DNA of 64,000 bases from Acidobacteria bacterium Mor1. GTDB taxonomy: Bacteria > Acidobacteriota > Polarisedimenticolia > Polarisedimenticolales > Polarisedimenticolaceae. The first letter of the stretch is position 1; every line of letters begins with the position of its first letter. The stretch covers positions 4,643,579 through 4,707,578 of the forward strand of contig CP011806.1 of NCBI GenBank assembly GCA_001664505.1, written 5' to 3'. Under the pieces are notes generated by a model. That model had not been told where the DNA came from, made no database searches, and saw nothing but the letters and a program-made list of their open reading frames with translations. A program made the translations under genes and the position numbers. This document shows positions 1-64,000 of the stretch, piece after piece.

Positions 1-1
1 C

Positions 2-790
2 TTCGCCGGCTACCGCCGCTACCGCTTCGACGTGTTCGAGAACCGGCTGCGCGGGCTGATGCCGGGCGCCCTGCGCCGGCCGCTGTTCGGCACCCTGGGC
101 GCGATCTACCCCAAGGCGGACTGGCTGCCTCAGATGTTCCGGGCCAAGACTCTGCTGACCAACCTGTCGCTGACCCCCTCCCGCGGGTACTTCCACAGCA
201 TGAGCTGGCTCAAGCCGGCGATGAAGCAGAAGCTCTACACCGGTCCGCTCTCCGGCATCAACGGCTACGACCCGGCCGGAGTCCTCGACGAGCACTTCCA
301 GAAGGTGCGGGACCTGGATCCGTTGACCCGCATCCAGTACGTCGACATGAAGACCTATCTGGTCGACGACATCCTGACCAAGGTCGACCGGGCCAGCATG
401 GCCCATTCGCTCGAGGTCCGGGTGCCGATCCTGGATCACAAGTTCATGGAGTACGCGGCGACGATCCCGTCGGGGCTCAAGCTCCACGACGGCGAGGGCA
501 AGTACGTCTTCAAGAAGGCGCTGGAACCGCTGCTGCCCCACGACACCCTCTACCGCAAGAAGATGGGCTTCTCGATTCCGTTGGCCCGCTGGTTCCGGGA
601 CGGTCTCAAGACCGCCTTCGAACAGCGGGTGCTGGCCAAGGACGCCTTCGTCCACAACCTGCTGCAACCGGCGGGGGTCAAGGACATGTGGCAGCAGCAC
701 CAGAGCGGCGTGCGGGACTACGCCTACGAACTGTGGGCGATCCTGGTGCTCGAGAGCTGGGGGCGGCGTTTCCTGGAGAACCGAATTTGA
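2..790 (+). CDS. XrtA-type amidotransferase (asparagine synthase family), 3' part only
   Basis: This is the C-terminal part of an asparagine synthase-like amidotransferase; the open frame runs in from the window edge (it reads FAGYRRYRFDVFEN before the first GTG at 32). Family members transfer ammonia from glutamine to a carboxylate after adenylation; the exosortase-A-associated version sits in exopolysaccharide loci, substrate unknown. The visible part has the synthetase-domain signature DILTKVDRASMAHSLEVRVP, followed by LDH and the EGKYVFKKALEPLLP and KKMGFSIPLARWF segments typical of that subfamily. The glutaminase domain and the SGGxDS ATP loop lie outside the window. It overlaps the next gene by 4 nt if that gene starts at TTG 787, so the two are probably cotranscribed. 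Assignment to the XrtA subfamily is from recall of the family pattern. Confidence 0.9.
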   Translation, partial: FAGYRRYRFDVFENRLRGLMPGALRRPLFGTLGAIYPKADWLPQMFRAKTLLTNLSLTPSRGYFHSMSWLKPAMKQKLYTGPLSGINGYDPAGVLDEHFQKVRDLDPLTRIQYVDMKTYLVDDILTKVDRASMAHSLEVRVPILDHKFMEYAATIPSGLKLHDGEGKYVFKKALEPLLPHDTLYRKKMGFSIPLARWFRDGLKTAFEQRVLAKDAFVHNLLQPAGVKDMWQQHQSGVRDYAYELWAILVLESWGRRFLENRI

Positions 791-2001
791 ACCGGGCGGC
801 CGAAGTGCGCGGCCCGGAGGGTAGCCGTGATGCCGCGCGCCTGCGGGTGCTGTCGTTCACGACCCTCTACCCGAACCCGGGCAAGCCGCTCCACGGCCTG
901 TTCGTCAAGAACCGGGTCGAGCATCTGGCGGCGCATGCCGATGTGGAGGTGATCGCGCCGGTCAACGTCTCGCGCAACCTGCCCTTCGCCGGCGGCGTCC
1001 CCGCCCGGGTCGAGCTGAACGGCTTGACCGTGCACCACCCACCGTTCCGGGTGATTCCCGGTCTGCTCAAGCATCTCGACGGGGACCTGCTGTTCCGTCA
1101 GGCCTGGCGCCGGATGCGCGGCCGGCTGGATCTCGCGAGCTTCGACGTGCTCGACGCCCACTACGCCTACCCCGACGGCTACGCCTGCATGCGGCTGGCC
1201 CGGGAGATCGGCAAACCCTACGTGCTGTCCCTGCGAGGCTCGGACATCCGCGTGCTGCCCGGGCTTCCCGGCCGCCGCCAGCCCATCGAGCAGGCCCTGC
1301 GCGGGGCCGCTGCGGTGGTCGGCGTTTCCGAAGACCTGGGGCGTTTGGCCATCGAGCTGGGCGCCGACCCGGCGCGGGTTCACGTGATTCCCAACGGGGT
1401 CGACCGGCGGAACTTCCATCCCCGGCCTCGCAACGAGGCCCGGGAGCGGCTGGGCTGGGCTCCCGACGCCCGGGTCTTGCTGGCGGTCGGACGCCTGGTC
1501 CCGGTCAAGGGCTACGACCTGCTGCTCCGTGCCCTGTCGGTGTTGCGGCGCCGGATCGACGCGCCCCTCCAGTGCTTCATCGTGGGCGAGGGGGAGGAGC
1601 GGGGAGCCCTGGAGCGGCTCGTGGCCGAGCTCGATCTCGGAGATATCGTCAAGCTTCCCGGCTGGGTCGTGCCGGCCGACTTGCCCGACTGGTACAACGG
1701 AGCCGATCTTTTCTGTTTGACCAGCCACAGCGAGGGCTGCCCCAATGTGGCGCTGGAAGCGATGGCCTGCGGTACCCCGGTCGCCGGAACGGCGGTGGGG
1801 GGCATCCCCGAGGTGATCGACGAGGGACGGAACGGCGTGCTGATTCCCGATCGAGAGCCGGAGACCGCGGCGAGCTGCCTGGCCGAGGCCCTGGAGGCTC
1901 GCTGGGATCGTGACGGCATCGCCGGGCGGCCGCCGGTGCGCGGCTGGGAAGAGGTTGCCGAGGCCCAGTTCGACGTGTTGCGCGAAGCGGCGGGATTCTG
2001 A
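787..2001 (+). CDS. GT4-type glycosyltransferase (first of two)
   Basis: A GT-B fold, group 1 glycosyltransferase that should add a sugar from a nucleotide donor to a lipid-linked glycan in the cytoplasm. Seen: an N-terminal acceptor domain beginning LRVLSFTTLYPNPGKPLHGL, the LRGSDIRVLP segment, VIPNGVDRRNF at the domain joint, VGRLVPVKGYDLLL, and the C-terminal EGCPNVALEAMACGTPV donor-binding motif. A start at TTG 787 is preferred: it has GGAGA 8 nt upstream and gives a 4-nt overlap with the preceding stop; GTG 805 is the alternative. An in-frame ATG at 688 lies deep inside the upstream gene and is unlikely. It belongs to the exopolysaccharide operon. Confidence 0.9.
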   Translation: MNRAAEVRGPEGSRDAARLRVLSFTTLYPNPGKPLHGLFVKNRVEHLAAHADVEVIAPVNVSRNLPFAGGVPARVELNGLTVHHPPFRVIPGLLKHLDGDLLFRQAWRRMRGRLDLASFDVLDAHYAYPDGYACMRLAREIGKPYVLSLRGSDIRVLPGLPGRRQPIEQALRGAAAVVGVSEDLGRLAIELGADPARVHVIPNGVDRRNFHPRPRNEARERLGWAPDARVLLAVGRLVPVKGYDLLLRALSVLRRRIDAPLQCFIVGEGEERGALERLVAELDLGDIVKLPGWVVPADLPDWYNGADLFCLTSHSEGCPNVALEAMACGTPVAGTAVGGIPEVIDEGRNGVLIPDREPETAASCLAEALEARWDRDGIAGRPPVRGWEEVAEAQFDVLREAAGF

Positions 2002-3203
2002 TGCGGGTTCTCTACCACCATCGCACCCAGGCCGAAGACGCCCAGGGCATCCACATCTACGAGATGGTCGGTGCGTTCCGGGCGCTGGGCCACGAGGTCG
2101 AGATGGCCTCGCTGACCGAGGTCGATCATGCCGCCGGCAAGAAGACCAAGGGCAGCCGCTGGGGGTTCATCACCAGGTGGGCGCCGGCGTGGCTCTACGA
2201 ACTGATGGGCCTGGCCTACAACCTCTACGGCTATCGCATGATCTCGAAGAAGATCCGCAAGAGCCGGCCGGACCTGATCTACGAGCGCTACTCGATGAAC
2301 ACGGTCTGCGGCGTGTGGGCCAGCCGCCGCTTCGGTATTCCGATGATTCTCGAGGTCAACGCGCCGCTGGCCTACGAGCAGGAGAAGCTGGGGCAGCTCG
2401 CCTTCAAGCGGCTGGCTCGCTTCACCGAGCGCTGGACCTGCAGCAACAGCACCCGCACCATCGTGGTCACCGGGGTGATGCGGGACATGATCGCCGAGCT
2501 GGGTGTGCCGAAGGAGCACATCGTGGTGATGACCAACGGCATCAACCCCGAGGAGTTCCACCCGGAGATCGATGATTCGGCGATCCGCCGCCGCCACGGC
2601 CTCGAGGGCAAGACGGTGGTCGGCTTCGTCGGCTGGTTCCGGCCCTGGCACGGGCTCGAGATGCTGCTGGAGCAGATGCGCCCGATGCTGGCCGAGCGGG
2701 AGGACCTGCGGGTGCTGCTGGTCGGCGACGGCCCGGCGGCCCCCTTCCTGCGGGAATTCGTCGAGAAGCACGGGCTGACCGATCAGGTGGTCTTCACCGG
2801 GCCGGTCAAACGGGACGAGATCCCGGCCCATGTGGCCGCCATGGACGTCACGGTCCAGCCCAGCGCCACCGCCTACGCCTGTCCGATGAAAATCATCGAA
2901 TATATGGCTCTCGGAAAATGCATAGTCGCCCCGAATCAGCCCAACATAGCCGAGATCCTGGCGGACGGGGTAAACTGTTCGATGTTCGAGAAGGAAGACC
3001 CGGAGAGCCTCGGCGCCGCGCTGGCGCGGGTTTTGGGGTCCTCCGAGGAGCGGGACCGGCTGGGCCGGGCCGCTCACGATGCGGTTCAGACCCGGGGCTA
3101 TCTCTGGAGCGAAAACGCCCGGAGGGCTCTCGATCTGGCCCGCGGAAGTGCTGGCAGCGCCCAGGACTGCCCCGTATCTTCCCCTACGGAGCTACGCCAA
3201 TGA
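2001..3203 (+). CDS. GT4-type glycosyltransferase (second)
   Basis: A second group 1 glycosyltransferase, 400 residues, sharing one base with the stop of the previous gene. The N-terminus MRVLYHHRTQAEDAQGIHI resembles exosortase-A-associated glycosyltransferases. Other landmarks are VVMTNGINPEEFHP at the linker, GFVGWFRPWHGLEMLL, VLLVGDGPAAPFLREF, and the donor-site segment ACPMKIIEYMALGKCIVAP. It should act in the cytoplasm after the first transferase. Codon use dips sharply around 2885-2965, with AAA, ATA and TAT codons rare elsewhere in the locus, just where the donor-binding motif is encoded. Its last four bases overlap the TPR gene start. Confidence 0.9.
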   Translation: MRVLYHHRTQAEDAQGIHIYEMVGAFRALGHEVEMASLTEVDHAAGKKTKGSRWGFITRWAPAWLYELMGLAYNLYGYRMISKKIRKSRPDLIYERYSMNTVCGVWASRRFGIPMILEVNAPLAYEQEKLGQLAFKRLARFTERWTCSNSTRTIVVTGVMRDMIAELGVPKEHIVVMTNGINPEEFHPEIDDSAIRRRHGLEGKTVVGFVGWFRPWHGLEMLLEQMRPMLAEREDLRVLLVGDGPAAPFLREFVEKHGLTDQVVFTGPVKRDEIPAHVAAMDVTVQPSATAYACPMKIIEYMALGKCIVAPNQPNIAEILADGVNCSMFEKEDPESLGAALARVLGSSEERDRLGRAAHDAVQTRGYLWSENARRALDLARGSAGSAQDCPVSSPTELRQ

Positions 3204-3817
3204 TCAAAACCCGCATGAAAACCGCCTTCGTCGTCGCTTTTGCCCTGGCCCTTGCCGTGGCATCGGCCGTTTCTCCGGTCATGGCCGCCGGTTCGCCCAA
3301 GGGCAACCCCGGCTGGGTCGGCAACGACTACTTCGCCCACCACACCGACTCCCACCTCAAGGAGCTGTTGGCCAAGGTGGAGCGCGCCCACCTGGCGGGC
3401 TCGAACTTCTACGCCAAGTGGCACGCCGGCGACATCCAGTACGCCCTGGGCGACCTGAACTACACCCTGTGGGTCTTCCCCAACCATCCCAAGGCGCTGC
3501 ACTACATGTGCGCCATCGCCAAGACCACCGAGGAGTACTCGCTCCCGATCGAGCCGTTCCAGACGGCCCTCGAGAAGTTCCCCCAGCACGCGATCACCCA
3601 TGCCCAGTTCGGCCGCTACCTGGTCGAGATCGGCGAGATCGAGGGGGGCATGAAGAAGCTCGAGACGGCTCTGACCCTCGATCCGGATCTGGCTCCGGGA
3701 CACGCCTGGATGGCCGAGGCCTACCTGGCCGCCGGTGCCACCAGCCAGGCGATGACCTCGGTGACCAAGGCCCGGGAGCTCGGCTTCAGCGGCAAGATCA
3801 AGGGCCTCGACCAGTAA
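3200..3817 (+). CDS. exported TPR-type small protein
   Basis: A 205-residue protein with a clear signal peptide (KTAFVVAFALALAVASAVSP, cleavage likely after VMAAG region, about residue 30). After it come helical repeats that look like TPRs: residues about 60-190 include FPNHPKALHYMCAIAKTTEE, FPQHAITHAQFGRYLVEIGE and LDPDLAPGHAWMAEAYLAAG. ATG 3200 overlaps the glycosyltransferase stop as ATGA. Periplasmic TPR proteins are frequent in secreted-polysaccharide operons and usually scaffold protein contacts, but the partner here is unknown. The long in-frame extension back to 2918 is inside the upstream gene and rejected. Confidence 0.8.
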   Translation: MIKTRMKTAFVVAFALALAVASAVSPVMAAGSPKGNPGWVGNDYFAHHTDSHLKELLAKVERAHLAGSNFYAKWHAGDIQYALGDLNYTLWVFPNHPKALHYMCAIAKTTEEYSLPIEPFQTALEKFPQHAITHAQFGRYLVEIGEIEGGMKKLETALTLDPDLAPGHAWMAEAYLAAGATSQAMTSVTKARELGFSGKIKGLDQ

Positions 3818-3827
3818 GCATCACGGC

Positions 3828-3844
3828 GTCGGCCGCCGGCCGAC
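3828..3844. terminator. 7-bp stem hairpin after the TPR gene
   Basis: GTCGGCC-GCC-GGCCGAC forms a perfect 7-bp stem starting 10 nt after the TPR stop codon. There is no U-tract, so it could be an attenuator or an RNA-stabilising hairpin rather than a full terminator. Confidence 0.4.
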
Positions 3845-3850
3845 AGGACG

Positions 3851-3894
3851 TCCCGCAACAGCCCGCCGATCGAGACCTCGATGAGGTTGCGGGA
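3851..3894 (+). other. nested inverted repeats upstream of the second asparagine-synthase-like gene
   Basis: An outer stem TCCCGCAAC (3851-3859) pairs perfectly with GTTGCGGGA (3886-3894). Inside it an inner stem ATCGAG (3869-3874) pairs with CTCGAT (3877-3882). It lies in the 124-nt gap before GTG 3942 and could be a structured 5' leader or protein-binding site. No known riboswitch class was recognised. Confidence 0.4.
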
Positions 3895-3941
3895 TCGGCT
3901 CGCAAAACGGACGTTGTACTCCGGGGGAAGCGGAGACTGAC

Positions 3942-5846
3942 GTGACGGGAATCTGTGGACTCGTACTCGGGAGCGGACGCGCCCCGGAGTTCGATGTCGC
4001 CGGCCTCGAACGGATGGCGCGGGCTGTCGCCGATTCCGCCGGGGCAACGATCGAAACCTTCATCGAGGGACCGGTGGGACTCGCCGCCGTGGTCTCTCCC
4101 GGTTACATTTCCGGAATCCGGCAGCGGGAGGCGGGCGGCGCCCCTGTCGCGCTGGCCTTCACCGGCACCCTCTACGCCGGTGTGCCCGAGGGTGGAGATC
4201 CCCTCGAGGGCCTGCTCGCCGCCTATCTGGACCGGGGCGCGGCATTCCTCGCGGAGCTGGACGGCGAGTACTCCCTGGCGATCTGGGACGGCCGCAGCGG
4301 GGAGCTGCTGCTGGCCGACGATCCGTTCCGGGTGCACTCGCTGCTCTACCACGCCGCCGGCGAGCGGGCGATTTTCGCCTCGCGCATGGCGGGCATGCTG
4401 GCAAGCCCCACCCGCTTCCAGCCCACGGTCGACCCCCGCTCGGTGATCCAGTTCGTCGGTTCGTCCTTCATTCCGACGCCCCACACGATCTTCACCGAGG
4501 TGCAGAAGCTGCCGGCTGGTTCGTCGCTGCGCTTCAAGCCGGGTCGCGAACCGCGCATTGAATCCCACTGGGACATCGACTACCGCAACCCGTTCAACGA
4601 CTCGACCGCGTCGCTCAAGGAGCGCTGCCGGGAGTTGTTCCGCGGCGCTTTGGAGAGCCGGGTCCGTGCCGACGGCCAGGGCCGCCGGGGCGCCTTCCTC
4701 AGCGGCGGTGTCGACAGCAGCACCGTGCTCGGTGTGCTGAGCCAGATCGAAGGGGGCGCCGTCGACGCCTTCTCCATCGGTTTCGGTGAGGACCGCTTCA
4801 ACGAGATTCACTACGCCCGGGTGGCGGCCAAGGCCTTCGGCGCCCGGCATCACGAGTACTTCGTCACGCCTGAAGACACCCGCGAGGCGATTCCGCTCTT
4901 GCTCCGGGCCTTCGACGAACCCTTCGGCAACGCCTCGGCGGTGCCGACTTACTTCTGCGCCAAGCTGGCCAAGGACCAGGGGGTCGACACCCTCTACGCC
5001 GGGGACGGCGGCGACGAACTGTTCGCCGGCAACGAGCGCTACGCCAAGCAGAAGCTGTTCGACTACTACTACCGGATTCCGAAGCTGCCCCGGGAGTATC
5101 TGCTGCGGCCGGTGGTCTTCGGCCTCGCCGGTCTCGGCATCGGCCCGATCGTGCGGGGCAAGAAGTACATCCAGCGGGCCTCGATCCCGTACCCCGACCG
5201 GCTGACCTCCTACACCCTGTACCGCATTCTTCCGCGGGAGCAGCTGTTCGAGGACGCCTTCGCCTCGGGAGTCAGCGAGGAAGAGGGGGATACCGCCAGC
5301 TTCTTCGCCTACCACTACCACCGGGCCCAGGCGGACGACGAGCTGGACCGCCAGCTCTACATCGATCTGAAGCTGGCGATCGCCGACAACGATCTGTTCA
5401 AGGTGACCCGCATGACCGAGGCCGCCGGGGTGCGGGTGCGCTTCCCGTTCCTCGATCGCACCCTCGCCGAGTTCTCCGCCCGGGTGCCCCCCTCGACCAA
5501 GATGGCGGGACGCCGCCTGCGTTCGTTCTTCAAGGACAGCTATCGCGAGATGCTGCCCCACGAGGTGCTGAACAAGGAAAAGCACGGCTTCGGCCTGCCG
5601 ATCCCGGTCTGGCTCAAGAGCGATCCCGGTCTCAACGAGATGATGCGCGAGCTGGTGCTCGGTAAACGCACCGAGGAGCGCGGCTACTTCCGGATGGAAG
5701 CGCTGAAGGATCTGGTCGAACGGCACCAGGAGGACTCCACCTCGTTCTACGGCACCGTGCTGTGGAAGCTGATGGTGATGGAGCTGTGGCTGCGGGAGCA
5801 CCAGGATGGTGCCTCCGCCCGGTTGGTGCAGGACGGCGCGGCATGA
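3942..5846 (+). CDS. asparagine synthase-like protein with decayed glutaminase domain
   Basis: A 634-residue two-domain protein: N-terminal Ntn glutaminase-like domain (about 1-200) and C-terminal AMP-forming synthetase domain. The synthetase half is intact: AFLSGGVDSSTVLGVL is the ATP pyrophosphatase loop near residue 254, followed by AGDGGDELFAGN. The glutaminase half looks inactive: it begins V-T-G-I-C-G-L, so the cysteine is residue 5 instead of residue 2, and the usual NGE(I)YN glutamine-binding stretch reads FTGTLYAG. GTG 3942 is the start because GCGGAG sits 6-8 nt upstream and no start codon places the cysteine second. It may use free ammonia or another amine to modify a sugar or peptide carboxylate. 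The next gene overlaps by 4 nt. Confidence 0.85.
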   Translation: MTGICGLVLGSGRAPEFDVAGLERMARAVADSAGATIETFIEGPVGLAAVVSPGYISGIRQREAGGAPVALAFTGTLYAGVPEGGDPLEGLLAAYLDRGAAFLAELDGEYSLAIWDGRSGELLLADDPFRVHSLLYHAAGERAIFASRMAGMLASPTRFQPTVDPRSVIQFVGSSFIPTPHTIFTEVQKLPAGSSLRFKPGREPRIESHWDIDYRNPFNDSTASLKERCRELFRGALESRVRADGQGRRGAFLSGGVDSSTVLGVLSQIEGGAVDAFSIGFGEDRFNEIHYARVAAKAFGARHHEYFVTPEDTREAIPLLLRAFDEPFGNASAVPTYFCAKLAKDQGVDTLYAGDGGDELFAGNERYAKQKLFDYYYRIPKLPREYLLRPVVFGLAGLGIGPIVRGKKYIQRASIPYPDRLTSYTLYRILPREQLFEDAFASGVSEEEGDTASFFAYHYHRAQADDELDRQLYIDLKLAIADNDLFKVTRMTEAAGVRVRFPFLDRTLAEFSARVPPSTKMAGRRLRSFFKDSYREMLPHEVLNKEKHGFGLPIPVWLKSDPGLNEMMRELVLGKRTEERGYFRMEALKDLVERHQEDSTSFYGTVLWKLMVMELWLREHQDGASARLVQDGAA

Positions 5847-7015
5847 CCCGAGCTGCGGCGGCCACCACCGAGCCGGCCGTGCGTGTCGAAGTCCTGAAGG
5901 ACGAGGGCGCCTGGTTCGCCATGAGCGAGGCCTGGAACGCGCTCCTGGCCGAGAGCAAGGTCAACACGGTCTTCCTCACCGCCGAGTGGCTCGGCTGCTG
6001 GTGGCGTTCCTACGGCGAGAACCGGCCCCTGCACGTGGTCAAGGTGCTGCGGGGGGATCGACTGATCGGCCTGACCGCCTTCTACGAAAAGAAGGTCCGC
6101 AAGATCAAGCTGACCTTCAAGGCGATGGCCTTCGTCGGCGACGGCACCTGGGATAGCGACTACCTCGACCTGATCGCCGCCCCCGGCGAGGAGGAGGCGG
6201 TGGTCGAAGGGGTGCTCGACTACCTGTTCGACGTTCGCGACCGCTGGGACCTGCTGCTGCTCAACGAGATTCCCGACAGTTCGCCGATGGCGCCGCTGAT
6301 CCGACGGGGACTCAGCGCCCGGGGCTGCACCCAGAGCGAGGAACAGGCGGTGGCCTGCGCCTGGAGCGCGCTTCCCGACAGTTGGGACGACTACCTCAAG
6401 ACCCTCAAGCCGCGGATGCGGACCAAGACGCGCTCGCTGGTGCGCAAGCTGGAAGAGGCTCACGACGTGGAGCTCGAGCTCTGCGAGCGGGAGGACCAGC
6501 TCCCCGAGCGGCTGGCCTCGATGTACGAGCTCCACGAGCAGCGTTGGCGCCAGGTGGGCAAGAGCGGCGTGTTCGTGTTCCCCGAGAAGCGGGACTTCTA
6601 CGAGCGGATGTCCCGGGAGCTGCTGGCCCTCGGCTGGCTGCGTTTCCACTCGCTCAGGGTCGACGGCCGGTACGTCGCCCATCAGTTCTGCTTCGACTAC
6701 GGTGACACCCGCTTCCTGCTCCAGGAGGGGATGGACCCGGCCTGGTTCGACAAGGGCGTGGGCAACGTTCTGCGGGTCTACGTGTTCCAGGACTGTATCG
6801 AGCGGGGCATTCGCGTTTACGATTTCCTCGGCGGGGTGACCCAGCACAAGCTGTCCTGGGGCTCCGACGTGAAGAAGAGCTTGCGGCTGACCGCCGGGCG
6901 CAAGGGCGCCCGCAGCTTCCTCTACTTCGATCTGCCGCGGGCCGCCCGTTGGGGGCGGGACCGCCTGCGCGACGTGTTGGGCAAGGGAGAGGGGTCGACC
7001 GAAACCGGGTCATGA
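5843..7015 (+). CDS. FemAB/GNAT-like acyltransferase of the polysaccharide locus
   Basis: A 390-residue protein resembling the exosortase-associated FemAB-related (acetyltransferase_6) proteins, which carry a GNAT fold and are predicted to attach acyl or aminoacyl groups to glycan precursors. Seen: TVFLTAEWLGCWWRSYGENR near the N-terminus, PRMRTKTRSLVRKLEEAHDV in the middle, then RVDGRYVAHQFCFDYGDTR and YDFLGGVTQHKLSWGSDVKK, the typical C-terminal lobe. ATG 5843 overlaps the upstream stop (ATGA); the longer in-frame start at 5762 lies within the upstream gene. Substrate cannot be read from the sequence. Confidence 0.8.
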   Translation: MTRAAAATTEPAVRVEVLKDEGAWFAMSEAWNALLAESKVNTVFLTAEWLGCWWRSYGENRPLHVVKVLRGDRLIGLTAFYEKKVRKIKLTFKAMAFVGDGTWDSDYLDLIAAPGEEEAVVEGVLDYLFDVRDRWDLLLLNEIPDSSPMAPLIRRGLSARGCTQSEEQAVACAWSALPDSWDDYLKTLKPRMRTKTRSLVRKLEEAHDVELELCEREDQLPERLASMYELHEQRWRQVGKSGVFVFPEKRDFYERMSRELLALGWLRFHSLRVDGRYVAHQFCFDYGDTRFLLQEGMDPAWFDKGVGNVLRVYVFQDCIERGIRVYDFLGGVTQHKLSWGSDVKKSLRLTAGRKGARSFLYFDLPRAARWGRDRLRDVLGKGEGSTETGS

Positions 7016-8067
7016 GCCGAGCGCTGATCAAGAAGGCCGCGGCCCGCGCCGCCTACGGACTGGGAGCGGGGAGTCTCGTCACCGCCCTGGCCGATCGCGT
7101 GCAGCTTCCCCGTAGCGGCGGCCTGCGTCCGCGGCGCCGCTCCCCGGGCAGTTACCTGATCCTCTGGTACCACCGGGTCAACGACTACGCCGGCGAGTAC
7201 ATGATCGACCGCACCTCCCGCACCCTGTTCGACCGGCAGATGGCCTGGCTGGAGCGGCACTTCGACGTGCGCCCGCTGGACGAACTGGTCCGGCTGGAAC
7301 AGGCCGGGGAGCCTGTGCCCCCCCGTGCGGTGGCGATCACCTTCGACGACGGCTACGAGGACAACTACTCCGGCGCCTTCCCGATCCTCAAGAAGCGCGG
7401 CCTGCCGGCTACGGTCTTTCTCACCGTCGGCTGTATCGAGGACCGGCGCAGCCTGTGGTTCGATCGGATCCTCTACGCCTTCCGCGAGACCGAAGCCCGG
7501 TCGCTGGAACTGCCCGACGGCACCCAGGTGGCGTTCGCCGACGCCGCGGCCAAGCGCCGCGCCAGCAGGCAGTTGCTCGACGAGCTCAAACGCCTGCCCG
7601 GCGAGCAGCGGCTGGAACAGGTCGACGCCATCGTGCAGCAGCTGGTCGGCGTGAAGGCCGATGCGGTGCCTCACGAGATGCTCTCCTGGGACCAGGTCAA
7701 GGAGATGACCGAGCACGGCATCTCCTTCGGTTCCCACACCATGAACCACCCGATCCTGACCCGCATCCCCGCCGACGAGGCAGCCCACGAGCTGCGGGAG
7801 TCCAAGCGGTTGATGGAAGAGCGCATGGGGCTCGAGGTGCCGCTGTTTGCCTATCCCAACGGCAAGCCCGCGGACTTCTCCGAGACGATCAAGGACCAGC
7901 TGCGCGATGCCGGCTACCGGGCGGCGTTGACCACGGTGCAGGGTGAGAACACCCCGCGCACCGATCCGCTGGAGCTGCGCCGGGTGCGTCCCTTCGGCCG
8001 GGAGTTGCCGGAGTTCGCGCTCTCGATGGCCTACCACCACCTGATGAGCGCCGAGGTGGCCGGGTGA
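7012..8067 (+). CDS. polysaccharide deacetylase (CE4, exosortase-type)
   Basis: A 351-residue NodB-fold carbohydrate esterase, expected to remove N- or O-acetyl groups from the polysaccharide using a divalent metal. Metal and catalytic motifs are visible: AITFDDGYEDNY around residue 110 (motif 1 with paired Asp), GSHTMNHPILTRI (motif 2, His-x3-His) and FAYPNGKPADF (motif 3). A helical insertion lies between motifs 1 and 2. There is no classical signal peptide, only a basic N-terminus (SRALIKKAAARAAYGLGAGS), so it could be cytoplasmic or membrane-associated. ATG 7012 overlaps the upstream stop; the downstream gene begins GTGA inside its end. Confidence 0.9.
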   Translation: MSRALIKKAAARAAYGLGAGSLVTALADRVQLPRSGGLRPRRRSPGSYLILWYHRVNDYAGEYMIDRTSRTLFDRQMAWLERHFDVRPLDELVRLEQAGEPVPPRAVAITFDDGYEDNYSGAFPILKKRGLPATVFLTVGCIEDRRSLWFDRILYAFRETEARSLELPDGTQVAFADAAAKRRASRQLLDELKRLPGEQRLEQVDAIVQQLVGVKADAVPHEMLSWDQVKEMTEHGISFGSHTMNHPILTRIPADEAAHELRESKRLMEERMGLEVPLFAYPNGKPADFSETIKDQLRDAGYRAALTTVQGENTPRTDPLELRRVRPFGRELPEFALSMAYHHLMSAEVAG

Positions 8068-9227
8068 CCCGTCCCACCGCCTTCGTCCTCAACATGTACG
8101 CCACCGGGCTGGGTATCGCCCGCAACCTGGCGCCCCACGGAGTCCACGTCGTCGGCATCAGCAGCCAGGAGGATGTGCCGGGAGCACACTCCCGCTACTG
8201 CCGCGCGCTGACCGGCCCCGATTCGGCCCACGCCCCCGAAGAGCTGGCGGAGTTTCTGATCGGGCTGGCGCGGCTCGAACCGGTGCAGCCGATTCTGTTC
8301 GCCACCCGGGACGCCGACGTGGAGTTCATCGATCGCTTCCGCGAGCCGCTGGAAGCGGAGATGATCCTGACCCAGCCGGCGCACGAGTTGCTCGACGCGT
8401 TGGTCAACAAGGCGCGGCTGGCGGAGTTGGCCGAGCGGCACGGCGTCGATTCGCCGGTGACCCTGAGCCTCTCGTCGGCCGAGGAGCTGGAGCAGAACGC
8501 CGGCCGGCTGCCGTTTCCGGCGGTAGTCAAGCCGGTCTACGCCGCCGAGCTTCCGGGGCTGCGTGACGCGCTGAACGGCCAGAAGGGCTTGCGGGTCGAC
8601 GATCGCGCCGCCCTCGATGCCGTGGCCGCCAAGGCCTTCGCCGCCGGCAGCCGCGTGCTGGTACAGGAATGGGTCGACGGCGAAGCCGACGAGTTCTACA
8701 TCGTCGGGCTCTATATCGGCGCTGCCGGCCGCTGTCTCGGCGCCTTCACCTCGCGCAAGCTGGTGCAGTATCCGCCCGGGTTCGGACTCGGCTGCCTGTA
8801 CCGCACCGTCGACCTGCCCGAACTGCGGGACTCCGCCGTCGCCTTTCTCGAGGGAATCGGCTACCGGGGCCTGGCCGAGGTGGAGTACAAGCGGGATCCC
8901 GAGTCCGGCCGCTTCCGGCTGATCGAGATCAACACCCGCCACTGGGACCAACATCCGATGGGTACCGCCGCCGGCGTCAACCTGAGCCTGCTGGCCTACC
9001 GGGATCTGGCCGAGGGCGCGGCCCCCGACGAGCCCTGCTACCCCCGACGCCGCAGCAGCTGGATTCGCGGGCTCGGTCTGTTACGGGCGATCAAGGCGGA
9101 GCTGCGCCACGGCAGCCAGGGCATGCTCATGGCCCGCCGGGCGCTCTCGCCGTCCCGCCGGGCCTACGCGCTCTGGTCCTGGTCCGACCCGATGCCCGTA
9201 CTGCGCCGCCGCAAGCCCGGGGCCTGA
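8064..9227 (+). CDS. ATP-grasp ligase of the polysaccharide locus
   Basis: A 387-residue ATP-grasp protein of the carboxylate-amine ligase type. It starts with a Rossmann-like lobe (AFVLNMYATGLGIARNLAPH), then FPAVVKPVYA (ATP-binding lysine region, about residue 155), VLVQEWVDGEADEFYIVGLY, and LAEVEYKRDPESGRFRLIEI ending in the metal-binding E-I-N. Enzymes of this group join an amino group to an acyl-phosphate intermediate, so it may put an amino acid or amine on a uronic acid. GTG 8064 overlaps the deacetylase stop as GTGA. The acceptor is unknown. Confidence 0.85.
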   Translation: MTRPTAFVLNMYATGLGIARNLAPHGVHVVGISSQEDVPGAHSRYCRALTGPDSAHAPEELAEFLIGLARLEPVQPILFATRDADVEFIDRFREPLEAEMILTQPAHELLDALVNKARLAELAERHGVDSPVTLSLSSAEELEQNAGRLPFPAVVKPVYAAELPGLRDALNGQKGLRVDDRAALDAVAAKAFAAGSRVLVQEWVDGEADEFYIVGLYIGAAGRCLGAFTSRKLVQYPPGFGLGCLYRTVDLPELRDSAVAFLEGIGYRGLAEVEYKRDPESGRFRLIEINTRHWDQHPMGTAAGVNLSLLAYRDLAEGAAPDEPCYPRRRSSWIRGLGLLRAIKAELRHGSQGMLMARRALSPSRRAYALWSWSDPMPVLRRRKPGA

Positions 9228-9230
9228 TCG

Positions 9231-10709
9231 ATGGCGGTCTCGCGCAACAAGGTCATCCGCGCCTCGGCGGTCAACGTCGGCAGCAACATGGTGCTGAAGG
9301 TGTTGACCCTGGGGCAGAACATCCTGTTCGCCCGCATCTTCCTGCCCGACCAGATCGGCACCCTGGCCGCCGCCCTGCTGGTGCTCCAGTTCTTCTCGAT
9401 GTTCACCAAGATGGGCTTCAACGAGTCCGTGGTGCGGGACCGCGAGGCCCCGGAGAAGGTGCTGGACACCGCGCTGACCCTGTCGCTTTCCATCGGTCTG
9501 GGCCTGATGACGATCATATTCGTCACCGCCCCCTGGGTCGCCCGGCTGATGCACGTCCCCGAGGGGACCGTCGACGTGGCCGCGGTGCTGGCCGAGCGGA
9601 CCACGGTGATCCGGGTGCTGTCGGTGATGGTGCTGCAGTTCACCCTCGAGCTGCCCAACGCCATGTGGATTCGCCGCTACAACTTTGCGGCGGCCCGGGT
9701 CGGCCACGTGGTCGACGTGCTGATCGCCACCAGCCTGGCGATGTTGCTCTACTTCCAGTTCGAGCTGGGCGCCTGGGCGCTGTTCTACGGCAAGCTGGGC
9801 GGTTTCGCGGCCAAGGTGCTGGCGATCTGGATCATCGCCCCCCACCGGCCCAAGCTGGGCATCGACCGGGCGGTGGCCAAGAAGCTCTACAGCTTCGGCT
9901 GGCCGCTGATCGTGGCCGCTCTGGGCAACTACCTGATCTGGGAGGGGGACGACTGGCTGGTCGGCGCCTTCCACGGCACCGAGCAGCTGGCCTTCTATGT
10001 GGTGGCCTTCGCCTTCCCGTTCTATATCAAGGGCTTCGCCGACGTGCTGATTTCGTCGCTATTGCCCACTTATTCCGAACTCCAGGACTCCTCGGAGCGG
10101 GTGGCGGTCGCCTTCGAGGAGGCCAACCGCTACCTCAGCATCATGCTGGTTCCGGTCACTTTCGGGCTCTTCGCCCTGGCCGAGCCCTTCATCCAGCTGG
10201 TCTACGGCGAGAAGTGGATTCCGGCGATCCTGCCCCTCAAGCTCTTCGCCATCGGTTTCACGATTGAAATCACCGCCGGATACAGCTGGGGAATCCTGGC
10301 CCTGGCGCGCGGAAAGACTAAATATTTGATGTACATGAGGTTATGGATCACGTCCTACCTCATGACGGTGGGAGCCTGGCTGATCTGGACCTACGGCATC
10401 GTGGGCGGCGCGCTGTACACGCTGACCCAGGCGGTGCTGACGGTGTGCCTGGTCAGACCCTGGATTCTCTACCGTGAACTGGGCCGGATGAAGTACCTGC
10501 GGCAGAGCGTGCCGCCGGTGCTTGCGGCCTTGGGCGCAGGTCTGCCCACGGCATTGTGGGTTGCTCCCGAGGTCGATAACTTAGGACTGTTGGCGGCTGC
10601 GGCGGCAGGTTACGGCCTGCTGTACGCCGTCATCTACGTGGTGCTGGACCGGTCGATCGTGCGGGACTCCCGCAAGATCCTCGGAGCGCTGCTGGGCCGG
10701 AAGAGCTGA
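9231..10709 (+). CDS. Wzx-like polysaccharide flippase (MOP superfamily)
   Basis: A 492-residue polytopic membrane protein of the polysaccharide transport (RfbX/Wzx) family, predicted to flip lipid-linked repeat units across the inner membrane. About 14 hydrophobic stretches are visible, beginning with GSNMVLKVLTLGQNILFARI and FLPDQIGTLAAALLVLQF, the usual N-terminal pattern, and LAFYVVAFAFPFYIKGFADV in the middle. It starts 4 nt after the ATP-grasp gene. Codons around 10310-10350 (AAG ACT AAA TAT TTG) are AT-rich compared with the rest. It should act between the glycosyltransferases and the ligase encoded next. Confidence 0.88.
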   Translation: MAVSRNKVIRASAVNVGSNMVLKVLTLGQNILFARIFLPDQIGTLAAALLVLQFFSMFTKMGFNESVVRDREAPEKVLDTALTLSLSIGLGLMTIIFVTAPWVARLMHVPEGTVDVAAVLAERTTVIRVLSVMVLQFTLELPNAMWIRRYNFAAARVGHVVDVLIATSLAMLLYFQFELGAWALFYGKLGGFAAKVLAIWIIAPHRPKLGIDRAVAKKLYSFGWPLIVAALGNYLIWEGDDWLVGAFHGTEQLAFYVVAFAFPFYIKGFADVLISSLLPTYSELQDSSERVAVAFEEANRYLSIMLVPVTFGLFALAEPFIQLVYGEKWIPAILPLKLFAIGFTIEITAGYSWGILALARGKTKYLMYMRLWITSYLMTVGAWLIWTYGIVGGALYTLTQAVLTVCLVRPWILYRELGRMKYLRQSVPPVLAALGAGLPTALWVAPEVDNLGLLAAAAAGYGLLYAVIYVVLDRSIVRDSRKILGALLGRKS

Positions 10710-10749
10710 CCCCCGCCGGGGGATAGGGAGAGGCGGTCTTCGCGACCGC
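10710..10749. other. two adjacent hairpins between flippase and ligase genes
   Basis: CCCCC-GCC-GGGGG (10710-10722) is followed by GCGGTC-TTCGC-GACCGC (10733-10749), immediately before ATG 10755. There is no T-tract. They may terminate or attenuate transcription, or mask the ribosome binding region of the ligase gene, which lacks an obvious Shine-Dalgarno sequence. Confidence 0.4.
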
Positions 10750-10754
10750 GGGCC

Positions 10755-12122
10755 ATGCGCGATCTACTGCTGTTGGGGATCATCTTCGGCATGCTGCCGT
10801 TGAGTTTTACTCGACCGTGGATCGGTGTGATCGTGACCGTCTGGCTCGGCCTGATGAACCCGCACCGCCTCTGCTACGGCATGGCCTACAGCTTCCCGGT
10901 GGTGAAGCTCGCAACCGCCGTCACGGTGCTCGGATTCCTCTTCACCAGCGACAAGTACAAGATCCCGCGAGTCCGCGAGACCTACCTGCTGCTGCTGCTG
11001 TTCGCGTACTACACCTTCACGACCCAGTTCGCCCAGTACCCCGCGGACGCCAAGGAAGAGTGGGTCCACGTGGCGAAGATCTACGTGATGGTGTTCCTGA
11101 TCCTGTCGCTGTTCCAGGACCGGGTGCGCATGCGTTGGCTGTTGCTGATCATGGCGCTCTCCATCGCGTTCTACGGCGTCAAGGGTGGGATCTTCTCGAT
11201 CCTGACCGGGGGCAACCACCTGATCTGGGGGCCGCCCAAGTCGATCATCGCCGGCAACAACGAGCTGGCGCTGGCCGAGCTGATGATCTTCCCGATCCTG
11301 TTCTACATGGGGATCAAGGAATCCAGGCGGAACAAGTGGGCCGCCTACGGCATCTTTGCCGCGACCTTCCTGACCATCGTCGCCGTGGTGTTCTCATATT
11401 CCCGTGGCGCGTTCCTCAGTCTGATCGCCATGGCCGGGATGTTCGTCTGGCGCTCCAACCGGCGCTTCACCTTCATCATCATCGCGCTGATCGCCGGCCT
11501 GGTGTTGTTCCAGTTCATCCCCGACAAGTGGTTCGACCGGATGAACACCATCGAGACCGCAGCCGAGGAAGACAAGTCGGCCATGGGCCGGATCAACGCC
11601 TGGTGGTACGCCTACAACGTCGCCAGCGAGCGGCCGTTCACCGGCGCCGGGTTCCAGTCGTTCACCGAGGAGATGTTCCTCGACTACGCGCCGGACCCAT
11701 ACGACTACCACGACGCCCACAGCGTGTATTTCGAGGTGATGGGAGAGCACGGCTTCGTCGGCTGGGGCATCTTCATGTCCCTGCTCGGGTTTTCCTACCT
11801 GAGCATGGGCAAGCTGCGCCGAATATCGAAACCACACCCTGAACTGGTCTGGGTCCATGAGAACGCCACGATGCTGCAGTTGAGCCTCGTGGTCTACGGC
11901 ATCGGCGGCGCCTTCCTCGGGATGGCGTACTTCGATCTGTATTACTTCCTCGTCGCCTCGGTCATTATCATGAAGGACCTCGGCCACAAGGAAGTGGCCA
12001 AGATCGAGGAAGCCGCGGCCGCCGAACGCAAGGCCAAACGCAAGGCCGCCGAGGAGGCCAAGCGCCGTCCTCGATTGGTGCCGCCGCCCGGCGAGCCGCT
12101 GCCGGAACCGAGTGCCTCGTGA
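10755..12122 (+). CDS. O-antigen-ligase/Wzy-like protein, exosortase A-associated type
   Basis: A 455-residue polytopic membrane protein with about 10-12 transmembrane segments. The start MRDLLLLGIIFGMLPLSF and the following IGVIVTVWLGLMNPHRLCYG are characteristic of the putative O-glycosylation ligases found with exosortase A. A large periplasmic loop with DKWFDRMNTIETAAEEDKSA, TGAGFQSF and DAHSVYFEVMGEHGFVGW matches the Wzy_C/WaaL loop that holds catalytic residues. The cytoplasmic tail is rich in Lys, Ala, Arg and Pro. It should polymerise the glycan or transfer it to an acceptor after flipping. Confidence 0.88.
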   Translation: MRDLLLLGIIFGMLPLSFTRPWIGVIVTVWLGLMNPHRLCYGMAYSFPVVKLATAVTVLGFLFTSDKYKIPRVRETYLLLLLFAYYTFTTQFAQYPADAKEEWVHVAKIYVMVFLILSLFQDRVRMRWLLLIMALSIAFYGVKGGIFSILTGGNHLIWGPPKSIIAGNNELALAELMIFPILFYMGIKESRRNKWAAYGIFAATFLTIVAVVFSYSRGAFLSLIAMAGMFVWRSNRRFTFIIIALIAGLVLFQFIPDKWFDRMNTIETAAEEDKSAMGRINAWWYAYNVASERPFTGAGFQSFTEEMFLDYAPDPYDYHDAHSVYFEVMGEHGFVGWGIFMSLLGFSYLSMGKLRRISKPHPELVWVHENATMLQLSLVVYGIGGAFLGMAYFDLYYFLVASVIIMKDLGHKEVAKIEEAAAAERKAKRKAAEEAKRRPRLVPPPGEPLPEPSAS

Positions 12123-12138
12123 GATACGGGAGAACCAG

Positions 12139-14076
12139 GTGAGCGAAGCAAACCGCGTGAGCCCGGTCCAGGGAATCCTGGCCGGCGCCGTCGTCGGGCT
12201 GGTCGCGGCGCTGATCGCCGCCTTTGCCGATGTGATGCTGGCCGGCTCCGGCTCGGCCATGGGCGCCCTGCGCCTGCTGGTGCCGCTGGCCGTCGGCGCC
12301 GGTGCCGTCGGCGGAGGAGCGTTGGCGTTGGTCCACGGACTCGCGCCGGCGGTCTTCGGCTGGCTGCGGGTGTTGCTGGCGCCGCTGACGGTGATCCTGG
12401 TGCTGCTCTTCGCCGGACGCTGGTTCGACGGCTCGATCCTCGACCTGGCAGTGCGCTCGCTGTTCGCCGGTGTCGCCCTGTTCGTCCTGCTGTCGATCCT
12501 TGCGGCGCTCTTGGTGCGCCTGCCGATGCGAAGTGCCGCCATCGCGGCGATCGCCGGCTTCGCCATCCTCTGGGGTGTTTCCTGGGTCGCCGGCGGGGGA
12601 GGCGAGGCGGTCGCCGAAGGATTCCCCGCGGAACTGCCCACGGCCACCGACTCCCGGCCCAACGTGGTGTTCATCGTGATGGACACGGTGCGGGCCGACC
12701 ACCTGTCGGCCTACGGCTACAGCCGCGACACCAGTCCCAACGTTTCGGCCATGGCCGCCGAGGGGGTGCTCTACCAGAACGTCCTGTCGCCGGGTTGCTG
12801 GACCCTGCCGACCCACGCGTCGTTCTTTACCGGGTTGCCGGCGAGCACCCACGGGGTCAACCGCCAGCACCAGTACGTCGATCAGAAGTTCGAGACCCTG
12901 GCCGAGCGGCTGCAGGGTGTGGGCTACCAGACGGTAGGCCTGTCGACCAACTGGATGCTGACTCCCAACCGGGGGTACGACCAGGGCTTCGACGTCTGGG
13001 GCAACCCCACCGGGAGCATGCGCGGCAGCAAGGTCAAGACCCTCGACGCCATGGCCGCGGGGATCTTCGGCGGCGGCAGCGACGGCCCGACCGACGCCTC
13101 CACCGGCTCGACGAAGATGCACCAGGACCTGGCCGCCTGGTTCCGTGACGGGTACGACTCGTCGAAGCCCTTCTTCCTGTTCCTCAACTACATCGAGGCC
13201 CATGCACCTTACATCCCGCTGGAAGGGATGATGCAGTGGAGCGATCCGGCCACGGTCAAGGCCTGGTCGAAGAAGCCGCAGCAGGACCTGTTCCGCAAGC
13301 ACATGTTCACCAGGGGCAGCGTCGACCCCCTCAGCTCCCGTGAGATCGGTGAGCTGGAGACGATGTACGACGACGAGATCTGGTACGTCGATCTCAAGAT
13401 CGGCGAGTTGATGAAGTTCCTCGAGGAGAGCGGCCTCGACGACAACACCTTGGTCGTGCTGACCGCCGATCACGGCGAGCACTTCGGCGAGAACGAGATG
13501 TTCGGCCACCAGTACTCGCTGTTCCAGCCGCTGGTCGGCGTGCCGCTGATCGTGCGCTACCCGGGCAAGCTGCAGCCGGGCGTCGATGACCGCCTGGTCC
13601 AGAGCCACGCCGTGTTCCCGACCATTCTCGACGCCGCCGGAGTCGAGTGGGAGATGCAGCCGACGCCGACGCTGCACAGCCTGTTGCGCGAGGCGCCCGA
13701 TGGGGAACGCTACGCCTTCAGCGAGTACATGCAGCCCGACGTCAACGCCCTGGCCGGCTTCAACTACCGCCTGACCTCCACCGACATGACCCCCTTCATG
13801 CAGCGGCTGCGGGTCGTGCGCAAGGGTGACCTCAAACTGGTCTGGCGGTCGGAGTCACCGGCCGAACTGTATGACGTAAGGCAAGATCCGCTGGAGGCTC
13901 GCAACCTGGCCGAGGAACGGCCGGAAGAAGCCCGCGAGTTGCTGCGTGTTCTGAACGCATGGGTCACCTCGACGCCCCAGTACGTGCCGCCGAAGGTCAC
14001 GCTGGTCGAGGTCGATGAACCGACCGAGGCCGAGGTCGAGCACCTGCGCGACCTGGGCTACGTCGGCGGGAACTGA
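12139..14076 (+). CDS. membrane-anchored sulfatase/alkaline-phosphatase-fold enzyme
   Basis: A 645-residue protein with about four to five N-terminal membrane segments (to residue ~155) and a periplasmic sulfatase-fold domain. VVFIVMDTVRADHLSAYGYS carries the first metal-binding Asp, and LTADHGEHFGENEMFGHQYS the second metal site. The nucleophile position reads C-W-T-L-P-T-H: by alignment with C/S-x-P-x-R it is Thr222, with His instead of Arg, so classical formylglycine chemistry is doubtful and a phospho- or other transferase is possible. GTG 12139 is preferred, with GGGAG 7 nt before it; GTG 12112 would overlap the previous gene. Probably modifies or trims the polysaccharide outside the cytoplasm. 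Confidence 0.82.
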   Translation: MSEANRVSPVQGILAGAVVGLVAALIAAFADVMLAGSGSAMGALRLLVPLAVGAGAVGGGALALVHGLAPAVFGWLRVLLAPLTVILVLLFAGRWFDGSILDLAVRSLFAGVALFVLLSILAALLVRLPMRSAAIAAIAGFAILWGVSWVAGGGGEAVAEGFPAELPTATDSRPNVVFIVMDTVRADHLSAYGYSRDTSPNVSAMAAEGVLYQNVLSPGCWTLPTHASFFTGLPASTHGVNRQHQYVDQKFETLAERLQGVGYQTVGLSTNWMLTPNRGYDQGFDVWGNPTGSMRGSKVKTLDAMAAGIFGGGSDGPTDASTGSTKMHQDLAAWFRDGYDSSKPFFLFLNYIEAHAPYIPLEGMMQWSDPATVKAWSKKPQQDLFRKHMFTRGSVDPLSSREIGELETMYDDEIWYVDLKIGELMKFLEESGLDDNTLVVLTADHGEHFGENEMFGHQYSLFQPLVGVPLIVRYPGKLQPGVDDRLVQSHAVFPTILDAAGVEWEMQPTPTLHSLLREAPDGERYAFSEYMQPDVNALAGFNYRLTSTDMTPFMQRLRVVRKGDLKLVWRSESPAELYDVRQDPLEARNLAEERPEEARELLRVLNAWVTSTPQYVPPKVTLVEVDEPTEAEVEHLRDLGYVGGN

Positions 14077-14095
14077 TGGGATGGGGACGAAGCGT

Positions 14096-15097
14096 ATGTC
14101 CAAGCTGATCATTCAGGTGCCCTGCTACAACGAGGAGGGAACCCTCGGGATCGCGCTCAAGGCGCTGCCTCGGGAGGTGCCCGGCTTCGACACCGTCGAG
14201 TGGCTGATCATCGACGACGGCAGCAAGGACCGCACCGTCGAGGTCGCCCGGGAGCATGGCGTCGACCACGTCGTCAGCCTCGGCACCAACCAGGGGTTGG
14301 CCAAGGGCTTCATGGCCGGCCTTCACGCCTGCCTGCGCCTGGGCGCCGACGTGATCGTCAACACCGACGCGGACAACCAGTACAACGCCGACGACATTCC
14401 CAAGCTGGTGCAGCCGATCCTCGACGGAAAGGCCAAGTACGTGATCGGTGCCCGGCCGATCCAGCAGACCGCTCACTTCTCGCCGATCAAGAAGATGTTG
14501 CAGCGTTTCGGCAGCTGGGTCGTGCGGGTGGCCAGCGCCAGCGATATCCCCGACGCGCCCAGCGGCTTCCGGGCGATTCACCGGGACGCCGCGCTGCAGC
14601 TCAACGTGTTCAGCCAGTACACCTACACGCTGGAGACGATCATCCAGGCGGGGCGCAAGGGCATCCCGATGACCTCGGTGCCGATCCGCACCAACGAGGA
14701 CCTGCGCCCGTCCCGGCTGGTCAAGAGCATCAGCTCGTACGTCAAGCGGTCGGTGTTGACCATCTTCCGCATCTTCATGACCTACCGGCCGCTGTTCTTT
14801 TTCAATATTCTCGGCAGCGTCCCCTTCGGCCTGGGCACCCTGCTCGGCGTGCGCTGGCTGGTGTTCTACTTCATGGGCTCCGACCGGACCCGGCTCCCCA
14901 GCTTGATCCTGGCGGCGATCCTGATCCTGATCGGGGTGCAGCTGTTCATGTTCGCGCTGGTCGCCGATCTGTTGGCGGTCAACCGCACGATCCTCGAGGA
15001 CGTCCAGGTCCGCGGGCGCCGCAACGCGCTGCTCGCCGCCCGCGACGAGGGCAACGACGTGACCGACGAGGCCCGGGAGACGGCGGAGCTGCGATGA
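14096..15097 (+). CDS. GT2 glycosyltransferase with C-terminal membrane anchor
   Basis: A 333-residue GT-A fold transferase of the dolichol-phosphate mannosyltransferase type. It begins MSKLIIQVPCYNEEGTLGIA, has LIIDDGSKDRTVE (nucleotide-binding Asp pair) and NTDADNQYNADDI (DxD-like metal site), then two C-terminal membrane segments, FFFNILGSVPFGLGTLLGV and LILAAILILIGVQLFMFAL. Relatives charge polyprenyl phosphate with a sugar. ATG 14096 is chosen with GGGGA about 8 nt upstream; ATG 14081 is possible. The next gene overlaps as ATGA. Confidence 0.88.
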   Translation: MSKLIIQVPCYNEEGTLGIALKALPREVPGFDTVEWLIIDDGSKDRTVEVAREHGVDHVVSLGTNQGLAKGFMAGLHACLRLGADVIVNTDADNQYNADDIPKLVQPILDGKAKYVIGARPIQQTAHFSPIKKMLQRFGSWVVRVASASDIPDAPSGFRAIHRDAALQLNVFSQYTYTLETIIQAGRKGIPMTSVPIRTNEDLRPSRLVKSISSYVKRSVLTIFRIFMTYRPLFFFNILGSVPFGLGTLLGVRWLVFYFMGSDRTRLPSLILAAILILIGVQLFMFALVADLLAVNRTILEDVQVRGRRNALLAARDEGNDVTDEARETAELR

Positions 15098-16725
15098 GCA
15101 CCGCGACGGAGGGAGCCAGCGTGGCGGCACCGGTGAGCAAACGGGATCTGTTCGGCGTCGAGGCGCTGCGCTGGATTCCCAAGATCCTGACCCTGCAGGA
15201 CCGCAACCCCCACAGTCCGACCTACGGCTGCTTCGACCGCAACTTCTGGCACTACAAGATCATCGACTTCCCCAGCGGCATGTCCCAGGAGTTCGTGTTG
15301 CCCCTGGCGTTGGCCCATGAGGCCGATCTGCCGGGGAACCGCTTCTACAAGGATCCGGTGATTCGCGAGTGCGCCCGGGCGGGTATCGAGTACGCCGCCA
15401 GGAGCGCTCACGCCGACGGGTCCTGCGACGACTACTTTCCCTTCGAGAAGGCCGGCGGCGCCGCGGCGTTTTCCCTGCTGGCCTTCCTCGACAGCATCGA
15501 GATGCTGGGGCTCGAGGTGCCCGAGCTGCACCCGTTCCTCGAGCGGCGGGCCGACTGGATGGCCCACCACAACGAGAGCGGCCGCCTGACCAACCACCAG
15601 GCGTTGATCGTGCTCTGCCTGGAACAGATCGGCCGCTTGCTGGGCACCGACAAGTGGAAGCAGTCCCAGGCGTTGCGCCAGGAGCGCGTGCTGGAGTGGC
15701 AGAACGAAGAGGGTTGGTTCACCGAGTACGAGGGAGCCGATCCGGGCTATCACACCCTGACGGTGTCGCTGCTGGCCCGGCAGTACGCGCTCAAGCCCGA
15801 CGACCAGTTGAAAGCGGCTATCGAGAAGGCGGTGCGGTTCGCCGCCCACTTCGTCCACCCCGACGGTTCGTCCGGGGGCGAGTACACCAGCCGCAACACC
15901 TACAACTACTTCCCCCACGGCTTCGAGCTGGCCGGGCGCTGGATGCCCGAGGCGCTGTCGATCAACGACCGCTTCCTCGACGGCCTGGCCACCGGCAAGG
16001 GCCCCTGCTACGCCGACGATCACATCGTCGGCCACCACACCTGGAACTACCTCTACGCCTGGCGGGACTACGTCGAGGATCGCCCGGCGACCACCCGGCC
16101 CGATGAGTCCCGGGTCTGGTTCAAGAATGCCGGCCTGTTGATCGATCGCCGGGAAGGCTGCGAGCTGATCCTGGCCTTGAACAAGGGCGGGACCTTCAAG
16201 CTGTTCCGGGACGGGGAGCTGGTGATCTCCGACACCCAGTTCTCGGCGTTGCTCGACGAGGGCAAGGGCAAGAACGCCGTCGGCCACATGGTGGGTCAGT
16301 ACGCCCTGGATGTGGGCGACGACAAGATCGCGATCTCCGGCAAGCTCGGCTACGCGAAGCAGCAGCAGATGACCAGTTTCAAGCTGATGGTGCTGCGGGG
16401 CATCATGCTCAGCGCCGGCCGCTTCTTCCCCGACCTGATCCGCAAGCTGCTGCAGAAGATGCTGATCACCGGTAAGGACGACACCCCCCTGGCCTTCGAG
16501 CGGGTGCTGGAATGGAAGGACGGCGGCTGGGAAGTCCGCGACCGTCTGACCTCCGAAGATTGGGGCAAGGTCCGGTCGCTGGGGCTCGGCGGCAGCCAGA
16601 CCTCGATCTACGTGGTGATGAGCCGCACCTACCAGGAAGGGCAGCTTCAGCCCTGGCAGGACCTGACCGAGCGGGCCAAGGCGCTCTCCGCCGGCGAGGC
16701 GTTGACCCTCGAGCGGCGCTACTGA
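15094..16725 (+). CDS. toroid-plus-sandwich protein, heparinase/uronate-lyase-like
   Basis: A 543-residue protein with no signal peptide. Residues about 50-330 are a run of helices with conserved aromatic/His segments (SGMSQEFVLPLALAHE, TNHQALIVLCLEQIGRLL, GYHTLTVSLLARQYAL, NTYNYFPHGFELAG, HHTWNYLYAWRDYV), resembling an (alpha/alpha) toroid; the rest is beta-rich, as in heparinase II/III-type lyases. It overlaps the GT2 gene by 4 nt. A role in degrading or editing the polysaccharide is likely from context, but the enzyme class and the absence of an export signal leave function open. Confidence 0.6.
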   Translation: MSTATEGASVAAPVSKRDLFGVEALRWIPKILTLQDRNPHSPTYGCFDRNFWHYKIIDFPSGMSQEFVLPLALAHEADLPGNRFYKDPVIRECARAGIEYAARSAHADGSCDDYFPFEKAGGAAAFSLLAFLDSIEMLGLEVPELHPFLERRADWMAHHNESGRLTNHQALIVLCLEQIGRLLGTDKWKQSQALRQERVLEWQNEEGWFTEYEGADPGYHTLTVSLLARQYALKPDDQLKAAIEKAVRFAAHFVHPDGSSGGEYTSRNTYNYFPHGFELAGRWMPEALSINDRFLDGLATGKGPCYADDHIVGHHTWNYLYAWRDYVEDRPATTRPDESRVWFKNAGLLIDRREGCELILALNKGGTFKLFRDGELVISDTQFSALLDEGKGKNAVGHMVGQYALDVGDDKIAISGKLGYAKQQQMTSFKLMVLRGIMLSAGRFFPDLIRKLLQKMLITGKDDTPLAFERVLEWKDGGWEVRDRLTSEDWGKVRSLGLGGSQTSIYVVMSRTYQEGQLQPWQDLTERAKALSAGEALTLERRY

Positions 16726-16753
16726 GCCCGGACTCTAGGCGAAGCCACCGTCG

Positions 16754-17716
16754 ATGAAACGCCTGATATCCATCCTGGTCAGCCTGGGCATCCTGGCGAT
16801 CATCTACATGCGGATCGACCGGGAGCGGTTGCTCGAGATCTTCGCCCAGTGCGATCCGTCCTGGATGGCGATCTCCCTGGGTATGGTGATCCCGATCACC
16901 CTGATCACCAGCTTCCGTCTGGACGTGCTGATGCCCCGGGCCCACAAGCTCGGCGTGCTGGAATCCAACCGGCTGATCCTCGCCGCCGCCGTGCTGAACA
17001 TGGTGCTCCCCTCGAAGATGGGGGATATCGCCAAGGCCTACTTCATGCGGGAGAAAGGACATCTCTCGGGCAGCCTTGCGCTGTCGCTGGTGGTGTTCGA
17101 GAAGGGCAGCGACATGTTGTCCCTGCTGCTCTGGTGCGTGTTCGGCCTGCTGCTGTTCCCCCAGAACAACGCGCTGTTCTGGGGTCTCGCGGCGGTGGTC
17201 GCCGTCGGCCTCGTCACCGGCTCGCTGATCCTGGGGTCGCTGCCCTTTGCGCGGTTCTTCTTCGGCATGGCCCAGCGCTTCGCGCCGGGGAAGATCGGAG
17301 CCAAGTTCGGGACGCTGTCGGAATCCTGGGAAGAGATGCACGGCTACTTCTGGCAGCGGCGCTCCCGCCTGTTTGCCGTGGCCGGGATCTCGGTGTTCCT
17401 CTGGTTTCTGCACCTGCTGCAGATCTGGATGTTCATGCTGGCGCTGCGGGTCGATAGCGTGGAGCTCTTGACCAACCTGGCGTTGACGCCGCTGGCGATC
17501 CTGGCGGGGTTAATGCCGTTGACCTTCGCCGGCGTCGGTACCCGGGATGCCGCGCTGATCGCGCTCTACCAGCCCTACTTCGGCGAACCCACCGGAGCGG
17601 CGCTGGGTCTGCTCTGCACCGCCCGCTATATCATGCCGGCGATCCTGGGTCTGCCGTTCCTGCACCACTACTGGGGCCGGATCGCCGAGGCCCGCAAGCT
17701 GAAGGCCAGTTCGTGA
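16754..17716 (+). CDS. UPF0104/AglD-type integral membrane protein (flippase-like)
   Basis: A 320-residue protein with about seven to eight membrane segments of the lysylphosphatidylglycerol synthetase transmembrane family. Typical landmarks: ISLGMVIPITLITSFRLDVL, NMVLPSKMGDIAKAYFMREK (the G-x-G/D-x2-K loop), and the C-terminal LAGLMPLTFAGVGTRDAALI. Relatives are proposed to move lipid-linked sugars or to accompany glycosyltransferases. It starts 28 nt after the toroid gene, and the following gene overlaps its stop by 4 nt. Confidence 0.82.
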   Translation: MKRLISILVSLGILAIIYMRIDRERLLEIFAQCDPSWMAISLGMVIPITLITSFRLDVLMPRAHKLGVLESNRLILAAAVLNMVLPSKMGDIAKAYFMREKGHLSGSLALSLVVFEKGSDMLSLLLWCVFGLLLFPQNNALFWGLAAVVAVGLVTGSLILGSLPFARFFFGMAQRFAPGKIGAKFGTLSESWEEMHGYFWQRRSRLFAVAGISVFLWFLHLLQIWMFMLALRVDSVELLTNLALTPLAILAGLMPLTFAGVGTRDAALIALYQPYFGEPTGAALGLLCTARYIMPAILGLPFLHHYWGRIAEARKLKASS

Positions 17717-19302
17717 CCGCCAAACCGAGCGCCAAGGAATGGATCGCCGCCGGCCTGCTGGTCGCGGTGCTGCTGGTCTTCCACTGGGTCACCCTGCCCG
17801 ACGGACACTCCTGGGGCGGCGACTTCGCCATGTACATGGCCCACGCCGACAACATGACCGGGGGCAAGGCGTACACCGACACCGGCTACGTGTTCAATCC
17901 GTACCACCCCCGGGTCGGTCCGCGGAACTACCCGCCGGGTTTCCCGATGATGTTGGCGCTTCCCTACGCGGTACACGGGGACTTCGACTTCCGCGAACAT
18001 GTGACTGCGGGGGTCGAGGCGCTCAAGCGCTGGGTGGTGCTGCTGTTCGCCGCCTTCCTGCTGGTGCTCTACCCCTACTGCCGGGGCCGCCTCTCGCCGC
18101 TGGGTGCCGGGGTCGTGGTCGCCGCCGTCGGCCTCAACCCCTACCTGTGGCAGCTCAAGGGCTCCTTGGCTTCCGAGGTGCCCTTCTTTCTGTTCCTCTA
18201 TCTGGGGCTGTGGCTGGCGGAGAAGATTCCCGGCGAACGCCGCGAGGGGAACATCGACATCGTCCTTGGCGTGGCGGCGGGCCTGGCGCTCTACATGGCC
18301 TACGCGACCCGTTCCGTCGGGCTGGTGTTCATTCCCGCGGTGTTGCTTCACGACGTGTGGCGCTTCCGGCGGCTGCGCCGGGGCAGCCTGGTGCTGCTGG
18401 CGGTGGCGATCCCGTTGATGGTCTTTCAGAACATCTCCCTCGACATCCTCGCCGATTACGGCGACGCCGTCGGGGGCGCGATGAAGGAGTCCCAGGGGCC
18501 GGTGGCCAAGGCGATCGGCATGGCCAAGAACGCCCTGAGCAACGTCGGCCGTTTCCCGCTCGTCTTCAGTTGGTCCTGGGGCGGGGGACTGCCCGGTGCC
18601 ATGGACAAGGGCATCACCGGCATCCTGTACCTGACCGCCTTCATCGGCGGCTGGCATCTGCTGCGGGAACGGATCGGCCTCAGTGAGATCTTCGCGCTGG
18701 GCTACGTCAGCGCCCTGGCGCTCCTGCCCTTCGGCGGCGACACCCGGCGGCTGGTGCCGGTGCTGCCGATCTTCCTGATCTTCGTGGCCCGGTCCTACTT
18801 CGACGGGCCGCTGACCGAGGATGCGCCCCCCAAGCGCCGGGGCGCCAAGGTCATGGCCATGGTGCTGGGGCTACTGCTGCTGACCGCCTACGTCGGCGCC
18901 TACCAGAAGTTCGATATCGGCGGTGAGCTGGAGGACGGCGTCCATCGCGCCGACGCCCAGGAGATGTTCTCGGCGGTCAAGGAGCTGTCCGAAGACTCGA
19001 TCTGCCTGTTCTTCAAGCCCCGGGTGTTGGCCTACTACACCGAGCGGGGCTCCGTCGGCTTTCAGGTCGGCGGGGATACGCCGGAGCAGCTGCTGGGCTT
19101 CGTCGAGGAGCTGGGGGTGACCCACGTGGTCGCCGGCCCCGGCGACGAGGCCAACGCACCGCTGCGCTTCTTTGCCTCGACCTATCCGGAGCGGCTGTAC
19201 GAAACCTGGAGCAACAACCGCTTCACGATCTACGGCGTGGTGGACGAGACGATGGAGGCGGCCGAGGACGCGCCGGGTTCCGCCGCTCTCGAATCCGAGT
19301 AA
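17713..19302 (+). CDS. GT-C-like polytopic glycosyltransferase or membrane protein
   Basis: A 529-residue protein with roughly ten membrane segments. The first periplasmic loop holds GGDFAMYMAHADNM and YHPRVGPRNYPPGFPMMLAL, with the acidic residue position expected of GT-C enzymes (ArnT/PMT-like); the C-terminal 150 residues form a soluble domain (MFSAVKELSEDSICLFFKPR). GTG 17713 overlaps the upstream stop as GTGA. It closes the operon. Polyprenyl-phosphate sugar transfer is inferred from architecture and context only. Confidence 0.7.
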   Translation: MTAKPSAKEWIAAGLLVAVLLVFHWVTLPDGHSWGGDFAMYMAHADNMTGGKAYTDTGYVFNPYHPRVGPRNYPPGFPMMLALPYAVHGDFDFREHVTAGVEALKRWVVLLFAAFLLVLYPYCRGRLSPLGAGVVVAAVGLNPYLWQLKGSLASEVPFFLFLYLGLWLAEKIPGERREGNIDIVLGVAAGLALYMAYATRSVGLVFIPAVLLHDVWRFRRLRRGSLVLLAVAIPLMVFQNISLDILADYGDAVGGAMKESQGPVAKAIGMAKNALSNVGRFPLVFSWSWGGGLPGAMDKGITGILYLTAFIGGWHLLRERIGLSEIFALGYVSALALLPFGGDTRRLVPVLPIFLIFVARSYFDGPLTEDAPPKRRGAKVMAMVLGLLLLTAYVGAYQKFDIGGELEDGVHRADAQEMFSAVKELSEDSICLFFKPRVLAYYTERGSVGFQVGGDTPEQLLGFVEELGVTHVVAGPGDEANAPLRFFASTYPERLYETWSNNRFTIYGVVDETMEAAEDAPGSAALESE

Positions 19303-19390
19303 CCCGCTATCGACTTCGTCTTGTCTGCCGAACCAGGGGCATCCTGAGGTAGGATCGTGCCAGGGATCGCGGTTCTGCGCGGAGGCCTTG

Positions 19391-20971
19391 ATGAAGTCGT
19401 GGTTGTTCAGGTGCGCGCTGGTGTGTCTGGTGGCTGCCCTTGCCTCCGAAGCCGCGGCCGCAGAGCCTTCGGTGAACGCAACCCTCGAGGCGTTCCGGGC
19501 GTCCGCCGGCGAGGCCGACCCGCGCCGCGCCGAGTTGGCGGCCGCGGTGGCGGCGCATCCCGAACTCGATCCACATCAATCCGATCACGCTGCCGGCCTT
19601 CTCGAGGTCGCGAAGTACGCTCACGACAACCAGCGCTTCAGGGAGTCGCAGCAGCGATTCAGTCGGCTGTGTGGGGACGACCCATCCCCGGCAGTGGAGG
19701 ACGTGCTCTCCGAGTGCCTGTTTCTGCTGGCGGTCTCCTCGTTCTATCTGGGCGACTTCGAGGTGGCCGAGCGCGCCGCGGGCCGGGCTTCACGTGTCGC
19801 CGAGGAATCCAGCGACGCAATCGCCGCTTCCAAGGCGATCAACCTGATCGGCGCGGTCCTGATGCGGCAGGGCAATTACGTCGAGGCGATCGAAGCCTAC
19901 GACCGAGCCATCGAGTTTGCGAACCGTTCCGGAGATGAGTCCTGGAGCGCCCGGGCGCTCAACAACACCGGCCTCTCCTACACCTACCTGCGGAAGTTCG
20001 ATCGTGCGATCCGCTTCTTCGAGCGGGCCCGGGATATTCAGCATCGACTGGGCAACCGACGTGACGAGGCCGCGGCCATCGCCAACATCGGCGACGCCTA
20101 CACGCACAAGCAGGAGTACGACACTGCCTTCGGCTACCACGAACTGGCGTTGAGCATCCGTGAGGAGGAGGGCCGCCGGGACGAGATCGCGCTGTCCCTT
20201 CACAGTCTCGGCCGCCTGCAGCTCCGTGTCGGCCGGTTGGAGGAGGCGGCCAAGAACCTGGAACGTTGTCTAGCGATCCGTGAGGAACTCGGTCTCGAGC
20301 CTGAAATCGCCGGGGTCCTGACCACCCTGGCCGAGGTCTACGCCGAATGGGACCCCGAGCGGGCGACGGCCATCGCGGAACGAGGGCTGGAGCGGGCGGA
20401 GACCCTGGGGCTTCGCGGCCGTCGAGTGGCGGCCCTGGAGTCGGTGGCTCACGCCCTGACGCGTCAGGGCCGTTTCCAGGAAGCATACGCGCGTCTATGC
20501 GAGGCAAGATCGCTGGAACAGGAAGTATCCGGCGCGCAGACCCAGGAAGCGTTGGACGATTTCGAGGCGAGGATCGCCCGGGATCACGCGGAGCGGGACG
20601 CCCGGACGCAAGAACTGGTGCGCAACGTGCTGCTGATCGCCGCAGCCGTTCTGCTGCTTGCCGGCCTGTTCGGCTGGTACCTGTTCATCAGCAAGCGGCG
20701 AGCCTTGAAAGTACTGACCGCGACTCACCGCCGGCTCGAGGAAGCTCACGGAGAGTTGGCGATGCAGCGAGGCGAACTCGCCAGCGCCCTGGGCCGGATC
20801 GAGCTGCTCGAGGGCTTCCTGCCGATCTGCGCCCACTGCAAGGACATCCGCGACGAGACCGGGGACTGGGCACCGATCGAGATCTACGTGTCGGAGAGGG
20901 CCGACGTGAGCTTCACCCACGGCATCTGTCCGAAGTGCCGCCAGCGGCACTACCCCTCGATCGAACACTGA
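19391..20971 (+). CDS. periplasmic TPR sensor with TM and C-terminal four-cysteine module
   Basis: A 526-residue protein. It has a signal peptide (LFRCALVCLVAALASEAAAA), at least six TPRs between residues ~100 and 390 (EAIEAYDRAIEFANRSGDES, AIRFFERARDIQHRLGNRRD, EAAAIANIGDAYTHKQEYDT), a transmembrane helix at ~411-433, then a coiled coil. The C-terminus carries C480-A-H-C483 and C513-P-K-C516 within LPICAHCKDIRDETGDW and FTHGICPKC, a cysteine module usually found at the end of PAS or receiver-domain proteins. So a periplasmic TPR sensor appears wired to a cytoplasmic zinc-type output without a kinase. ATG 19391 is the real start; the signal peptide begins there. TAGGAT at 19350 could be a -10 element. 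Confidence 0.8.
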   Translation: MKSWLFRCALVCLVAALASEAAAAEPSVNATLEAFRASAGEADPRRAELAAAVAAHPELDPHQSDHAAGLLEVAKYAHDNQRFRESQQRFSRLCGDDPSPAVEDVLSECLFLLAVSSFYLGDFEVAERAAGRASRVAEESSDAIAASKAINLIGAVLMRQGNYVEAIEAYDRAIEFANRSGDESWSARALNNTGLSYTYLRKFDRAIRFFERARDIQHRLGNRRDEAAAIANIGDAYTHKQEYDTAFGYHELALSIREEEGRRDEIALSLHSLGRLQLRVGRLEEAAKNLERCLAIREELGLEPEIAGVLTTLAEVYAEWDPERATAIAERGLERAETLGLRGRRVAALESVAHALTRQGRFQEAYARLCEARSLEQEVSGAQTQEALDDFEARIARDHAERDARTQELVRNVLLIAAAVLLLAGLFGWYLFISKRRALKVLTATHRRLEEAHGELAMQRGELASALGRIELLEGFLPICAHCKDIRDETGDWAPIEIYVSERADVSFTHGICPKCRQRHYPSIEH

Positions 20972-20978
20972 CCGTCGA

Positions 20979-20993
20979 GGCTCCCGCGGAGCC
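20979..20993. terminator. hairpin between convergent genes
   Basis: GGCTCC-CGC-GGAGCC, flanked by GACC and GGTC, lies between the TPR gene and the convergent EamA gene, just beyond both stop codons. It has no U-tract. A bidirectional terminator is plausible. Confidence 0.4.
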
Positions 20994-20995
20994 GG

Positions 20996-21850
20996 TCAGC
21001 TTCGCCGCTTGCGGACGCCGACGGCGAGTCCGACGCCCCCCAGCACCAGGCCTGCCGCCAGGCCCAGCCGCAGCGTCAACGGCTCCGAGAGCAGCGCCAC
21101 GCCGCCGAACCCGGCGATCACCGGCACCATCAGCTGAACCACTGCGGCCCGGGTCGGCGTCAACGAGGGCAGGGCGGCGTACCAGAGCACGTAGCCGAGG
21201 CCGGAAGTGATCGCCCCGGAGACCAGGGCGAGGATGGCGCCCCGTGGACTCGCCTCCAGACCCTGAGCCGCTGCGACCGCCGCGAGGGCGACCAGGGCGG
21301 GGGGCACCGAGCGGGAGAAGTTGCCGGATGTCGCGGCGACGGGAAAGCGCGCGCCACGGCCGCGAAGGGAGTAGCCCCCCCAGGCGATGCCCGATAGCGC
21401 CATCAGCGCCGCACCGAGAGGTGCAGGCGCGGTCAGCCCGGGAGAGACCAGATAGGCCAGGCCGGAGAGGGCGATCAGGGTGCCCGACCACTCGGTGCCG
21501 CTCGGCCGCTGTCCCCCGGCGATGCCCGCGCCGATCATGGTCAGCTGCACGCAGCCGAACAGGATCAGGGCGCCGGTGCCGGCGTCGAGGCTCAGGTAGG
21601 CCAGGGAGAAGGTGATGGCGTAGGCGAAGAGCGCGGCAGCCGAAAGCCAGGAGCCGGCTTCGCCCGGTTCCGGCACAGCGGACCTGCCCCTCGCTCGCAC
21701 GATGACGAACAGCAGCGCCGCGCCGCTGACCAGCCGCAGCGCGGTGAACGAGGCGGGGTCGATCTCTCCGTCCCCCAGCGCCGCCCGGCAGAGCAGGGAG
21801 TTGGCGGCGAAGGAGACCAGGGCCAGCAGCGTGAGCAGGGCGGTACGCAT
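20996..21850 (-). CDS. EamA/DMT-family transporter
   Basis: A 284-residue membrane protein with about ten transmembrane helices in two repeated EamA halves: the first starts LLALVSFAANSLLCRAALGD, the second LMALSGIAWGGYSLRGRG. LRLVSGAALLFVIVRARGR and GYVLWYAALPSLTPTRAAV are family hallmarks. It should export a small metabolite in exchange for or together with protons. It follows the symporter gene by 22 nt on the same strand, so an operon is likely. Confidence 0.9.
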   Translation of the reverse strand: MRTALLTLLALVSFAANSLLCRAALGDGEIDPASFTALRLVSGAALLFVIVRARGRSAVPEPGEAGSWLSAAALFAYAITFSLAYLSLDAGTGALILFGCVQLTMIGAGIAGGQRPSGTEWSGTLIALSGLAYLVSPGLTAPAPLGAALMALSGIAWGGYSLRGRGARFPVAATSGNFSRSVPPALVALAAVAAAQGLEASPRGAILALVSGAITSGLGYVLWYAALPSLTPTRAAVVQLMVPVIAGFGGVALLSEPLTLRLGLAAGLVLGGVGLAVGVRKRRS

Positions 21851-21872
21851 GTGGGAGGTTCGCTCTGGGTGA

Positions 21873-23375
21873 CTAGCTTCCTGCTGCGGCAGGGCCCTCG
21901 TCCATGAATTCCTTCCAGTCGCTCTCCTGGGGTCTCGGCGTGAGCAGGCTCACAGTCACCAGCGTCGAGACCGACACGATCACCGATGGAATGGCGATGG
22001 TCTCGGTGTCGAGCACCAGGGCGAGGAAGCCGCTCGGCTCCTCGATGATCGAGTTCAGCAGGGTGATCGCGACCACCGTCAGCATCCCCGAGGCGATCGA
22101 GGCCACGCCGGCGATTCGGGTGACCCGCTTCCAGAAGAACGCCGCCAGCAGGGCCGGCGCCAGGGATGCGCCGATCATCGTGTAGGAGATCAGCGCCATC
22201 TCGAGGATCGTCTCGAACTGGCTCATCATCACGTAGGCCAGCACGCCGATAACGAGAATGCAGCCCCGTTGCATCCAGACCACCTGGCCCGGCGTGGCGT
22301 TCTTGAAGAAGAACGCCTGGAAGATATCCCGGGTCACGTTGGTCGAGGTCACCATCAGGAAGGTGTTGCCGGTAGAGATCACGATTGCCGCGCCGGCGGC
22401 CAGCAGCAACGAGCCGACGAGGGTCGGGAGCTGCTCGAAGCCGATGCGCAGGATGATCTCTTCCGCCATCGCCCGGTTGACCGTACCGTCGGCCATGAAG
22501 AAGCGGGCGTCGTCGGCGTAGATCGCGAATCCGGTCAGGGCGATCAGCATCATCAGGGTCTCGACCAGCACCACGCCGAAGAACATGCCCATCACCGCCC
22601 GGCGGGCGTTGCGCGGGCTGTCCGCCGAGGAGAACTTCTGGTACATGCTCGATTCGCTCATCAACAGCAGAAAGGTCGGCAGCGCGATGCCGATGACCCA
22701 GAACAGGTCATGGCCGCCCATCGGCTCCAGGTGCGAGGGCTGAGCCGTCCGGATCGTGTCGAGCACCGCGCCGAAGCCGCCGTGGCTCATGACCGCGAAG
22801 GGCAGGGTGACCAGCATCGCCAGCAGCATGATGCTGCCGTTGAAGATGTCGATGGAAACGATCGAGACCATCCCGGCCAGGATGGTGAAGCCGATGATGA
22901 TCAGCGCCGCCAGGATCATCCCGGTCTCCGGCGAGATGGCGCCGTCGGAGAGGATCGAGATGAAGCGGCCGCCCCCCTTGAACTGGTAGCCGGCGATGAC
23001 CATGTAGGCCACGATGATGGTAATGGTGCCCAGCACCTTGGCCATCTGGTTGTAACGCCGCTCCAACAGGTCGGTCAGGGTGTACTCGGCGATGCGCCGG
23101 ACCCGGGCGGCGATCAGGAACACCATCAGGATGCCGATCCAGGCCCCCGACGAGAACCAAAGCTCGGAGATGCCGGTGCGGAAGGTCAGCCCTGCCGTGC
23201 CGAACAGGCTGCCGGAACCGATCCAGGTACAGACCAGGGTGGCCACCAGCATGTAGACCGGCACGCCCCGGCCGGCGACCATGAAGTCCTCGTCGCTCTT
23301 GATCGTGCGGCTCTTGTAGACGCTGACTCCGAGCAACAGCAGCACGTAGGCGCTGACAACGGCGATATGGATCAT
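21873..23375 (-). CDS. sodium:solute symporter (SSF family)
   Basis: A 500-residue polytopic protein with about 13 membrane helices of the sodium/solute symporter fold. Key segments: VAGRGVPVYMLVATLVCTWI and GSGSLFGTAGLTFRTG near the N-terminus, EYTLTDLLERRYN (cytoplasmic loop signature), and ISTGNTFLMVTSTNVTRDIF around residue 340, the conserved SSF segment with Na-site residues. ATG 23375 has GGGGAGATCG directly upstream. Substrate cannot be assigned. The EamA gene follows. Confidence 0.92.
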   Translation of the reverse strand: MIHIAVVSAYVLLLLGVSVYKSRTIKSDEDFMVAGRGVPVYMLVATLVCTWIGSGSLFGTAGLTFRTGISELWFSSGAWIGILMVFLIAARVRRIAEYTLTDLLERRYNQMAKVLGTITIIVAYMVIAGYQFKGGGRFISILSDGAISPETGMILAALIIIGFTILAGMVSIVSIDIFNGSIMLLAMLVTLPFAVMSHGGFGAVLDTIRTAQPSHLEPMGGHDLFWVIGIALPTFLLLMSESSMYQKFSSADSPRNARRAVMGMFFGVVLVETLMMLIALTGFAIYADDARFFMADGTVNRAMAEEIILRIGFEQLPTLVGSLLLAAGAAIVISTGNTFLMVTSTNVTRDIFQAFFFKNATPGQVVWMQRGCILVIGVLAYVMMSQFETILEMALISYTMIGASLAPALLAAFFWKRVTRIAGVASIASGMLTVVAITLLNSIIEEPSGFLALVLDTETIAIPSVIVSVSTLVTVSLLTPRPQESDWKEFMDEGPAAAGS

Positions 23376-23527
23376 CGATCTCCCCCTGAATGCCCGCTCA
23401 CGGCCGCCAAGCTACCACAGCCGGGGCTGCGCTCCGGGCCGTTCGGGGGCCGCTCCCGACCGCCGGCCCGAAAGGGCTACGCAGGCGTTCCGCCGGGTGT
23501 ACCTTGAACCCTCGAACGGAGGTTGCC

Positions 23528-24553
23528 ATGACCCTCTCTCGTCGGATGACCGGTTTCGGTGTTCTGTTCCTGGCTACGGCCGTCCTGCTGATTGCGGTCT
23601 CCCGCAGTTCGCTCCTTCAGGGAGCTCCCGGCCTGCTGGGCAAGGCGATCGCCCTCGACCTGCTGGTGACCCTGCCGGCGCTCTATCTGGCGGCGATCTG
23701 GCGCAGCCGGATTCCTCGGTTCACCGTCGTCCCGGTGTTCGTGGCGATGTTGGTCCTGGGCCACTTCATCGTGCCCGAGGCCGGCAGGGGAGTGATCGAG
23801 GCGGCTCGGAACTACGTGCTCCCCGCGGTCGAACTCGGGGCGTTTGCATTCATCGTCTTCCGTATCCGCGGTGCGATGGCCCGGGTCGGACGGGTGGGCT
23901 ATCCGGACTACCTGGACAGCGCCCGGGAGGCCTCTCGCGAACTGGCTCCGGGACGAGTGGCCGACCTGCTGGCGGGAGAACTGGCGGCACTACACTACGC
24001 CTTCTCCCTGGGTCGCAACGCACCCGAGCCTGCCGACGGCGAGCAGCACTTCTCCTACCACCTGCGCTCTGCTTCGGTGGCGATCTTCGTAGCCATCGCC
24101 TTCGTGGCGCTGGTCGAGACCGTGGCGGTTCATCTGCTCGCCCACATCTGGGTCGGGAACTGGGCGTGGATCCTGACCGGGATCAGTCTCTACAGCCTGC
24201 TGTTCATCATCGCCCACGCCCGGGCGACCCCCAGGCGTCCGATCCTCGCTGCCGCCGACGGGTTGACGGTGCGCTACGGCCTGCTCGGCGACGCCCGCGT
24301 CCCCTGGAGCGCCATCGCCGGCGTGGAGCAGGGGGAGCAAGTTCTCGAGAAGGACAAGCAACGTTGGGACCTGGGGTTCGGCGCCCAGCTCAACGTGCGG
24401 CTGCTGCTGAGTGAAGAGCTCGAGGGGCAGGGTCCGTACGGGATTCGCCGGCGCTATCGGGAGCTGCGCTTCTTCGCCGACGAGCCGGGGCAGGTTGCCG
24501 AGGCGATCGCCCGATACCGGGAAGTTGCCGGCCTCGAGTCATCGCCGAGCTAG
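23528..24553 (+). CDS. membrane protein with C-terminal PH-like region
   Basis: A 341-residue protein of unknown function. Five to six membrane segments occur in two groups (VLFLATAVLLIAVS, AIALDLLVTLPALYLAA, VVPVFVAMLVLGHF, then AIFVAIAFVALVETVAVHLL and WILTGISLYSLLFIIAHA). The last ~100 residues are soluble and beta-rich (LAAADGLTVRYGLLGDARVP, WSAIAGVEQG), like a bacterial PH domain. ATG 23528 has GGAGG 5-6 nt upstream. It diverges from the symporter gene across 152 nt. Confidence 0.72.
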   Translation: MTLSRRMTGFGVLFLATAVLLIAVSRSSLLQGAPGLLGKAIALDLLVTLPALYLAAIWRSRIPRFTVVPVFVAMLVLGHFIVPEAGRGVIEAARNYVLPAVELGAFAFIVFRIRGAMARVGRVGYPDYLDSAREASRELAPGRVADLLAGELAALHYAFSLGRNAPEPADGEQHFSYHLRSASVAIFVAIAFVALVETVAVHLLAHIWVGNWAWILTGISLYSLLFIIAHARATPRRPILAAADGLTVRYGLLGDARVPWSAIAGVEQGEQVLEKDKQRWDLGFGAQLNVRLLLSEELEGQGPYGIRRRYRELRFFADEPGQVAEAIARYREVAGLESSPS

Positions 24554-24594
24554 GAGACACTGCCTCCGGGGCGCTCCCTGGTACCATCCTCCCG

Positions 24595-25410
24595 ATGCCG
24601 CCGCAGCGAACCATCTGGTTGACCGGGATGCCCCGCTCGGGCACCAACTGGGTTTCGCAGATCCTGGCGTCGAGTCCCGAGGTGCGGCTGAAGCTCTGTC
24701 CGCTGTTTTCCTACGAGTTCAAGGACGCCCTCGACGAGACCGCGAGCACCGGCGATTGGCAACGCTTCTTCCGCAAGGTCTACGAGACCTCCGGCGAGTA
24801 CCTGGATCAGGTCTACCTGCGGAAGGAAGGGTTGGTTCCCGAGTTCGCCGAGCGGGAGGCCGAGCCGCCGGTGCTGGCAATCAAGTCGACCCGCTACCAC
24901 CACCTGACCGAACCGCTGTTGGAGCGGGACCCGGAGATTCGCTTTATCGCCCTGGTGCGCCATCCGGCGGGAGCGATCCACTCCTGGCTCGACAACCCCC
25001 ACGAGTTTCCCGCCGGCGCCGACCCGATGGAGCAGTGGCGCAGCGGCACCGTGCGCAAGACCGCGCGGTCGGAGTACTGGGGGTTCGACGATTGGCTCCA
25101 GGTGACGCAGATGCACCTGCGGCTCGCCGAGGCCTGGCCCGATCGCTTCCTGCTGTTGCGCTACGAGACCTTCGTCGCCGAGGCCGAGGCGACCGCACGC
25201 CGCATGTTCGACTTCGCGGGCCTCGGCTGGCACGGTCAGAGCGAGAGCTTCCTGCGCCGCTCCCAGGAATCCCGGGTCGACCACAGCCGGTCGGTCTACA
25301 AGCCGCCCTCGACTGCATCGCGTTGGAGGCAGTCCCTCGACCCGCAGATCGCCGCCGCAATCCTCAAGGAGATCAAGGGCACGCCGATACAGTCCTTCCT
25401 GGAGGACTGA
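24595..25410 (+). CDS. PAPS-dependent sulfotransferase
   Basis: A 271-residue P-loop sulfotransferase that moves sulfate from PAPS to an alcohol or amine. The 5'-phosphosulfate loop is IWLTGMPRSGTNWVSQIL near residue 7; the 3'-phosphate site is IALVRHPAGAIHSWLDNP around residue 120; RFLLLRYETFVAEAEATARR is the usual later signature. No RBS is clear before ATG 24595, and TACCAT (24582-24587) looks like a -10 hexamer only a few nt away, so translation may be nearly leaderless. Stops 2 nt before the aminotransferase gene, implying one transcript. Substrate unknown. Confidence 0.87.
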   Translation: MPPQRTIWLTGMPRSGTNWVSQILASSPEVRLKLCPLFSYEFKDALDETASTGDWQRFFRKVYETSGEYLDQVYLRKEGLVPEFAEREAEPPVLAIKSTRYHHLTEPLLERDPEIRFIALVRHPAGAIHSWLDNPHEFPAGADPMEQWRSGTVRKTARSEYWGFDDWLQVTQMHLRLAEAWPDRFLLLRYETFVAEAEATARRMFDFAGLGWHGQSESFLRRSQESRVDHSRSVYKPPSTASRWRQSLDPQIAAAILKEIKGTPIQSFLED

Positions 25411-25412
25411 GC

Positions 25413-26606
25413 ATGGGGAAACAGCGGATCGAGGACCTGGCGCTGTTCGGCGGGGCCTCGACGTTCCAGCGACTGCGGCCGATCGCCCAGCTCGAGCGGC
25501 CGGACCGGGCTCGCTTTCTGGCCCACCTCTCCCGAATCGATCGCCGGGGACCCACGCCGGTCCTGGTTCCCGAACTCGAGGCGCGGCTGGCCCGATTCCA
25601 CGACGTGCCCCACGTCGTGGCGGTTTCCAACGCATGCGTCGGACTCCTGTATCTGCTCCACGTGGCAGCCGGCGGGAAACGCGGCGAGGTCCTGATGCCC
25701 GCCATGACCTACGCCGGCCTGCCCCACCTCGCGGTCTGGGCCGGTCAGACGCCCCGGTTCTGCGACGTGCTGGAAGCAACGCATACGCTCGACCCCGAGT
25801 CGGTGCGCGGAGCCATCACCCCCTCGACGACGGCGATCCTCCCGGTGCACAACGTGAACAGCCCCTGCGAGATTCGCGAGTTCGAGGCGCTTTCCGCCGA
25901 GTCCGGCGTTCCGTTGATCTTCGACGCGGTCCATGCCCTCGGCTCGAGCTACGCCGGCCGGCGGGTAGGCAGCCACGGCATGGCCGAAGTGTTCAGTCTC
26001 CACGCGACCAAGTTGCTCAACGGCTTCGAGGGGGGATACGTGGCGACCCGGGACGGAGCGTTGGCCGAGCGGCTGCGCGGGATGCGTGACGCCGGAGACT
26101 GCAGCGAGCCCCGCGGGCTCGATGGCCGGCTCAACGAGGTGCACGCCGCGATGGCGCTCAGTTCCCTCGACGATCTGGAAGGGGTGTTCGACCGCAATCT
26201 TCAACGATTCGAGCGCTACGTCCGCCACGCCCGGGAGTCGGAGTGGCTCGATGTGCTGCCCTACCGTTCCGGCGAGGCACACAACTACGAGTTCGCGATT
26301 CACCGGGTGGATCCGGATTCGCCGCTGACGCGCAACCAGTGGGTCCACCTGCTGCGTTCGGAGATGGCCGGCGCCGAGGCCTACTACAACCCACCGTTGC
26401 ATCGCACCGCGCACCGCCCTCAGGACACGGAGATGCCTCATCTTCCGGTGACCGACGAGTTGACCCATCGCTTCATGCACATGCCGGTCGGGGCCACGGT
26501 CTCGCTCGGGGATATCGACGAGATCGGCAGCCTGGTCCGCTTCATCGAGCATCGCGCCGACGAGATCGCCGCACGCATGGCTCCCCTGAGCCGGGAGGTC
26601 GCATGA
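25413..26606 (+). CDS. DegT/DnrJ/EryC1-family PLP aminotransferase
   Basis: A 397-residue fold-type I enzyme. Seen: HVVAVSNACVGLLYLLHVAA, LMPAMTYAGLPHLAVW, DAVHALGSSY (PLP-ring Asp) and LHATKLLNGFEGGYVAT, where Lys200 is the Schiff-base lysine; LDGRLNEVHAAMALSSL near 230 matches the N-x-R/K-x2-E segment. Typical members aminate keto sugars at C3 or C4; some act in antibiotic biosynthesis. It follows the sulfotransferase by 2 nt and overlaps the next gene by 4 nt. The true start is ATG 25413; the frame upstream runs through the sulfotransferase gene. The product might be an amino sugar that becomes sulfated (inference). Confidence 0.88.
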   Translation: MGKQRIEDLALFGGASTFQRLRPIAQLERPDRARFLAHLSRIDRRGPTPVLVPELEARLARFHDVPHVVAVSNACVGLLYLLHVAAGGKRGEVLMPAMTYAGLPHLAVWAGQTPRFCDVLEATHTLDPESVRGAITPSTTAILPVHNVNSPCEIREFEALSAESGVPLIFDAVHALGSSYAGRRVGSHGMAEVFSLHATKLLNGFEGGYVATRDGALAERLRGMRDAGDCSEPRGLDGRLNEVHAAMALSSLDDLEGVFDRNLQRFERYVRHARESEWLDVLPYRSGEAHNYEFAIHRVDPDSPLTRNQWVHLLRSEMAGAEAYYNPPLHRTAHRPQDTEMPHLPVTDELTHRFMHMPVGATVSLGDIDEIGSLVRFIEHRADEIAARMAPLSREVA

Positions 26607-27262
26607 GTCGCGGCCCGCTTCCCGAAGCCTGGGTGCAGGCGTTCGACGGCATTCTCCAACGGGGCTACTACGCCAACAACGGGCCGTTGGTCCGGCAATT
26701 CGAACAGGAACTCTGCCGGCGGTTGGAGGTGCCCTTCGCCGTCGCGGTGAACAGCGGCATGGGCGCGGCGATGTCCGCCCTCGGGGTGCTGGCTCCCACC
26801 GGACCGGCCCTGATCGCAAGCGACTGCGGGCCCTGGTTGCGGCGTTCCCTCGATTGGTACGGCATCCCGGCCTGGACCTTCGAGAGCGGAACCCACCTCG
26901 AGGTATCGGTCCGGGGCGCGCGGCAGGGCGCTTCGATCCTGATCACCTCCGGGTTCGTCGCCGAGGCAGACAGAGTCGCGGAGGTTTGCGAGCAGGCGGG
27001 CCTGAGCTGGATGCACGATGTCTCGGCCGGTCTGCGGAACACGCCGGCCGCCCACATCGACATCTGCGATCTGGAGCGCTCCTCGTTGCGTAACCCTGCC
27101 GCGGGTGGCTGCACCTTCACCCGCGATGCCGGCCTTGCAGACCTGTTGCGCAAGAGCCGCAGCTTCAAGGCCGGCAGCACGCCGGAGATGCCTGCCCGCC
27201 GGATGAACTTCAAGATGTCCGAAGCCCAGGCAGCTCTCGGACTGTGGGCACTCGACGGCTAG
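26603..27262 (+). CDS. truncated DegT-like protein lacking the PLP lysine
   Basis: A 219-residue protein related to the preceding aminotransferase but about half the length. N-terminal features are kept (RGYYANNGPLVRQFEQELC, FAVAVNSGMGAAMSALGVL, MHDVSAGLRNTP), but at the site that should read S-x-x-x-T-K it has ERSSLRNPAAGGC, with Arg163/Asn164 instead of the lysine. It stops right after MNFKMSEAQAALGLWALDG, where normal enzymes start the C-terminal small domain. It may be a regulatory or scaffold partner of the active enzyme, or an eroding duplicate. The 4-nt overlap with the active gene and the intact frame argue that it is translated. Confidence 0.65.
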   Translation: MSRGPLPEAWVQAFDGILQRGYYANNGPLVRQFEQELCRRLEVPFAVAVNSGMGAAMSALGVLAPTGPALIASDCGPWLRRSLDWYGIPAWTFESGTHLEVSVRGARQGASILITSGFVAEADRVAEVCEQAGLSWMHDVSAGLRNTPAAHIDICDLERSSLRNPAAGGCTFTRDAGLADLLRKSRSFKAGSTPEMPARRMNFKMSEAQAALGLWALDG

Positions 27263-27349
27263 GGTTCGCCGCAGCGCGGCACCCCGGATTCCATCAAGAA
27301 GGATTGCTGTTTCGGGTTTCTTGCGTCCTCGGTTAGTCTTTGGCCAGTA

Positions 27350-27367
27350 CCGGTCGACGTCGACCGG
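27350..27367. promoter_or_regulatory. 18-bp perfect palindrome before the TPR kinase gene
   Basis: CCGGTCGAC-GTCGACCGG is a perfect dyad lying 15 nt upstream of GTG 27383, before the GAGGAAA ribosome binding site. It could be an operator or a short RNA hairpin. The regulator is unknown. Confidence 0.4.
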
Positions 27368-27382
27368 ACCGAGGAAACGCGC

Positions 27383-30085
27383 GTGCTGACCGATCGTCGG
27401 GCTTCCATCACGTTCGGTTTGATGGCGGGGGCCTCTCTGCTCGCCCTGGCCTTGATGACACCCTTCTACAGCCTGGGTGCCGACGAGCCGACCGCGGCGG
27501 AGTTGTTCGATCGTCCCATCGAGGAGCTTCGGGGCCGTTTCGACAAGGCGGAAGGAGTGGAGCGGCTACGTCTCGGGCTGATCCTCGCCGACTACACCAA
27601 CGGTGAACTGGGAGACGTGCCCGCGCAGGAAATCCTCGACCGGCTCCCGGGCTCCGGGGAGATCGAGGCTCGGCTCGGCATTCCCTACCGGGCCTACCTG
27701 CAGGGCACCATGTGTTCGGTGCGCCTGCGCCAGGGCCGTTCCGACGAGTCGGTGGCCAACTGCGAGGCGGCGATGGCGTCTCTCGGGTCCATCGAGGATC
27801 CGTTCATCCGCGCCCGTATCGCCTACGACGCGACCTTCGTCGCCGTGCGCCGCGGTCAGCTCGAAGAGGCCTTTCCCCTGAGCCGCCAGGCGATTCAGGC
27901 CGCCGAGGGGAGCGGCAGCCGCTACGCCCTGGCCGCCTCGAAGAACGCCGATGCGTTGATCCTGTTGTTCGGTGGGCTCCATCAGGAAGCGGTCAGCCGC
28001 TTCGAGGAAGTTCGGGAGCTGGTCGCCGACTTCCCCGATCGCTCGTTGAGCAAGATCTTCGAGTTCAACCTCGGCCTGGCCTACATGGAGGTCGGCAACC
28101 TCGAGCAGGCGTTGGCTTCGTTCACCGCCGGCGCCAGATGGGCGGAGGAGACCGGCCAGCCTCACCGCATGCTGATCGGACGCACTCAGATGGCCCGGGC
28201 CTATCTCGCCATCGGGCAGCCCGAACGCGGCCGCGATCTGCTGAAGCCGCTGCTTGAAGAAGACCGCGAACATGACCCGGACACCCTGGCCCACGCGTGG
28301 CTGGTCTATGCGCGCTCCTTCGGCGCCCTGGGAAGACCGGGGCAGGCGCTGGACTTCATCGACCGAGGGATCGAGGTCGTCGAACGCCTGGAGAATCCGA
28401 TGCGTCGCGGACAGCTCGAGCTCGGGCGCCTGGAGATCCTGCGCACCCAGGGGCGCATCGACGAGGCTCTGGCGCGGATCCGCGACCTGATCGCCGAACT
28501 GCGCACCCGGGACAGCGACGAGTTGGACGATGCGCTCTACCTGTTGGCGGAGTTGGCTGCCGAGGCGGGCGACTACGAGTTGGCTCACACCGCCGGCGTC
28601 GAGGCCCGCGAGGTCGAGCGGGAATCCCAGGGAGCCGGCCTCGAGCTTCGTCTGAGCATGATGGAGGCGGCCCACGCCCTCGACACCGCCCGCCGGGAGG
28701 CGGATATGGCGCGCCAGCGGGCGGAGGCGCTGCGGGCGGTTTCGCAGCGCAACAACTCGGTCTTCTTCGGCGCCGCGGCGGTCCTGGTACTCGGCATCGG
28801 GCTGCTCCTGCTCGATCGCGCCCGTCGCCGGCAGACCGTCGTAGCCGATCGCCAGCGGCAGCTTTCCCAGGAACTGGAGGTGTTGGTCAGCGAGCGTACC
28901 GAGGCGCTGGAACAGGAGATGGCTCAGCGGATCCGAGGTGAAGAGGGGCGGCGCGAGTTGGAGCGGAAGCTCGCCGAGGCGGACAAGATGCGCGCCCTGG
29001 GGCAGCTGACCGGCGGCGTCGCCCATGACTTCAACAACCTGTTGACGGTGGTGAGTTCGGCGGCGGAGATGATCGGCGCCCGGCCGGACATGTCTCGAAC
29101 GGAGCGGACGACCTTGATCGAGGCGATCCTCCGTGCGTCGGACACCGGCCGTGAGGTGAACCGGGGGCTGCTCTCCTACGCCCGCCAGCAACCGCTGACT
29201 CCCGAGCCTGTCGAGCTCGAGCCCTATCTGGCCGAGTCGAAGCAGCTGTTCGAACGCACCATAGGGCCCGGCATGCTGCTGGAGACCGGGAGCGCGCAGG
29301 GCTGCATCAAGGTCGATCGCAGCCAGCTCACCACGGCGATCATCAACCTGTTGCTCAATGCCCGGGATGCCTCCAGCGGTCGCGGGACCCTGTCGATCGA
29401 GGTCCGGTCCATGCCCGAGCGGGATTCGATGGCGATCGAGGTCCATGACTTCGGCTGCGGCATGTCTCCCCAGCAGGTAGACCTGGCCACCGAGCCGTTC
29501 TTCTCGACCAAGGACTCCACCGAATCGTCGGGGCTCGGCCTGAGCATGGTCTACGGGTTCGTCAGCCAGTCAGGCGGCGAGCTCGAGATCCACAGTGAGA
29601 AGGGCCAGGGCACGACGGTGCGGATGGTCTTCCCATCGAGTATCTCGGTGCCCGACCCGGTCGAGTCCACCGCCGGACAGCGGCTGCCCGGCGACACCCG
29701 CGTCCTGCTCGTCGACGACAACGGCGACGTGGCGAGGATGCTCGGGCGGATGTTGGAGCACCTCGGCGCGCAGGTGACGTTGGCGACCCGCGGCTCCGAG
29801 GCTCTCGAGATCATCGAGGCGACCCGGCCGGATATCCTGATTTCCGATGTCCTGATGCCGGGGCAACTCAACGGGATCGAACTCGCCGACGCGGCTCGCC
29901 GGCTGCACCCCGACCTGCCGGTCCTGCTGGTTTCCGGCTTCGCCGAACAGATCGATCTGGCCTATCCCATGCTGGCCAAACCATGCACGCTCCAAGCCCT
30001 GGAAGAGAAGCTGGTCCACCTGATCGGTCGCCCCGGACCTCCCCCTCGGGGCGGGCTGGGGAACCGGACGGATCCGGTCTGCTGA
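27383..30085 (+). CDS. TPR hybrid histidine kinase with receiver domain
   Basis: A 900-residue sensor kinase. An N-terminal hydrophobic segment (LMAGASLLALALMTPFYS) and a second at ~461-480 (FFGAAAVLVLGIGLLLL) bracket a periplasmic TPR region, followed by a coiled coil. The DHp domain has GQLTGGVAHDFNNLLTVV with phospho-His548; the ATPase has LLLNARDAS, VHDFGCGMSP and STKDSTESSGLGLSMVYGF. The receiver ends the protein with ILISDVLMPG and phospho-Asp822. GTG 27383 is preceded by GAGGAAA at good spacing. TPR-sensed signals would drive autophosphorylation and relay; no separate DNA-binding response regulator lies next to it. The neighbouring CHAT-TPR gene begins 85 nt later. Confidence 0.9.
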   Translation: MLTDRRASITFGLMAGASLLALALMTPFYSLGADEPTAAELFDRPIEELRGRFDKAEGVERLRLGLILADYTNGELGDVPAQEILDRLPGSGEIEARLGIPYRAYLQGTMCSVRLRQGRSDESVANCEAAMASLGSIEDPFIRARIAYDATFVAVRRGQLEEAFPLSRQAIQAAEGSGSRYALAASKNADALILLFGGLHQEAVSRFEEVRELVADFPDRSLSKIFEFNLGLAYMEVGNLEQALASFTAGARWAEETGQPHRMLIGRTQMARAYLAIGQPERGRDLLKPLLEEDREHDPDTLAHAWLVYARSFGALGRPGQALDFIDRGIEVVERLENPMRRGQLELGRLEILRTQGRIDEALARIRDLIAELRTRDSDELDDALYLLAELAAEAGDYELAHTAGVEAREVERESQGAGLELRLSMMEAAHALDTARREADMARQRAEALRAVSQRNNSVFFGAAAVLVLGIGLLLLDRARRRQTVVADRQRQLSQELEVLVSERTEALEQEMAQRIRGEEGRRELERKLAEADKMRALGQLTGGVAHDFNNLLTVVSSAAEMIGARPDMSRTERTTLIEAILRASDTGREVNRGLLSYARQQPLTPEPVELEPYLAESKQLFERTIGPGMLLETGSAQGCIKVDRSQLTTAIINLLLNARDASSGRGTLSIEVRSMPERDSMAIEVHDFGCGMSPQQVDLATEPFFSTKDSTESSGLGLSMVYGFVSQSGGELEIHSEKGQGTTVRMVFPSSISVPDPVESTAGQRLPGDTRVLLVDDNGDVARMLGRMLEHLGAQVTLATRGSEALEIIEATRPDILISDVLMPGQLNGIELADAARRLHPDLPVLLVSGFAEQIDLAYPMLAKPCTLQALEEKLVHLIGRPGPPPRGGLGNRTDPVC

Positions 30086-30170
30086 TCCGACGGGCCGCAC
30101 CCGGCGGCGGCCATGCAGGGATTCAGCCCTTCCCGACGATAGAATCCTCGAAGGGAATCGGGGGGTTGCC

Positions 30171-32954
30171 GTGTCGTTGTACCGCCGAGTCTGTGTTTGC
30201 CTGCTGTTCGCCCTGATCTGGGGCCCCGTTCTCCCGGCGGCCGGCCCGAGCTTCGATGATTGCGAGCAACGGGTCCGGGACCAGCCCGAAGACCGCAGCG
30301 CCTGGGCCTGCTTCCAGATGGTCGCGCTGATGCACGGGAGCATCGACGAGGCCGAGCGGCGCCTGGACCGCTACCTCGATGAGGACCCCGCCAACCAGCA
30401 CGCCCGCCTTCAATACGCGCGCATCGTCTGGCGCCGGGATCCGTCCCGGGGAGAGGCGCTGACCCGGGAGGCGATCGCCGGGTTCGCCGGCGCCGGCAAG
30501 TCGGAGCCGCAGATTCGCGGACTGCAGATGCTTGCCGCCCAGCTGCGTCGTGACGGCCGGCTGGAAGATTCGGGGGATGCCCTCGACCGGGCCAGCGGGC
30601 TGGCGGTGGAGCTGGGACAGCCGGAACTACTGGCCACGGTACGCAACAGCATGGGGTGGTGGTCGATCGACGCGGCCGATTACGGCCGCGCCTGGTCGCT
30701 CTTTCAAAAGGTCGCCGAGTTCGCCGAGCCGGACGGGCCCCCCTTCCTGCGGGCCTCGGCCCTGGCAGGGCTGGCCGAGGTATCCCAGGCCAGCGGCCGG
30801 GAACGGGACGCGCTGCAGTTCCTCGACCGGCTTATCAGCTTCAACCTGGATCGGGGGGATCGCTACCACTCTTCCGAGGCGATGGCCCGCCAGGCCGCGA
30901 TCAGTCTCAGCTTGCTGCGGACAGGGGCTGTCGAGCAACAGCAGGTCGATGGGATGGCCGAGCGGGCGCTGCGAACCTCGATCGAGGCAGGCAACGTTCG
31001 CGCCGAGATCTCCAGCCGGATTGCCCTGGCCGCGGTGACCGACGACCTGTCGGAGCAGGAGCGGCACCTGCTCCGCGCCCGCGAACTGATCGCCGTCCCC
31101 GGGGGCAACCCCAAGGCGCGGGCGGCGATTCTGCGAGGCCTGGCTCGAGTTCGCTTCGGGCAAACCGCAGACGGCGACGGGGCCATGAGCCTGATGAACC
31201 GCGCCCTCGAGGACAGCCGCCGCCGGGCGGATCTGGGAGAGATCGCCGAGGGGCACGTCGGAAAAGCGGAGCTCATGGCCGCCCTCGGGCAGCCGGCCGA
31301 GGCCGAAGCGGAGTTGTTGGAGGCCATCGACAAGATCGAGCGCATTCGCGACCTGCAGCGCGACGGCGAGGTGCGCGCCCTGACCTTCTCCCGGTTCGCC
31401 TTCGCCTACTACCGGCTCGCCTCGATGCTGCTGGAAGAGCAGCGTCACGACGAGGCGTTCCGTGTCGCCGAGCGGATGCGCGCCCGGGTGTTGCTGGAAT
31501 CCCTGGACGATGCCCGGGCCAGTTCGCGATTGGTGCCCGAGGGGGATGCGGCGGTACGCCACGAAGAGGTGATCGACCGGGTGGTCGCGATCCAGCGCGA
31601 ACTGCTGGGCGATCAACTCTCCGACGCCGAGCGCGAGTTGAAGCTGGAGGAGCTGGAGCGTCTCGAAGCCGAGGGCCGGGCGCTGCGAGATGACATGGCG
31701 GCCCAGTCTTCGAGATTCGCCTCGGTCCACGCCCCGCAGATTCCGGACCTCGACGCGGTCCGCCGGCAACTGGACGACCGGGAAGCGGTGCTGCTGTTCC
31801 TGGCATCGACCGACTATGATCCGGTCGCCGGCGAGCGCGGAGGTTCATGGGTGTTGGCGATCACCAGGCAGGGGGTGCGCGCCCATCGGCTCACCCTCGA
31901 CGAGAGCCACGGGCGGCGGGCCGAGATGTTCCTCGGCTTGATTCAGCGACGGGATGCCGAAGGCCGGTTCGCCGCCGCCCGGATCTACCGGGATTGGTTG
32001 GCGCCGGCGATCGATCCGCTCCCGGCTGCGGTCGAGCGCCTGATCGTGGTGCCCGACGGGCCGCTCCACGGGCTTCCCATCGGGGCGCTGCGGGAACGGG
32101 CCGAGGCGCCGGCCCTGGCGGAGCGCTTCGAGATCGCCGTCGTCCCTTCGGTGACCCTCTGGCATCGTTGGCGTACCGAGCCGGGAAAGCAGGCCTCGGT
32201 GCCGGCGTTGGCGCTGGCCGACCCGGAACTGAGCACCGGCAAGCTGGTTCCCGAGCGCCTACGTCAGGGCACCCTTGCCGAGGGGGTTCACCTGGGGCCG
32301 CTGCCTCACGCCCGGCGCGAAGCCGACCGCGTGGTGCGCTTGCTCGGCGGCGGCAGTGAGCTTCTCGCCGGAGTCGCCGCCAGTGAGCGAGCGCTCAAGG
32401 ATCTCGATCTGAATCGCTTTCGCATGATGCATTTTGCTACCCACGCGATCATCGACGACCGGCACCCCGAGCGTTCGGCGGTGCTGCTGACGCCGGGAGA
32501 TGACGGAGAGGATGGACTGCTGCAGCTACGCGAGGTGGTCGATCTCGATCTGGCGGGGCAGGTGGTGGTGCTCTCGGCCTGTCGCAGCGCGTCGGGAATG
32601 CAGGTCGAAGGTGAGGGGGTGATGGGCATGGCCCACGCCTTCTTCCAGGCCGGGGCCCGCACCGTGGTCGGCAGTCTGTGGCCCCTGCGGGATGACGACG
32701 CGGCATGGCTCGCCGAACGCTTCGCCCAACACCTCAGTCGTGGCCGTTCGGTGGGGAGGGCGATGGCCCTGGCCCGTCGAGATCTGATCGCCGAAGGCGC
32801 GCCCCCGGCTGCCTGGGCCGGTCTCGTGGTGCTCGGAGACGCCGACCAGGTGCCGGTGCCCCGGCGATCGTGGATCGGCTACGCCGTTCCGCCGGCGGTG
32901 TTGCTTCTGCTGGCGGCTGCCGCCGGCGTGTGGTGGTGGCGCCGGGGCGCGTAG
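30171..32954 (+). CDS. exported TPR-CHAT (caspase-like) protein
   Basis: A 927-residue protein with a signal peptide (RVCVCLLFALIWGPVLPA), TPR-like helical repeats from ~20 to 460, a long coiled coil around ~480-520, then a CHAT peptidase domain (~600-895). The catalytic dyad is visible as His758 in MHFATHAIIDD and Cys804 in VVVLSACRSASGM, with GARTVVGSLWPLRDDDAAW further on. A single C-terminal helix (GYAVPPAVLLLLAAAAGVWW) ending WRRGA would leave the CHAT domain in the periplasm. CHAT proteins are caspase relatives in bacterial signalling and defence. GTG 30171 has a G-rich RBS; TAGAAT at 30140 may be its -10. Confidence 0.85.
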   Translation: MSLYRRVCVCLLFALIWGPVLPAAGPSFDDCEQRVRDQPEDRSAWACFQMVALMHGSIDEAERRLDRYLDEDPANQHARLQYARIVWRRDPSRGEALTREAIAGFAGAGKSEPQIRGLQMLAAQLRRDGRLEDSGDALDRASGLAVELGQPELLATVRNSMGWWSIDAADYGRAWSLFQKVAEFAEPDGPPFLRASALAGLAEVSQASGRERDALQFLDRLISFNLDRGDRYHSSEAMARQAAISLSLLRTGAVEQQQVDGMAERALRTSIEAGNVRAEISSRIALAAVTDDLSEQERHLLRARELIAVPGGNPKARAAILRGLARVRFGQTADGDGAMSLMNRALEDSRRRADLGEIAEGHVGKAELMAALGQPAEAEAELLEAIDKIERIRDLQRDGEVRALTFSRFAFAYYRLASMLLEEQRHDEAFRVAERMRARVLLESLDDARASSRLVPEGDAAVRHEEVIDRVVAIQRELLGDQLSDAERELKLEELERLEAEGRALRDDMAAQSSRFASVHAPQIPDLDAVRRQLDDREAVLLFLASTDYDPVAGERGGSWVLAITRQGVRAHRLTLDESHGRRAEMFLGLIQRRDAEGRFAAARIYRDWLAPAIDPLPAAVERLIVVPDGPLHGLPIGALRERAEAPALAERFEIAVVPSVTLWHRWRTEPGKQASVPALALADPELSTGKLVPERLRQGTLAEGVHLGPLPHARREADRVVRLLGGGSELLAGVAASERALKDLDLNRFRMMHFATHAIIDDRHPERSAVLLTPGDDGEDGLLQLREVVDLDLAGQVVVLSACRSASGMQVEGEGVMGMAHAFFQAGARTVVGSLWPLRDDDAAWLAERFAQHLSRGRSVGRAMALARRDLIAEGAPPAAWAGLVVLGDADQVPVPRRSWIGYAVPPAVLLLLAAAAGVWWWRRGA

Positions 32955-32982
32955 CCCCGGCCGAGGGTCAACACGGTACCGC

Positions 32983-34467
32983 TCAGGGGTCCGAAGGTTC
33001 GCGCTTGCCTTCGCTGGGCAGGATGCCCGGCCTGCTGTAGGGCTCCTGCAGTTGCCGCAGCCGTTCGATTGACAGATCGAGAGCCTCCCGGTTGACTCCG
33101 GCGTCGGCCACGATCGGCGTGATCACCAGCGCCAGTTCGGTGCGGGTCGAAGTCTGATCGATGCTGCGGAAGGCGGCGCCGAGCCCGGGCACACGACCGA
33201 GCCCCGGCACCTCCGAGCGCTGCTCGTTGTAGCGGCGCCGGATCAGACCGGCCAGCAGCACCGATTCGCCGTTGCGCGCGCGCACCACGGTCTGAACCTC
33301 ACGCTTGTCCAGGATCGGGTTCGGCGGCAGGCCCTGCAGTGCCGGCGTGAAACCGGTCAGCTCGGTGATCTCGGGGTGCAGGGTCAGCAACACCTCGCCG
33401 TCGGCGGAGATGACCGGCGTGACGTCGAGGGTAATCCCCGCCTGACGGAACTCGACAGTGATCGACTGAATCGGCTCCTGACCGACCGGCACCACATCCG
33501 CCGTGTAGAACGGGATCTCCTCGGTGATGGCGATGCGGGCGGGGACCTGGTTGAGGGTGGTGACCCGGGGCGCCGAGAGCACGGTGAGCTGCCCGCGGCT
33601 GCGTAGCGCGCGGAGCAGTCCCTGCAGTTTGTTGGAGGCGAAGGACGCGGTCAGCGCGCCGGTGGCCGGAGCCAGCGCCGTGCCGATGGAGCCGGTGGTC
33701 TCGCTTCCGAAGATCTCGGCGACCAGATCCGGTGCGGTCCAGTCGATGCCGTATTCCAGGTCATCGGAGAGTTCGACCTCGAAGACCATCGCCTCGATCA
33801 TGACCTGGCGCCGGTGCGGCTCGATCAGGGCTTCCAGAGTCTGCTCGACGGCGTCGATGTTGGCCGGATGGTCGCGAACCAGCAGCGTGCCGCCGAGTTG
33901 GTCGAAGCGCAGGCTGCCGCGGGGAGAAAGGGACAGCTCCAGGGAGCCGCCGATCGAGGCCCAGGGTCCCTGGCCATCCTCGCCGGCCAGCAGAGGAGCC
34001 GACAGATGAAACACCGTGCTGGCCAGGGGCATGCGGTCGATCATCACGGCGTTGCCCTCGAGGCGGGCGGTCAGACCGCGGCTGAGCAGGACCTGTTCCA
34101 CTGCTTCGACCAGGCGCACGTCCTCGAAGGCGACGCTGACGGTCGCGTCGACCCCGGGAGCGATCAGAAAGCTGCGCCCTGCCCGCTCCGCGAAGATCTG
34201 CATCACCTCGGCGATCGAGGCGGACTCGACGTTCAGCGAGAAGGTCAGCGGGGCGTCCAGGGCATCCGCGACGGCGGGCCAGCCGTCGACAGTCTGCTCC
34301 AGGTCGACTCGTCGCAGCGCCGGCAGGGGCGGTGCGTCGGCGGTGACCTTGGGAGGCGTCGGCAGGCCCGACGGAATCGCGGCCTCGACCGGAGTTCGCA
34401 CGGCCACCTTGGCGCAGCCTGCGCACAGGATCAGCAGGCACGCGGCCAGTATCAAACGTCGTCTCAC
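32983..34467 (-). CDS. secretin lipoprotein (PilQ/MshL/GspD family)
   Basis: A 494-residue outer-membrane secretin. The lipoprotein signal is LILAACLLILCAGCAKV, with the lipobox Cys at residue ~18. An STN-like N0 domain follows (FSLNVESASIAEVMQIFAER, VSVAFEDVRLVEAVEQVLLS), then a secretin core: VLSAPRVTTLNQVPARIAIT, VEFRQAGITLDVTPVISADG and VVRARNGESVLLAGLIRRR. GTG 34467 overlaps the preceding gene's stop as GTGA. It is the last gene of the operon, as pilQ usually is in pilMNOPQ. It would form the exit pore for a pseudopilus or substrate. Confidence 0.92.
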   Translation of the reverse strand: MRRRLILAACLLILCAGCAKVAVRTPVEAAIPSGLPTPPKVTADAPPLPALRRVDLEQTVDGWPAVADALDAPLTFSLNVESASIAEVMQIFAERAGRSFLIAPGVDATVSVAFEDVRLVEAVEQVLLSRGLTARLEGNAVMIDRMPLASTVFHLSAPLLAGEDGQGPWASIGGSLELSLSPRGSLRFDQLGGTLLVRDHPANIDAVEQTLEALIEPHRRQVMIEAMVFEVELSDDLEYGIDWTAPDLVAEIFGSETTGSIGTALAPATGALTASFASNKLQGLLRALRSRGQLTVLSAPRVTTLNQVPARIAITEEIPFYTADVVPVGQEPIQSITVEFRQAGITLDVTPVISADGEVLLTLHPEITELTGFTPALQGLPPNPILDKREVQTVVRARNGESVLLAGLIRRRYNEQRSEVPGLGRVPGLGAAFRSIDQTSTRTELALVITPIVADAGVNREALDLSIERLRQLQEPYSRPGILPSEGKREPSDP

Positions 34468-35066
34468 GGCAGTTCCTCGACCGGATCGTCGATCTCCGGA
34501 TCCTGGTTGCGTTCTGCGGCCGCCGCCGGGTTTTTGCTCGGCGTGAGCGGGATGGGCCATTCCCGGTCGTCCTGGGGATGGACCATCACCACGTGGTCTC
34601 GTTCGATGCGGCCGACGAAGAAGGAGCCCACGGCGTCTCCGGGTCGCGCGACCTTGCCTCCGATCAGCGCCGACGGATCGGTGGGATGCCAGAGGATGAC
34701 CGATACGTCCGCCTGGGGTGCGGCCGGTTGCGCGGCCTTCGCCGCAGGTGCGGCCTCGGACGCCGGCAGGGCAACCGGGCCGGTCGCCGACGGCGCGTTG
34801 CGAGCCCGCCCCATCAGTCCGCCGGGAAGATCACCATCCAACGGGCTTCGTTTCTGACGGTCGAGCCACTCTTCCCAGGTCGTCCACGCGGCCGGCCGGT
34901 CGGCGGTCGCCTCGGATTCTTCGGGCTCGTCGTAGTCGGTCAGGATGTCGTCGAACTTCCGCTCGACGGCGCTGTCGACGTCGGAACCGCCGAACAGGTA
35001 CCACCAGTCGAAGATCAACACGAGGACGGCGACGACCACCAGGGTGATGACGCGGTTGCGATTCAT
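34464..35066 (-). CDS. PilP/GspC-like inner-membrane protein
   Basis: A 200-residue bitopic protein: one N-terminal membrane helix (VITLVVVAVLVLIFDWWYLF), an acidic linker, an Ala/Pro-rich stretch (residues ~95-120), and a small beta-rich domain (GDAVGSFFVGRIERDHVVMV) like the homology-region domain of PilP/GspC. It probably links the inner-membrane platform to the secretin encoded next. ATG 35066 overlaps the upstream stop. Sequence identity to named families is too weak to go further. Confidence 0.65.
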   Translation of the reverse strand: MNRNRVITLVVVAVLVLIFDWWYLFGGSDVDSAVERKFDDILTDYDEPEESEATADRPAAWTTWEEWLDRQKRSPLDGDLPGGLMGRARNAPSATGPVALPASEAAPAAKAAQPAAPQADVSVILWHPTDPSALIGGKVARPGDAVGSFFVGRIERDHVVMVHPQDDREWPIPLTPSKNPAAAAERNQDPEIDDPVEELP

Positions 35067-35689
35067 GAGGCGTCCTCCTGGACCGTCACCGGCTTGGTCT
35101 CGACGGGTAGCGAAGTGACCAGGTAGAGCCGGCCCTCGAAGCGCGGCAGCCCGACCCCTTCGATGATCTGCAGCCGGTCGACGTAGAGCGGCGTGTCGAG
35201 ACGGGCAAGGGCATCGGTGAAGGCTACGATGTCGGCGTAGCCGCCTGCGCCACGGACCTCGACGGTCATCGCCCGGTAGGGGAGCGACGCGCCGTCCGGT
35301 TCGTCCTGATCCGGGTCGGTGTACTCACTGATCTCGGCCTCCTCGCCGGGGTAGAGGTCGACCCCCTGGGCCAGCGGGAAGCGCGGGTCGGACAGGGCGA
35401 TTACCGTTCCGCTGGTGTAGCTGAACTGATTCAGATCGGCCTCGCCGGCAGCGTGGTGCAGGCCCCGGACCATGTGGCTCCAGGTCGCCAGCGGAGCGCG
35501 GAGCTCCGGTAGTTCGATCTCCTCCATCACGCCGAGTCGACGGTCCGCCTCATCGCGCACCGAGTCGATCTCGCTGCGCAGGGCCTTGTTGTCCGCCCGG
35601 GCGGCGAGAGCCTGCCAGGTGGCGAACAGCGTGACGACGGTGGCCACCGCGGCGATCAACACCCACGCCGGAATCTTGCGTTTCTTCAT
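35063..35689 (-). CDS. PilO/GspM-like inner-membrane protein
   Basis: A 208-residue protein with a basic start and one membrane helix (AWVLIAAVATVVTLFATW), a coiled coil (ALRSEIDSVRDEADRRLGVM), and a ferredoxin-like periplasmic domain (MTVEVRGAGGYADIVAFTDA, DTPLYVDRLQIIEG), which is the PilO/GspM layout. It would pair with the preceding PilM-PilN fusion to make the inner-membrane platform. Position and size match pilO in pilMNOPQ. Overlaps neighbours at both ends by 4 nt. Confidence 0.75.
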   Translation of the reverse strand: MKKRKIPAWVLIAAVATVVTLFATWQALAARADNKALRSEIDSVRDEADRRLGVMEEIELPELRAPLATWSHMVRGLHHAAGEADLNQFSYTSGTVIALSDPRFPLAQGVDLYPGEEAEISEYTDPDQDEPDGASLPYRAMTVEVRGAGGYADIVAFTDALARLDTPLYVDRLQIIEGVGLPRFEGRLYLVTSLPVETKPVTVQEDAS

Positions 35690-37137
35690 GGACGGGTTCC
35701 CCGCCGCGGCAGGTCACCTACGTGCCCTTCGATGCGGAACGCCACCGCCTCGGATTGGCCGCCTCCCGCCGACTGGATCGTCAGGTCCGGGAGATCCCGG
35801 GCGAAGGGGCTGAGCAGCAAGCCGTCGTAGAGCTCTGCGACCGCGTCACCGGTAGCCCCGGTCGTCGGCCGTTCGACACGCCCATGAAGCGCAACCCTGG
35901 GGCGGTCTCCGCGATGGCTCAACTCGATGGTTCCGTAGCTGACCCCCTGGTCGACGAGCAGGCCGATCTCCTGCAGGAGCCCCGCCCAGTTCGGTACCCG
36001 CGCGGGGTCGACCTGAAGCGCCAGGGTGTCCTCCGCGTCCGGGTTGCCCGACTCGTCGTAGAGCAACTCCAGTTGCGTTCGCGCCCGGTCCAGGTTTCCC
36101 TGGAGCGCCGAGCGCTCCATCTGCTGAAGCAGCGCGGCGTAGAGCATCACCACCGCAGCGGCCGAGGCCCCGATCGCCACGGCCAGTTTCTTGCGCTTCG
36201 ACACGACCGCGGCCCGGCTCACCTCGGGGCAGATCGAAAGCGGCGGCTTGCGCGTACACGCGATGCGGCCGGCCGGCGAGCAGAGCACCGCCTGAGTGGG
36301 TTCGAGCACGTCGCCGACCTCAAGGCCGGCAAAGGCGTCGTCGAGTTCGACCTCGATGTGCAGTTGCTGCAGGGGCGGCAGCAGTTGCTCGCGGAAGGGC
36401 TCGATCTCCGCAGCGGCTCCCGAGAGGACCAGCCGTCCGACACCGCTGGCGTCGGTGTTCTCCCGGAAGTAGATGATCGAGCGTTCGATCTCCTGGAAGT
36501 CGGCGAGCCGGCGCTCGACGTCGGCCATCGGGTCGGGCTCGGCGGACGTGCTGCGGCGGGGCAGTTCCCGGGAGAGGTTGATCTCTCGTCCGCGGAACAG
36601 GCTGAGGCAGGTGCGCGGGGCGCCGACCTCGGCCCACAGGGTGCCGAGGGAGTCCTCGGGATCGATCTCGGACATCACCATGGTGGCGGGAGTCGCGACG
36701 TACTCGACGGGACAGCCTGCCCGGGTCAGCCGCCCGGCCCAGGTCTCCAGCGGCTCCCGGGGGATGGCCAGGACCTGATAGTCGGTTCCGCCGTCGTCGT
36801 TCTTGCCCAGCGAGTGGTGTTCGATCAGAAATGCTTCGGGAGCCTCGTTCAGCACCTGGCCCGCCTGGAAGCGCAGAGCCTGTTCGATCTCGCCCCGGTT
36901 CAGATCGGGCAGGCGCAGGCTGAAGTGCTGGGCTCCGATCCCGAAGACCACGACCCGGGCGGGAGCGGTGTGGCCGAGAGTGGTGATCGCCTCACCCAGG
37001 GCTCCCGCGATCTGGTCGATGGAATCGACGGTCACGTGGGCCTGGGCCAGGATCGGCGCCGGCTTTCCGCTGCCGACGGCGACCATGTGCACCGCCTCAG
37101 GCGTGATCTGGATTCCGATATGTCGCGCCCGGCTCAA
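35686..37137 (-). CDS. PilM-PilN fusion (GspL-like assembly protein)
   Basis: A 483-residue protein. Residues 1-~330 form an actin-like PilM/GspL cytoplasmic domain (RHIGIQITPEAVHMVAVGSG, LNRGEIEQALRFQAGQVLNE, VGRLVLSGAAAEIEPF), then a membrane helix (LAVAIGASAAAVVMLYAALL) and a PilN-like periplasmic tail starting with coiled coil ERSALQGNLDRARTQLELL. It serves both PilM and PilN roles, as in GspL. The start is TTG 37137, supported by GGGAGGAAGA 8 nt upstream; no ATG or GTG gives the same N-terminus. A gap of 82 nt separates it from the upstream pseudopilin. Confidence 0.8.
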   Translation of the reverse strand: MSRARHIGIQITPEAVHMVAVGSGKPAPILAQAHVTVDSIDQIAGALGEAITTLGHTAPARVVVFGIGAQHFSLRLPDLNRGEIEQALRFQAGQVLNEAPEAFLIEHHSLGKNDDGGTDYQVLAIPREPLETWAGRLTRAGCPVEYVATPATMVMSEIDPEDSLGTLWAEVGAPRTCLSLFRGREINLSRELPRRSTSAEPDPMADVERRLADFQEIERSIIYFRENTDASGVGRLVLSGAAAEIEPFREQLLPPLQQLHIEVELDDAFAGLEVGDVLEPTQAVLCSPAGRIACTRKPPLSICPEVSRAAVVSKRKKLAVAIGASAAAVVMLYAALLQQMERSALQGNLDRARTQLELLYDESGNPDAEDTLALQVDPARVPNWAGLLQEIGLLVDQGVSYGTIELSHRGDRPRVALHGRVERPTTGATGDAVAELYDGLLLSPFARDLPDLTIQSAGGGQSEAVAFRIEGHVGDLPRRGTRP

Positions 37138-37219
37138 GCGGTCTTCCTCCCACGGCGCACCGCACGCCGTCGCAGATCAGATCGGCCCGAAGGGGCGCTT
37201 TCTTTAGCCCGGCCGGCCA

Positions 37220-37870
37220 CTACAGCCCCGGAGCCCGTACGTCGTCGGCGGTGCCAGCGGTCCCGTCCGGTCCGGGGCTGGCAAAGGACTCCAGCGCACC
37301 GTCCCGCCGGTAGTCATGGCCCCAGGGGTCGCGGCCGTAGTCGTTGCCCAGGTAGGCCGGGACCAGGTCGGCGATCGAGGCCGGATAGGCACCCTGGAGG
37401 ATGCGGTAGCGCTCGGCCGCGTCGTGGATCACGCCCAGTTCGACCTGGGTCCGGGGAATCCACTCCTGAAGCAGGTTGGCGGCGGTGACCGTGGCGGTCA
37501 GTTCCGGGAAGTTGGGGGCTGCCAGATCGACCTGTCCGCCGGCCACGCTGTAGCTGAACGCGCCGCCCCGGGCGTCGGCCAGCGCATCGGTCTCTTCACC
37601 GGGAGAACTCAGGTACGGGCCGCGCCAGGAGCCGGTGCCCGGGTCGCTGAACAGGCCGGGCAGCCCTTCGCTCTCGCTGGGGAAGCGTCCGTGGTCGCGA
37701 TAAAAGCCGGCCAGCGCCTCGTGGAGCAGTTCGAGCCGTGCCGCGGTCACCTTTTCCTCGGCCTGTTCGAGGGAGCGCAACAGCACCGGCGTGGCGATGC
37801 CGGCGAGGATCACCAGGATCGCCAGGGCGATCACCATCTCGGTCAGGGAAAACCCGCGCATGTTCTTCAT
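37220..37870 (-). CDS. type II/type IV pseudopilin (third)
   Basis: A 216-residue prepilin-like protein with the class III signal MKNMRG|FSLTEMVIALAILVIL, conserved Glu5 after the cleavage Gly, and a hydrophobic N-terminal helix. The C-terminal domain has GRFPSESEGLPGLFSDPGT and DYGRDPWGHDYRR, which resembles GspG-type major pseudopilins; it appears to hold two copies of this kind of unit. ATG 37870 overlaps the previous stop by 4 nt. The longer in-frame extension upstream lies inside the neighbouring gene. Confidence 0.82.
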   Translation of the reverse strand: MKNMRGFSLTEMVIALAILVILAGIATPVLLRSLEQAEEKVTAARLELLHEALAGFYRDHGRFPSESEGLPGLFSDPGTGSWRGPYLSSPGEETDALADARGGAFSYSVAGGQVDLAAPNFPELTATVTAANLLQEWIPRTQVELGVIHDAAERYRILQGAYPASIADLVPAYLGNDYGRDPWGHDYRRDGALESFASPGPDGTAGTADDVRAPGL

Positions 37871-38433
37871 CGCAGCCGCACTCCCAGATCGTCGCTGTCG
37901 GCCGGTATCGAGGCGTCCCCGTCGTCGGTGTCGAGCCGGCCGTCGGGGCCGGCGGAGAGGATCCAGCCGTTGGACCCGGCCTCGCCCCGCAGCCCTGCGA
38001 CGGAGATCACGTAGGCGTTGCCCCATGGATCGGTCAGGTCCCCGGCCAGGTAGGGCCCTCGCCAGGCGTGAGAGCCGTCGGTCGGGTAGGGAGCGCCGGT
38101 CGGCGTGTTGTCGATCAGGTGGTCCGCGGCGTCTCCGGCGGGGCCGGCCCATCGTCCCGCCCGCTGCGGGGTGTCGCCGGCGGTCAGCAGCCGGCCGACT
38201 CGAGCGGAGTTGCCGTTGCGGCGATCGGGGAAGGTCTTGACGTCCTTGCGGAAGGCGACCACCGCCTCGCTCAACTTCCCGATCTCTTCGAGGGCCCGCG
38301 CCTTGCGTGCCTTGGAAAGCTGGCCCAGTCCGACCGGCGCGAGGGCTCCGGCGAGGACCGCCATGACCGCGATGACCACGATCATCTCGCTGACGCTGTA
38401 GCCGCCTTGGCGGAGGTCGGAAGTTCCGGCCAC
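37867..38433 (-). CDS. type II/type IV pseudopilin (second)
   Basis: A 188-residue pseudopilin with leader MAGTSDLRQGG|YSVSEMIVVI; Glu5 is kept, Tyr replaces the usual Phe at +1. FPDRR, HAWRGPYLAGDLTDPWGNAY and AGPDGRLDTDDGDAS give the GspG-type end with a calcium-loop-like Asp-rich stretch. It begins 1-2 nt from the GspF stop, so coupled translation is likely. Minor or major role cannot be told. Confidence 0.85.
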   Translation of the reverse strand: MAGTSDLRQGGYSVSEMIVVIAVMAVLAGALAPVGLGQLSKARKARALEEIGKLSEAVVAFRKDVKTFPDRRNGNSARVGRLLTAGDTPQRAGRWAGPAGDAADHLIDNTPTGAPYPTDGSHAWRGPYLAGDLTDPWGNAYVISVAGLRGEAGSNGWILSAGPDGRLDTDDGDASIPADSDDLGVRLR

Positions 38434-38434
38434 A

Positions 38435-39637
38435 TCAGCCTCCGATGGTGTCCAGCGCCTGGTAGATCGGCAGGAACACCGAAAGGGCCAACGCCAGCAC
38501 CACGCCGCCCATCAGCATCATCAGCAGCGGCTCGATGATCAGCACCGCGCCCTGTAGCTTGCGGGTCGCGGTGCGTTCGTGAAGCCGCGACAGGGTGCCG
38601 AAGGAGTGGGCGAAGCGGCCGCCCCGTTCGCCGGTGGCGATCACCCGGAGATCCAGCGGAGAGAACAGTCCGGCCGGCTTGAGCGAGCGGGCCAGGTCCT
38701 GGCCCGAGACGACCCGGGCCTTGACGGCGCGGAGCCTCCCGATGAGGACCGCGTTCCCCACCGTCGCGGCGCTGACTTCCAGGGCCATCGGCAGGGCGAG
38801 GCCGGCGTCGAGCAGCATCGAGAGCGCCCGGGAGTAGCGGGCGATGGCCAGGTGCTGCACGATCGATCGCACCAGCGGAATCGCGAGTTTGATTCGGTCC
38901 CAACCGTGCCGTCCCGCCTGGGTGCGCAGGGTGCGCCCGAACAGAACCACGCCGGCGGGGACACCCACCGCGAACAGATACCAGTAGGTCCCGAGGAATC
39001 CGCTCATGCCGATGAACAGCTTGGTGATTGCCGGGAGGTCGTTGCCCGCCATCGCAAACAACGGCTGGAACTTCGGCAGCAAGACCGTGAGGAACAGGAT
39101 CGTGACCCCGGCCACGGCGCAGAGCAGGATCGAAGGGTAGGTCAGGGCGGACCGTACCTTGGAGATCAGCTCATCGTCCCGTTCAAGTCCCTGGGACAGG
39201 TCCTCGAACACCTGCTCCAACTTGCCGGTCGCCTCGCCGGCGCGCACCGCCTGGACGTACTCCTCGGAGAACACCCGGGGGAACCGGCCGAGGGATTCAT
39301 GCAGGGTGCCCCCGCCCTCGACCTCGTGAGAGATCGAGTCCAGCATCCTGCGGGCTTTCTGGTTCGGATGGGTCTCGGCGAAGTCGCGCAGCACCTCGAT
39401 GACGGGGATGCCCGCGTCGAGGGCGTCGGCGAACTGGCGGGTCAACAGGATCCGCTCGCGCCGCGAGATACGAGTTCCGCTGACCGATCGCTGCCGGTTG
39501 CGAATCTGGGTTGCCGCGGTCAGGGTCAGGCCGCGAGAGCGCAGCCTACGGGCGAGGTCGAAGGGGTCGGCGGCTTCGGAGCTTCCCTGGACCAGCAGGC
39601 CCTGGGCCGTGCGGGCTCGCCAGGTCAGCTCAGGCAT
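38435..39637 (-). CDS. gspF: GspF/PilC inner-membrane platform protein
   Basis: A 400-residue protein with two repeated T2SSF domains, each followed by membrane helices. Marks: TRQFADALDAGIPVIEVLRD, GTLHESLGRFPRVFSEEYVQ, VRAGEATGKLEQVFEDLSQG, then LTYPSILLCAVAGVTILFL, and in the second repeat ATGERGGRFAHSFGTLSRLH and LLMMLMGGVVLALALSVFLP. It is the central platform that couples the GspE ATPase to pseudopilus growth. Its start overlaps the GspE stop by 8 nt. Confidence 0.92.
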   Translation of the reverse strand: MPELTWRARTAQGLLVQGSSEAADPFDLARRLRSRGLTLTAATQIRNRQRSVSGTRISRRERILLTRQFADALDAGIPVIEVLRDFAETHPNQKARRMLDSISHEVEGGGTLHESLGRFPRVFSEEYVQAVRAGEATGKLEQVFEDLSQGLERDDELISKVRSALTYPSILLCAVAGVTILFLTVLLPKFQPLFAMAGNDLPAITKLFIGMSGFLGTYWYLFAVGVPAGVVLFGRTLRTQAGRHGWDRIKLAIPLVRSIVQHLAIARYSRALSMLLDAGLALPMALEVSAATVGNAVLIGRLRAVKARVVSGQDLARSLKPAGLFSPLDLRVIATGERGGRFAHSFGTLSRLHERTATRKLQGAVLIIEPLLMMLMGGVVLALALSVFLPIYQALDTIGG

Positions 39638-41366
39638 GGTCGCTTCCGTCGGCGGTCACGGTCTGATCGGTCGTGGCGTCGTCGTCGGAACGATCGGGGC
39701 TCGGCGCGTCGGCGGTGGCCCGCAGCACCTCGTCGAGGGTTGTGCGCCCGGCCGCCGCGAGTTCCAACCCGTGCTGCCTGAGGAAGCGTGTGCCGTCCGC
39801 CGCCGCGATGGCGGCAAGTTCGCCCATGGAGCGGCCGGCGCCGAAAGCCTGGGCCAGGGCGGGGGTCATCCGCACCAGCTCGTAGAGGCCGGTTCGACCG
39901 CGGTAGCCGGTACCGGAACAGGCGTCGCAGCCCTGGCCGCTGAGAAGCCCGGGCGGTGCCTCTTCGAGGCCCAGGCGCCGCACCACGGCCGGGTCCGGCC
40001 GGTGTTCGCGGACGCAGGATTCACAGACGACCCGCACCAGCCGTTGGGCCAACAGTCCGCGCACCGAGGTCGTCAGCAGTTCGACCGGAACACCCATCTG
40101 TACCAGCCGGGGCAGCGTGCCCAGCGCGGAGGTGGTGTGCAGCGTGCTCATCACCAGGTGCCCGGTCATGGCGGCGCGAACGGCGATCGACGCGGTCTCT
40201 CCGTCACGCATCTCACCGACGAAGATGATGTCCGGGTCCTGGCGCAGCAGCGCCCGCAGTCCCGAGGAGAAACCGAAACCGGTCTTCTCGTTCACCTGCG
40301 ACTGCCGGATCATCGGCAGCTCGTATTCCACAGGATCTTCCAGGGTCGCTACCTTGTTGCGCACCGCGTCGAGGGAGGAGAGCGCCGAGTAGAGGGTGGT
40401 GGTTTTGCCGGAGCCGGTGGGCCCGGTCACCAGGATCATCCCTGTTTGCGTCGACAGCAGTCCGCGCAGATTCTCGAGATCCTGTTCGCCCATGCCGATG
40501 GCGTCCAGTCCCAGCACGACGTTGGACTTGTCCAGCACGCGCAGCACCAGGTTCTCACCCCGAATGGTCGGGATCGTCGAGACGCGCAGGTCGATCTTCT
40601 TGCGTCCGATCTCGAGGCGAATCCGGCCGTCCTGGGGCAGGCGGGATTCACCGATGTCGAGTCCGGCCAGGATCTTCGTTCGGGCCATGACCGCGGTGTG
40701 AAGCGCCGTGGGCAGGCTGGGGCCGCTGAGCAGAACGCCGTCGACCCGGTAGCGCACCCGGGTCAGCCGTTCCTCGGGCTCCATGTGGATGTCGGTCGCC
40801 CGTCGCCGGAAGCCCTCGCGAATCAACCCTTCGACCAGTTCGATCACCGCGCCCAGTTCGCGGACGCCGGTGTCGCCGATCTCGGCCATCGCCTGTTCGG
40901 CGCGGTCGATCTGCTCTTCGATCTGCCCCCGGTGGTCCTGCAGCAGATAGAGCTGGTCCTGGGCGTCGGCGATGTGGCCTTCGGGAGAAACCACCACCTC
41001 GATGTCGAGGCCGGTGCTCTGGCGCAGCTGGTCGACGCCGATGATGTTGGTCGGGTTGGCGACGGCGACGGTCAGCCGGTTTTCCAGCCGCCGCACCGGC
41101 ACCATCTGATGCTTGCGGGCGACCTCCTCGTCGACCAGTGCCGCCAGCCCTTCCTCGATGGATTGCTGCTGGAGCGGCATGTAGGGAGAGCCGGACATCT
41201 CGGCAACGGTCTCGGCCACGCGCTCCGGCGAGGCGAAGCCGAGTTCCACCACCAGCTGCGTCAGCCGCTGGCCGCTGCGTTTCTGTTCGGCGGCGAGCAG
41301 GTCGAGTTGCTCCGAGGTAATCGCCCCGGAGCGGACCAGCCGCTCTCCCAGTCGGAGGATCGACAT
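39630..41366 (-). CDS. gspE: GspE/PilB assembly ATPase
   Basis: A 578-residue hexameric secretion ATPase. An N-terminal N1E domain (LGERLVRSGAITSEQLDLLA) is followed by the motor domain: MEPEERLTRVRYRVDGVL, Walker A GPTGSGKTTTLYSAL, Walker B with DPDIIFVGEMRDGETASIAV, a His box TGHLVMSTLHTTSALGTLPR, and paired zinc cysteines CESC and CDAC at ~455 and ~482. It powers pseudopilus extension. A 25-nt gap lies downstream of the first pseudopilin gene. Confidence 0.95.
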   Translation of the reverse strand: MSILRLGERLVRSGAITSEQLDLLAAEQKRSGQRLTQLVVELGFASPERVAETVAEMSGSPYMPLQQQSIEEGLAALVDEEVARKHQMVPVRRLENRLTVAVANPTNIIGVDQLRQSTGLDIEVVVSPEGHIADAQDQLYLLQDHRGQIEEQIDRAEQAMAEIGDTGVRELGAVIELVEGLIREGFRRRATDIHMEPEERLTRVRYRVDGVLLSGPSLPTALHTAVMARTKILAGLDIGESRLPQDGRIRLEIGRKKIDLRVSTIPTIRGENLVLRVLDKSNVVLGLDAIGMGEQDLENLRGLLSTQTGMILVTGPTGSGKTTTLYSALSSLDAVRNKVATLEDPVEYELPMIRQSQVNEKTGFGFSSGLRALLRQDPDIIFVGEMRDGETASIAVRAAMTGHLVMSTLHTTSALGTLPRLVQMGVPVELLTTSVRGLLAQRLVRVVCESCVREHRPDPAVVRRLGLEEAPPGLLSGQGCDACSGTGYRGRTGLYELVRMTPALAQAFGAGRSMGELAAIAAADGTRFLRQHGLELAAAGRTTLDEVLRATADAPSPDRSDDDATTDQTVTADGSDHA

Positions 41367-41391
41367 CGAGATTCGTTCCGAGGGCTCTGAA

Positions 41392-41952
41392 CTAGCCCTT
41401 GGCCCGGTTGCTGACCACCAGGACGATGTCGTCTCCCTGGGCCTGGCCGCTGATCAACTCGGCCACGCTGGTGTTGCGGCGAGCGTCCTTGCCCTGGGAG
41501 TACAGCACGATGTATCCGTGCTCTGCGTTCCTAGCGTTGGCTCGGCGCGCGTACAGCCGATAGGGAGCGCCCCACGGGTCGACGACGCCGGCCCAGGCTC
41601 CGTCGCCGTCCTGAACGGCGACGGTCTCCGGGCTGTTGCCGGCGGAGTTGCCCAGGTACGGGCCGTCCCAGCCGGTTACGCCGTCGTCTTCGTAGAGGCA
41701 GGAGAAGGCGTCGATGTCGACGTGCTGGTTCCGATCCCGCGCGCCGTTCCAGCCGCAGGGCCAGAACTGGGTATCGGCGTAGTACTGCACGAACGCCGCC
41801 TTGAACGCGTTGATGTCCTGGGATGCCCGGGAATCGCGACTGCGTTCGATCTGCTTGAAGATGAGCGGCGTCATCGCGCCTGCGAGAATCGCGATCACCG
41901 CGACGGCAACGATGATTTCGGTCAGCGTGTAGCCGGCCTGGCTCTTACTCAT
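41392..41952 (-). CDS. type II/type IV pseudopilin (first)
   Basis: A 186-residue pseudopilin opening the operon: MSKSQAG|YTLTEIIVAVAVIA, with the cleavage Gly, Tyr+1 and Glu5. The soluble part includes WPCGWNGARDRNQHVDIDAF, GWDGPYLGNSAGNSPETV, WGAPYRLYARR and a Cys pair (WPC, FSC) that could form a disulfide. GGAGG lies 11 nt from ATG 41952. Substrate or fibre role is unknown. Confidence 0.85.
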   Translation of the reverse strand: MSKSQAGYTLTEIIVAVAVIAILAGAMTPLIFKQIERSRDSRASQDINAFKAAFVQYYADTQFWPCGWNGARDRNQHVDIDAFSCLYEDDGVTGWDGPYLGNSAGNSPETVAVQDGDGAWAGVVDPWGAPYRLYARRANARNAEHGYIVLYSQGKDARRNTSVAELISGQAQGDDIVLVVSNRAKG

Positions 41953-41972
41953 GATCCACTGTCCTCCACATT

Positions 41973-41989
41973 GGCGGCGTGATGCCGCC
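41973..41989. other. hairpin upstream of the pseudopilin operon
   Basis: GGCGGC-GTGAT-GCCGCC lies in the 109-nt gap between the HDOD gene and the first pseudopilin. Read along the minus strand it would end or protect HDOD transcripts, but no U-tract follows on that strand. The rest of this gap holds a weaker CCTGC/GCAGG stem near 41994-42009. Confidence 0.35.
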
Positions 41990-42061
41990 GCACCCTGCTG
42001 ATCGGCAGGCGGATAGGGGACTTGAGTCTTTTTTTGAGCGCGGCGCAGCCGTCCGGCCCGG

Positions 42062-42934
42062 TCAGATCAGCTGGGAGATATCCCGGCCGTTGACCGTCGC
42101 CGTTTCGATGATCATCGCCAGCGTTTCTTCGTCGAGATGCAGCGCCTGGCCCGCCTGAGAGGCGGTGACCGCCTCGGCGATGACGGCCTCTTCATCGGCG
42201 GCGGCGATCCCTTCGCCGACGACCGCCGAGACGCCGACCACGGCGCACATCATCTGATGCTCCTCGGGGCAGGCGGCGAGATCCCGCTGATGCTCGATCG
42301 CGTGGACCAGCGGAGTCGGCAGGCCCCAGCGGCTCATCAGCCTGGCGCCGGCCTTGGGGCTCAGCTCGTAGATCGCCTGCATCAGCGGATCCTGGGCAGG
42401 TCGAGGCAAGGAGCCTTCCTTGGTCAGCCGTTCGGAGCACTCGGCGAGGATCGGCTGGCCGCAGCCGTAGAGCAGCCCGCCGAGGAAACCCTGCTCGCGT
42501 TCGATACCGGCGAGATCGGCAATCTGAGTGGCAGTCGCCGAAGCGAATACCGAACGGGTCCAGGACTCCTTCAGCACCTTCTTCAAGCGAGGGTCTTCCG
42601 ACTGGAACATGTCCTTGCCGGCGGAGCCGACGACGACCGCAACGACCATCCCGGTGCCCAGGCGCCCGATGGCCTGATGCAGGCTGCGGATCTCCGACAG
42701 CCCGGCGAACATCGGTGAGTTGGCCATCTTGAGGATCCGGGCCGACAGCGCCGGCTCCACCTCGATGATCTTGGCCAGGTCCAGGGCGCCGCCCTGGTCA
42801 CCGGAAGCCATGTCCCGAACCCGCAGGGCGACGTCGGGAAGGACCGGGAAATTCAGATTTCCGGCGCGAATCTCCGCGTCGAGCTTCTGGATCAGGGGTT
42901 CGATATTGGACTGAGCGACTGCGGGTTCGGACAC
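42062..42934 (-). CDS. HDOD-domain signalling protein
   Basis: A 290-residue protein composed mainly of an HDOD domain (an HD-like fold without the metal-binding His-Asp, linked to signalling). Seen: FPVLPDVALRVRDMASGDQG, LAKIIEVEPALSARILKMAN, LGTGMVVAVVVGSAGKDMF, then QGFLGGLLYGCGQPILAECS and MSRWGLPTPLVHAIEHQRDL. It sits at the head of the pilus-like operon and could tune its activity. A TTGACA-N16-TAGATT promoter lies 30 nt upstream. Neither c-di-GMP nor kinase domain is attached. Confidence 0.85.
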   Translation of the reverse strand: MSEPAVAQSNIEPLIQKLDAEIRAGNLNFPVLPDVALRVRDMASGDQGGALDLAKIIEVEPALSARILKMANSPMFAGLSEIRSLHQAIGRLGTGMVVAVVVGSAGKDMFQSEDPRLKKVLKESWTRSVFASATATQIADLAGIEREQGFLGGLLYGCGQPILAECSERLTKEGSLPRPAQDPLMQAIYELSPKAGARLMSRWGLPTPLVHAIEHQRDLAACPEEHQMMCAVVGVSAVVGEGIAAADEEAVIAEAVTASQAGQALHLDEETLAMIIETATVNGRDISQLI

Positions 42935-42963
42935 CGGAAATCTCCTTCAGGTTACGGGGGTCG

Positions 42964-42991
42964 AATCTAGGACCGGGGCCGTACCTGTCAA
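42964..42991 (-). promoter_or_regulatory. sigma70-type promoter of the HDOD gene
   Basis: On the minus strand TTGACA (42991-42986) and TAGATT (42969-42964) are separated by 16 nt, with the -10 box 30 nt from the HDOD start. The -35 is a perfect consensus. It lies in the AT-richest intergenic stretch of the window (about 42960-43060). Confidence 0.6.
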
Positions 42992-43135
42992 TCCATTTAG
43001 TCCGTTTTGAATTATTGGAATTGACTGCCATTTGGGTACAGAAATTGATGTTTTGGAGGAGGGCGAGAAAGGGCGCGTCCCGGGGCGCATCCGGGGTTGT
43101 TGACAGCGCTCCCGCCGGCCTGAAACACTCGGCGG

Positions 43136-44356
43136 ATGGCCAATGTCCTCGTGCTCCAGCCCGGTTTTCCCTACGAGGTGCCCTTCTACGTGCGGGGGCT
43201 GGCTCGGCAGGGCGCCCGGGTGCTGGGGGTCGGTGACCAGCCCGTCGGAGCGCTTCCCGAGATCGCCCGGGAGGCGTTGACCGCGTACCTCCAGGTGCCC
43301 AACCTCTGGCACCTTCCGACCCTTCTCGAGGCCCTGGCCAAGTGGGAGGTGCCGGTCGAATTGGACCGCGTCGAGTGTCTCTGGGAGCCGGCGATGGAGC
43401 TCTCCGCCGAGCTGCGCCACGCCTTCGGGCTGCCCGGGCTGGGGCGTGAGCAGACGCGCTGGTTCCGGGACAAGCACCGGATGCGAGAGGTGCTCGAACA
43501 GGCGGGCGTGCGCAATCCGCGATTCGGCAAGGCCCGCACCCGTAGCGAGGTAACCCAGGTTGCCGAGCAGGTCGGCTTTCCGCTGATCGTCAAGCCGATC
43601 GCCGGGGCCGGATCGGCGGATACCTACCGCGTCGATTCGATGAAGGAGTTGATTCGTCTGCTGCCCGCTTTGACCCGGGTCGAGGAGGTGGTCCTCGAGG
43701 AGTTCGTGGTCGGGCGGGAGTTCACCTTCGACACGATCAGCGCCGGCGGAAAGATCCTCTACTGGAACATCCTGCGCTACACACCGACCATGCTGCAGTC
43801 CCGCTCGGATCCGCGGATCAGCCCGCAGAACATGATTCTGCGGGATCTGGACGCGCCGCAGTACCGGGCAGCCTACGAGTTGGGGCAGCGCGTGCTGGCC
43901 GCCCTTCGCTACCACACCGGTTTCGCCCACATGGAGTGGTTTCTCAAGGACGACGGCGAGGTGGTGTTCTGCGAGATCGCGGCCCGGCCGCCCGGCGGTA
44001 TGACCGGCGAGTTGATGAACTACGCCTGCGACTTCGATGTCTACGAGGCCTGGGCCGAGGCGGTCTTGCGTGGCCGTATCTCTCAACCGCTCGAACGGAA
44101 GTACAACGTCGGCATGATCTTCAAGCGCGCCCGGGGCCAAGGCCGCATCCGGGGCATCGAGGGGTTAAACGAACTGCATCGCCGCTTCGGGCAACACGTC
44201 GTGCGTCATGAGTTTCAACCGATCGGTGCGCCGCGTCGGGACTGGAAGAAGACGCTGTTGTCCGACGGGTTCGTCATACTTCGGCATCCGGACCTGGCGG
44301 CGGCCACGGCGATGTCGGAATTCGTCGCCGAGCGGGTTCATCTCTACGCGGGCTGA
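43136..44356 (+). CDS. ATP-grasp enzyme (carboxylase/ligase-like)
   Basis: A 406-residue ATP-grasp protein. It starts MANVLVLQPGFPYEVPFYVR (Rossmann-like preATP-grasp lobe), then FRDKHRMREVLEQAGV, VGFPLIVKPIAGAGSADTYR (ATP-binding), EVVLEEFVVGREFTFDTISA, and FCEIAARPPGGMTGELM with the metal-binding residues. It belongs to the biotin-carboxylase-like/carboxylate-amine ligase group. It stands alone, with no obvious biosynthetic partner; feoA follows 122 nt later behind its own operators. A perfect TTGACA at 43100-43105 upstream lacks a good -10 at normal spacing. Acceptor and product are unknown. Confidence 0.8.
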   Translation: MANVLVLQPGFPYEVPFYVRGLARQGARVLGVGDQPVGALPEIAREALTAYLQVPNLWHLPTLLEALAKWEVPVELDRVECLWEPAMELSAELRHAFGLPGLGREQTRWFRDKHRMREVLEQAGVRNPRFGKARTRSEVTQVAEQVGFPLIVKPIAGAGSADTYRVDSMKELIRLLPALTRVEEVVLEEFVVGREFTFDTISAGGKILYWNILRYTPTMLQSRSDPRISPQNMILRDLDAPQYRAAYELGQRVLAALRYHTGFAHMEWFLKDDGEVVFCEIAARPPGGMTGELMNYACDFDVYEAWAEAVLRGRISQPLERKYNVGMIFKRARGQGRIRGIEGLNELHRRFGQHVVRHEFQPIGAPRRDWKKTLLSDGFVILRHPDLAAATAMSEFVAERVHLYAG

Positions 44357-44441
44357 CGCGCGTTCCGGAAAGTTCGGCTGGCCGAAGACTCTGCGACGGT
44401 CTACAATCCTCCCTCGATCCCGACAGACGCCGCTCAAAAAG

Positions 44442-44456
44442 TGCGACTCAGTCGCA
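44442..44456. promoter_or_regulatory. feo operator-like palindrome 1
   Basis: TGCGACTCAGTCGCA is an odd-length perfect palindrome (7+1+7) 22 nt before the feoA ATG. It shares the pattern TGCGA-N5-TCGCA with a second site 42 nt downstream. TACAAT at 44402-44407 could be the -10 element upstream. A metal-responsive Fur- or DtxR-type repressor is the likely binder by context, but no such gene lies in the window. Confidence 0.55.
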
Positions 44457-44478
44457 AGCGTGCCCAGGAGCAAGCCCG

Positions 44479-44727
44479 ATGAGTGCGAAAGAGTCGCAAC
44501 AGTCCCGCCGGACCCTCGGTGACCTGCGCCCCCGGGAGTCTGCCCGGGTGGTCTCGGTTCGCCCTGGAAGCGCAGGGCGGCTGCGTCTGCTCGAGCTGGG
44601 CCTGACGCCCGGAACCGAGGTTTCCGTAGTGCGTGTCGCGCCCATGGGAGACCCGATCGAGGTCCGGGTTCGCGGATACCACCTGGCGGTCAGCCGGGAG
44701 GACGGTTGTTGCGTCTTCTGCGAATAG
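44479..44727 (+). CDS. feoA: FeoA, ferrous iron transport accessory protein
   Basis: An 82-residue SH3-like cytoplasmic protein that supports FeoB. Core segments: TLGDLRPRESARVVSVRPGS, LLELGLTPGTEVSVVRVAPM, DPIEVRVRGYHLAVSREDG, matching the FeoA domain. AGGAG lies 8 nt before ATG 44479. Two CxxC-like residues (CCVFCE) occur at the C-terminus. The feoB start overlaps its end by 22 nt, so the pair is translationally coupled. Codons 2-7 overlap the second operator palindrome. Confidence 0.93.
   Translation: MSAKESQQSRRTLGDLRPRESARVVSVRPGSAGRLRLLELGLTPGTEVSVVRVAPMGDPIEVRVRGYHLAVSREDGCCVFCE
44484..44498. promoter_or_regulatory. feo operator-like palindrome 2
   Basis: TGCGAAAGAGTCGCA repeats the TGCGA-N5-TCGCA pattern exactly 42 nt (about four DNA turns) downstream of the first copy, inside the first codons of feoA. 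Bound repressor there could block elongation or loop with site 1. Confidence 0.5.
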
Positions 44728-46874
44728 GCCCGCCGCCGGCGCAACGAGCGAGCGCCGGCCCCGGCGAGGGTCAGACCACGGTGGCCCTGGTCGGCAACCC
44801 GAACTCCGGCAAGACGACCCTTTTCAACCGCCTGACCCGCAGCCGGCAAAAGGTCGGCAACCATCCGGGCACCACCGTCGATCGCCGAACCGGCCTGCTG
44901 GACCTGGACGGCCGCCAGGTCAACCTGGTCGATACCCCGGGCGTCTACAGCCTGTTTGCCCGTTCCCGCGACGAGGAGGTCACCGTCGAGGAGTTGTTGG
45001 GGCTCGCCGGGTCGCCGCCGCCTTCTGCGGTGATCCTGATTCTCGATGCCCTGACCCTCGAGCGCGGGCTCTACCTGTTGACCCAGCTGCTGGACTTCAA
45101 CCTGCCGGTGGTGGTGGCGGTCAACATGATGGACCAGGCCCGGGATCGAGGTTTGAAGGTCGAGTGCGCCCAACTCGAGGAGTTGTTCGGCGCTCCCTTC
45201 GTGCCGGTGGTCGGTCGTGACGGCGAGGGGATCGAAGCGCTGGGTGAGGCCGTGGCCCGATTGCTCGAAGGCAAGATGCCGATCGCACGGCCGCGTTCCT
45301 GGCAGGGGGCGGACTACCCGGCCCGTATCGAGGGCCTGAGCTCTTTCGTCGCCGAGGTGGCACCGGCCGGTTTGCGTTCCGACCAACGGGATGCCTTCGC
45401 CTGGTGGGCGCTGATGAGCGCCGACAACGATGAGAGCCTGATCGTACCCGAGGCGATTCGCGAGCGGGCCCGGGCCCACCGCAGCCGGTTGCGGGAGCAG
45501 GGAGTCGACCTCGAGCTGGAGGCGGTCGGGCCGCGCTATCGCTTCATCGAGGAGCGTGCGCTCCCGATGATCAAGCCGGGCCCGGCAAAGCCGACGCTGA
45601 CCGACCGGGTCGACGCGGTGTTGACCCATCCGCTCTGGGGCGGTCTTGTGTTCACGGCGGTGATGCTGGGTATCTTCCAGCTGCTGTTCCGCGGCTCCGA
45701 GCCCTTCATGGACGCCATCGAGGGCGGGTTCACGGTGTTGGCCGACGCGGTTCGCGCCCAACTTCCCGCCGGCCTGTTCCGCGATCTGTTGACCGACGGC
45801 ATCATCGCCGGCGTCGGCGGTATCGTCGTGTTCCTGCCGCAGATCCTGTTCCTGTTCTTTTTCCTGACCTTGCTGGAGAGTTCGGGCTACATGGCCCGGG
45901 CGGCCTTCCTGGTCAACCGGCTGATGGGGCTCGCCGGGTTGAGCGGCCGCGCCTTCGTGCCGTTGATGGGAGGCTTCGCCTGCGCCATCCCGGCCATCAT
46001 GGCTACCCGCACCATGGAACGGGAGCGGGACCGCTTGTTGACCATGCTGGTCGTACCGTTGATCAGTTGCGCCGCGCGCCTGCCGGTCTACGCCCTGGTC
46101 ATCGCCGCACTGTTCCCCGCCGACCGCACGGTCCTGGGCTGGATCAGCGTCGGGTCGCTGATGTTGTTCGGGCTCTACGTGTTCAGCACCCTGGTTGCCT
46201 GGTTGGCCTCGGTGGTGTTGGGGCGCACGTTGTTCCGCGGGAAGCGGCCGCAGATGGTGATGGAGCTGCCCCCTTATCGTCTGCCGAGGTTGTCGGCGGT
46301 TCTACAGACCCTCTGGCACAAGGCGAGGGCGTTCCTCTGGACCGCCGGCCGGGTGATCCTCGTGCTCTCCGTGGTCCTGTGGTTGTTGCTGACCTTCCCG
46401 CGATTGGATCCGGCGGACACTCCGACCGGGCTGAGCGACGACCAGATCGCGGCCATGCAGGTCGAGCAGAGCTACGCCGGCCGGCTCGGGCACCTGATGG
46501 AGCCCGCCCTGGAGCCGCTCGGGTTCGACTGGAAGATCGGCATCGGGTTGATCGGTTCCTTCGCCGCCCGGGAAGTCTTCGTCTCGACCATGGGCGTGGT
46601 CTACGGCGTCGGCGACGGAGAAGAAACCGACAGCCTGCGTGAAGTGATGCGCGCCGACCTGCGAGACGACGGCACGCCTCTCTGGACACCCCTGACCGGC
46701 CTGAGTCTTCTGGTGTTCTTCATGTTCGCGATGCAGTGCATGAGCACCCTGGCGGTGGCCCGCCGCGAGAGCAAGGGGTGGCGCCTGCCGTTGTTCATGC
46801 TGGCGTACATGACCGGCCTGGCCTACGTCGCTTCGCTGTTGGTCTACCAGGGCGGGCGCCTCCTCGGCTTCTGA
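44706..46874 (+). CDS. feoB: FeoB, ferrous iron transporter
   Basis: A 722-residue inner-membrane Fe(II) transporter with an N-terminal G domain. G1 is VGNPNSGKTTLFNRLTRS, G2 NHPGTTVDRRTG, G3 LVDTPGVYSLFA, G4 VNMMDQARD; the membrane part carries the two Gate segments, e.g. PLMGGFACAIPAIMATRT and LISCAARLPVYALVIAALF, and LIGSFAAREVFVSTMGVVYG. Two adjacent TTG codons (44706, 44709) follow GGGAGG, so TTG 44706 is taken as start. It overlaps feoA by 22 nt. The iron-sensing operator pair lies upstream of feoA. No FeoC is visible. Confidence 0.95.
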   Translation: MLRLLRIGPPPAQRASAGPGEGQTTVALVGNPNSGKTTLFNRLTRSRQKVGNHPGTTVDRRTGLLDLDGRQVNLVDTPGVYSLFARSRDEEVTVEELLGLAGSPPPSAVILILDALTLERGLYLLTQLLDFNLPVVVAVNMMDQARDRGLKVECAQLEELFGAPFVPVVGRDGEGIEALGEAVARLLEGKMPIARPRSWQGADYPARIEGLSSFVAEVAPAGLRSDQRDAFAWWALMSADNDESLIVPEAIRERARAHRSRLREQGVDLELEAVGPRYRFIEERALPMIKPGPAKPTLTDRVDAVLTHPLWGGLVFTAVMLGIFQLLFRGSEPFMDAIEGGFTVLADAVRAQLPAGLFRDLLTDGIIAGVGGIVVFLPQILFLFFFLTLLESSGYMARAAFLVNRLMGLAGLSGRAFVPLMGGFACAIPAIMATRTMERERDRLLTMLVVPLISCAARLPVYALVIAALFPADRTVLGWISVGSLMLFGLYVFSTLVAWLASVVLGRTLFRGKRPQMVMELPPYRLPRLSAVLQTLWHKARAFLWTAGRVILVLSVVLWLLLTFPRLDPADTPTGLSDDQIAAMQVEQSYAGRLGHLMEPALEPLGFDWKIGIGLIGSFAAREVFVSTMGVVYGVGDGEETDSLREVMRADLRDDGTPLWTPLTGLSLLVFFMFAMQCMSTLAVARRESKGWRLPLFMLAYMTGLAYVASLLVYQGGRLLGF

Positions 46875-46878
46875 GTTA

Positions 46879-46904
46879 GGTTCAGAACCTTCCTGTTCTG
46901 AACC
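46879..46904. terminator. 10-bp stem hairpin after feoB
   Basis: GGTTCAGAAC-CTTCCT-GTTCTGAACC is a perfect 10-bp stem starting 4 nt after the feoB stop. The first arm is itself part of the palindrome AGGTTC-A-GAACCT (46878-46890), and a related AGGTCAGAACCT follows at 46906-46917. No T-tract is present. Terminator or multi-site binding element. Confidence 0.45.
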
Positions 46905-46991
46905 CAGGTCAGAACCTCTCCCCCGCAGTTTCGTATTCGTCTATGCTCGGGCCGGCACGTCTCGGCCCCTTGTCCTTTGATGGAGACTTCG

Positions 46992-47504
46992 ATGCGAACG
47001 TTGTTGCTGCTTTGCGCGCTGACCGCGGCCGGTCTCGGCTCTGCCGGAGAGGCGTCCGACGAGTCCATGTGGCCGACCCCCTTCACCGCCGAGCAGATTC
47101 GTGACGCCTGGACCGAGGGGTTCTGGCTCGAGACCCGCACGACGACCCAGGCGGGCCCGACGGTTTCCCGTACCGAGGTGACCGGTTGGAGCGCCGAGCG
47201 GGGCGAGCTGCGCGCGACTCAGCCGGGAGGCGAACCGGTGGCGATGACCGTTGCCTGGAGCGATCTGCGGGATCACGCGGTGTTCGCCCGCTCGAACACG
47301 ACCCGCAGCCGCGATACCCGCGATACGCCCCTGGGCCGCTTCGAGGGTTGGGTCTTTCGTATCGACGGTGGCGAGGACAAGTGGACCGAGCTGTTCTTTG
47401 CCGACGCGCTGCCCGGGCCTCCGGTGGTCTACGCCCAGTGGGATGGTGAGACCCGGGTCATGCTGGCGGAACAGATCGGGCGCCGGGGATTCGAGACACG
47501 CTGA
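46992..47504 (+). CDS. secreted protein of unknown function
   Basis: A 170-residue protein with a signal peptide (RTLLLLCALTAAGLGSAGEA) and a predicted beta-rich mature domain containing WLETRTTTQAGPTVSRTEVT, GEPVAMTVAWSDLRDHAVFA, DTPLGRFEGWVFRIDGG and VYAQWDGETRVMLAEQIGRR. It looks like a lipocalin-type or other small beta-barrel fold, but no family is recognised. ATG 46992 is chosen (GGAGA 5 nt upstream) over ATG 46980. TATGCT at 46942 may be its -10. Confidence 0.7.
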   Translation: MRTLLLLCALTAAGLGSAGEASDESMWPTPFTAEQIRDAWTEGFWLETRTTTQAGPTVSRTEVTGWSAERGELRATQPGGEPVAMTVAWSDLRDHAVFARSNTTRSRDTRDTPLGRFEGWVFRIDGGEDKWTELFFADALPGPPVVYAQWDGETRVMLAEQIGRRGFETR

Positions 47505-47513
47505 CCGCCGGGC

Positions 47514-47537
47514 GGCCGGCCGCCTGTGCGGCCGGCC
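47514..47537. terminator. perfect 10-bp GC hairpin between convergent genes
   Basis: GGCCGGCCGC-CTGT-GCGGCCGGCC lies 9 nt beyond the upstream stop, between two convergent genes. The stem is perfect and very GC-rich. It has no U-tract but would be a strong bidirectional barrier or terminator. Confidence 0.55.
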
Positions 47538-47543
47538 TGCGAT

Positions 47544-48437
47544 CTAGCCTGCCGCCGGCTGTATCGAGCGGGCCACGATGACCAGGACCGCCGTCCAGAA
47601 CACGATGACGTAGACGAAGAACGCCGCCCCCAGCGCGAACAGTCCACAGAACACCGTGTACCAGCGGCCGCGGTAGAAACCGATTGCGGCCCAACCGAGG
47701 AAGCCGAAGTAGATCCCCCAGACGATGAAGCCCCAGGTGGCGACACCGAGCCAGCGGATGGCGAAGGGGGCGAGCAGGCCGCTCACCAGGATCATGTGCG
47801 AGATGGTGAACAGCGCGAACACGTAGTGTTCCGCCAGGTTGAACCGTCGCTTTCCGGCGAAGGGCATCAGGCGGAACGCGAGTGCCACCGCGGCGGAGAA
47901 CAGGATCCAGAGGTAGCTGTAGGCGCTGCGGGTGACCTGATAGAAGATGCCGGCAAAGCGCTCGAGGCTGTTCTCGCCGAGACGGCCGATGAACTGGCCC
48001 AGCGGGTTGTTCGGATTTTCGAACTGGGGTCCGAGTTGGCCGCGGATGCTGTCGAGCATCACGTCCTTGAGCAGGGTCAGGGCCACGATCTGGACGGTCG
48101 CCGCGACGAAGAAGTAGGTAAGCGGGCTGGCGTAGCGTTTCCGCGCGCCGCAGACGTAGTCGAAGGCGACCTTGCCCGGTGATCGGAACATGTCGATGAA
48201 GGTCCGGGGCAGGCCCCGTTCCAGGGTGAAGAAGCGGCTGGGAAGCTCGCGCAGCAGGGTGCGCAGGGATAGGCGGCGGTCGGTTTGCCGTTGACCGCAA
48301 TTCGGACAGAACGCCCTTGGGTCAGGGGTGCCGCAGTTGGGGCAACGGCCCGCCACCGGCCCGTTCTCACGCCACCAGTCGGGCCCTTCGCTGGGCCGCC
48401 CGGCGCTGGACGCACCTGTCTGGTCCTGGATCGTCAC
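47544..48437 (-). CDS. DUF3667-family zinc-ribbon membrane protein
   Basis: A 297-residue protein. The N-terminus has a zinc ribbon (CPNCGTPDPRAFCPNCGQRQ), followed by LRTLLRELPSRFFTLERGLP, RTFIDMFRSPGKVAFDYVCG and KRYASPLTYFF, the hallmark of DUF3667. Four or five membrane segments follow (LAEHYVFALFTISHMILVSG, TVFCGLFALGAAFFVYVIVF). Its function is not established. It is convergent with the preceding secreted-protein gene. Confidence 0.85.
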   Translation of the reverse strand: MTIQDQTGASSAGRPSEGPDWWRENGPVAGRCPNCGTPDPRAFCPNCGQRQTDRRLSLRTLLRELPSRFFTLERGLPRTFIDMFRSPGKVAFDYVCGARKRYASPLTYFFVAATVQIVALTLLKDVMLDSIRGQLGPQFENPNNPLGQFIGRLGENSLERFAGIFYQVTRSAYSYLWILFSAAVALAFRLMPFAGKRRFNLAEHYVFALFTISHMILVSGLLAPFAIRWLGVATWGFIVWGIYFGFLGWAAIGFYRGRWYTVFCGLFALGAAFFVYVIVFWTAVLVIVARSIQPAAG

Positions 48438-48493
48438 GCACCCTCCCCCCGGATCCGAAAGGGGATGCTAACCGATCTATCGCCGGGAGTGGG

Positions 48494-48730
48494 TCAGACG
48501 TTCTTGCCGTAGCGCTGGAACAGCCAGGTTCCGAGGGCGGCGAGACCGCCGAGCAGAACGATGCCCTTGATGACGCGCAGCAGGGAGAAGATCCAGGCGA
48601 TGCCGATGCCCAGAGCAGGCCACTGGACCCACCAGGTGCCCGGCGAGGTCATCATGTTGATCACCGCCAGGAAACCGACGATCACCGGGCCGACGACCAG
48701 GAATTTGAGTGAACTGAGGAAACCGTGCAT
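48494..48730 (-). CDS. small 2TM-domain membrane protein
   Basis: A 78-residue protein with two membrane segments. The segment VINMMTSPGTWWVQWPALGI followed by GIAWIFSLLRVIKG matches the 2TM domain pattern (N-x-T/S-P-G-x-W-x2-WP). ATG 48730 is selected because GGAGGGG lies 5-6 nt upstream; a longer start at 48754 lacks an RBS. Function unknown; upstream neighbour on the same strand of the DUF3667 gene, 56 nt away. Confidence 0.72.
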   Translation of the reverse strand: MHGFLSSLKFLVVGPVIVGFLAVINMMTSPGTWWVQWPALGIGIAWIFSLLRVIKGIVLLGGLAALGTWLFQRYGKNV

Positions 48731-48800
48731 CGCAACCCCTCCTGCTGTGTACATGAGGATACGCTCTCAACAGCGTTTCGGTTCCAGAATCGGACGTGGT

Positions 48801-48829
48801 TTGCCCGTGAGCCAGGCCCGGGTTAGGCT
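48801..48829 (+). promoter_or_regulatory. likely promoter of the small secreted protein pair
   Basis: TTGCCC (48801-48806), 17 nt, TAGGCT (48824-48829), about 41 nt before ATG 48871. The boxes are moderate matches to sigma70 consensus. Confidence 0.4.
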
Positions 48830-48870
48830 GGGGATAAGTTCTTTTTCAGCCCGGCTTATGGAGGGGTTCC

Positions 48871-49239
48871 ATGGGTAAGTCGTTGAAAATTATCGCATTT
48901 GTGAGTCTGGCCCTCCTGGCGTTGCCCGCCGCGGCCGATGAGGCGCCCGCCGACCCGCTGGATCGGTTGAGCGGGACCGATCTGGTCGTGATGCTCAAGT
49001 TCACCAAGGTGTCGGCTTCGATGCCACTCAAGGCGATGTCCCGCACGACCCCCTTCGAGCTAGAGTTGGGTCCGGGTGTCGAGAAGGTCGTGGTCGACGT
49101 CGACTACGGGGAGATGACCGTGCGAAAGGCCTTGAAGCGGCTGGCCAGGGAGTACGGGCTCGTCTACACCGTTCCGGCTCACGACAAGCTGATCGTCGAT
49201 CTGGCGCGGACCAAGGCCGGCAAGGGCGCCGACGAGTAG
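48871..49239 (+). CDS. small secreted STN-like protein (copy 1)
   Basis: A 122-residue protein with a signal peptide (KIIAFVSLALLALPAAADE). The mature part has a conserved N-terminal block (DPLDRLSGTDLVVMLK) and a C-terminal half, VEKVVVDVDYGEMTVRKALK then LAREYGLVYTVP, which resembles the secretin/TonB N-terminal short (STN) domain: a beta strand, a T-V-x2-AL helix, then YTVPAHDKLIVD. STN domains usually sit in secretins or FecA-like receptors; here it stands alone. It precedes a close paralogue. Function unknown. Confidence 0.65.
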   Translation: MGKSLKIIAFVSLALLALPAAADEAPADPLDRLSGTDLVVMLKFTKVSASMPLKAMSRTTPFELELGPGVEKVVVDVDYGEMTVRKALKRLAREYGLVYTVPAHDKLIVDLARTKAGKGADE

Positions 49240-49276
49240 CGGTTCTGTTCCACCCATCAAACCGAGGAGGGGACCC

Positions 49277-49660
49277 ATGGCCAAATGGCTGAAGATCCTG
49301 GCGCTTCTGGCTTGTGTCGGACTTTGTTTACCGCTTGCTGCCGAGGACGTAACCGGGGATCCGCTGGATCGGTTGACGGGCATCGATCTGGTGGCGAAGC
49401 GGCTCGAATTCCCCGGCGTCTCCGCCCGCATCCCGCTGGAAGCGCTCACCGGGACGACCCACAACGAGTTGGAACTGGGTCCGTGTGTCGAGAAGGTGGT
49501 GGTCGACATCGACTACGAGCAGATGACGGTCAAGGACGCCCTGAGGCGGATGGCCCGGGAGTACGGCTTCGTGTACACCGTGCCGAGCCACGACAAGCTG
49601 ATCGTCGACGTGGCGCTCGAACCGGGAACCCGCACCTGCGAACGGAAATCCGGCGAATAG
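49277..49660 (+). CDS. small secreted STN-like protein (copy 2)
   Basis: A 127-residue paralogue of the preceding protein, similar along its whole length: signal peptide (LKILALLACVGLCLPLAAED), then DPLDRLTGIDLVAKRLEF, VEKVVVDIDYEQMTVKDALR and YTVPSHDKLIVDV. It adds two cysteines (LGPCVEK and the C-terminal RTCERKSGE) that copy 1 lacks. GGAGG lies 9 nt before ATG 49277. The pair likely arose by tandem duplication and is probably one transcript. Confidence 0.65.
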   Translation: MAKWLKILALLACVGLCLPLAAEDVTGDPLDRLTGIDLVAKRLEFPGVSARIPLEALTGTTHNELELGPCVEKVVVDIDYEQMTVKDALRRMAREYGFVYTVPSHDKLIVDVALEPGTRTCERKSGE

Positions 49661-49732
49661 AGCGACCTCCCGCGTGTATCAAGCGTTACACGGAGAGGGC
49701 GGCCGCCCGGCTGCCCTCTGAAGGGAGGACTC

Positions 49733-49987
49733 ATGAATCGAAAACCACACCCGGGGCTTCTGCTCCTCAGCTTCGCAATCGCCCTCGGGGTCATGTTCAC
49801 CCCCGAGATCTGGTCAGCCGCCATCCTGGCGGGCTTCTTCGGCATCCCCCTGTTCACCCTGGGGGTCGTGCTGCGCGACCTGATCTACGAGAACATGCAT
49901 ACCCCTCGCCGGCCTCCGGTCTCCGGCGGCCTGCGTCTGGCCCACGTTCCGGCCCGCACCTACCTGCGCTTCCCCCGGTTTCGTTGA
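49733..49987 (+). CDS. small membrane protein
   Basis: An 84-residue protein with two hydrophobic segments (GLLLLSFAIALGVMFTPEIW and AILAGFFGIPLFTLGVVLRD) and a basic Pro-rich C-terminus. GGGAGGA lies about 5 nt before ATG 49733. Unknown function. It sits 72 nt after the second STN-like gene and could share its transcript. Confidence 0.55.
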   Translation: MNRKPHPGLLLLSFAIALGVMFTPEIWSAAILAGFFGIPLFTLGVVLRDLIYENMHTPRRPPVSGGLRLAHVPARTYLRFPRFR

Positions 49988-50078
49988 CGGCCGGCTTGGA
50001 CGCCGACGCCCATCGATCCGTACATGAGGACAGATGCCGGCGGCCGCCGGCAAACGCCGGGGGCAACCGGAGGTCCGC

Positions 50079-51086
50079 ATGTCGTCCAAGCGATCCCGTC
50101 CTCGTCTATGGCTCTGTCTGGGGATCTCGCTCGCGGTGGTGCTCGCCGCGGTGCTCGGGCTCGGCGCCTTCGCGCGGGGACCGTGGGTGTTCTCGGTGCC
50201 GCAGGGCTTTGTTCCGCCGGAGGTGGACCCGGCGAGCCTGAGAACCACCGTCGAGCAGCTGTGCGGCCCGCTGAGTCCCAGGGTCTACGCGCCGCCGCTT
50301 CATCTTGACCGTGTCGCCGACTGGCTGTCCTACCGCATTCGTGACGTGGGTTACCCGGTCGAAGAGCAGCGCTACCGGCTGCCCGAAGGGGAGTACCGCA
50401 ACCTGGTGGTGCGGGTGCCGGGTACGGACCCGTCCCTGCCCCCGGTGATCGTCGGCGCCCACTACGACAGCTACGGGGACTTCCCCGCCGCCGACGACAA
50501 CGCCAGCGGTGTCGCCGTGCTGCTCGAGCTGATTCGCACCCTTCCCCGGGAGCCGCTGCCCCGCACCCGGATCTTCGCCTTCTTCCCCAACGAGGAGCCG
50601 CCGTTCTTTTCCAGCGAGGAGATGGGCAGCCATCACTTCGCCCGGAGTTTCCTCGACGCCGAGCTGGATGTCGAGCTGATGGTCGCCCTGGACTGCATCG
50701 GCTACTACTCCGACGAACCGGGAAGCCAGCGCTATCCGCTCAAGGCCTTCCGCCTGTTCTATCCATCCCGGGGGGACTTTCTGGCGGTGATCGGCGACCT
50801 GGCTTCCGGCCGCTCCGTCGAGAAGGCCAAGCGCGGCCTGCGCTCGGCGGGATCGATCCCGGTGCTCTCCTTTCGCGGGCCGGCGCAGATGCCGGGGATC
50901 TTATGGTCCGATCACTACTGGTTCCGCCGGTTCGACTACCCGGCGGTGCTGGTTAGCGACACCGCCTTCCACCGCACTCCCCACTATCACCGGCGCAGCG
51001 ATACCCCCGAGACCCTGAACTACGAGCGGATGGCGGATGCGGTCCAGGCGCTCCACGGTCTGCTGAACCACGTGGCCCGCGAGTAA
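50079..51086 (+). CDS. M28-family zinc aminopeptidase, membrane anchored
   Basis: A 335-residue peptidase with an N-terminal signal anchor (LWLCLGISLAVVLAAVLGLG). Zinc ligands are visible: His128 in VIVGAHYDSYG, Asp in AADDNASGVAVLLELIR, Glu pair in FAFFPNEEPPFF, Asp in ALDCIGYYSDEPGS, and His in the HRTPHYHRRSDT stretch. The family removes N-terminal residues or acts on cyclotransferase substrates. ATG 50079 has GGAGG 5 nt upstream; the 50034 start is less likely. It faces the periplasm. Confidence 0.88.
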   Translation: MSSKRSRPRLWLCLGISLAVVLAAVLGLGAFARGPWVFSVPQGFVPPEVDPASLRTTVEQLCGPLSPRVYAPPLHLDRVADWLSYRIRDVGYPVEEQRYRLPEGEYRNLVVRVPGTDPSLPPVIVGAHYDSYGDFPAADDNASGVAVLLELIRTLPREPLPRTRIFAFFPNEEPPFFSSEEMGSHHFARSFLDAELDVELMVALDCIGYYSDEPGSQRYPLKAFRLFYPSRGDFLAVIGDLASGRSVEKAKRGLRSAGSIPVLSFRGPAQMPGILWSDHYWFRRFDYPAVLVSDTAFHRTPHYHRRSDTPETLNYERMADAVQALHGLLNHVARE

Positions 51087-51248
51087 GGCTTACACGCCTG
51101 TCGGCAAACATTACGCTTTCGCGTTCGGCGGCCCCGGCAGCGAGTCCCGAAGGTGCCGATTCCGGCCGAATCAGGGGCGTTCCGGCCCTCCGGGGCGGGC
51201 ATGTCGATTGCTGTTCTCCCCGCCGGGGATGGTCGGGAGGAGAACCAC

Positions 51249-53321
51249 GTGTCCTTGTGGCGCCGCTTAGCCTTGTTGATGCTCTGTGCCGGTCTCGGGG
51301 CCGGCGCCGTTCACGCCGATCCGAACGTGATGAACCCGGGGAGTGTCGTGTTCGACGATTCGACCCCGTACTCCATCGGCTTCAAGGTCCCGCTGATTCC
51401 CGAAGGCAGCCAGGACACCGACGCCAATGAGAACTCGTCGGTCTCGATCCGTTTCCGGCCCGCCGCGGGTGGAAGTTGGCGTGCGGGCTACCCGCCGCTG
51501 CTGGTGATGGAAGAGAACATCGGCAACGGCGCGCCCCACCACGAGGGGCGGAACTACTCCGGCGCGATCTGGGATTTGCAGCCGGACACGACCTACCAGA
51601 TCGAGTTCACCTTCACCGACCCCGACGGCTACAACGAGACACGGACGGTCAACCACGCCACCCGCAGCGAACCGCGCAGCGGGCCGCAGAACCCGTCGAC
51701 GGTCAACGTCTCGACCCTGTCCCAATTGCGCACTGCCGCTCAGAACGCCCAGCCCGGCCAGGTCATCACCGTGGCTGCCGGCACCTACCGGGCTTCGTCA
51801 GGCGATGACTATGTGGTCGAGTTCCGCAACAGCGGCACCGCGGCCAACCCGATCGTGCTGCGCTGCGCCGACCGGGAGAGCACGATCCTCGACGCCGCCG
51901 GCGAGATCTGGGTCGTGCACATGCAGAGCGTCGATCATCTCTACATCGAAGACTGCACCCTGACCGGCGCGTTGAGCCGGCCCCAGCGTTCGAAGACCGG
52001 CTTCGCCGTGACCGCCGAAGGGGATACCGACGGCTTCGTCTTCCGACGCAACATCGTGCGGGGCTGCGACAAGGGGCTCTACCTCAAGAACTTCCGCAAG
52101 ACGAACATCGACGTGGTCGATAACTGGATGGAAGGGCCGATCTCGTTTCCCCAGCGAGGCACCTCGGGCTCCGAGGGGATCGTGATTCACGGTAGCGGCA
52201 ACGTGGTGGCCCACAACACCATGCGGGGCTACGGCGACTCCATCGGCACCAGCCGGGCCCAGGAGTCCACTTCGGTGATGGGGCCGCACCGGCACATGCT
52301 GTGGTACGGCAACGTGGTGGAGTGGTCCGAAGATGACTGCTTCGAATTCGACTACGCCCATGGCAACATCATCGCGACTCGGAACAAGTGCATGAACTAC
52401 AACTCATGCTTCAGCGCCCAGCCGACCTTCGGCGGGCCGTTCTACTTCTTCCGCAACGTCTGCTGGTCCGGCGGTATGTCCCGGCATCTGAAGATCGCCA
52501 TGGCCCAGAGCACCTACGGCCCGCCATCGGGCCTGCGGGTGTTCCACAACCTGATCGGGCAGACCTGGACCAACTACTACTCCGACAGCACCTGGGACTA
52601 TGTCCAGCAGAACAACCTGTTCGTCGGGGCGCCGGGCAACACCATCGTCGACAGCAGTACGCGCTTCCGCGGCCGTCGCGCCGATTCAGGGAACCACCCC
52701 GATGCGACCATCGACCACAACGCGTACAACGACGACGGCAGCTTCCGCTACGGCCCGGGCAATGACGCTTCGAACTTCGCGACCTTCCAGTCGCGGACCA
52801 GCTTCGAGGCCAACGGCCTGATCGACGACACCCAGATTTTCGCCACGCCGCCGGCGGAACTGCCCAGTTCCTCGGCGTCGACCCGCTTCGTCAGCATCGT
52901 CGATCCGCGGCTGGCCTCGGCGGCAAGATCCGTCGATGCCGGGACACCGATCCCAAACATCTCCGACAGCTTCGCCGGGAGTGCCCCGGATATCGGTCCC
53001 TACGAGCGGGGTGATTCGCTCTACCCCTACGGGATCCGCGGCTGGTCATTCGATTCGATCCAGTGCAGCGACGGGATCGACAACGACGGAGACGGCAACA
53101 TCGATGGCGCCGATCCCGGCTGCGCCAACGGCAACGATCCGTCGGAGCGGGGCGACTACGCCCAGTGCGACAACGGCCTCGACGACGATTCCGACGGGGA
53201 TCACGACTTCCCCGACGATGCCCAGTGCAGCACCGCAGCGGATACCTCCGAGGAGACCGGCGGAGGCGGGGGGGACCCGACCGATCCGCCGTCGCCGCCG
53301 GTGAGCCTGCGGGCGCAGTAG
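51249..53321 (+). CDS. secreted right-handed beta-helix protein with calcium-type repeats
   Basis: A 690-residue secreted protein. Signal peptide (WRRLALLMLCAGLGAGAVHA); a fibronectin-like entry segment (YSGAIWDLQPDTTYQIEFTF); then a parallel beta-helix of the pectate-lyase type from ~170 to ~480 (RTAAQNAQPGQVITVAAGTY, VHMQSVDHLYIEDCTLTG, GIVIHGSGNVVAHNTM). The tail has two C-x-DG-x-DNDGDG-type calcium repeats (CSDGIDNDGDGNIDGADPGC and CDNGLDDDSDGDHDFPDDAQ). It is probably a carbohydrate-binding or lyase-like surface protein. GTG 51249 follows GGGAGGAG. No PEP-CTERM is present. Confidence 0.78.
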   Translation: MSLWRRLALLMLCAGLGAGAVHADPNVMNPGSVVFDDSTPYSIGFKVPLIPEGSQDTDANENSSVSIRFRPAAGGSWRAGYPPLLVMEENIGNGAPHHEGRNYSGAIWDLQPDTTYQIEFTFTDPDGYNETRTVNHATRSEPRSGPQNPSTVNVSTLSQLRTAAQNAQPGQVITVAAGTYRASSGDDYVVEFRNSGTAANPIVLRCADRESTILDAAGEIWVVHMQSVDHLYIEDCTLTGALSRPQRSKTGFAVTAEGDTDGFVFRRNIVRGCDKGLYLKNFRKTNIDVVDNWMEGPISFPQRGTSGSEGIVIHGSGNVVAHNTMRGYGDSIGTSRAQESTSVMGPHRHMLWYGNVVEWSEDDCFEFDYAHGNIIATRNKCMNYNSCFSAQPTFGGPFYFFRNVCWSGGMSRHLKIAMAQSTYGPPSGLRVFHNLIGQTWTNYYSDSTWDYVQQNNLFVGAPGNTIVDSSTRFRGRRADSGNHPDATIDHNAYNDDGSFRYGPGNDASNFATFQSRTSFEANGLIDDTQIFATPPAELPSSSASTRFVSIVDPRLASAARSVDAGTPIPNISDSFAGSAPDIGPYERGDSLYPYGIRGWSFDSIQCSDGIDNDGDGNIDGADPGCANGNDPSERGDYAQCDNGLDDDSDGDHDFPDDAQCSTAADTSEETGGGGGDPTDPPSPPVSLRAQ

Positions 53322-53345
53322 CGGCGCCGGAGCTACTGCGGGAAG

Positions 53346-54143
53346 CTAGCTCGATTTCAGACGGTAGGGCAGGCCGGGGACGCTGTGGTCGAAGTCGGCC
53401 CCTGCGAGTTCGACTTCAGTCGGGTAGATGTCTGCGTCGCCACGCAGGCTGACCCCCTTCTTCATCACCAGCACCAGGCCGTTCTCGTCCCCCAGGGCGA
53501 CGAACTGTGCGCTGCTGTTGCGGTAGCGGGGGAGGCCGATGGCCGCGCCGAGGCGGTCTGCCTCGGGGCGCAGATCGTCGGCGTCCAGAACCAGGGCGAT
53601 CTCGCTGCAGCAGGAGATGTCGCGGCTCGTGAACGGGCCTGCAGCTGCGTTGTCCAAAGTGTGCCGGGCGATGTGTTCGAGGATGTTGCCGGCCGGGTCG
53701 CGGAAGAACACCGCATGGGCGTCCCACTGGGCGAAATGCACGATGTCCGGGTGGTCCGGATGGCGCGGTGCGTTCGGGTTGGGGTCGAGCTCGGTGCGCT
53801 CCAGCTGCCAGTCCCGAGCGCTCAGGATCTTGTTCTCGGGGATGTTGAAGGCCACGTGGTAGAAGGGCGAGCCTGACTCCGCCGGCTGGTAGTCGTAGCG
53901 TAGCCGGGTCTCTCCCGCGGCGACGGTCAGATGCCGCCGGCTACGTTCCAGCACTTCGAACTCGAGCACGCCTGCGTAGAAGTCGGCCATCTCTCCGATC
54001 GCCACCGAGGTGCGCAGACGGAGGTCGTGAAGCCGGGTACGCGGCCGCGCCCGCCCATTCCCGGCGATCAACTCCCGCGGGAAGAGCGAGACGGCCAGCG
54101 TCGTCGACCCCAACCGGATGAATCGTCTTCGGTTCATGCCCAT
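53346..54143 (-). CDS. Tat-exported VOC/glyoxalase-fold protein
   Basis: A roughly 265-residue protein. The N-terminus NRRRFIRLGSTTLAVSLFP is a twin-arginine signal. The body has two VOC modules: LRTSVAIGEMADFYAGVLEF, PFYHVAFNIPENK, AVFFRDPAGNILEHIARHTL, and the second from SCCSEIALVLDADDLRPEAD. VOC enzymes bind a divalent metal. The starts ATG 54143 and ATG 54137 are both possible; the TTG at 54164 is less likely. It diverges from the M1 peptidase gene. The reaction is unknown. Confidence 0.75.
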   Translation of the reverse strand: MGMNRRRFIRLGSTTLAVSLFPRELIAGNGRARPRTRLHDLRLRTSVAIGEMADFYAGVLEFEVLERSRRHLTVAAGETRLRYDYQPAESGSPFYHVAFNIPENKILSARDWQLERTELDPNPNAPRHPDHPDIVHFAQWDAHAVFFRDPAGNILEHIARHTLDNAAAGPFTSRDISCCSEIALVLDADDLRPEADRLGAAIGLPRYRNSSAQFVALGDENGLVLVMKKGVSLRGDADIYPTEVELAGADFDHSVPGLPYRLKSS

Positions 54144-54256
54144 GTCGACCAGTCTACTCCGCAACGGCGGGGCTCGTTGAAAGGCCCTTGCGGAGCGGCC
54201 CGGGTTTCATGGCAGAATGAGGCCAAGCTCCAACCTTTGAGAACTCGGGAGGCATC

Positions 54257-57200
54257 ATGGCCAGGCATCGCCGAGCGCTTTTCGGCACCCTACTGTTCCT
54301 CGTCTCGTGTGCGGTATCGGTCCCGGCGCTTTGCGCCGAGCAAGAGGGCGGTGTCGATGCGCTCCTGGAAGAGATGCGGTCGACGGAGCTGCGTTTCGAC
54401 GAGGCGGTCCAGGTGGAGAATCTCCAGATCGAGTTGGCCGCCGCGCGCATCGATTTCCGGCACGGCACCCTGATCCCCGCCCGTGCCGTCGGCGGCCGGG
54501 ACATCGAGTTGGTCTTTCTGGGGAGCGCCCGCTTCCACTACGAGAACGCCGACCCCGTGGAGCAGCACCAGCTCGAGCTGTTCGTCAACGCCGAGGCACT
54601 CGATGCCGAGGTCAGCGCTGCGGTGATCTCGTTGGGAGATCCCGGGCTCATGGCACGTCTTTTCGAGGGGCGCCCCGCGACCCTGCTGGACGTCGAAGAG
54701 GAAGAGAAGGCCCGGAAGTGTTTCGAGGCGTGGGTCAACGGTCCGGTGACCCGCGGATTGGGTGTCGATGCGTCCCTGCTGAGAGCGGCGCTGGGCGATC
54801 CCGAGGGGCAGGCCCAGTACTCCGGCTGGTTCCAGAGCGAAGAGGTCGGAGATTTCTTCTATCGCTTCGACCCTGCCGAGGTCGAGCAGATCCGGCTGGG
54901 GCAGTTCGTGCCGATGGATCTGGACAGCCGCGACCGGAACTTCTACGAACGCTACGTTCGCAAGCAGCGTCAATCTCGCCGCATGATGCAGTCCCGTCTT
55001 GCCGACCTGGGTTGGTGGGACACCTGGAGCCAGGCGGTGGCCCGGGGGGACTCCGGGCCGCAACCGGGCCACGCGAGTTTCGAGCCGGTGCACTACGACC
55101 TCTCCGTCGAGGTGGTCAAACGCACCATGGAGCTACGCGGAGAGGCCCGGGTCGATCTGCGCTGCGATCGGGAGGGTGCCCGGGTCGTTTCCGCCTCGAT
55201 CTACCCTGACCTGCAGATCACCGCCGTCGCCGATGCCGCGGGCGAGTCCCTCGAGTGGAACCGCGCGGGGGACGCGATTCAGATCGTGTTGCCCGGGGGT
55301 GTGTCCAAGGGAGAAAAGGTTGCCCTGAACGTTAAATGGAAGGGCTACGTTCTCGACGAGGTGGATCTCGGCGTCTACCGCATCGCCGACACCCTCCGCT
55401 GGTATCCCAGGTTCGGTGGGGTGGATCTGGCGACCTACGACCTGGACATCCGTTGGCCGAAGAAACACGAGCTGCTGGCCGCAGGCGCCCTGGTCGAACG
55501 ATCCGAGGCGGACGGCGTCCTGCGCGAGCGGCGCAACCTGAGCATTCCCTCCCTCGGCGTGTCGTTCGAGATCGGCGCCTACGACATCGTCGAGGTGCAG
55601 GCCGGCCACGTGGCGATACGCCTGGGCTTCAGCAAGGTGACCCAGATCGATCGCAAGACCCGGGAGGAGGTCGCGACGACCTTCGCCGAGTCGCTGATCT
55701 TCCTCGAGGAAACCTTCGGCCCCTACCCGCTGGATCATCTGACCGTGGCCACGGTGCCCCGTGGTTACTCCCAGGGGTTGCTCGGGTTCATCACCCTCTC
55801 GCAGTGGGTCGCGGAGTTGCGGGGCAATACCAAGACCTCCCGCAACCAGCTGTACCTCGACGCCCGGACCGAGACCATCGCCCATGAGCTGTCCCACCAG
55901 TGGTGGGGGCACAAGATCGGCTGGGCCTCCTACCGGGATCAGTGGCTGTCCGAGGCCCTCGCCGATTTCTCCTCGTCGCTCTACACGAAGAGCGTTCGCC
56001 AGAGCAAGGCCTACTACCTGGCGTCCAACGCCCGGGCCTGGCAGAACGCGTTGACCCGCCGCACCGCCGACGGCCGCATCATCGAGTCCCTGGGGCCGGT
56101 CACCATGGGGCAGCGGCTGTTTTCCAGCATCTCCTCACGGGCCTATCAGTCGATCGTCTACCGCAAGGGTTCGGTGGTCTTCTTCATGCTGGCGCGCGGA
56201 CTGGGCGAGGAGCCGCTGGTCGATGCGTTGCGCACCCTGGCAGGCGCCGTGAACCATCGCCAGATCTCCACCGAGACTTTTCTCTCGGCGCTGGAGCGGA
56301 TCATGTCCGTCGACCTCGACGGCTTCGCCGAGAACTTCATCTACGGGACCGGCCTGCCCGAGATCTACTACAGCTACGAGATCGAGGAAGGGCCCGAGGG
56401 CTGGGTGGTCCGCGGCGATGCCCGCCAGATTCCCCAGATCACGTATCGCTACGCCATGGAGCGGGCGAACGGGGCCTGGCGGTTGCGTCAGACCCGGGTG
56501 GAGAATCTCGAGACCTCCGACTGGTTCATGCTCGTCCCGTTCCAGGTGGAGCTGGCCGACGCCGAGAACAAGAAGGTCTTCGACAAGCGTTTCGAGACCA
56601 CCCGCAGTCAGCGAGGCCTGGGGGGCAACATGCTGTTCCAGGGGGAATCCGCCGAGTTCAACATCCCCCTGGACAAGGAGCCGCGGCGGTTTTACCTCGA
56701 TCAACGGGGTGAGGTGCTGGCCACCTTCATCTGTGAATCGGACCGCCCCAAACAAGCGCTGCGCTGGCGAGCCGAGAGCGCGTCGCCGCTCGAGGCGCGG
56801 GCGCTTCTGTTGCGTGCCCTGGTCGCGCCGTTCTACTCCGAACAGGCCCTGGCCTTCATGGACGACAAGACCCGGCCCAGCGAGGATCTGATCGCGGCCT
56901 GGACCAACCGGGAAAATATCTCGATCGTGCTGTCCCTGGCCGAATCCTACCTCGATGAAGGGGACGCCGGCCCCGCCCGGGAGATGCTGGACAAGGCGGA
57001 GTCCCTGGTCGGCAAGTGGGAGAAGCGCTACGCCAAGACACGGCGCACCGTGTTGGCCACCCGCCTTGATCTGATCGCCGGCGAGTACAAGGACGCCTTC
57101 GAGCGGCTGCGTGAAGTGGTCTGGCTGCACTTCCCCTACAAGGACAACGAAACCATGCGGGACGGTTCCCGTCGCCGCCGCTTCCGTCAGGGTTATCTGC

Positions 57201-57358
57201 GCCGTGGAGATGCCTACGCGATGCTGGCGCTGGCCGCCCACCGGATCGACGAGCCTGAAGTGGCGGCGGTGGCGTTGGATGCAGCCGATGAGTACGGCGC
57301 CGATGTCGACGCGTTGCGGGCGGAGATCGAGTCCACGGAGACGGCGGCGGCTCGCTGA
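54257..57358 (+). CDS. M1-family zinc metallopeptidase
   Basis: A 1033-residue secreted gluzincin. Signal peptide (LFGTLLFLVSCAVSVPALCA), long N-terminal beta domain, then the catalytic site HELSHQWWGHK with His543, Glu544, His547 and the third ligand Glu566 in WLSEALADFSS (the HExxH-x18-E spacing is exact). The tail holds helical repeats (SEQALAFMDDKTRPSEDLIA, NISIVLSLAESYLDEGDAGP). The usual GxMEN substrate motif of aminopeptidases is not obvious; instead TVATVPRGYSQGLLGFITLS precedes the zinc site, so substrate use may differ. ATG 54257 has GGAGG upstream (CTCGGGAGGC). Confidence 0.9.
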   Translation: MARHRRALFGTLLFLVSCAVSVPALCAEQEGGVDALLEEMRSTELRFDEAVQVENLQIELAAARIDFRHGTLIPARAVGGRDIELVFLGSARFHYENADPVEQHQLELFVNAEALDAEVSAAVISLGDPGLMARLFEGRPATLLDVEEEEKARKCFEAWVNGPVTRGLGVDASLLRAALGDPEGQAQYSGWFQSEEVGDFFYRFDPAEVEQIRLGQFVPMDLDSRDRNFYERYVRKQRQSRRMMQSRLADLGWWDTWSQAVARGDSGPQPGHASFEPVHYDLSVEVVKRTMELRGEARVDLRCDREGARVVSASIYPDLQITAVADAAGESLEWNRAGDAIQIVLPGGVSKGEKVALNVKWKGYVLDEVDLGVYRIADTLRWYPRFGGVDLATYDLDIRWPKKHELLAAGALVERSEADGVLRERRNLSIPSLGVSFEIGAYDIVEVQAGHVAIRLGFSKVTQIDRKTREEVATTFAESLIFLEETFGPYPLDHLTVATVPRGYSQGLLGFITLSQWVAELRGNTKTSRNQLYLDARTETIAHELSHQWWGHKIGWASYRDQWLSEALADFSSSLYTKSVRQSKAYYLASNARAWQNALTRRTADGRIIESLGPVTMGQRLFSSISSRAYQSIVYRKGSVVFFMLARGLGEEPLVDALRTLAGAVNHRQISTETFLSALERIMSVDLDGFAENFIYGTGLPEIYYSYEIEEGPEGWVVRGDARQIPQITYRYAMERANGAWRLRQTRVENLETSDWFMLVPFQVELADAENKKVFDKRFETTRSQRGLGGNMLFQGESAEFNIPLDKEPRRFYLDQRGEVLATFICESDRPKQALRWRAESASPLEARALLLRALVAPFYSEQALAFMDDKTRPSEDLIAAWTNRENISIVLSLAESYLDEGDAGPAREMLDKAESLVGKWEKRYAKTRRTVLATRLDLIAGEYKDAFERLREVVWLHFPYKDNETMRDGSRRRRFRQGYLRRGDAYAMLALAAHRIDEPEVAAVALDAADEYGADVDALRAEIESTETAAAR

Positions 57359-57442
57359 CGGCCGCCGGCGCTCGGGGCTGGCAGGATCTGCCTGAACAAT
57401 GTCCTGGAGGACACGGCGCATCCGCGCGACACTAGTCGTGTG

Positions 57443-58447
57443 ATGTCGACGAAACTCCCCAGAGAGCCACGCCAGGTCGCGATCTGTCTCCATCCGGGGG
57501 CGGAGATGCTCGACGTCACCGGCCCGATGGATGTCTTCGCCACGGCCAACCGGATCCTGGTCGAGGCCGGCCGGGTGCCCGCGCCCCAGGACCCGGCCGC
57601 GGGGCCGGCCTACCGGCTACAGACCGTCGCCGTGACCGCCGCGCCGCTACGGCTGCTCGGTGGGCTTCAGGTGCTGCCCGATCGCACCTTCGACGAGTTC
57701 GCTGAAGGGATCGATACGGTGGTGGTTCCAGGTGGGCCCCACACCCGGGAACACATGGGGCCCCAGATCGATTGGCTGCACCGTGTGGAGTCGTCGGTGC
57801 GGCGCATCGCCTCGGTCTGTACCGGGGCCTTCGTACTGGCCGAGGCGGGGTTGCTCGACGACCGGCGAGCGACGACCCACTGGGAATCCTGCGACCGCCT
57901 GGCCCGCCGCTATCCGCGGATTCGACTGGAGCGGGACGCTCTCTACGTCAAGCATGAGCATGTCTACACCTCGGCGGGGATCACCGCGGGGATCGATCTG
58001 TGCCTCGCCCTGGTCGAGGAGGATCTCGGTCGCGATCTGGCCCTGGCGGTGGCCCGGGAGCTGGTGGTGTTCCTCAAGCGCCCCGGCGGGCAGTCGCAGT
58101 TCAGTACGCATCTCCTGAGCCAGATGGTCGAGCCCGGTCCCATTGCCGATCTGATGGAGTGGATCGTCGAGAACCTCGACCAGGATCTGCGCGTCGAGCT
58201 CCTGGCCGAACGGGTGGCGATGAGCCCGCGGCACTTCGCCCGGGTCTTCACCCGGGAAGTGGGGGAGACGCCTGCCCGTTTCGTCGAACTGGCCCGGCTC
58301 GATGCGGCTCGGCGCCTGCTCACCGATTCAGCCGAGCCTCTGGAGCAGGTCGCCGCCCGCTCCGGGTTTCAGAACGCCGAACAGCTGAGACGTTCCTTCC
58401 GGCGCCACCTGAGCGTGACGCCTCGAGAGTACCGCCGGCTTCACTGA
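57443..58447 (+). CDS. GlxA-like transcriptional regulator (DJ-1/PfpI plus AraC HTH)
   Basis: A 335-residue regulator. The N-terminal DJ-1/PfpI-fold sensor has VAICLHPGAEMLDVTGPMDV and IASVCTGAFVLAEAGLLD with a Cys126 at the nucleophile elbow; GLLDDRRATTHWESCDRLAR is the family signature. The C-terminal AraC-type double HTH begins LRVELLAERVAMSPRHFARV and ends ARSGFQNAEQLRRSFRRHLS. It likely controls the adjacent YHS-PfpI gene 24 nt downstream (inference). GTG 57440 is an alternative start. Confidence 0.9.
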   Translation: MSTKLPREPRQVAICLHPGAEMLDVTGPMDVFATANRILVEAGRVPAPQDPAAGPAYRLQTVAVTAAPLRLLGGLQVLPDRTFDEFAEGIDTVVVPGGPHTREHMGPQIDWLHRVESSVRRIASVCTGAFVLAEAGLLDDRRATTHWESCDRLARRYPRIRLERDALYVKHEHVYTSAGITAGIDLCLALVEEDLGRDLALAVARELVVFLKRPGGQSQFSTHLLSQMVEPGPIADLMEWIVENLDQDLRVELLAERVAMSPRHFARVFTREVGETPARFVELARLDAARRLLTDSAEPLEQVAARSGFQNAEQLRRSFRRHLSVTPREYRRLH

Positions 58448-58470
58448 GACGAAGCCCGAGGAGAGAGCCG

Positions 58471-59493
58471 ATGAACCGAATCGATTCGTTCACGACCCGG
58501 GGGCTCTGGGTTCTGTGGGCCGGCCTGGCCCTGATGCTCGCTGTCGGGATCTCCCGTGCCGACGGAGGCGCCGTTGAGCCTCGACTCGCGGTCCAGGGGT
58601 TCGACCCGGTGGCGCTCACCGCCGGAGACCATGTCGAGGGCAAGGAGAGCATCGCACTGGATCACGGTGGCTTCCGTTACCTGTTCGAGAGCGCCGAGTC
58701 GAGGGCTGCCTTCCAGGCTTCTCCGGAGCGATACGGCATCCAGTTCGGCGGCGAGTGCGCCACCATGCGCGGCGTTCCGGGGCATCCCGAGAATTTCGCG
58801 GTGCACGATGGCAAGATCTACATCTTCGGCAGCGCCAACTGCCGGTCGGAGTTTCTGGAACGTCCGGTTCATTTCACGGAGCGCAAGACGATGAACGTAG
58901 CGGTGGTGTTGTACGACGGGGTGGAACTGCTGGACTTCGCCGGCCCCGGTGAGGTGTTCGCCGCGGCTCATGGCGGCGGGCATTACGAGGTCTACACCGT
59001 GGCGTCCTCTCGCGAACCGATCGTGAGCCAGGGCTTCGTTTCGATCACCCCGGCCCACGCGATGAACGAGTCCCTGCGGCCGGACATCCTGATCATCCCC
59101 GGCGGCAACTCGGGGAACCTGACCGGTGATGAGGCGGCGATGAAGTGGATCGCGGATGCGGTGGCCCACGCGGACCACGTGCTGACCGTCTGCACCGGCG
59201 CCGCGGCGCTGGCCAAGATCGGCGCGTTGGACGGGTTGGAGGCCACGACGCATCACGGAGCCATCGACGGCCTGCGCCAGATGGCGCCGAAGGCAACGAT
59301 CCACGCGGACCGCCGCTTCGTCGATAACGGCAAGATCATCACCACCGCCGGTGTGTCGGCGGGGATCGACGGCGCGCTGCACCTGCTGCGCCGTCTGGAC
59401 GGCACCGAGGCTGCCGTGGCCACGGCACGCTACATGGAATACGACTGGCGGCAGGATCGAGACGACATCGTCGTCGTCACCCGGCAGCGCTAG
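58471..59493 (+). CDS. exported YHS-domain/DJ-1-PfpI fusion protein
   Basis: A 340-residue protein. A signal peptide (GLWVLWAGLALMLAVGISRA) is followed by a YHS-like domain (~30-115: LAVQGFDPVALTAGDHVEGK, FRYLFESAESRAAFQASPER) and then a DJ-1/PfpI domain (~120-330) with VVLYDGVELLDFAGPGEVFA and TVCTGAAALAKIGALDGL, where Cys241 is the nucleophile. YHS domains are metal-linked; DJ-1 folds detoxify or deglycate reactive carbonyls. Periplasmic fusion of both is unusual. ATG 58471 has GAGAGAG 2-9 nt upstream. It follows the GlxA-like regulator. Confidence 0.82.
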   Translation: MNRIDSFTTRGLWVLWAGLALMLAVGISRADGGAVEPRLAVQGFDPVALTAGDHVEGKESIALDHGGFRYLFESAESRAAFQASPERYGIQFGGECATMRGVPGHPENFAVHDGKIYIFGSANCRSEFLERPVHFTERKTMNVAVVLYDGVELLDFAGPGEVFAAAHGGGHYEVYTVASSREPIVSQGFVSITPAHAMNESLRPDILIIPGGNSGNLTGDEAAMKWIADAVAHADHVLTVCTGAAALAKIGALDGLEATTHHGAIDGLRQMAPKATIHADRRFVDNGKIITTAGVSAGIDGALHLLRRLDGTEAAVATARYMEYDWRQDRDDIVVVTRQR

Positions 59494-59534
59494 CCGCCAG
59501 GAGCGCCGTCAGCCGCGAGGCCGGTGAGGCCCGG

Positions 59535-60281
59535 TCAGATCTCCGACAGGCTTCGGCGCGAGCGCGTCCGTGCAGGGGCTTTCTTGCGGGTGCGGGCACC
59601 GCCGGAGCCGCCGTTTCCGCTGCGGGTGGACTTGCGCCCCGCCTCCTCGGCGATGCGCTTCTTGGTCGCGGCCCAACCGCAGATCGGGCAGGCCGAGAGG
59701 TCGTGACGCTGGGCCGGGCAGTACTGCCGTCCGAAGTAGATGATCTGCAGGTGTAGCCGGTTCCAGCTGTCCTCGGGGAACACCGCCTTCAGATCCCGCT
59801 CGGTCTTCTCCACCGAGCGGCCGTCGGACAGGCCCCAACGCGCCGCCAGCCGGTGGATGTGGGTGTCCACCGGGAACGCGGGGATGCCGAAGGCCTGGGC
59901 CATCACGACGCTGGCGGTCTTGTGGCCCACGCCGGGCAATGCCTCGAGCGCCTCGAAGGAGGCGGGCACCTCGCCGTCGTGAAGTTCGACCAACTGCTCG
60001 GCCATCTTCTTGACGTTCTTCGCCTTGGTCGGCGCCAGACCGCAGGTGCGGATGTGTTCGAGGATCTGGTCGGCGCTCAGCTTCGCCATTTTGCGGGGCG
60101 TCGGCGCGGCGGCGAACAGGCTCGGGGTCACCATGTTGACCCGCTCGTCGGTGGTCTGGGCCGAGAGCGCTACGGCGACCAGCAACTGGTACGGGGTCTC
60201 GTGATCCAGCGGAATCGGGACCTCGGGAATCAACTCGTCGAGGATCTTCCGAATCCGTTCGCCCTTTTCCGTTCGCTTCAT
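59535..60281 (-). CDS. nth: endonuclease III-type DNA glycosylase
   Basis: A 248-residue HhH-GPD DNA repair glycosylase for oxidised pyrimidines. Key parts: QLLVAVALSAQTTDERVNMV, the helix-hairpin-helix LEALPGVGHKTASVVMAQAF with catalytic Lys, and FPVDTHIHRLAARWGL with the Asp. The iron-sulfur end reads YCPAQRHDLSACPICGWAAT, with Cys spacing x9-x2 and no fourth Cys before the basic Ser/Arg/Lys-rich tail (residues ~205-245). So the cluster is either atypical or absent. ATG 60281 reads MKRTEKGERIRKILDELI. Confidence 0.9.
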   Translation of the reverse strand: MKRTEKGERIRKILDELIPEVPIPLDHETPYQLLVAVALSAQTTDERVNMVTPSLFAAAPTPRKMAKLSADQILEHIRTCGLAPTKAKNVKKMAEQLVELHDGEVPASFEALEALPGVGHKTASVVMAQAFGIPAFPVDTHIHRLAARWGLSDGRSVEKTERDLKAVFPEDSWNRLHLQIIYFGRQYCPAQRHDLSACPICGWAATKKRIAEEAGRKSTRSGNGGSGGARTRKKAPARTRSRRSLSEI

Positions 60282-60450
60282 CCGTCCGCCGTGCTCCGGG
60301 AATTTCTTTCACGAAAATCGCGACATCATAGCGGAAACCTCAGCGGATCGGGGTCTTGACAACTGCGTAAATCCGCCATGGTTGCACCGCCGCGGAAATG
60401 CCCGTACGTGAGTGGCGCCCCCGGGTCTAAAACAACGAGGTCTGAACACC

Positions 60451-62112
60451 ATGCACACCGATGCCTTCGGGCGCCGGGCGGCCCCCCGTCTCGGCGCCGT
60501 GTTCCTCTTCGTCTGCCTGTCCGCGCCGGCGTTCGCCGGCGGGACCCTGAACTTGCCGGTGACCGACGCCTTCGGCGATCCGGTCGATGTCGGCTTCATG
60601 GTGTTGGGTCACAGCACCAGCGGCCAGGGGGACTGGCCGGGCAAGTTCGCCGAGACGGCCAACGGCGACCCGGCCGACGGCCGCAACTACGTCGTCTTCC
60701 GCGCGATCAAGAACGGCGACGGCGGCTTCCTCTGGTCCCGGCTCAGCATCGCGCCGGGCGACCCCCAGTACAACCGGGTGTTGACCTCGGATCCCGACCA
60801 GTACTGTCAGGACAACAGCGGCGTGCGCTGGTCCTGCCGCCGGATGCGCATGGAGCGCAGCCTCAATACCGTCGAGCAGGCGCCCCCGGAGTGCGCCCCG
60901 CCGAACAACACCTGCACCGCCCGTTCCCTCGATTGCGTCTGGCACGAAGGGGGTGTGCGCAACGAGCAGGCCCTGGATTTCCACGCCTGCTGGGAGAAGA
61001 TGGATGTACGGCTGGCGGTGGTTCAGGACAGCTCCAACCGCAGCACTCCGGTGGACGACTTCGACCGTGACGGCGACGTCGACGATCAGGACTTCTTTCT
61101 GGCCTCGGACCTGCCCGCCGCCTCCCGGGCGTGCCCCGGTTCCAGCGGTGTAATCGGCGAGGCGCTGGACTGGAACTGCGACGGCGTGCTCGACGCCCAG
61201 GACGCCAGCCGCAACGTCTACGGCGGCTGGTTCGACATGCTGGTCGACGATCTGCTGAACGACTACGGCGCCATGAGCCCCGAGCATGTGTTCATCATCC
61301 ACAAGCCGGTGACCAACTTCGCCTGCGGCTACTACAGCGAGCCCGGCTGCAGCGATCACGCGCTGCGCACGCCGACCCCCTCCCGGCCCTTCGATCATTT
61401 CTACCTGCCCACGGTCTACTGGGAGCACGCCGCGGTCGAGGCCTACTTCCAGCGGGCCGACCGGGATCCGCGAGTTCACCGGGCGACCCCCAACGACATC
61501 ACCGAGCTTTGGGACTTCAGCGCCAGGTGTTACAGCCAGGGGATCAGCCCGTCGGATTGGCGGGTGACCGCGCCCTGGACCTCGCGGCCGGATTCGATCC
61601 CCGCCGACGACACCGAGGACGATGAGACCAACTCGGAGCAGATCGGCTGCATGCGCGCCGATCACCGTCACCACACCGACAACGGCGGCTGGATGATGGC
61701 GGATGTCTGGTACGCAGGTCTCCGGCCTTACCTCCAGGACTTCAGCGCGCCCGTCGCGGAGGTCTCGGGAGCGGGCTCCGGTGGCTTGATGACCGTCACC
61801 GGGTTCGATTCCTCGAGCGGCGAGGTGACGTTGAGCTACGAGGCGGGCTGCCTGGCCACCGACCACGCGCTCCACGCGGGTCCGTTGTCGGCGGTGTCGA
61901 GCTACGGCTACGACCGGACCGTCTGCGGTCTGGGCACATCGGGCAGTCTCAGCTTCAACGCCGCCCCAGGCGATCGCTTCTGGCTTCTGGCCGGCCGCGA
62001 CGGCTATTCCGAGGGTAGCCTGGGGCAGGGGAACCCCGGCGAGCGGCCGGCCCCGGCGGAAGCACCGGGGGCGTGCTACCTGCCGCAGCGGCTGGGGGGC
62101 AGCTGTCCGTGA
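60451..62112 (+). CDS. secreted protein with dockerin-like EF-hand pair
   Basis: A 553-residue secreted protein of unknown function. Signal peptide (LGAVFLFVCLSAPAFAGGTL). Between residues ~205 and 265 are two calcium-loop repeats, DDFDRDGDVDDQDFFLASDL and LDWNCDGVLDAQDASRNVYG, which look like dockerin type I EF-hands. The rest is Cys-rich and carries an SGNH-unlike domain with many Asp/His (EHVFIIHKPVTNFACGYYSE, RADHRHHTDNGGWMMADVWY). ATG 60451 has ACGAGG upstream. Possibly a TTGACA at 60356 drives it. Overlaps the convergent gene by 37 nt. Confidence 0.7.
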   Translation: MHTDAFGRRAAPRLGAVFLFVCLSAPAFAGGTLNLPVTDAFGDPVDVGFMVLGHSTSGQGDWPGKFAETANGDPADGRNYVVFRAIKNGDGGFLWSRLSIAPGDPQYNRVLTSDPDQYCQDNSGVRWSCRRMRMERSLNTVEQAPPECAPPNNTCTARSLDCVWHEGGVRNEQALDFHACWEKMDVRLAVVQDSSNRSTPVDDFDRDGDVDDQDFFLASDLPAASRACPGSSGVIGEALDWNCDGVLDAQDASRNVYGGWFDMLVDDLLNDYGAMSPEHVFIIHKPVTNFACGYYSEPGCSDHALRTPTPSRPFDHFYLPTVYWEHAAVEAYFQRADRDPRVHRATPNDITELWDFSARCYSQGISPSDWRVTAPWTSRPDSIPADDTEDDETNSEQIGCMRADHRHHTDNGGWMMADVWYAGLRPYLQDFSAPVAEVSGAGSGGLMTVTGFDSSSGEVTLSYEAGCLATDHALHAGPLSAVSSYGYDRTVCGLGTSGSLSFNAAPGDRFWLLAGRDGYSEGSLGQGNPGERPAPAEAPGACYLPQRLGGSCP

Positions 62113-62690
62113 GGGTGACTCGATCGGCGAGCTGACGAGCGTTTCTGCCGAAGCCAGACGAGCCCCGCACCGGTCAGCGCCGCGAGGGTGATCGGAAGCG
62201 GCCGGTCCAGTGAGGCCAATGGTGCGGCCAGGGCCGCTCCGCCTACCGCGCCGAGCAGCATCGGTACCACGCAGCAACGGAACAGCCCCGCGGCCGCTCC
62301 TGCTCCCAGGCACCGCGCCAGGAGATCGGGTCCCGAGGAGGCCGAGGCCGGTGGCTCTCCTATCCCGAGCGCGTGCAGTACGGCCCGTGGGTCGGCGCCA
62401 TGTACTTCGAGACGCAGGTTCTCACGGGTCGAGCCTGGTCGTCGCTCGAAGCGGATTCCGCTACAGCAGTCCGCCTCTAGTGCGACCAGTCGGTCGATGC
62501 GTTCCGCGAGTCCCGGCGAAGGTCTGAACTCCCAGGCGATACCGTCAGCAAGGAGCTCGCCGGAGACCACGTGGCGCATGATCTCCGTCCGCACCCATGC
62601 GAGCCGTTCGGCGAGTGCATCGCTGGTGAGGGTGCAGATCGCCACAGGGTCCAGCCGCCCGGCGTTTGTAGTGGCTTCGCTTCGGTTCAT
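62076..62690 (-). CDS. cysteine-pair membrane fusion protein, MerR-controlled
   Basis: A 204-residue protein. The N-terminal ~110 residues form a soluble domain with ALAERLAWVRTEIMRHVVSG and VALEADCCSGIRFERR; related small proteins near metal regulators carry the same C-C-x5-F core. The C-terminal ~80 residues are two membrane helices (LGAGAAAGLFRCCVVPMLLG, then LPITLAALTGAGLVWLRQKR) with a second Cys pair in FRCCVVP, as in MerT/MerF/MerC-type mercury transporters. So a Cys-pair sensor or metal-transfer domain seems fused to a metal-uptake hairpin. ATG 62690 has GGAGACGAAG just upstream. It is divergent from the MerR gene; its promoter has the MerR 19-nt spacer. Confidence 0.68.
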   Translation of the reverse strand: MNRSEATTNAGRLDPVAICTLTSDALAERLAWVRTEIMRHVVSGELLADGIAWEFRPSPGLAERIDRLVALEADCCSGIRFERRPGSTRENLRLEVHGADPRAVLHALGIGEPPASASSGPDLLARCLGAGAAAGLFRCCVVPMLLGAVGGAALAAPLASLDRPLPITLAALTGAGLVWLRQKRSSARRSSHPHGQLPPSRCGR

Positions 62691-62721
62691 CTTCGTCTCC
62701 TTTGTCCATTGACCTGTAGGG

Positions 62722-62752
62722 AGCATGCCCCTTCAAGTACACTTGAAGTCAA
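62722..62752 (-). promoter_or_regulatory. MerR-type promoter/operator
   Basis: On the minus strand -35 TTGACT (62752-62747) and -10 CATGCT (62727-62722) are 19 nt apart, the elongated spacing typical of MerR-activated promoters. The spacer holds the perfect dyad CTTCAAGT-AC-ACTTGAAG (62731-62748). Leader to the ATG at 62690 is about 31 nt. Confidence 0.75.
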
Positions 62753-62791
62753 GCCGAGGACCTCGTCTACCCGCCGGCTTCGGAGGAACCT

Positions 62792-63208
62792 GTGTCCCGA
62801 ATCTTGATCGGAGAGGTCGCCAGGCGCGCCGGTATCGCGACGTCGGCCATTCGCTACTACGAGGCAGAGGGGTTGCTGCGCCCGCCGGAACGGCGCAACA
62901 ACAGGAGGGTCTATTCCGAGAGTGTGCTGGACGAGCTCGCCCTGATTGATCTGGCCAAGAACGCCGGGTTCACCGTCGTCGAGATCCGTGGCTTGCTGAA
63001 GGGGTTGTCGCGCCGGGCATCGCCCAGTGCGCGCTGGAAGGCGATGGCCCAGGACAAGATGCAAGAACTCGATGAACGGATCGAGGAGGCGCGTCGCATG
63101 CAGGCCGTACTCGCCGTCGTGATGAGTTGTCGCTGTCCGACACTCGACGACTGTCGTCAGGCGATCCGCAGCGGGCGGGGTGATGCCGATGCGAAGGAGA
63201 ATCGATGA
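62792..63208 (+). CDS. MerR-family metal/stress-responsive regulator
   Basis: A 138-residue regulator. N-terminal winged HTH: IGEVARRAGIATSAIRYYEA then GLLRPPERRNNRRVYSES; then a dimerisation coiled coil. The C-terminus has VVMSCRCPTLDDCRQAIRSG: a C-x-C-x5-C pattern close to SoxR or to metal-binding MerR members, but lacking SoxR's first cysteine. GTG 62792 has CGGAGGAACC immediately upstream. It should bind the dyad between the two divergent genes, controlling the cysteine-pair protein and perhaps itself. It overlaps the next gene by 4 nt. The effector (mercury, other thiophilic metal, or redox) is inferred only. Confidence 0.88.
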   Translation: MSRILIGEVARRAGIATSAIRYYEAEGLLRPPERRNNRRVYSESVLDELALIDLAKNAGFTVVEIRGLLKGLSRRASPSARWKAMAQDKMQELDERIEEARRMQAVLAVVMSCRCPTLDDCRQAIRSGRGDADAKENR

Positions 63209-64000
63209 GAAGCCGGACCCTGGCCATGTTGGTGCTGCTTTTGCTGGGGGCTTGTACGCCGGCGCAGGATTCGGGGCCCGACCTGTCGACCTCGGAAATC
63301 GGAATCTACCGCGATGAATGGGGCGTGCCCCACATCTACGCCGGGCTGGAAGAGGACGGCTTCTACGGCCTGGGCTACGCCATGGCCCAGGACCAGCTCG
63401 AGCGCACCCTGCGCACGGTGCTCTACGCCCGCGGCGAGTTGAGCAAGGCGTTCGGTCCGCAACTCCAACCCGGTATGGGCAGCCCGCTGTTCGTCGACTA
63501 CATGAGCAAGCTCTGGCGCATCCACGAGGTCTCGGCGGAGTCCGTAGAGCGCCTCGATCCGCAGCTAAGGCAGAACTACGCAGGGTTCATCGCCGGATTC
63601 CGCGCCTACATGGAAGCCCACCCCGAGCGTGTTCCCGACTGGGCGCCGCGGGATCTTTCGGTGGCCGATGCGGTGGCCATGCCCCGGGCCGGACTGTGGC
63701 TGACCTACCAGGCCGGCATCGGCATCGGCGACTGTCGGCGGGGTGGGGCGCCGATGCTGAACCAGATCCCGGACACCGGGCCCGGCAGCGCGTCCAACGT
63801 CTGGGCGGTGATGCCGGAACGCACCGCGACCGGAGGCGCGATCCTGCTGACCGACCCCCACGGCGGGATCGACGGCCGCTTCTCCTACGAGTACCGGGTC
63901 CACGCCGGTGAGCTGCGCTCGGCAGGGTTCGCCTTCGGCCCGATGATGATCGTAGCCCGCAACGCCCGGGTGGGCTGGGGCATGACCACCGGTTCTCCCG
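63205..64000 (+). CDS. penicillin-acylase-family (S45) lipoprotein, 5' part
   Basis: Starts at ATG 63205 inside the MerR stop (ATGA) and runs off the window, so only about 265 residues are visible. Lipoprotein signal LAMLVLLLLGACTPAQ. The alpha-chain part carries IYRDEWGVPHIYAGLEEDGF and GLGYAMAQDQLERTLRTVLY, the classic S45 start; the beta-chain nucleophile region is likely GSASNVWAVMPERTATGG, with autocleavage before the Ser preceding Asn, then ILLTDPHGG. Enzymes of this family hydrolyse amides such as penicillins or acyl-homoserine lactones. Coupling to a MerR regulator is unusual. Confidence 0.88.
   Translation, partial: MRSRTLAMLVLLLLGACTPAQDSGPDLSTSEIGIYRDEWGVPHIYAGLEEDGFYGLGYAMAQDQLERTLRTVLYARGELSKAFGPQLQPGMGSPLFVDYMSKLWRIHEVSAESVERLDPQLRQNYAGFIAGFRAYMEAHPERVPDWAPRDLSVADAVAMPRAGLWLTYQAGIGIGDCRRGGAPMLNQIPDTGPGSASNVWAVMPERTATGGAILLTDPHGGIDGRFSYEYRVHAGELRSAGFAFGPMMIVARNARVGWGMTTGSP

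Follow-up and report, generated by a model that had tools for sequence, protein, structure and literature searches.

Genes and features of the locus

The window analysed is a stretch of 64,000 nucleotides from Acidobacteria bacterium Mor1 (contig CP011806.1, positions 4,643,579 to 4,707,578), in which a sulfotransferase gene (ST1) is followed on the forward strand by two genes, P2 and P3, whose products both match the Pfam family DegT_DnrJ_EryC1 (E 9.1e-70 and 2.4e-10, respectively; Table 1). ST1 and P2 are 2 nt apart and P2 and P3 overlap by 4 nt; this spacing and the gene coordinates had been given in an earlier sequence-only reading and agree with the ORF positions and Pfam matches. ST1 relatives were 34-56% identical in 13 named loci and 48% identical in a second genome of the class (G016), and no solved structure related to ST1 was found at E 0.001. 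The neighbours of the trio in the window are EamA and SSF transporters, a PH-domain membrane protein, a TPR histidine kinase and a CHAT-TPR protein; these are not sugar-synthesis genes and the trio therefore stands alone. The adjoining genes at 27383-32954, encoding the TPR histidine kinase with its response-regulator domain and then the TPR-CHAT protein, belong to unrelated families.

Table 1. Features of the trio (window coordinates) and of the locus with the remaining cassette genes (last row, coordinates of locus L060)
Feature	Position	Strand	Basis
ST1, sulfotransferase (Sulfotransfer_3), first gene of the block	24595..25410	+	Pfam, E 1.4e-19
P2, cassette DegT1, DesI-like aminotransferase with PLP lysine	25413..26606	+	Pfam, DegT1 clade
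P2 N-terminal loop: 6-residue deletion, nearby 3-residue insertion, N to R44	25536..25556	+	alignment; by motif the Spr1654 trans nucleobase loop
P2 Lys200 codon, putative PLP Schiff-base lysine	26010..26012	+	alignment
P2 segment: 4-residue deletion; N237D and K239R just before and in the N-x-K motif	26112..26129	+	alignment
GGGAGG, Shine-Dalgarno-like, 5' of the P3 start	26593..26598	+	sequence
ATGA stop/start overlap of P2 and P3	26603..26606	+	same at the DegT1/DegT2 junction in 6 of 8 cassette loci
P3, cassette DegT2 ortholog, large domain only, no PLP lysine	26603..27262	+	Pfam, tree, model
P3 GYYANNGP loop, DegT2 length kept	26663..26686	+	alignment
P3 Ser161 codon, at the lysine position	27083..27085	+	alignment
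P3 MNFKMSEAQAA motif, N-x-K kept	27203..27235	+	alignment
DegT3, ST2-like, methyltransferase and WbqC genes	L060 6512-10126 (G000 contig 1, about 3.2745-3.2781 Mb)		

P2 scored 236.1 bits against PF01041 (cut-off 19.8, residues 52-375) and carries the lysine K200 within FSLHATK, in the pattern S-x-H-x-x-K. DesI, a dTDP-4-keto-6-deoxyglucose 4-aminotransferase (PDB 2PO3; TIGR04427), was the best PDB sequence match of P2 (E 5.6e-65), of P3 (E 3.1e-8) and of the Thauera protein DegT2 described below (E 8.8e-89). P2 (296.3 bits) and Thauera DegT2 (405 bits) both fell below the equivalog cut-off of 650 bits and are therefore not DesI proper. No relatives of P2 were found in viral contigs.

P3, of 219 aa, was also above the PF01041 cut-off (40.6 bits) and has neither the PLP lysine nor the C-terminal small domain of a working aminotransferase. 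Judged from its sequence, it is a degenerate DegT relative and not an aminotransferase. When aligned with eight full-length DegT2 proteins the lysine column held Ser161, with E-R-S-S in place of H-A-T-K; the loss of the lysine noted in the sequence-only reading is confirmed, and the R-N that it placed there lies a few residues further on. That reading also took P3 for the first ~220 residues of a DegT enzyme. The C-terminus does fall at about the end of the large domain (the P3 model lies on numbers 2025-2258 of DesI chain B), but some 26 residues just after the start codon are missing as well, so that the protein is shortened at both ends; several short stretches in its middle and the whole small domain are absent relative to DegT2.

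The cassette in other genomes and its two halves here

The order ST1-DegT1-DegT2 forms the middle of a conserved cassette, methyltransferase-ST1-DegT1-DegT2-WbqC, found in Thauera, Azoarcus, Motilimonas, Ruegeria and Acidimicrobiales. Seventeen ST1 loci were compared: the 13 named loci from a scan of genome contigs, G016, a plasmid locus (L058) and two loci added by a search of 395 genomes of a Thauera's family, in which five genomes had ST1 and three of these were already among the known loci. The three-gene order was present in eight of the 17 (L045-L049, L051, L052 and L085), about seven of them independent as L051 and L052 are near-identical, and DegT2 was full length with its lysine (SFHATK) in all eight. 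A search of other genomes for the trio had been suggested at the outset, and its result removes the novelty of the trio, other genera having the same order with an intact DegT2. One kind of methyltransferase lies by ST1 in 16 of the 17 loci (none was seen in L086 and the match in L050 was marginal), as does WbqC, which is absent from L050, a contig of 6.6 kb.

The cassette also occurs in other forms. An upstream gene, DegT3, replaces the DegT1-DegT2 pair in five loci (L054-L058), and on the Desulfolutivibrio plasmid p1 (L058, 12340-14247) the DegT3 relative is fused to about 290 extra N-terminal residues with no Pfam match, beside the methyltransferase, ST1 and WbqC. A single-DegT form lies in Marinobacter lutaoensis (L053, 2564-14098) between two flagellin genes, one on each side.

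A flagellin gene lies upstream of the cassette in both Thauera loci and in L085. An APS kinase, which produces PAPS, the donor used by sulfotransferases, is encoded at one Thauera locus, and genes around the Motilimonas cassette, named by eye, resemble nucleotide-sugar and pseudaminic-acid genes. The cassette probably serves to decorate flagellin, or another surface glycan, with a sulfated and aminated deoxysugar. Among open-licence papers, none containing both 'WbqC' and 'sulfotransferase' and no description of the cassette modification were found. The conserved cassette is a firmer result than the P2/P3 heterodimer considered below.

In the Mor1 genome the cassette is divided. The single WbqC gene, at 3.277 Mb, stands in the order DegT3-ST2-MTase-WbqC (MTase, methyltransferase), and both the methyltransferase and WbqC are thus 1.39 Mb from the trio rather than adjacent to it. 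In Thauera the ST1-DegT1-DegT2 block lies between the methyltransferase and WbqC, and it is exactly this block that is missing from the locus. Identity with the Thauera proteins is 44% for the methyltransferase and 56% for WbqC; DegT3 keeps its lysine in SFHQTK and the ST2-like protein had no Pfam match. A nucleotide-sugar dehydratase-type gene, which we take to be RmlB-like from family resemblance, lies nearby (L060, 15670-16752). Flagellin-domain genes exist in the genome and neither cassette half is beside them. With orthologous members in the cassette order, ST1-P2-P3 is the translocated middle block of an ST2-methyltransferase-ST1-DegT1-DegT2-WbqC cassette.

The assignment of P2 and P3 within the cassette came from similarity and phylogeny. 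P3 scored 54-76 bits against DegT2 and 37-54 bits against DegT1 by tblastn (seven loci), and in a maximum-likelihood tree of 33 rows it grouped with DegT2 (support 99/98) while P2 fell inside DegT1 (100/99). The tree and the invariant-residue counts were made without L050, where the DegT is cut by the contig end, and from L002-L041 and L060 the tree took only those DegTs with more than 250 aligned residues (17 in number; one duplicate was removed). The L044 DegT groups with single DegTs and was omitted from the DegT1 group for invariant counts and indels. The P3 branch was 4.2-4.5 changes per site against 0.91 for P2, a length that makes its exact place in the tree unsure. On this evidence P3 is a shrunken, very fast-evolving ortholog of DegT2, and because the 4-nt DegT1/DegT2 overlap is common to six of the eight loci its start codon is probably ancestral. 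No second DegT2 copy was found in the genome with P3 and P2 as queries, the other P2 matches among those listed scoring at most 84.5 bits. A recent truncation of a normal DegT2 is ruled out by the divergence of P3, seen in its branch and its lost invariant residues.

The sequence-only reading had held that full-length, lysine-bearing homologues in close relatives would make P3 simply a pseudogene. Such homologues were seen in distant genera only; ST1 was found in two of 41 genomes of the class and two of 396 in a draw from the phylum, on both occasions this genome and G016, and in G016 it is accompanied by a single DegT.

Sequence change in P3 and P2

P3 has lost 38 of 70 DegT2-invariant residues. 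It retains a single reading frame: the DegT2 profile matched in one frame only, no compensated frameshifts were found, and no C-terminal remnant was present in the six frames of 26400-28200, in agreement with the earlier statement that no frameshift remnant exists. GC3 was 0.85 in P3, 0.85 in P2 and 0.86 in the kinase gene, compared with a GC of 0.62 in the 120 bases after P3. A further coding sign is the Shine-Dalgarno-like GGGAGG ahead of its ATG. The indels of P3 are in frame and away from the GYYANNGP and N-x-K loops. A predicted structure (mean pLDDT 82.5, pTM 0.83) had DesI as its top Foldseek match and, over residues 1-219, aligned with the large domains of sugar aminotransferases at Z 24.3 (WlaRG) and 22.4 (DesI), family structures giving Z 20-24; because aligned relatives went into its construction, the model indicates compatibility with the fold and is not proof of it. 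No P3 relatives were found in phages or in genome contigs, and plasmid matches were to generic DegT only (24-29%).

To set these features against unselected change, three DegT2 genes were mutated without selection until an equal number of invariant residues had been lost, which took 256-285 substitutions on average. Between 4 and 45 of 150 runs per setting finished without a stop codon and the absence of stops alone is therefore weak evidence for P3. A GC3 of 0.85 was not or barely reached at a neutral GC of 0.62-0.70 and was reached at 0.80 from some starting genes. The absence of frameshifts over so many substitutions is a stronger sign than the absence of stops, the null model itself comprising substitutions only. 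With its one frame, its GC3, its conserved start overlap and its confident large-domain model, P3 does not look like neutral debris. What speaks against a living gene is how very fast P3 changes and that its lysine strand has been lost wholesale.

The residues that P3 has kept are unevenly placed. Twenty-five residues are invariant in 16 cassette DegTs within the span of P3, which keeps 15 of them: none of the seven in the lysine-strand segment and 15 of the 18 elsewhere (Fisher p 0.00025, for a segment chosen after seeing the data). Those kept include three in the N-terminal loop (Asn25, Gly27, Pro28), Asp139, the two glycines that follow the lysine strand, and three in the N-x-K-M-S-E-A-Q-A motif (Asn202, Glu207, Ala210). 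P2 keeps 32 of 36 invariant residues and is changed at N44R (N-terminal loop), T211A, N237D (N-x-K) and R322E. Its internal deletions number just two, of 6 residues in the N-terminal loop and 4 residues ahead of N-x-K, and neither occurs in any of the eight other DegT1 proteins; P3 is full length in both of these loops.

In the reports on the comparison systems (PMC5936713, PMC9309667 and PMC3794620), the Spr1654 residues Gly28* and Ile30* of the N-terminal region bind the nucleobase from the partner subunit, Gln234* and Tyr249*, also from the partner, flank a flexible stretch that precedes Lys257, a position that is Asn in relatives, and the PLP-binding residues are given without the partner mark. 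The Spr1654 loops were placed on P2 and P3 by motif counting and not by superposition; by this placement the Asn of N-x-K would act in trans. The losses sit where P2 would serve its partner and where P3 would serve itself, which fits one shared P2/P3 active site, in a pattern that comes from a single pair and was noticed after looking.

A possible shared active site and its alternatives

From these sequence comparisons, P2 and P3 may form a heterodimer with one working active site, the reading that we favour, with somewhat less than even confidence. Translation of the two proteins would be coupled and their large domains would form the interface, P2 giving the lysine and the PLP pocket and P3 giving the segments GYYANNGP and RRMNFK, which the subunits of a DegT dimer contribute to one another's sites and which are both shortened in P2. 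The completed P2 site would then aminate a nucleotide-activated keto-sugar, given the likeness to DesI most simply a 4-keto-6-deoxyhexose, and the methyltransferase, ST1 and WbqC would modify the product or a glycan. We infer complex formation and the trans role of the exact P3 residues from the pattern of losses, and the substrate, order and product from family membership. A heterodimer with an inactive half had been suggested in the sequence-only reading; the losses in P2 and P3 fit it, and the residues point to completion of the partner's active site rather than to the modulation that was envisaged. More doubtful is that the pair is a half-and-half enzyme made from two paralogues, in which a full-length chain with one PLP site is lent its two lost segments by a lysine-free large domain.

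Against the heterodimer stand the single P2/P3 pair on which it is based, a very fast evolution of P3 such as a relic would show, R322E and T211A of P2, which the model leaves unexplained, and DegT3 as a replacement in the same genome. A decaying P2, or one that now takes another substrate, is possible. The main rival, a serious possibility that falls well short of probable, is that P3 is a non-functional relic, DegT3 having taken over the amination and made DegT2 redundant, with P2 perhaps to follow. DegT3 has its lysine in the other cassette half and stands in for the pair in five loci, the lost invariant residues and very long branch of P3 are those expected of a relic, and P2 shows unusual changes too, R322E being equally compatible with a degenerating pair; the stop-free null runs mean that the open frame of P3 alone proves little. 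The relic reading has to accommodate a P3 free of frameshifts and stops with GC3 still high across the divergence of some 256-285 unselected substitutions, indels that stay in frame and away from the two loops, and conserved residues that, away from the lysine strand, have been kept in a non-random way.

It is unlikely that P3 functions in a new role apart from the P2 site, as in sugar-nucleotide binding or as a partner of ST1 or DegT3, with P2 a homodimer alone and perhaps altered in substrate. The P2 loop deletions and R322E could mark such a substrate change, and P3 retains the base-binding loop and signs of coding, yet this makes the reciprocal losses a coincidence and P3 is without the small domain, which also lines the sugar site. 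That a sequencing or assembly artefact truncated a normal DegT2 is improbable in the extreme. P3 is known from one genome only, but this genome is one contig and 99.98% complete, no C-terminal remnant is present in any frame, and an artefact cannot swap 38 of 70 invariant residues in frame; the divergence of P3 effectively refutes it.

The proposed heterodimer can be set beside several known systems. P3 resembles DesI and differs in having neither the lysine nor the small domain. Spr1654, ArnB and PseC are dimers whose active sites sit at the interface and take in loops of the partner subunit; they differ from P2/P3 in being homodimers, in which every chain is full length and has its lysine. 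The intact cassettes of Thauera, Azoarcus and others share the three-gene order and the DegT1/DegT2 junction, whereas their DegT2 is full length with its lysine and their genes are together instead of at two loci. A precedent for the division of labour is serine palmitoyltransferase (hLCB1/hLCB2), according to its report a pair of homologous fold-type I PLP subunits of which one is without the lysine, and the heterodimer is believed to contain one active site. P3 without and P2 with the lysine are alike in this, but LCB1/LCB2 belong to another PLP family and to sphingolipid synthesis, and LCB1 is not described there as cut to the large domain; it would be unusual for a partner to consist of the large domain alone.

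No lysine-less single-site partner in the DegT family was found in the open-licence literature, and to our knowledge no such division of labour is known for this family. Lysine-less partners being known in fold-type I PLP enzymes, the novelty would lie in a DegT-family case, if P3 is functional; otherwise P3 is an ordinary decaying paralogue. If the heterodimer is real, the locus would be a snapshot of a homodimer family in which a pseudoenzyme is becoming the obligate partner of an active chain, and other genera still have the intact two-enzyme versions to set beside it. The cassette, with its DegT3 and single-DegT forms and its flagellin neighbours, points to sulfated surface or flagellin modification.

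The intact DegT1 proteins of L045-L049, L051 and L052 are without the Thr of the NGT motif, which DegT2 keeps. This suggests that specialisation of DegT1 and DegT2 may predate the losses in P3.
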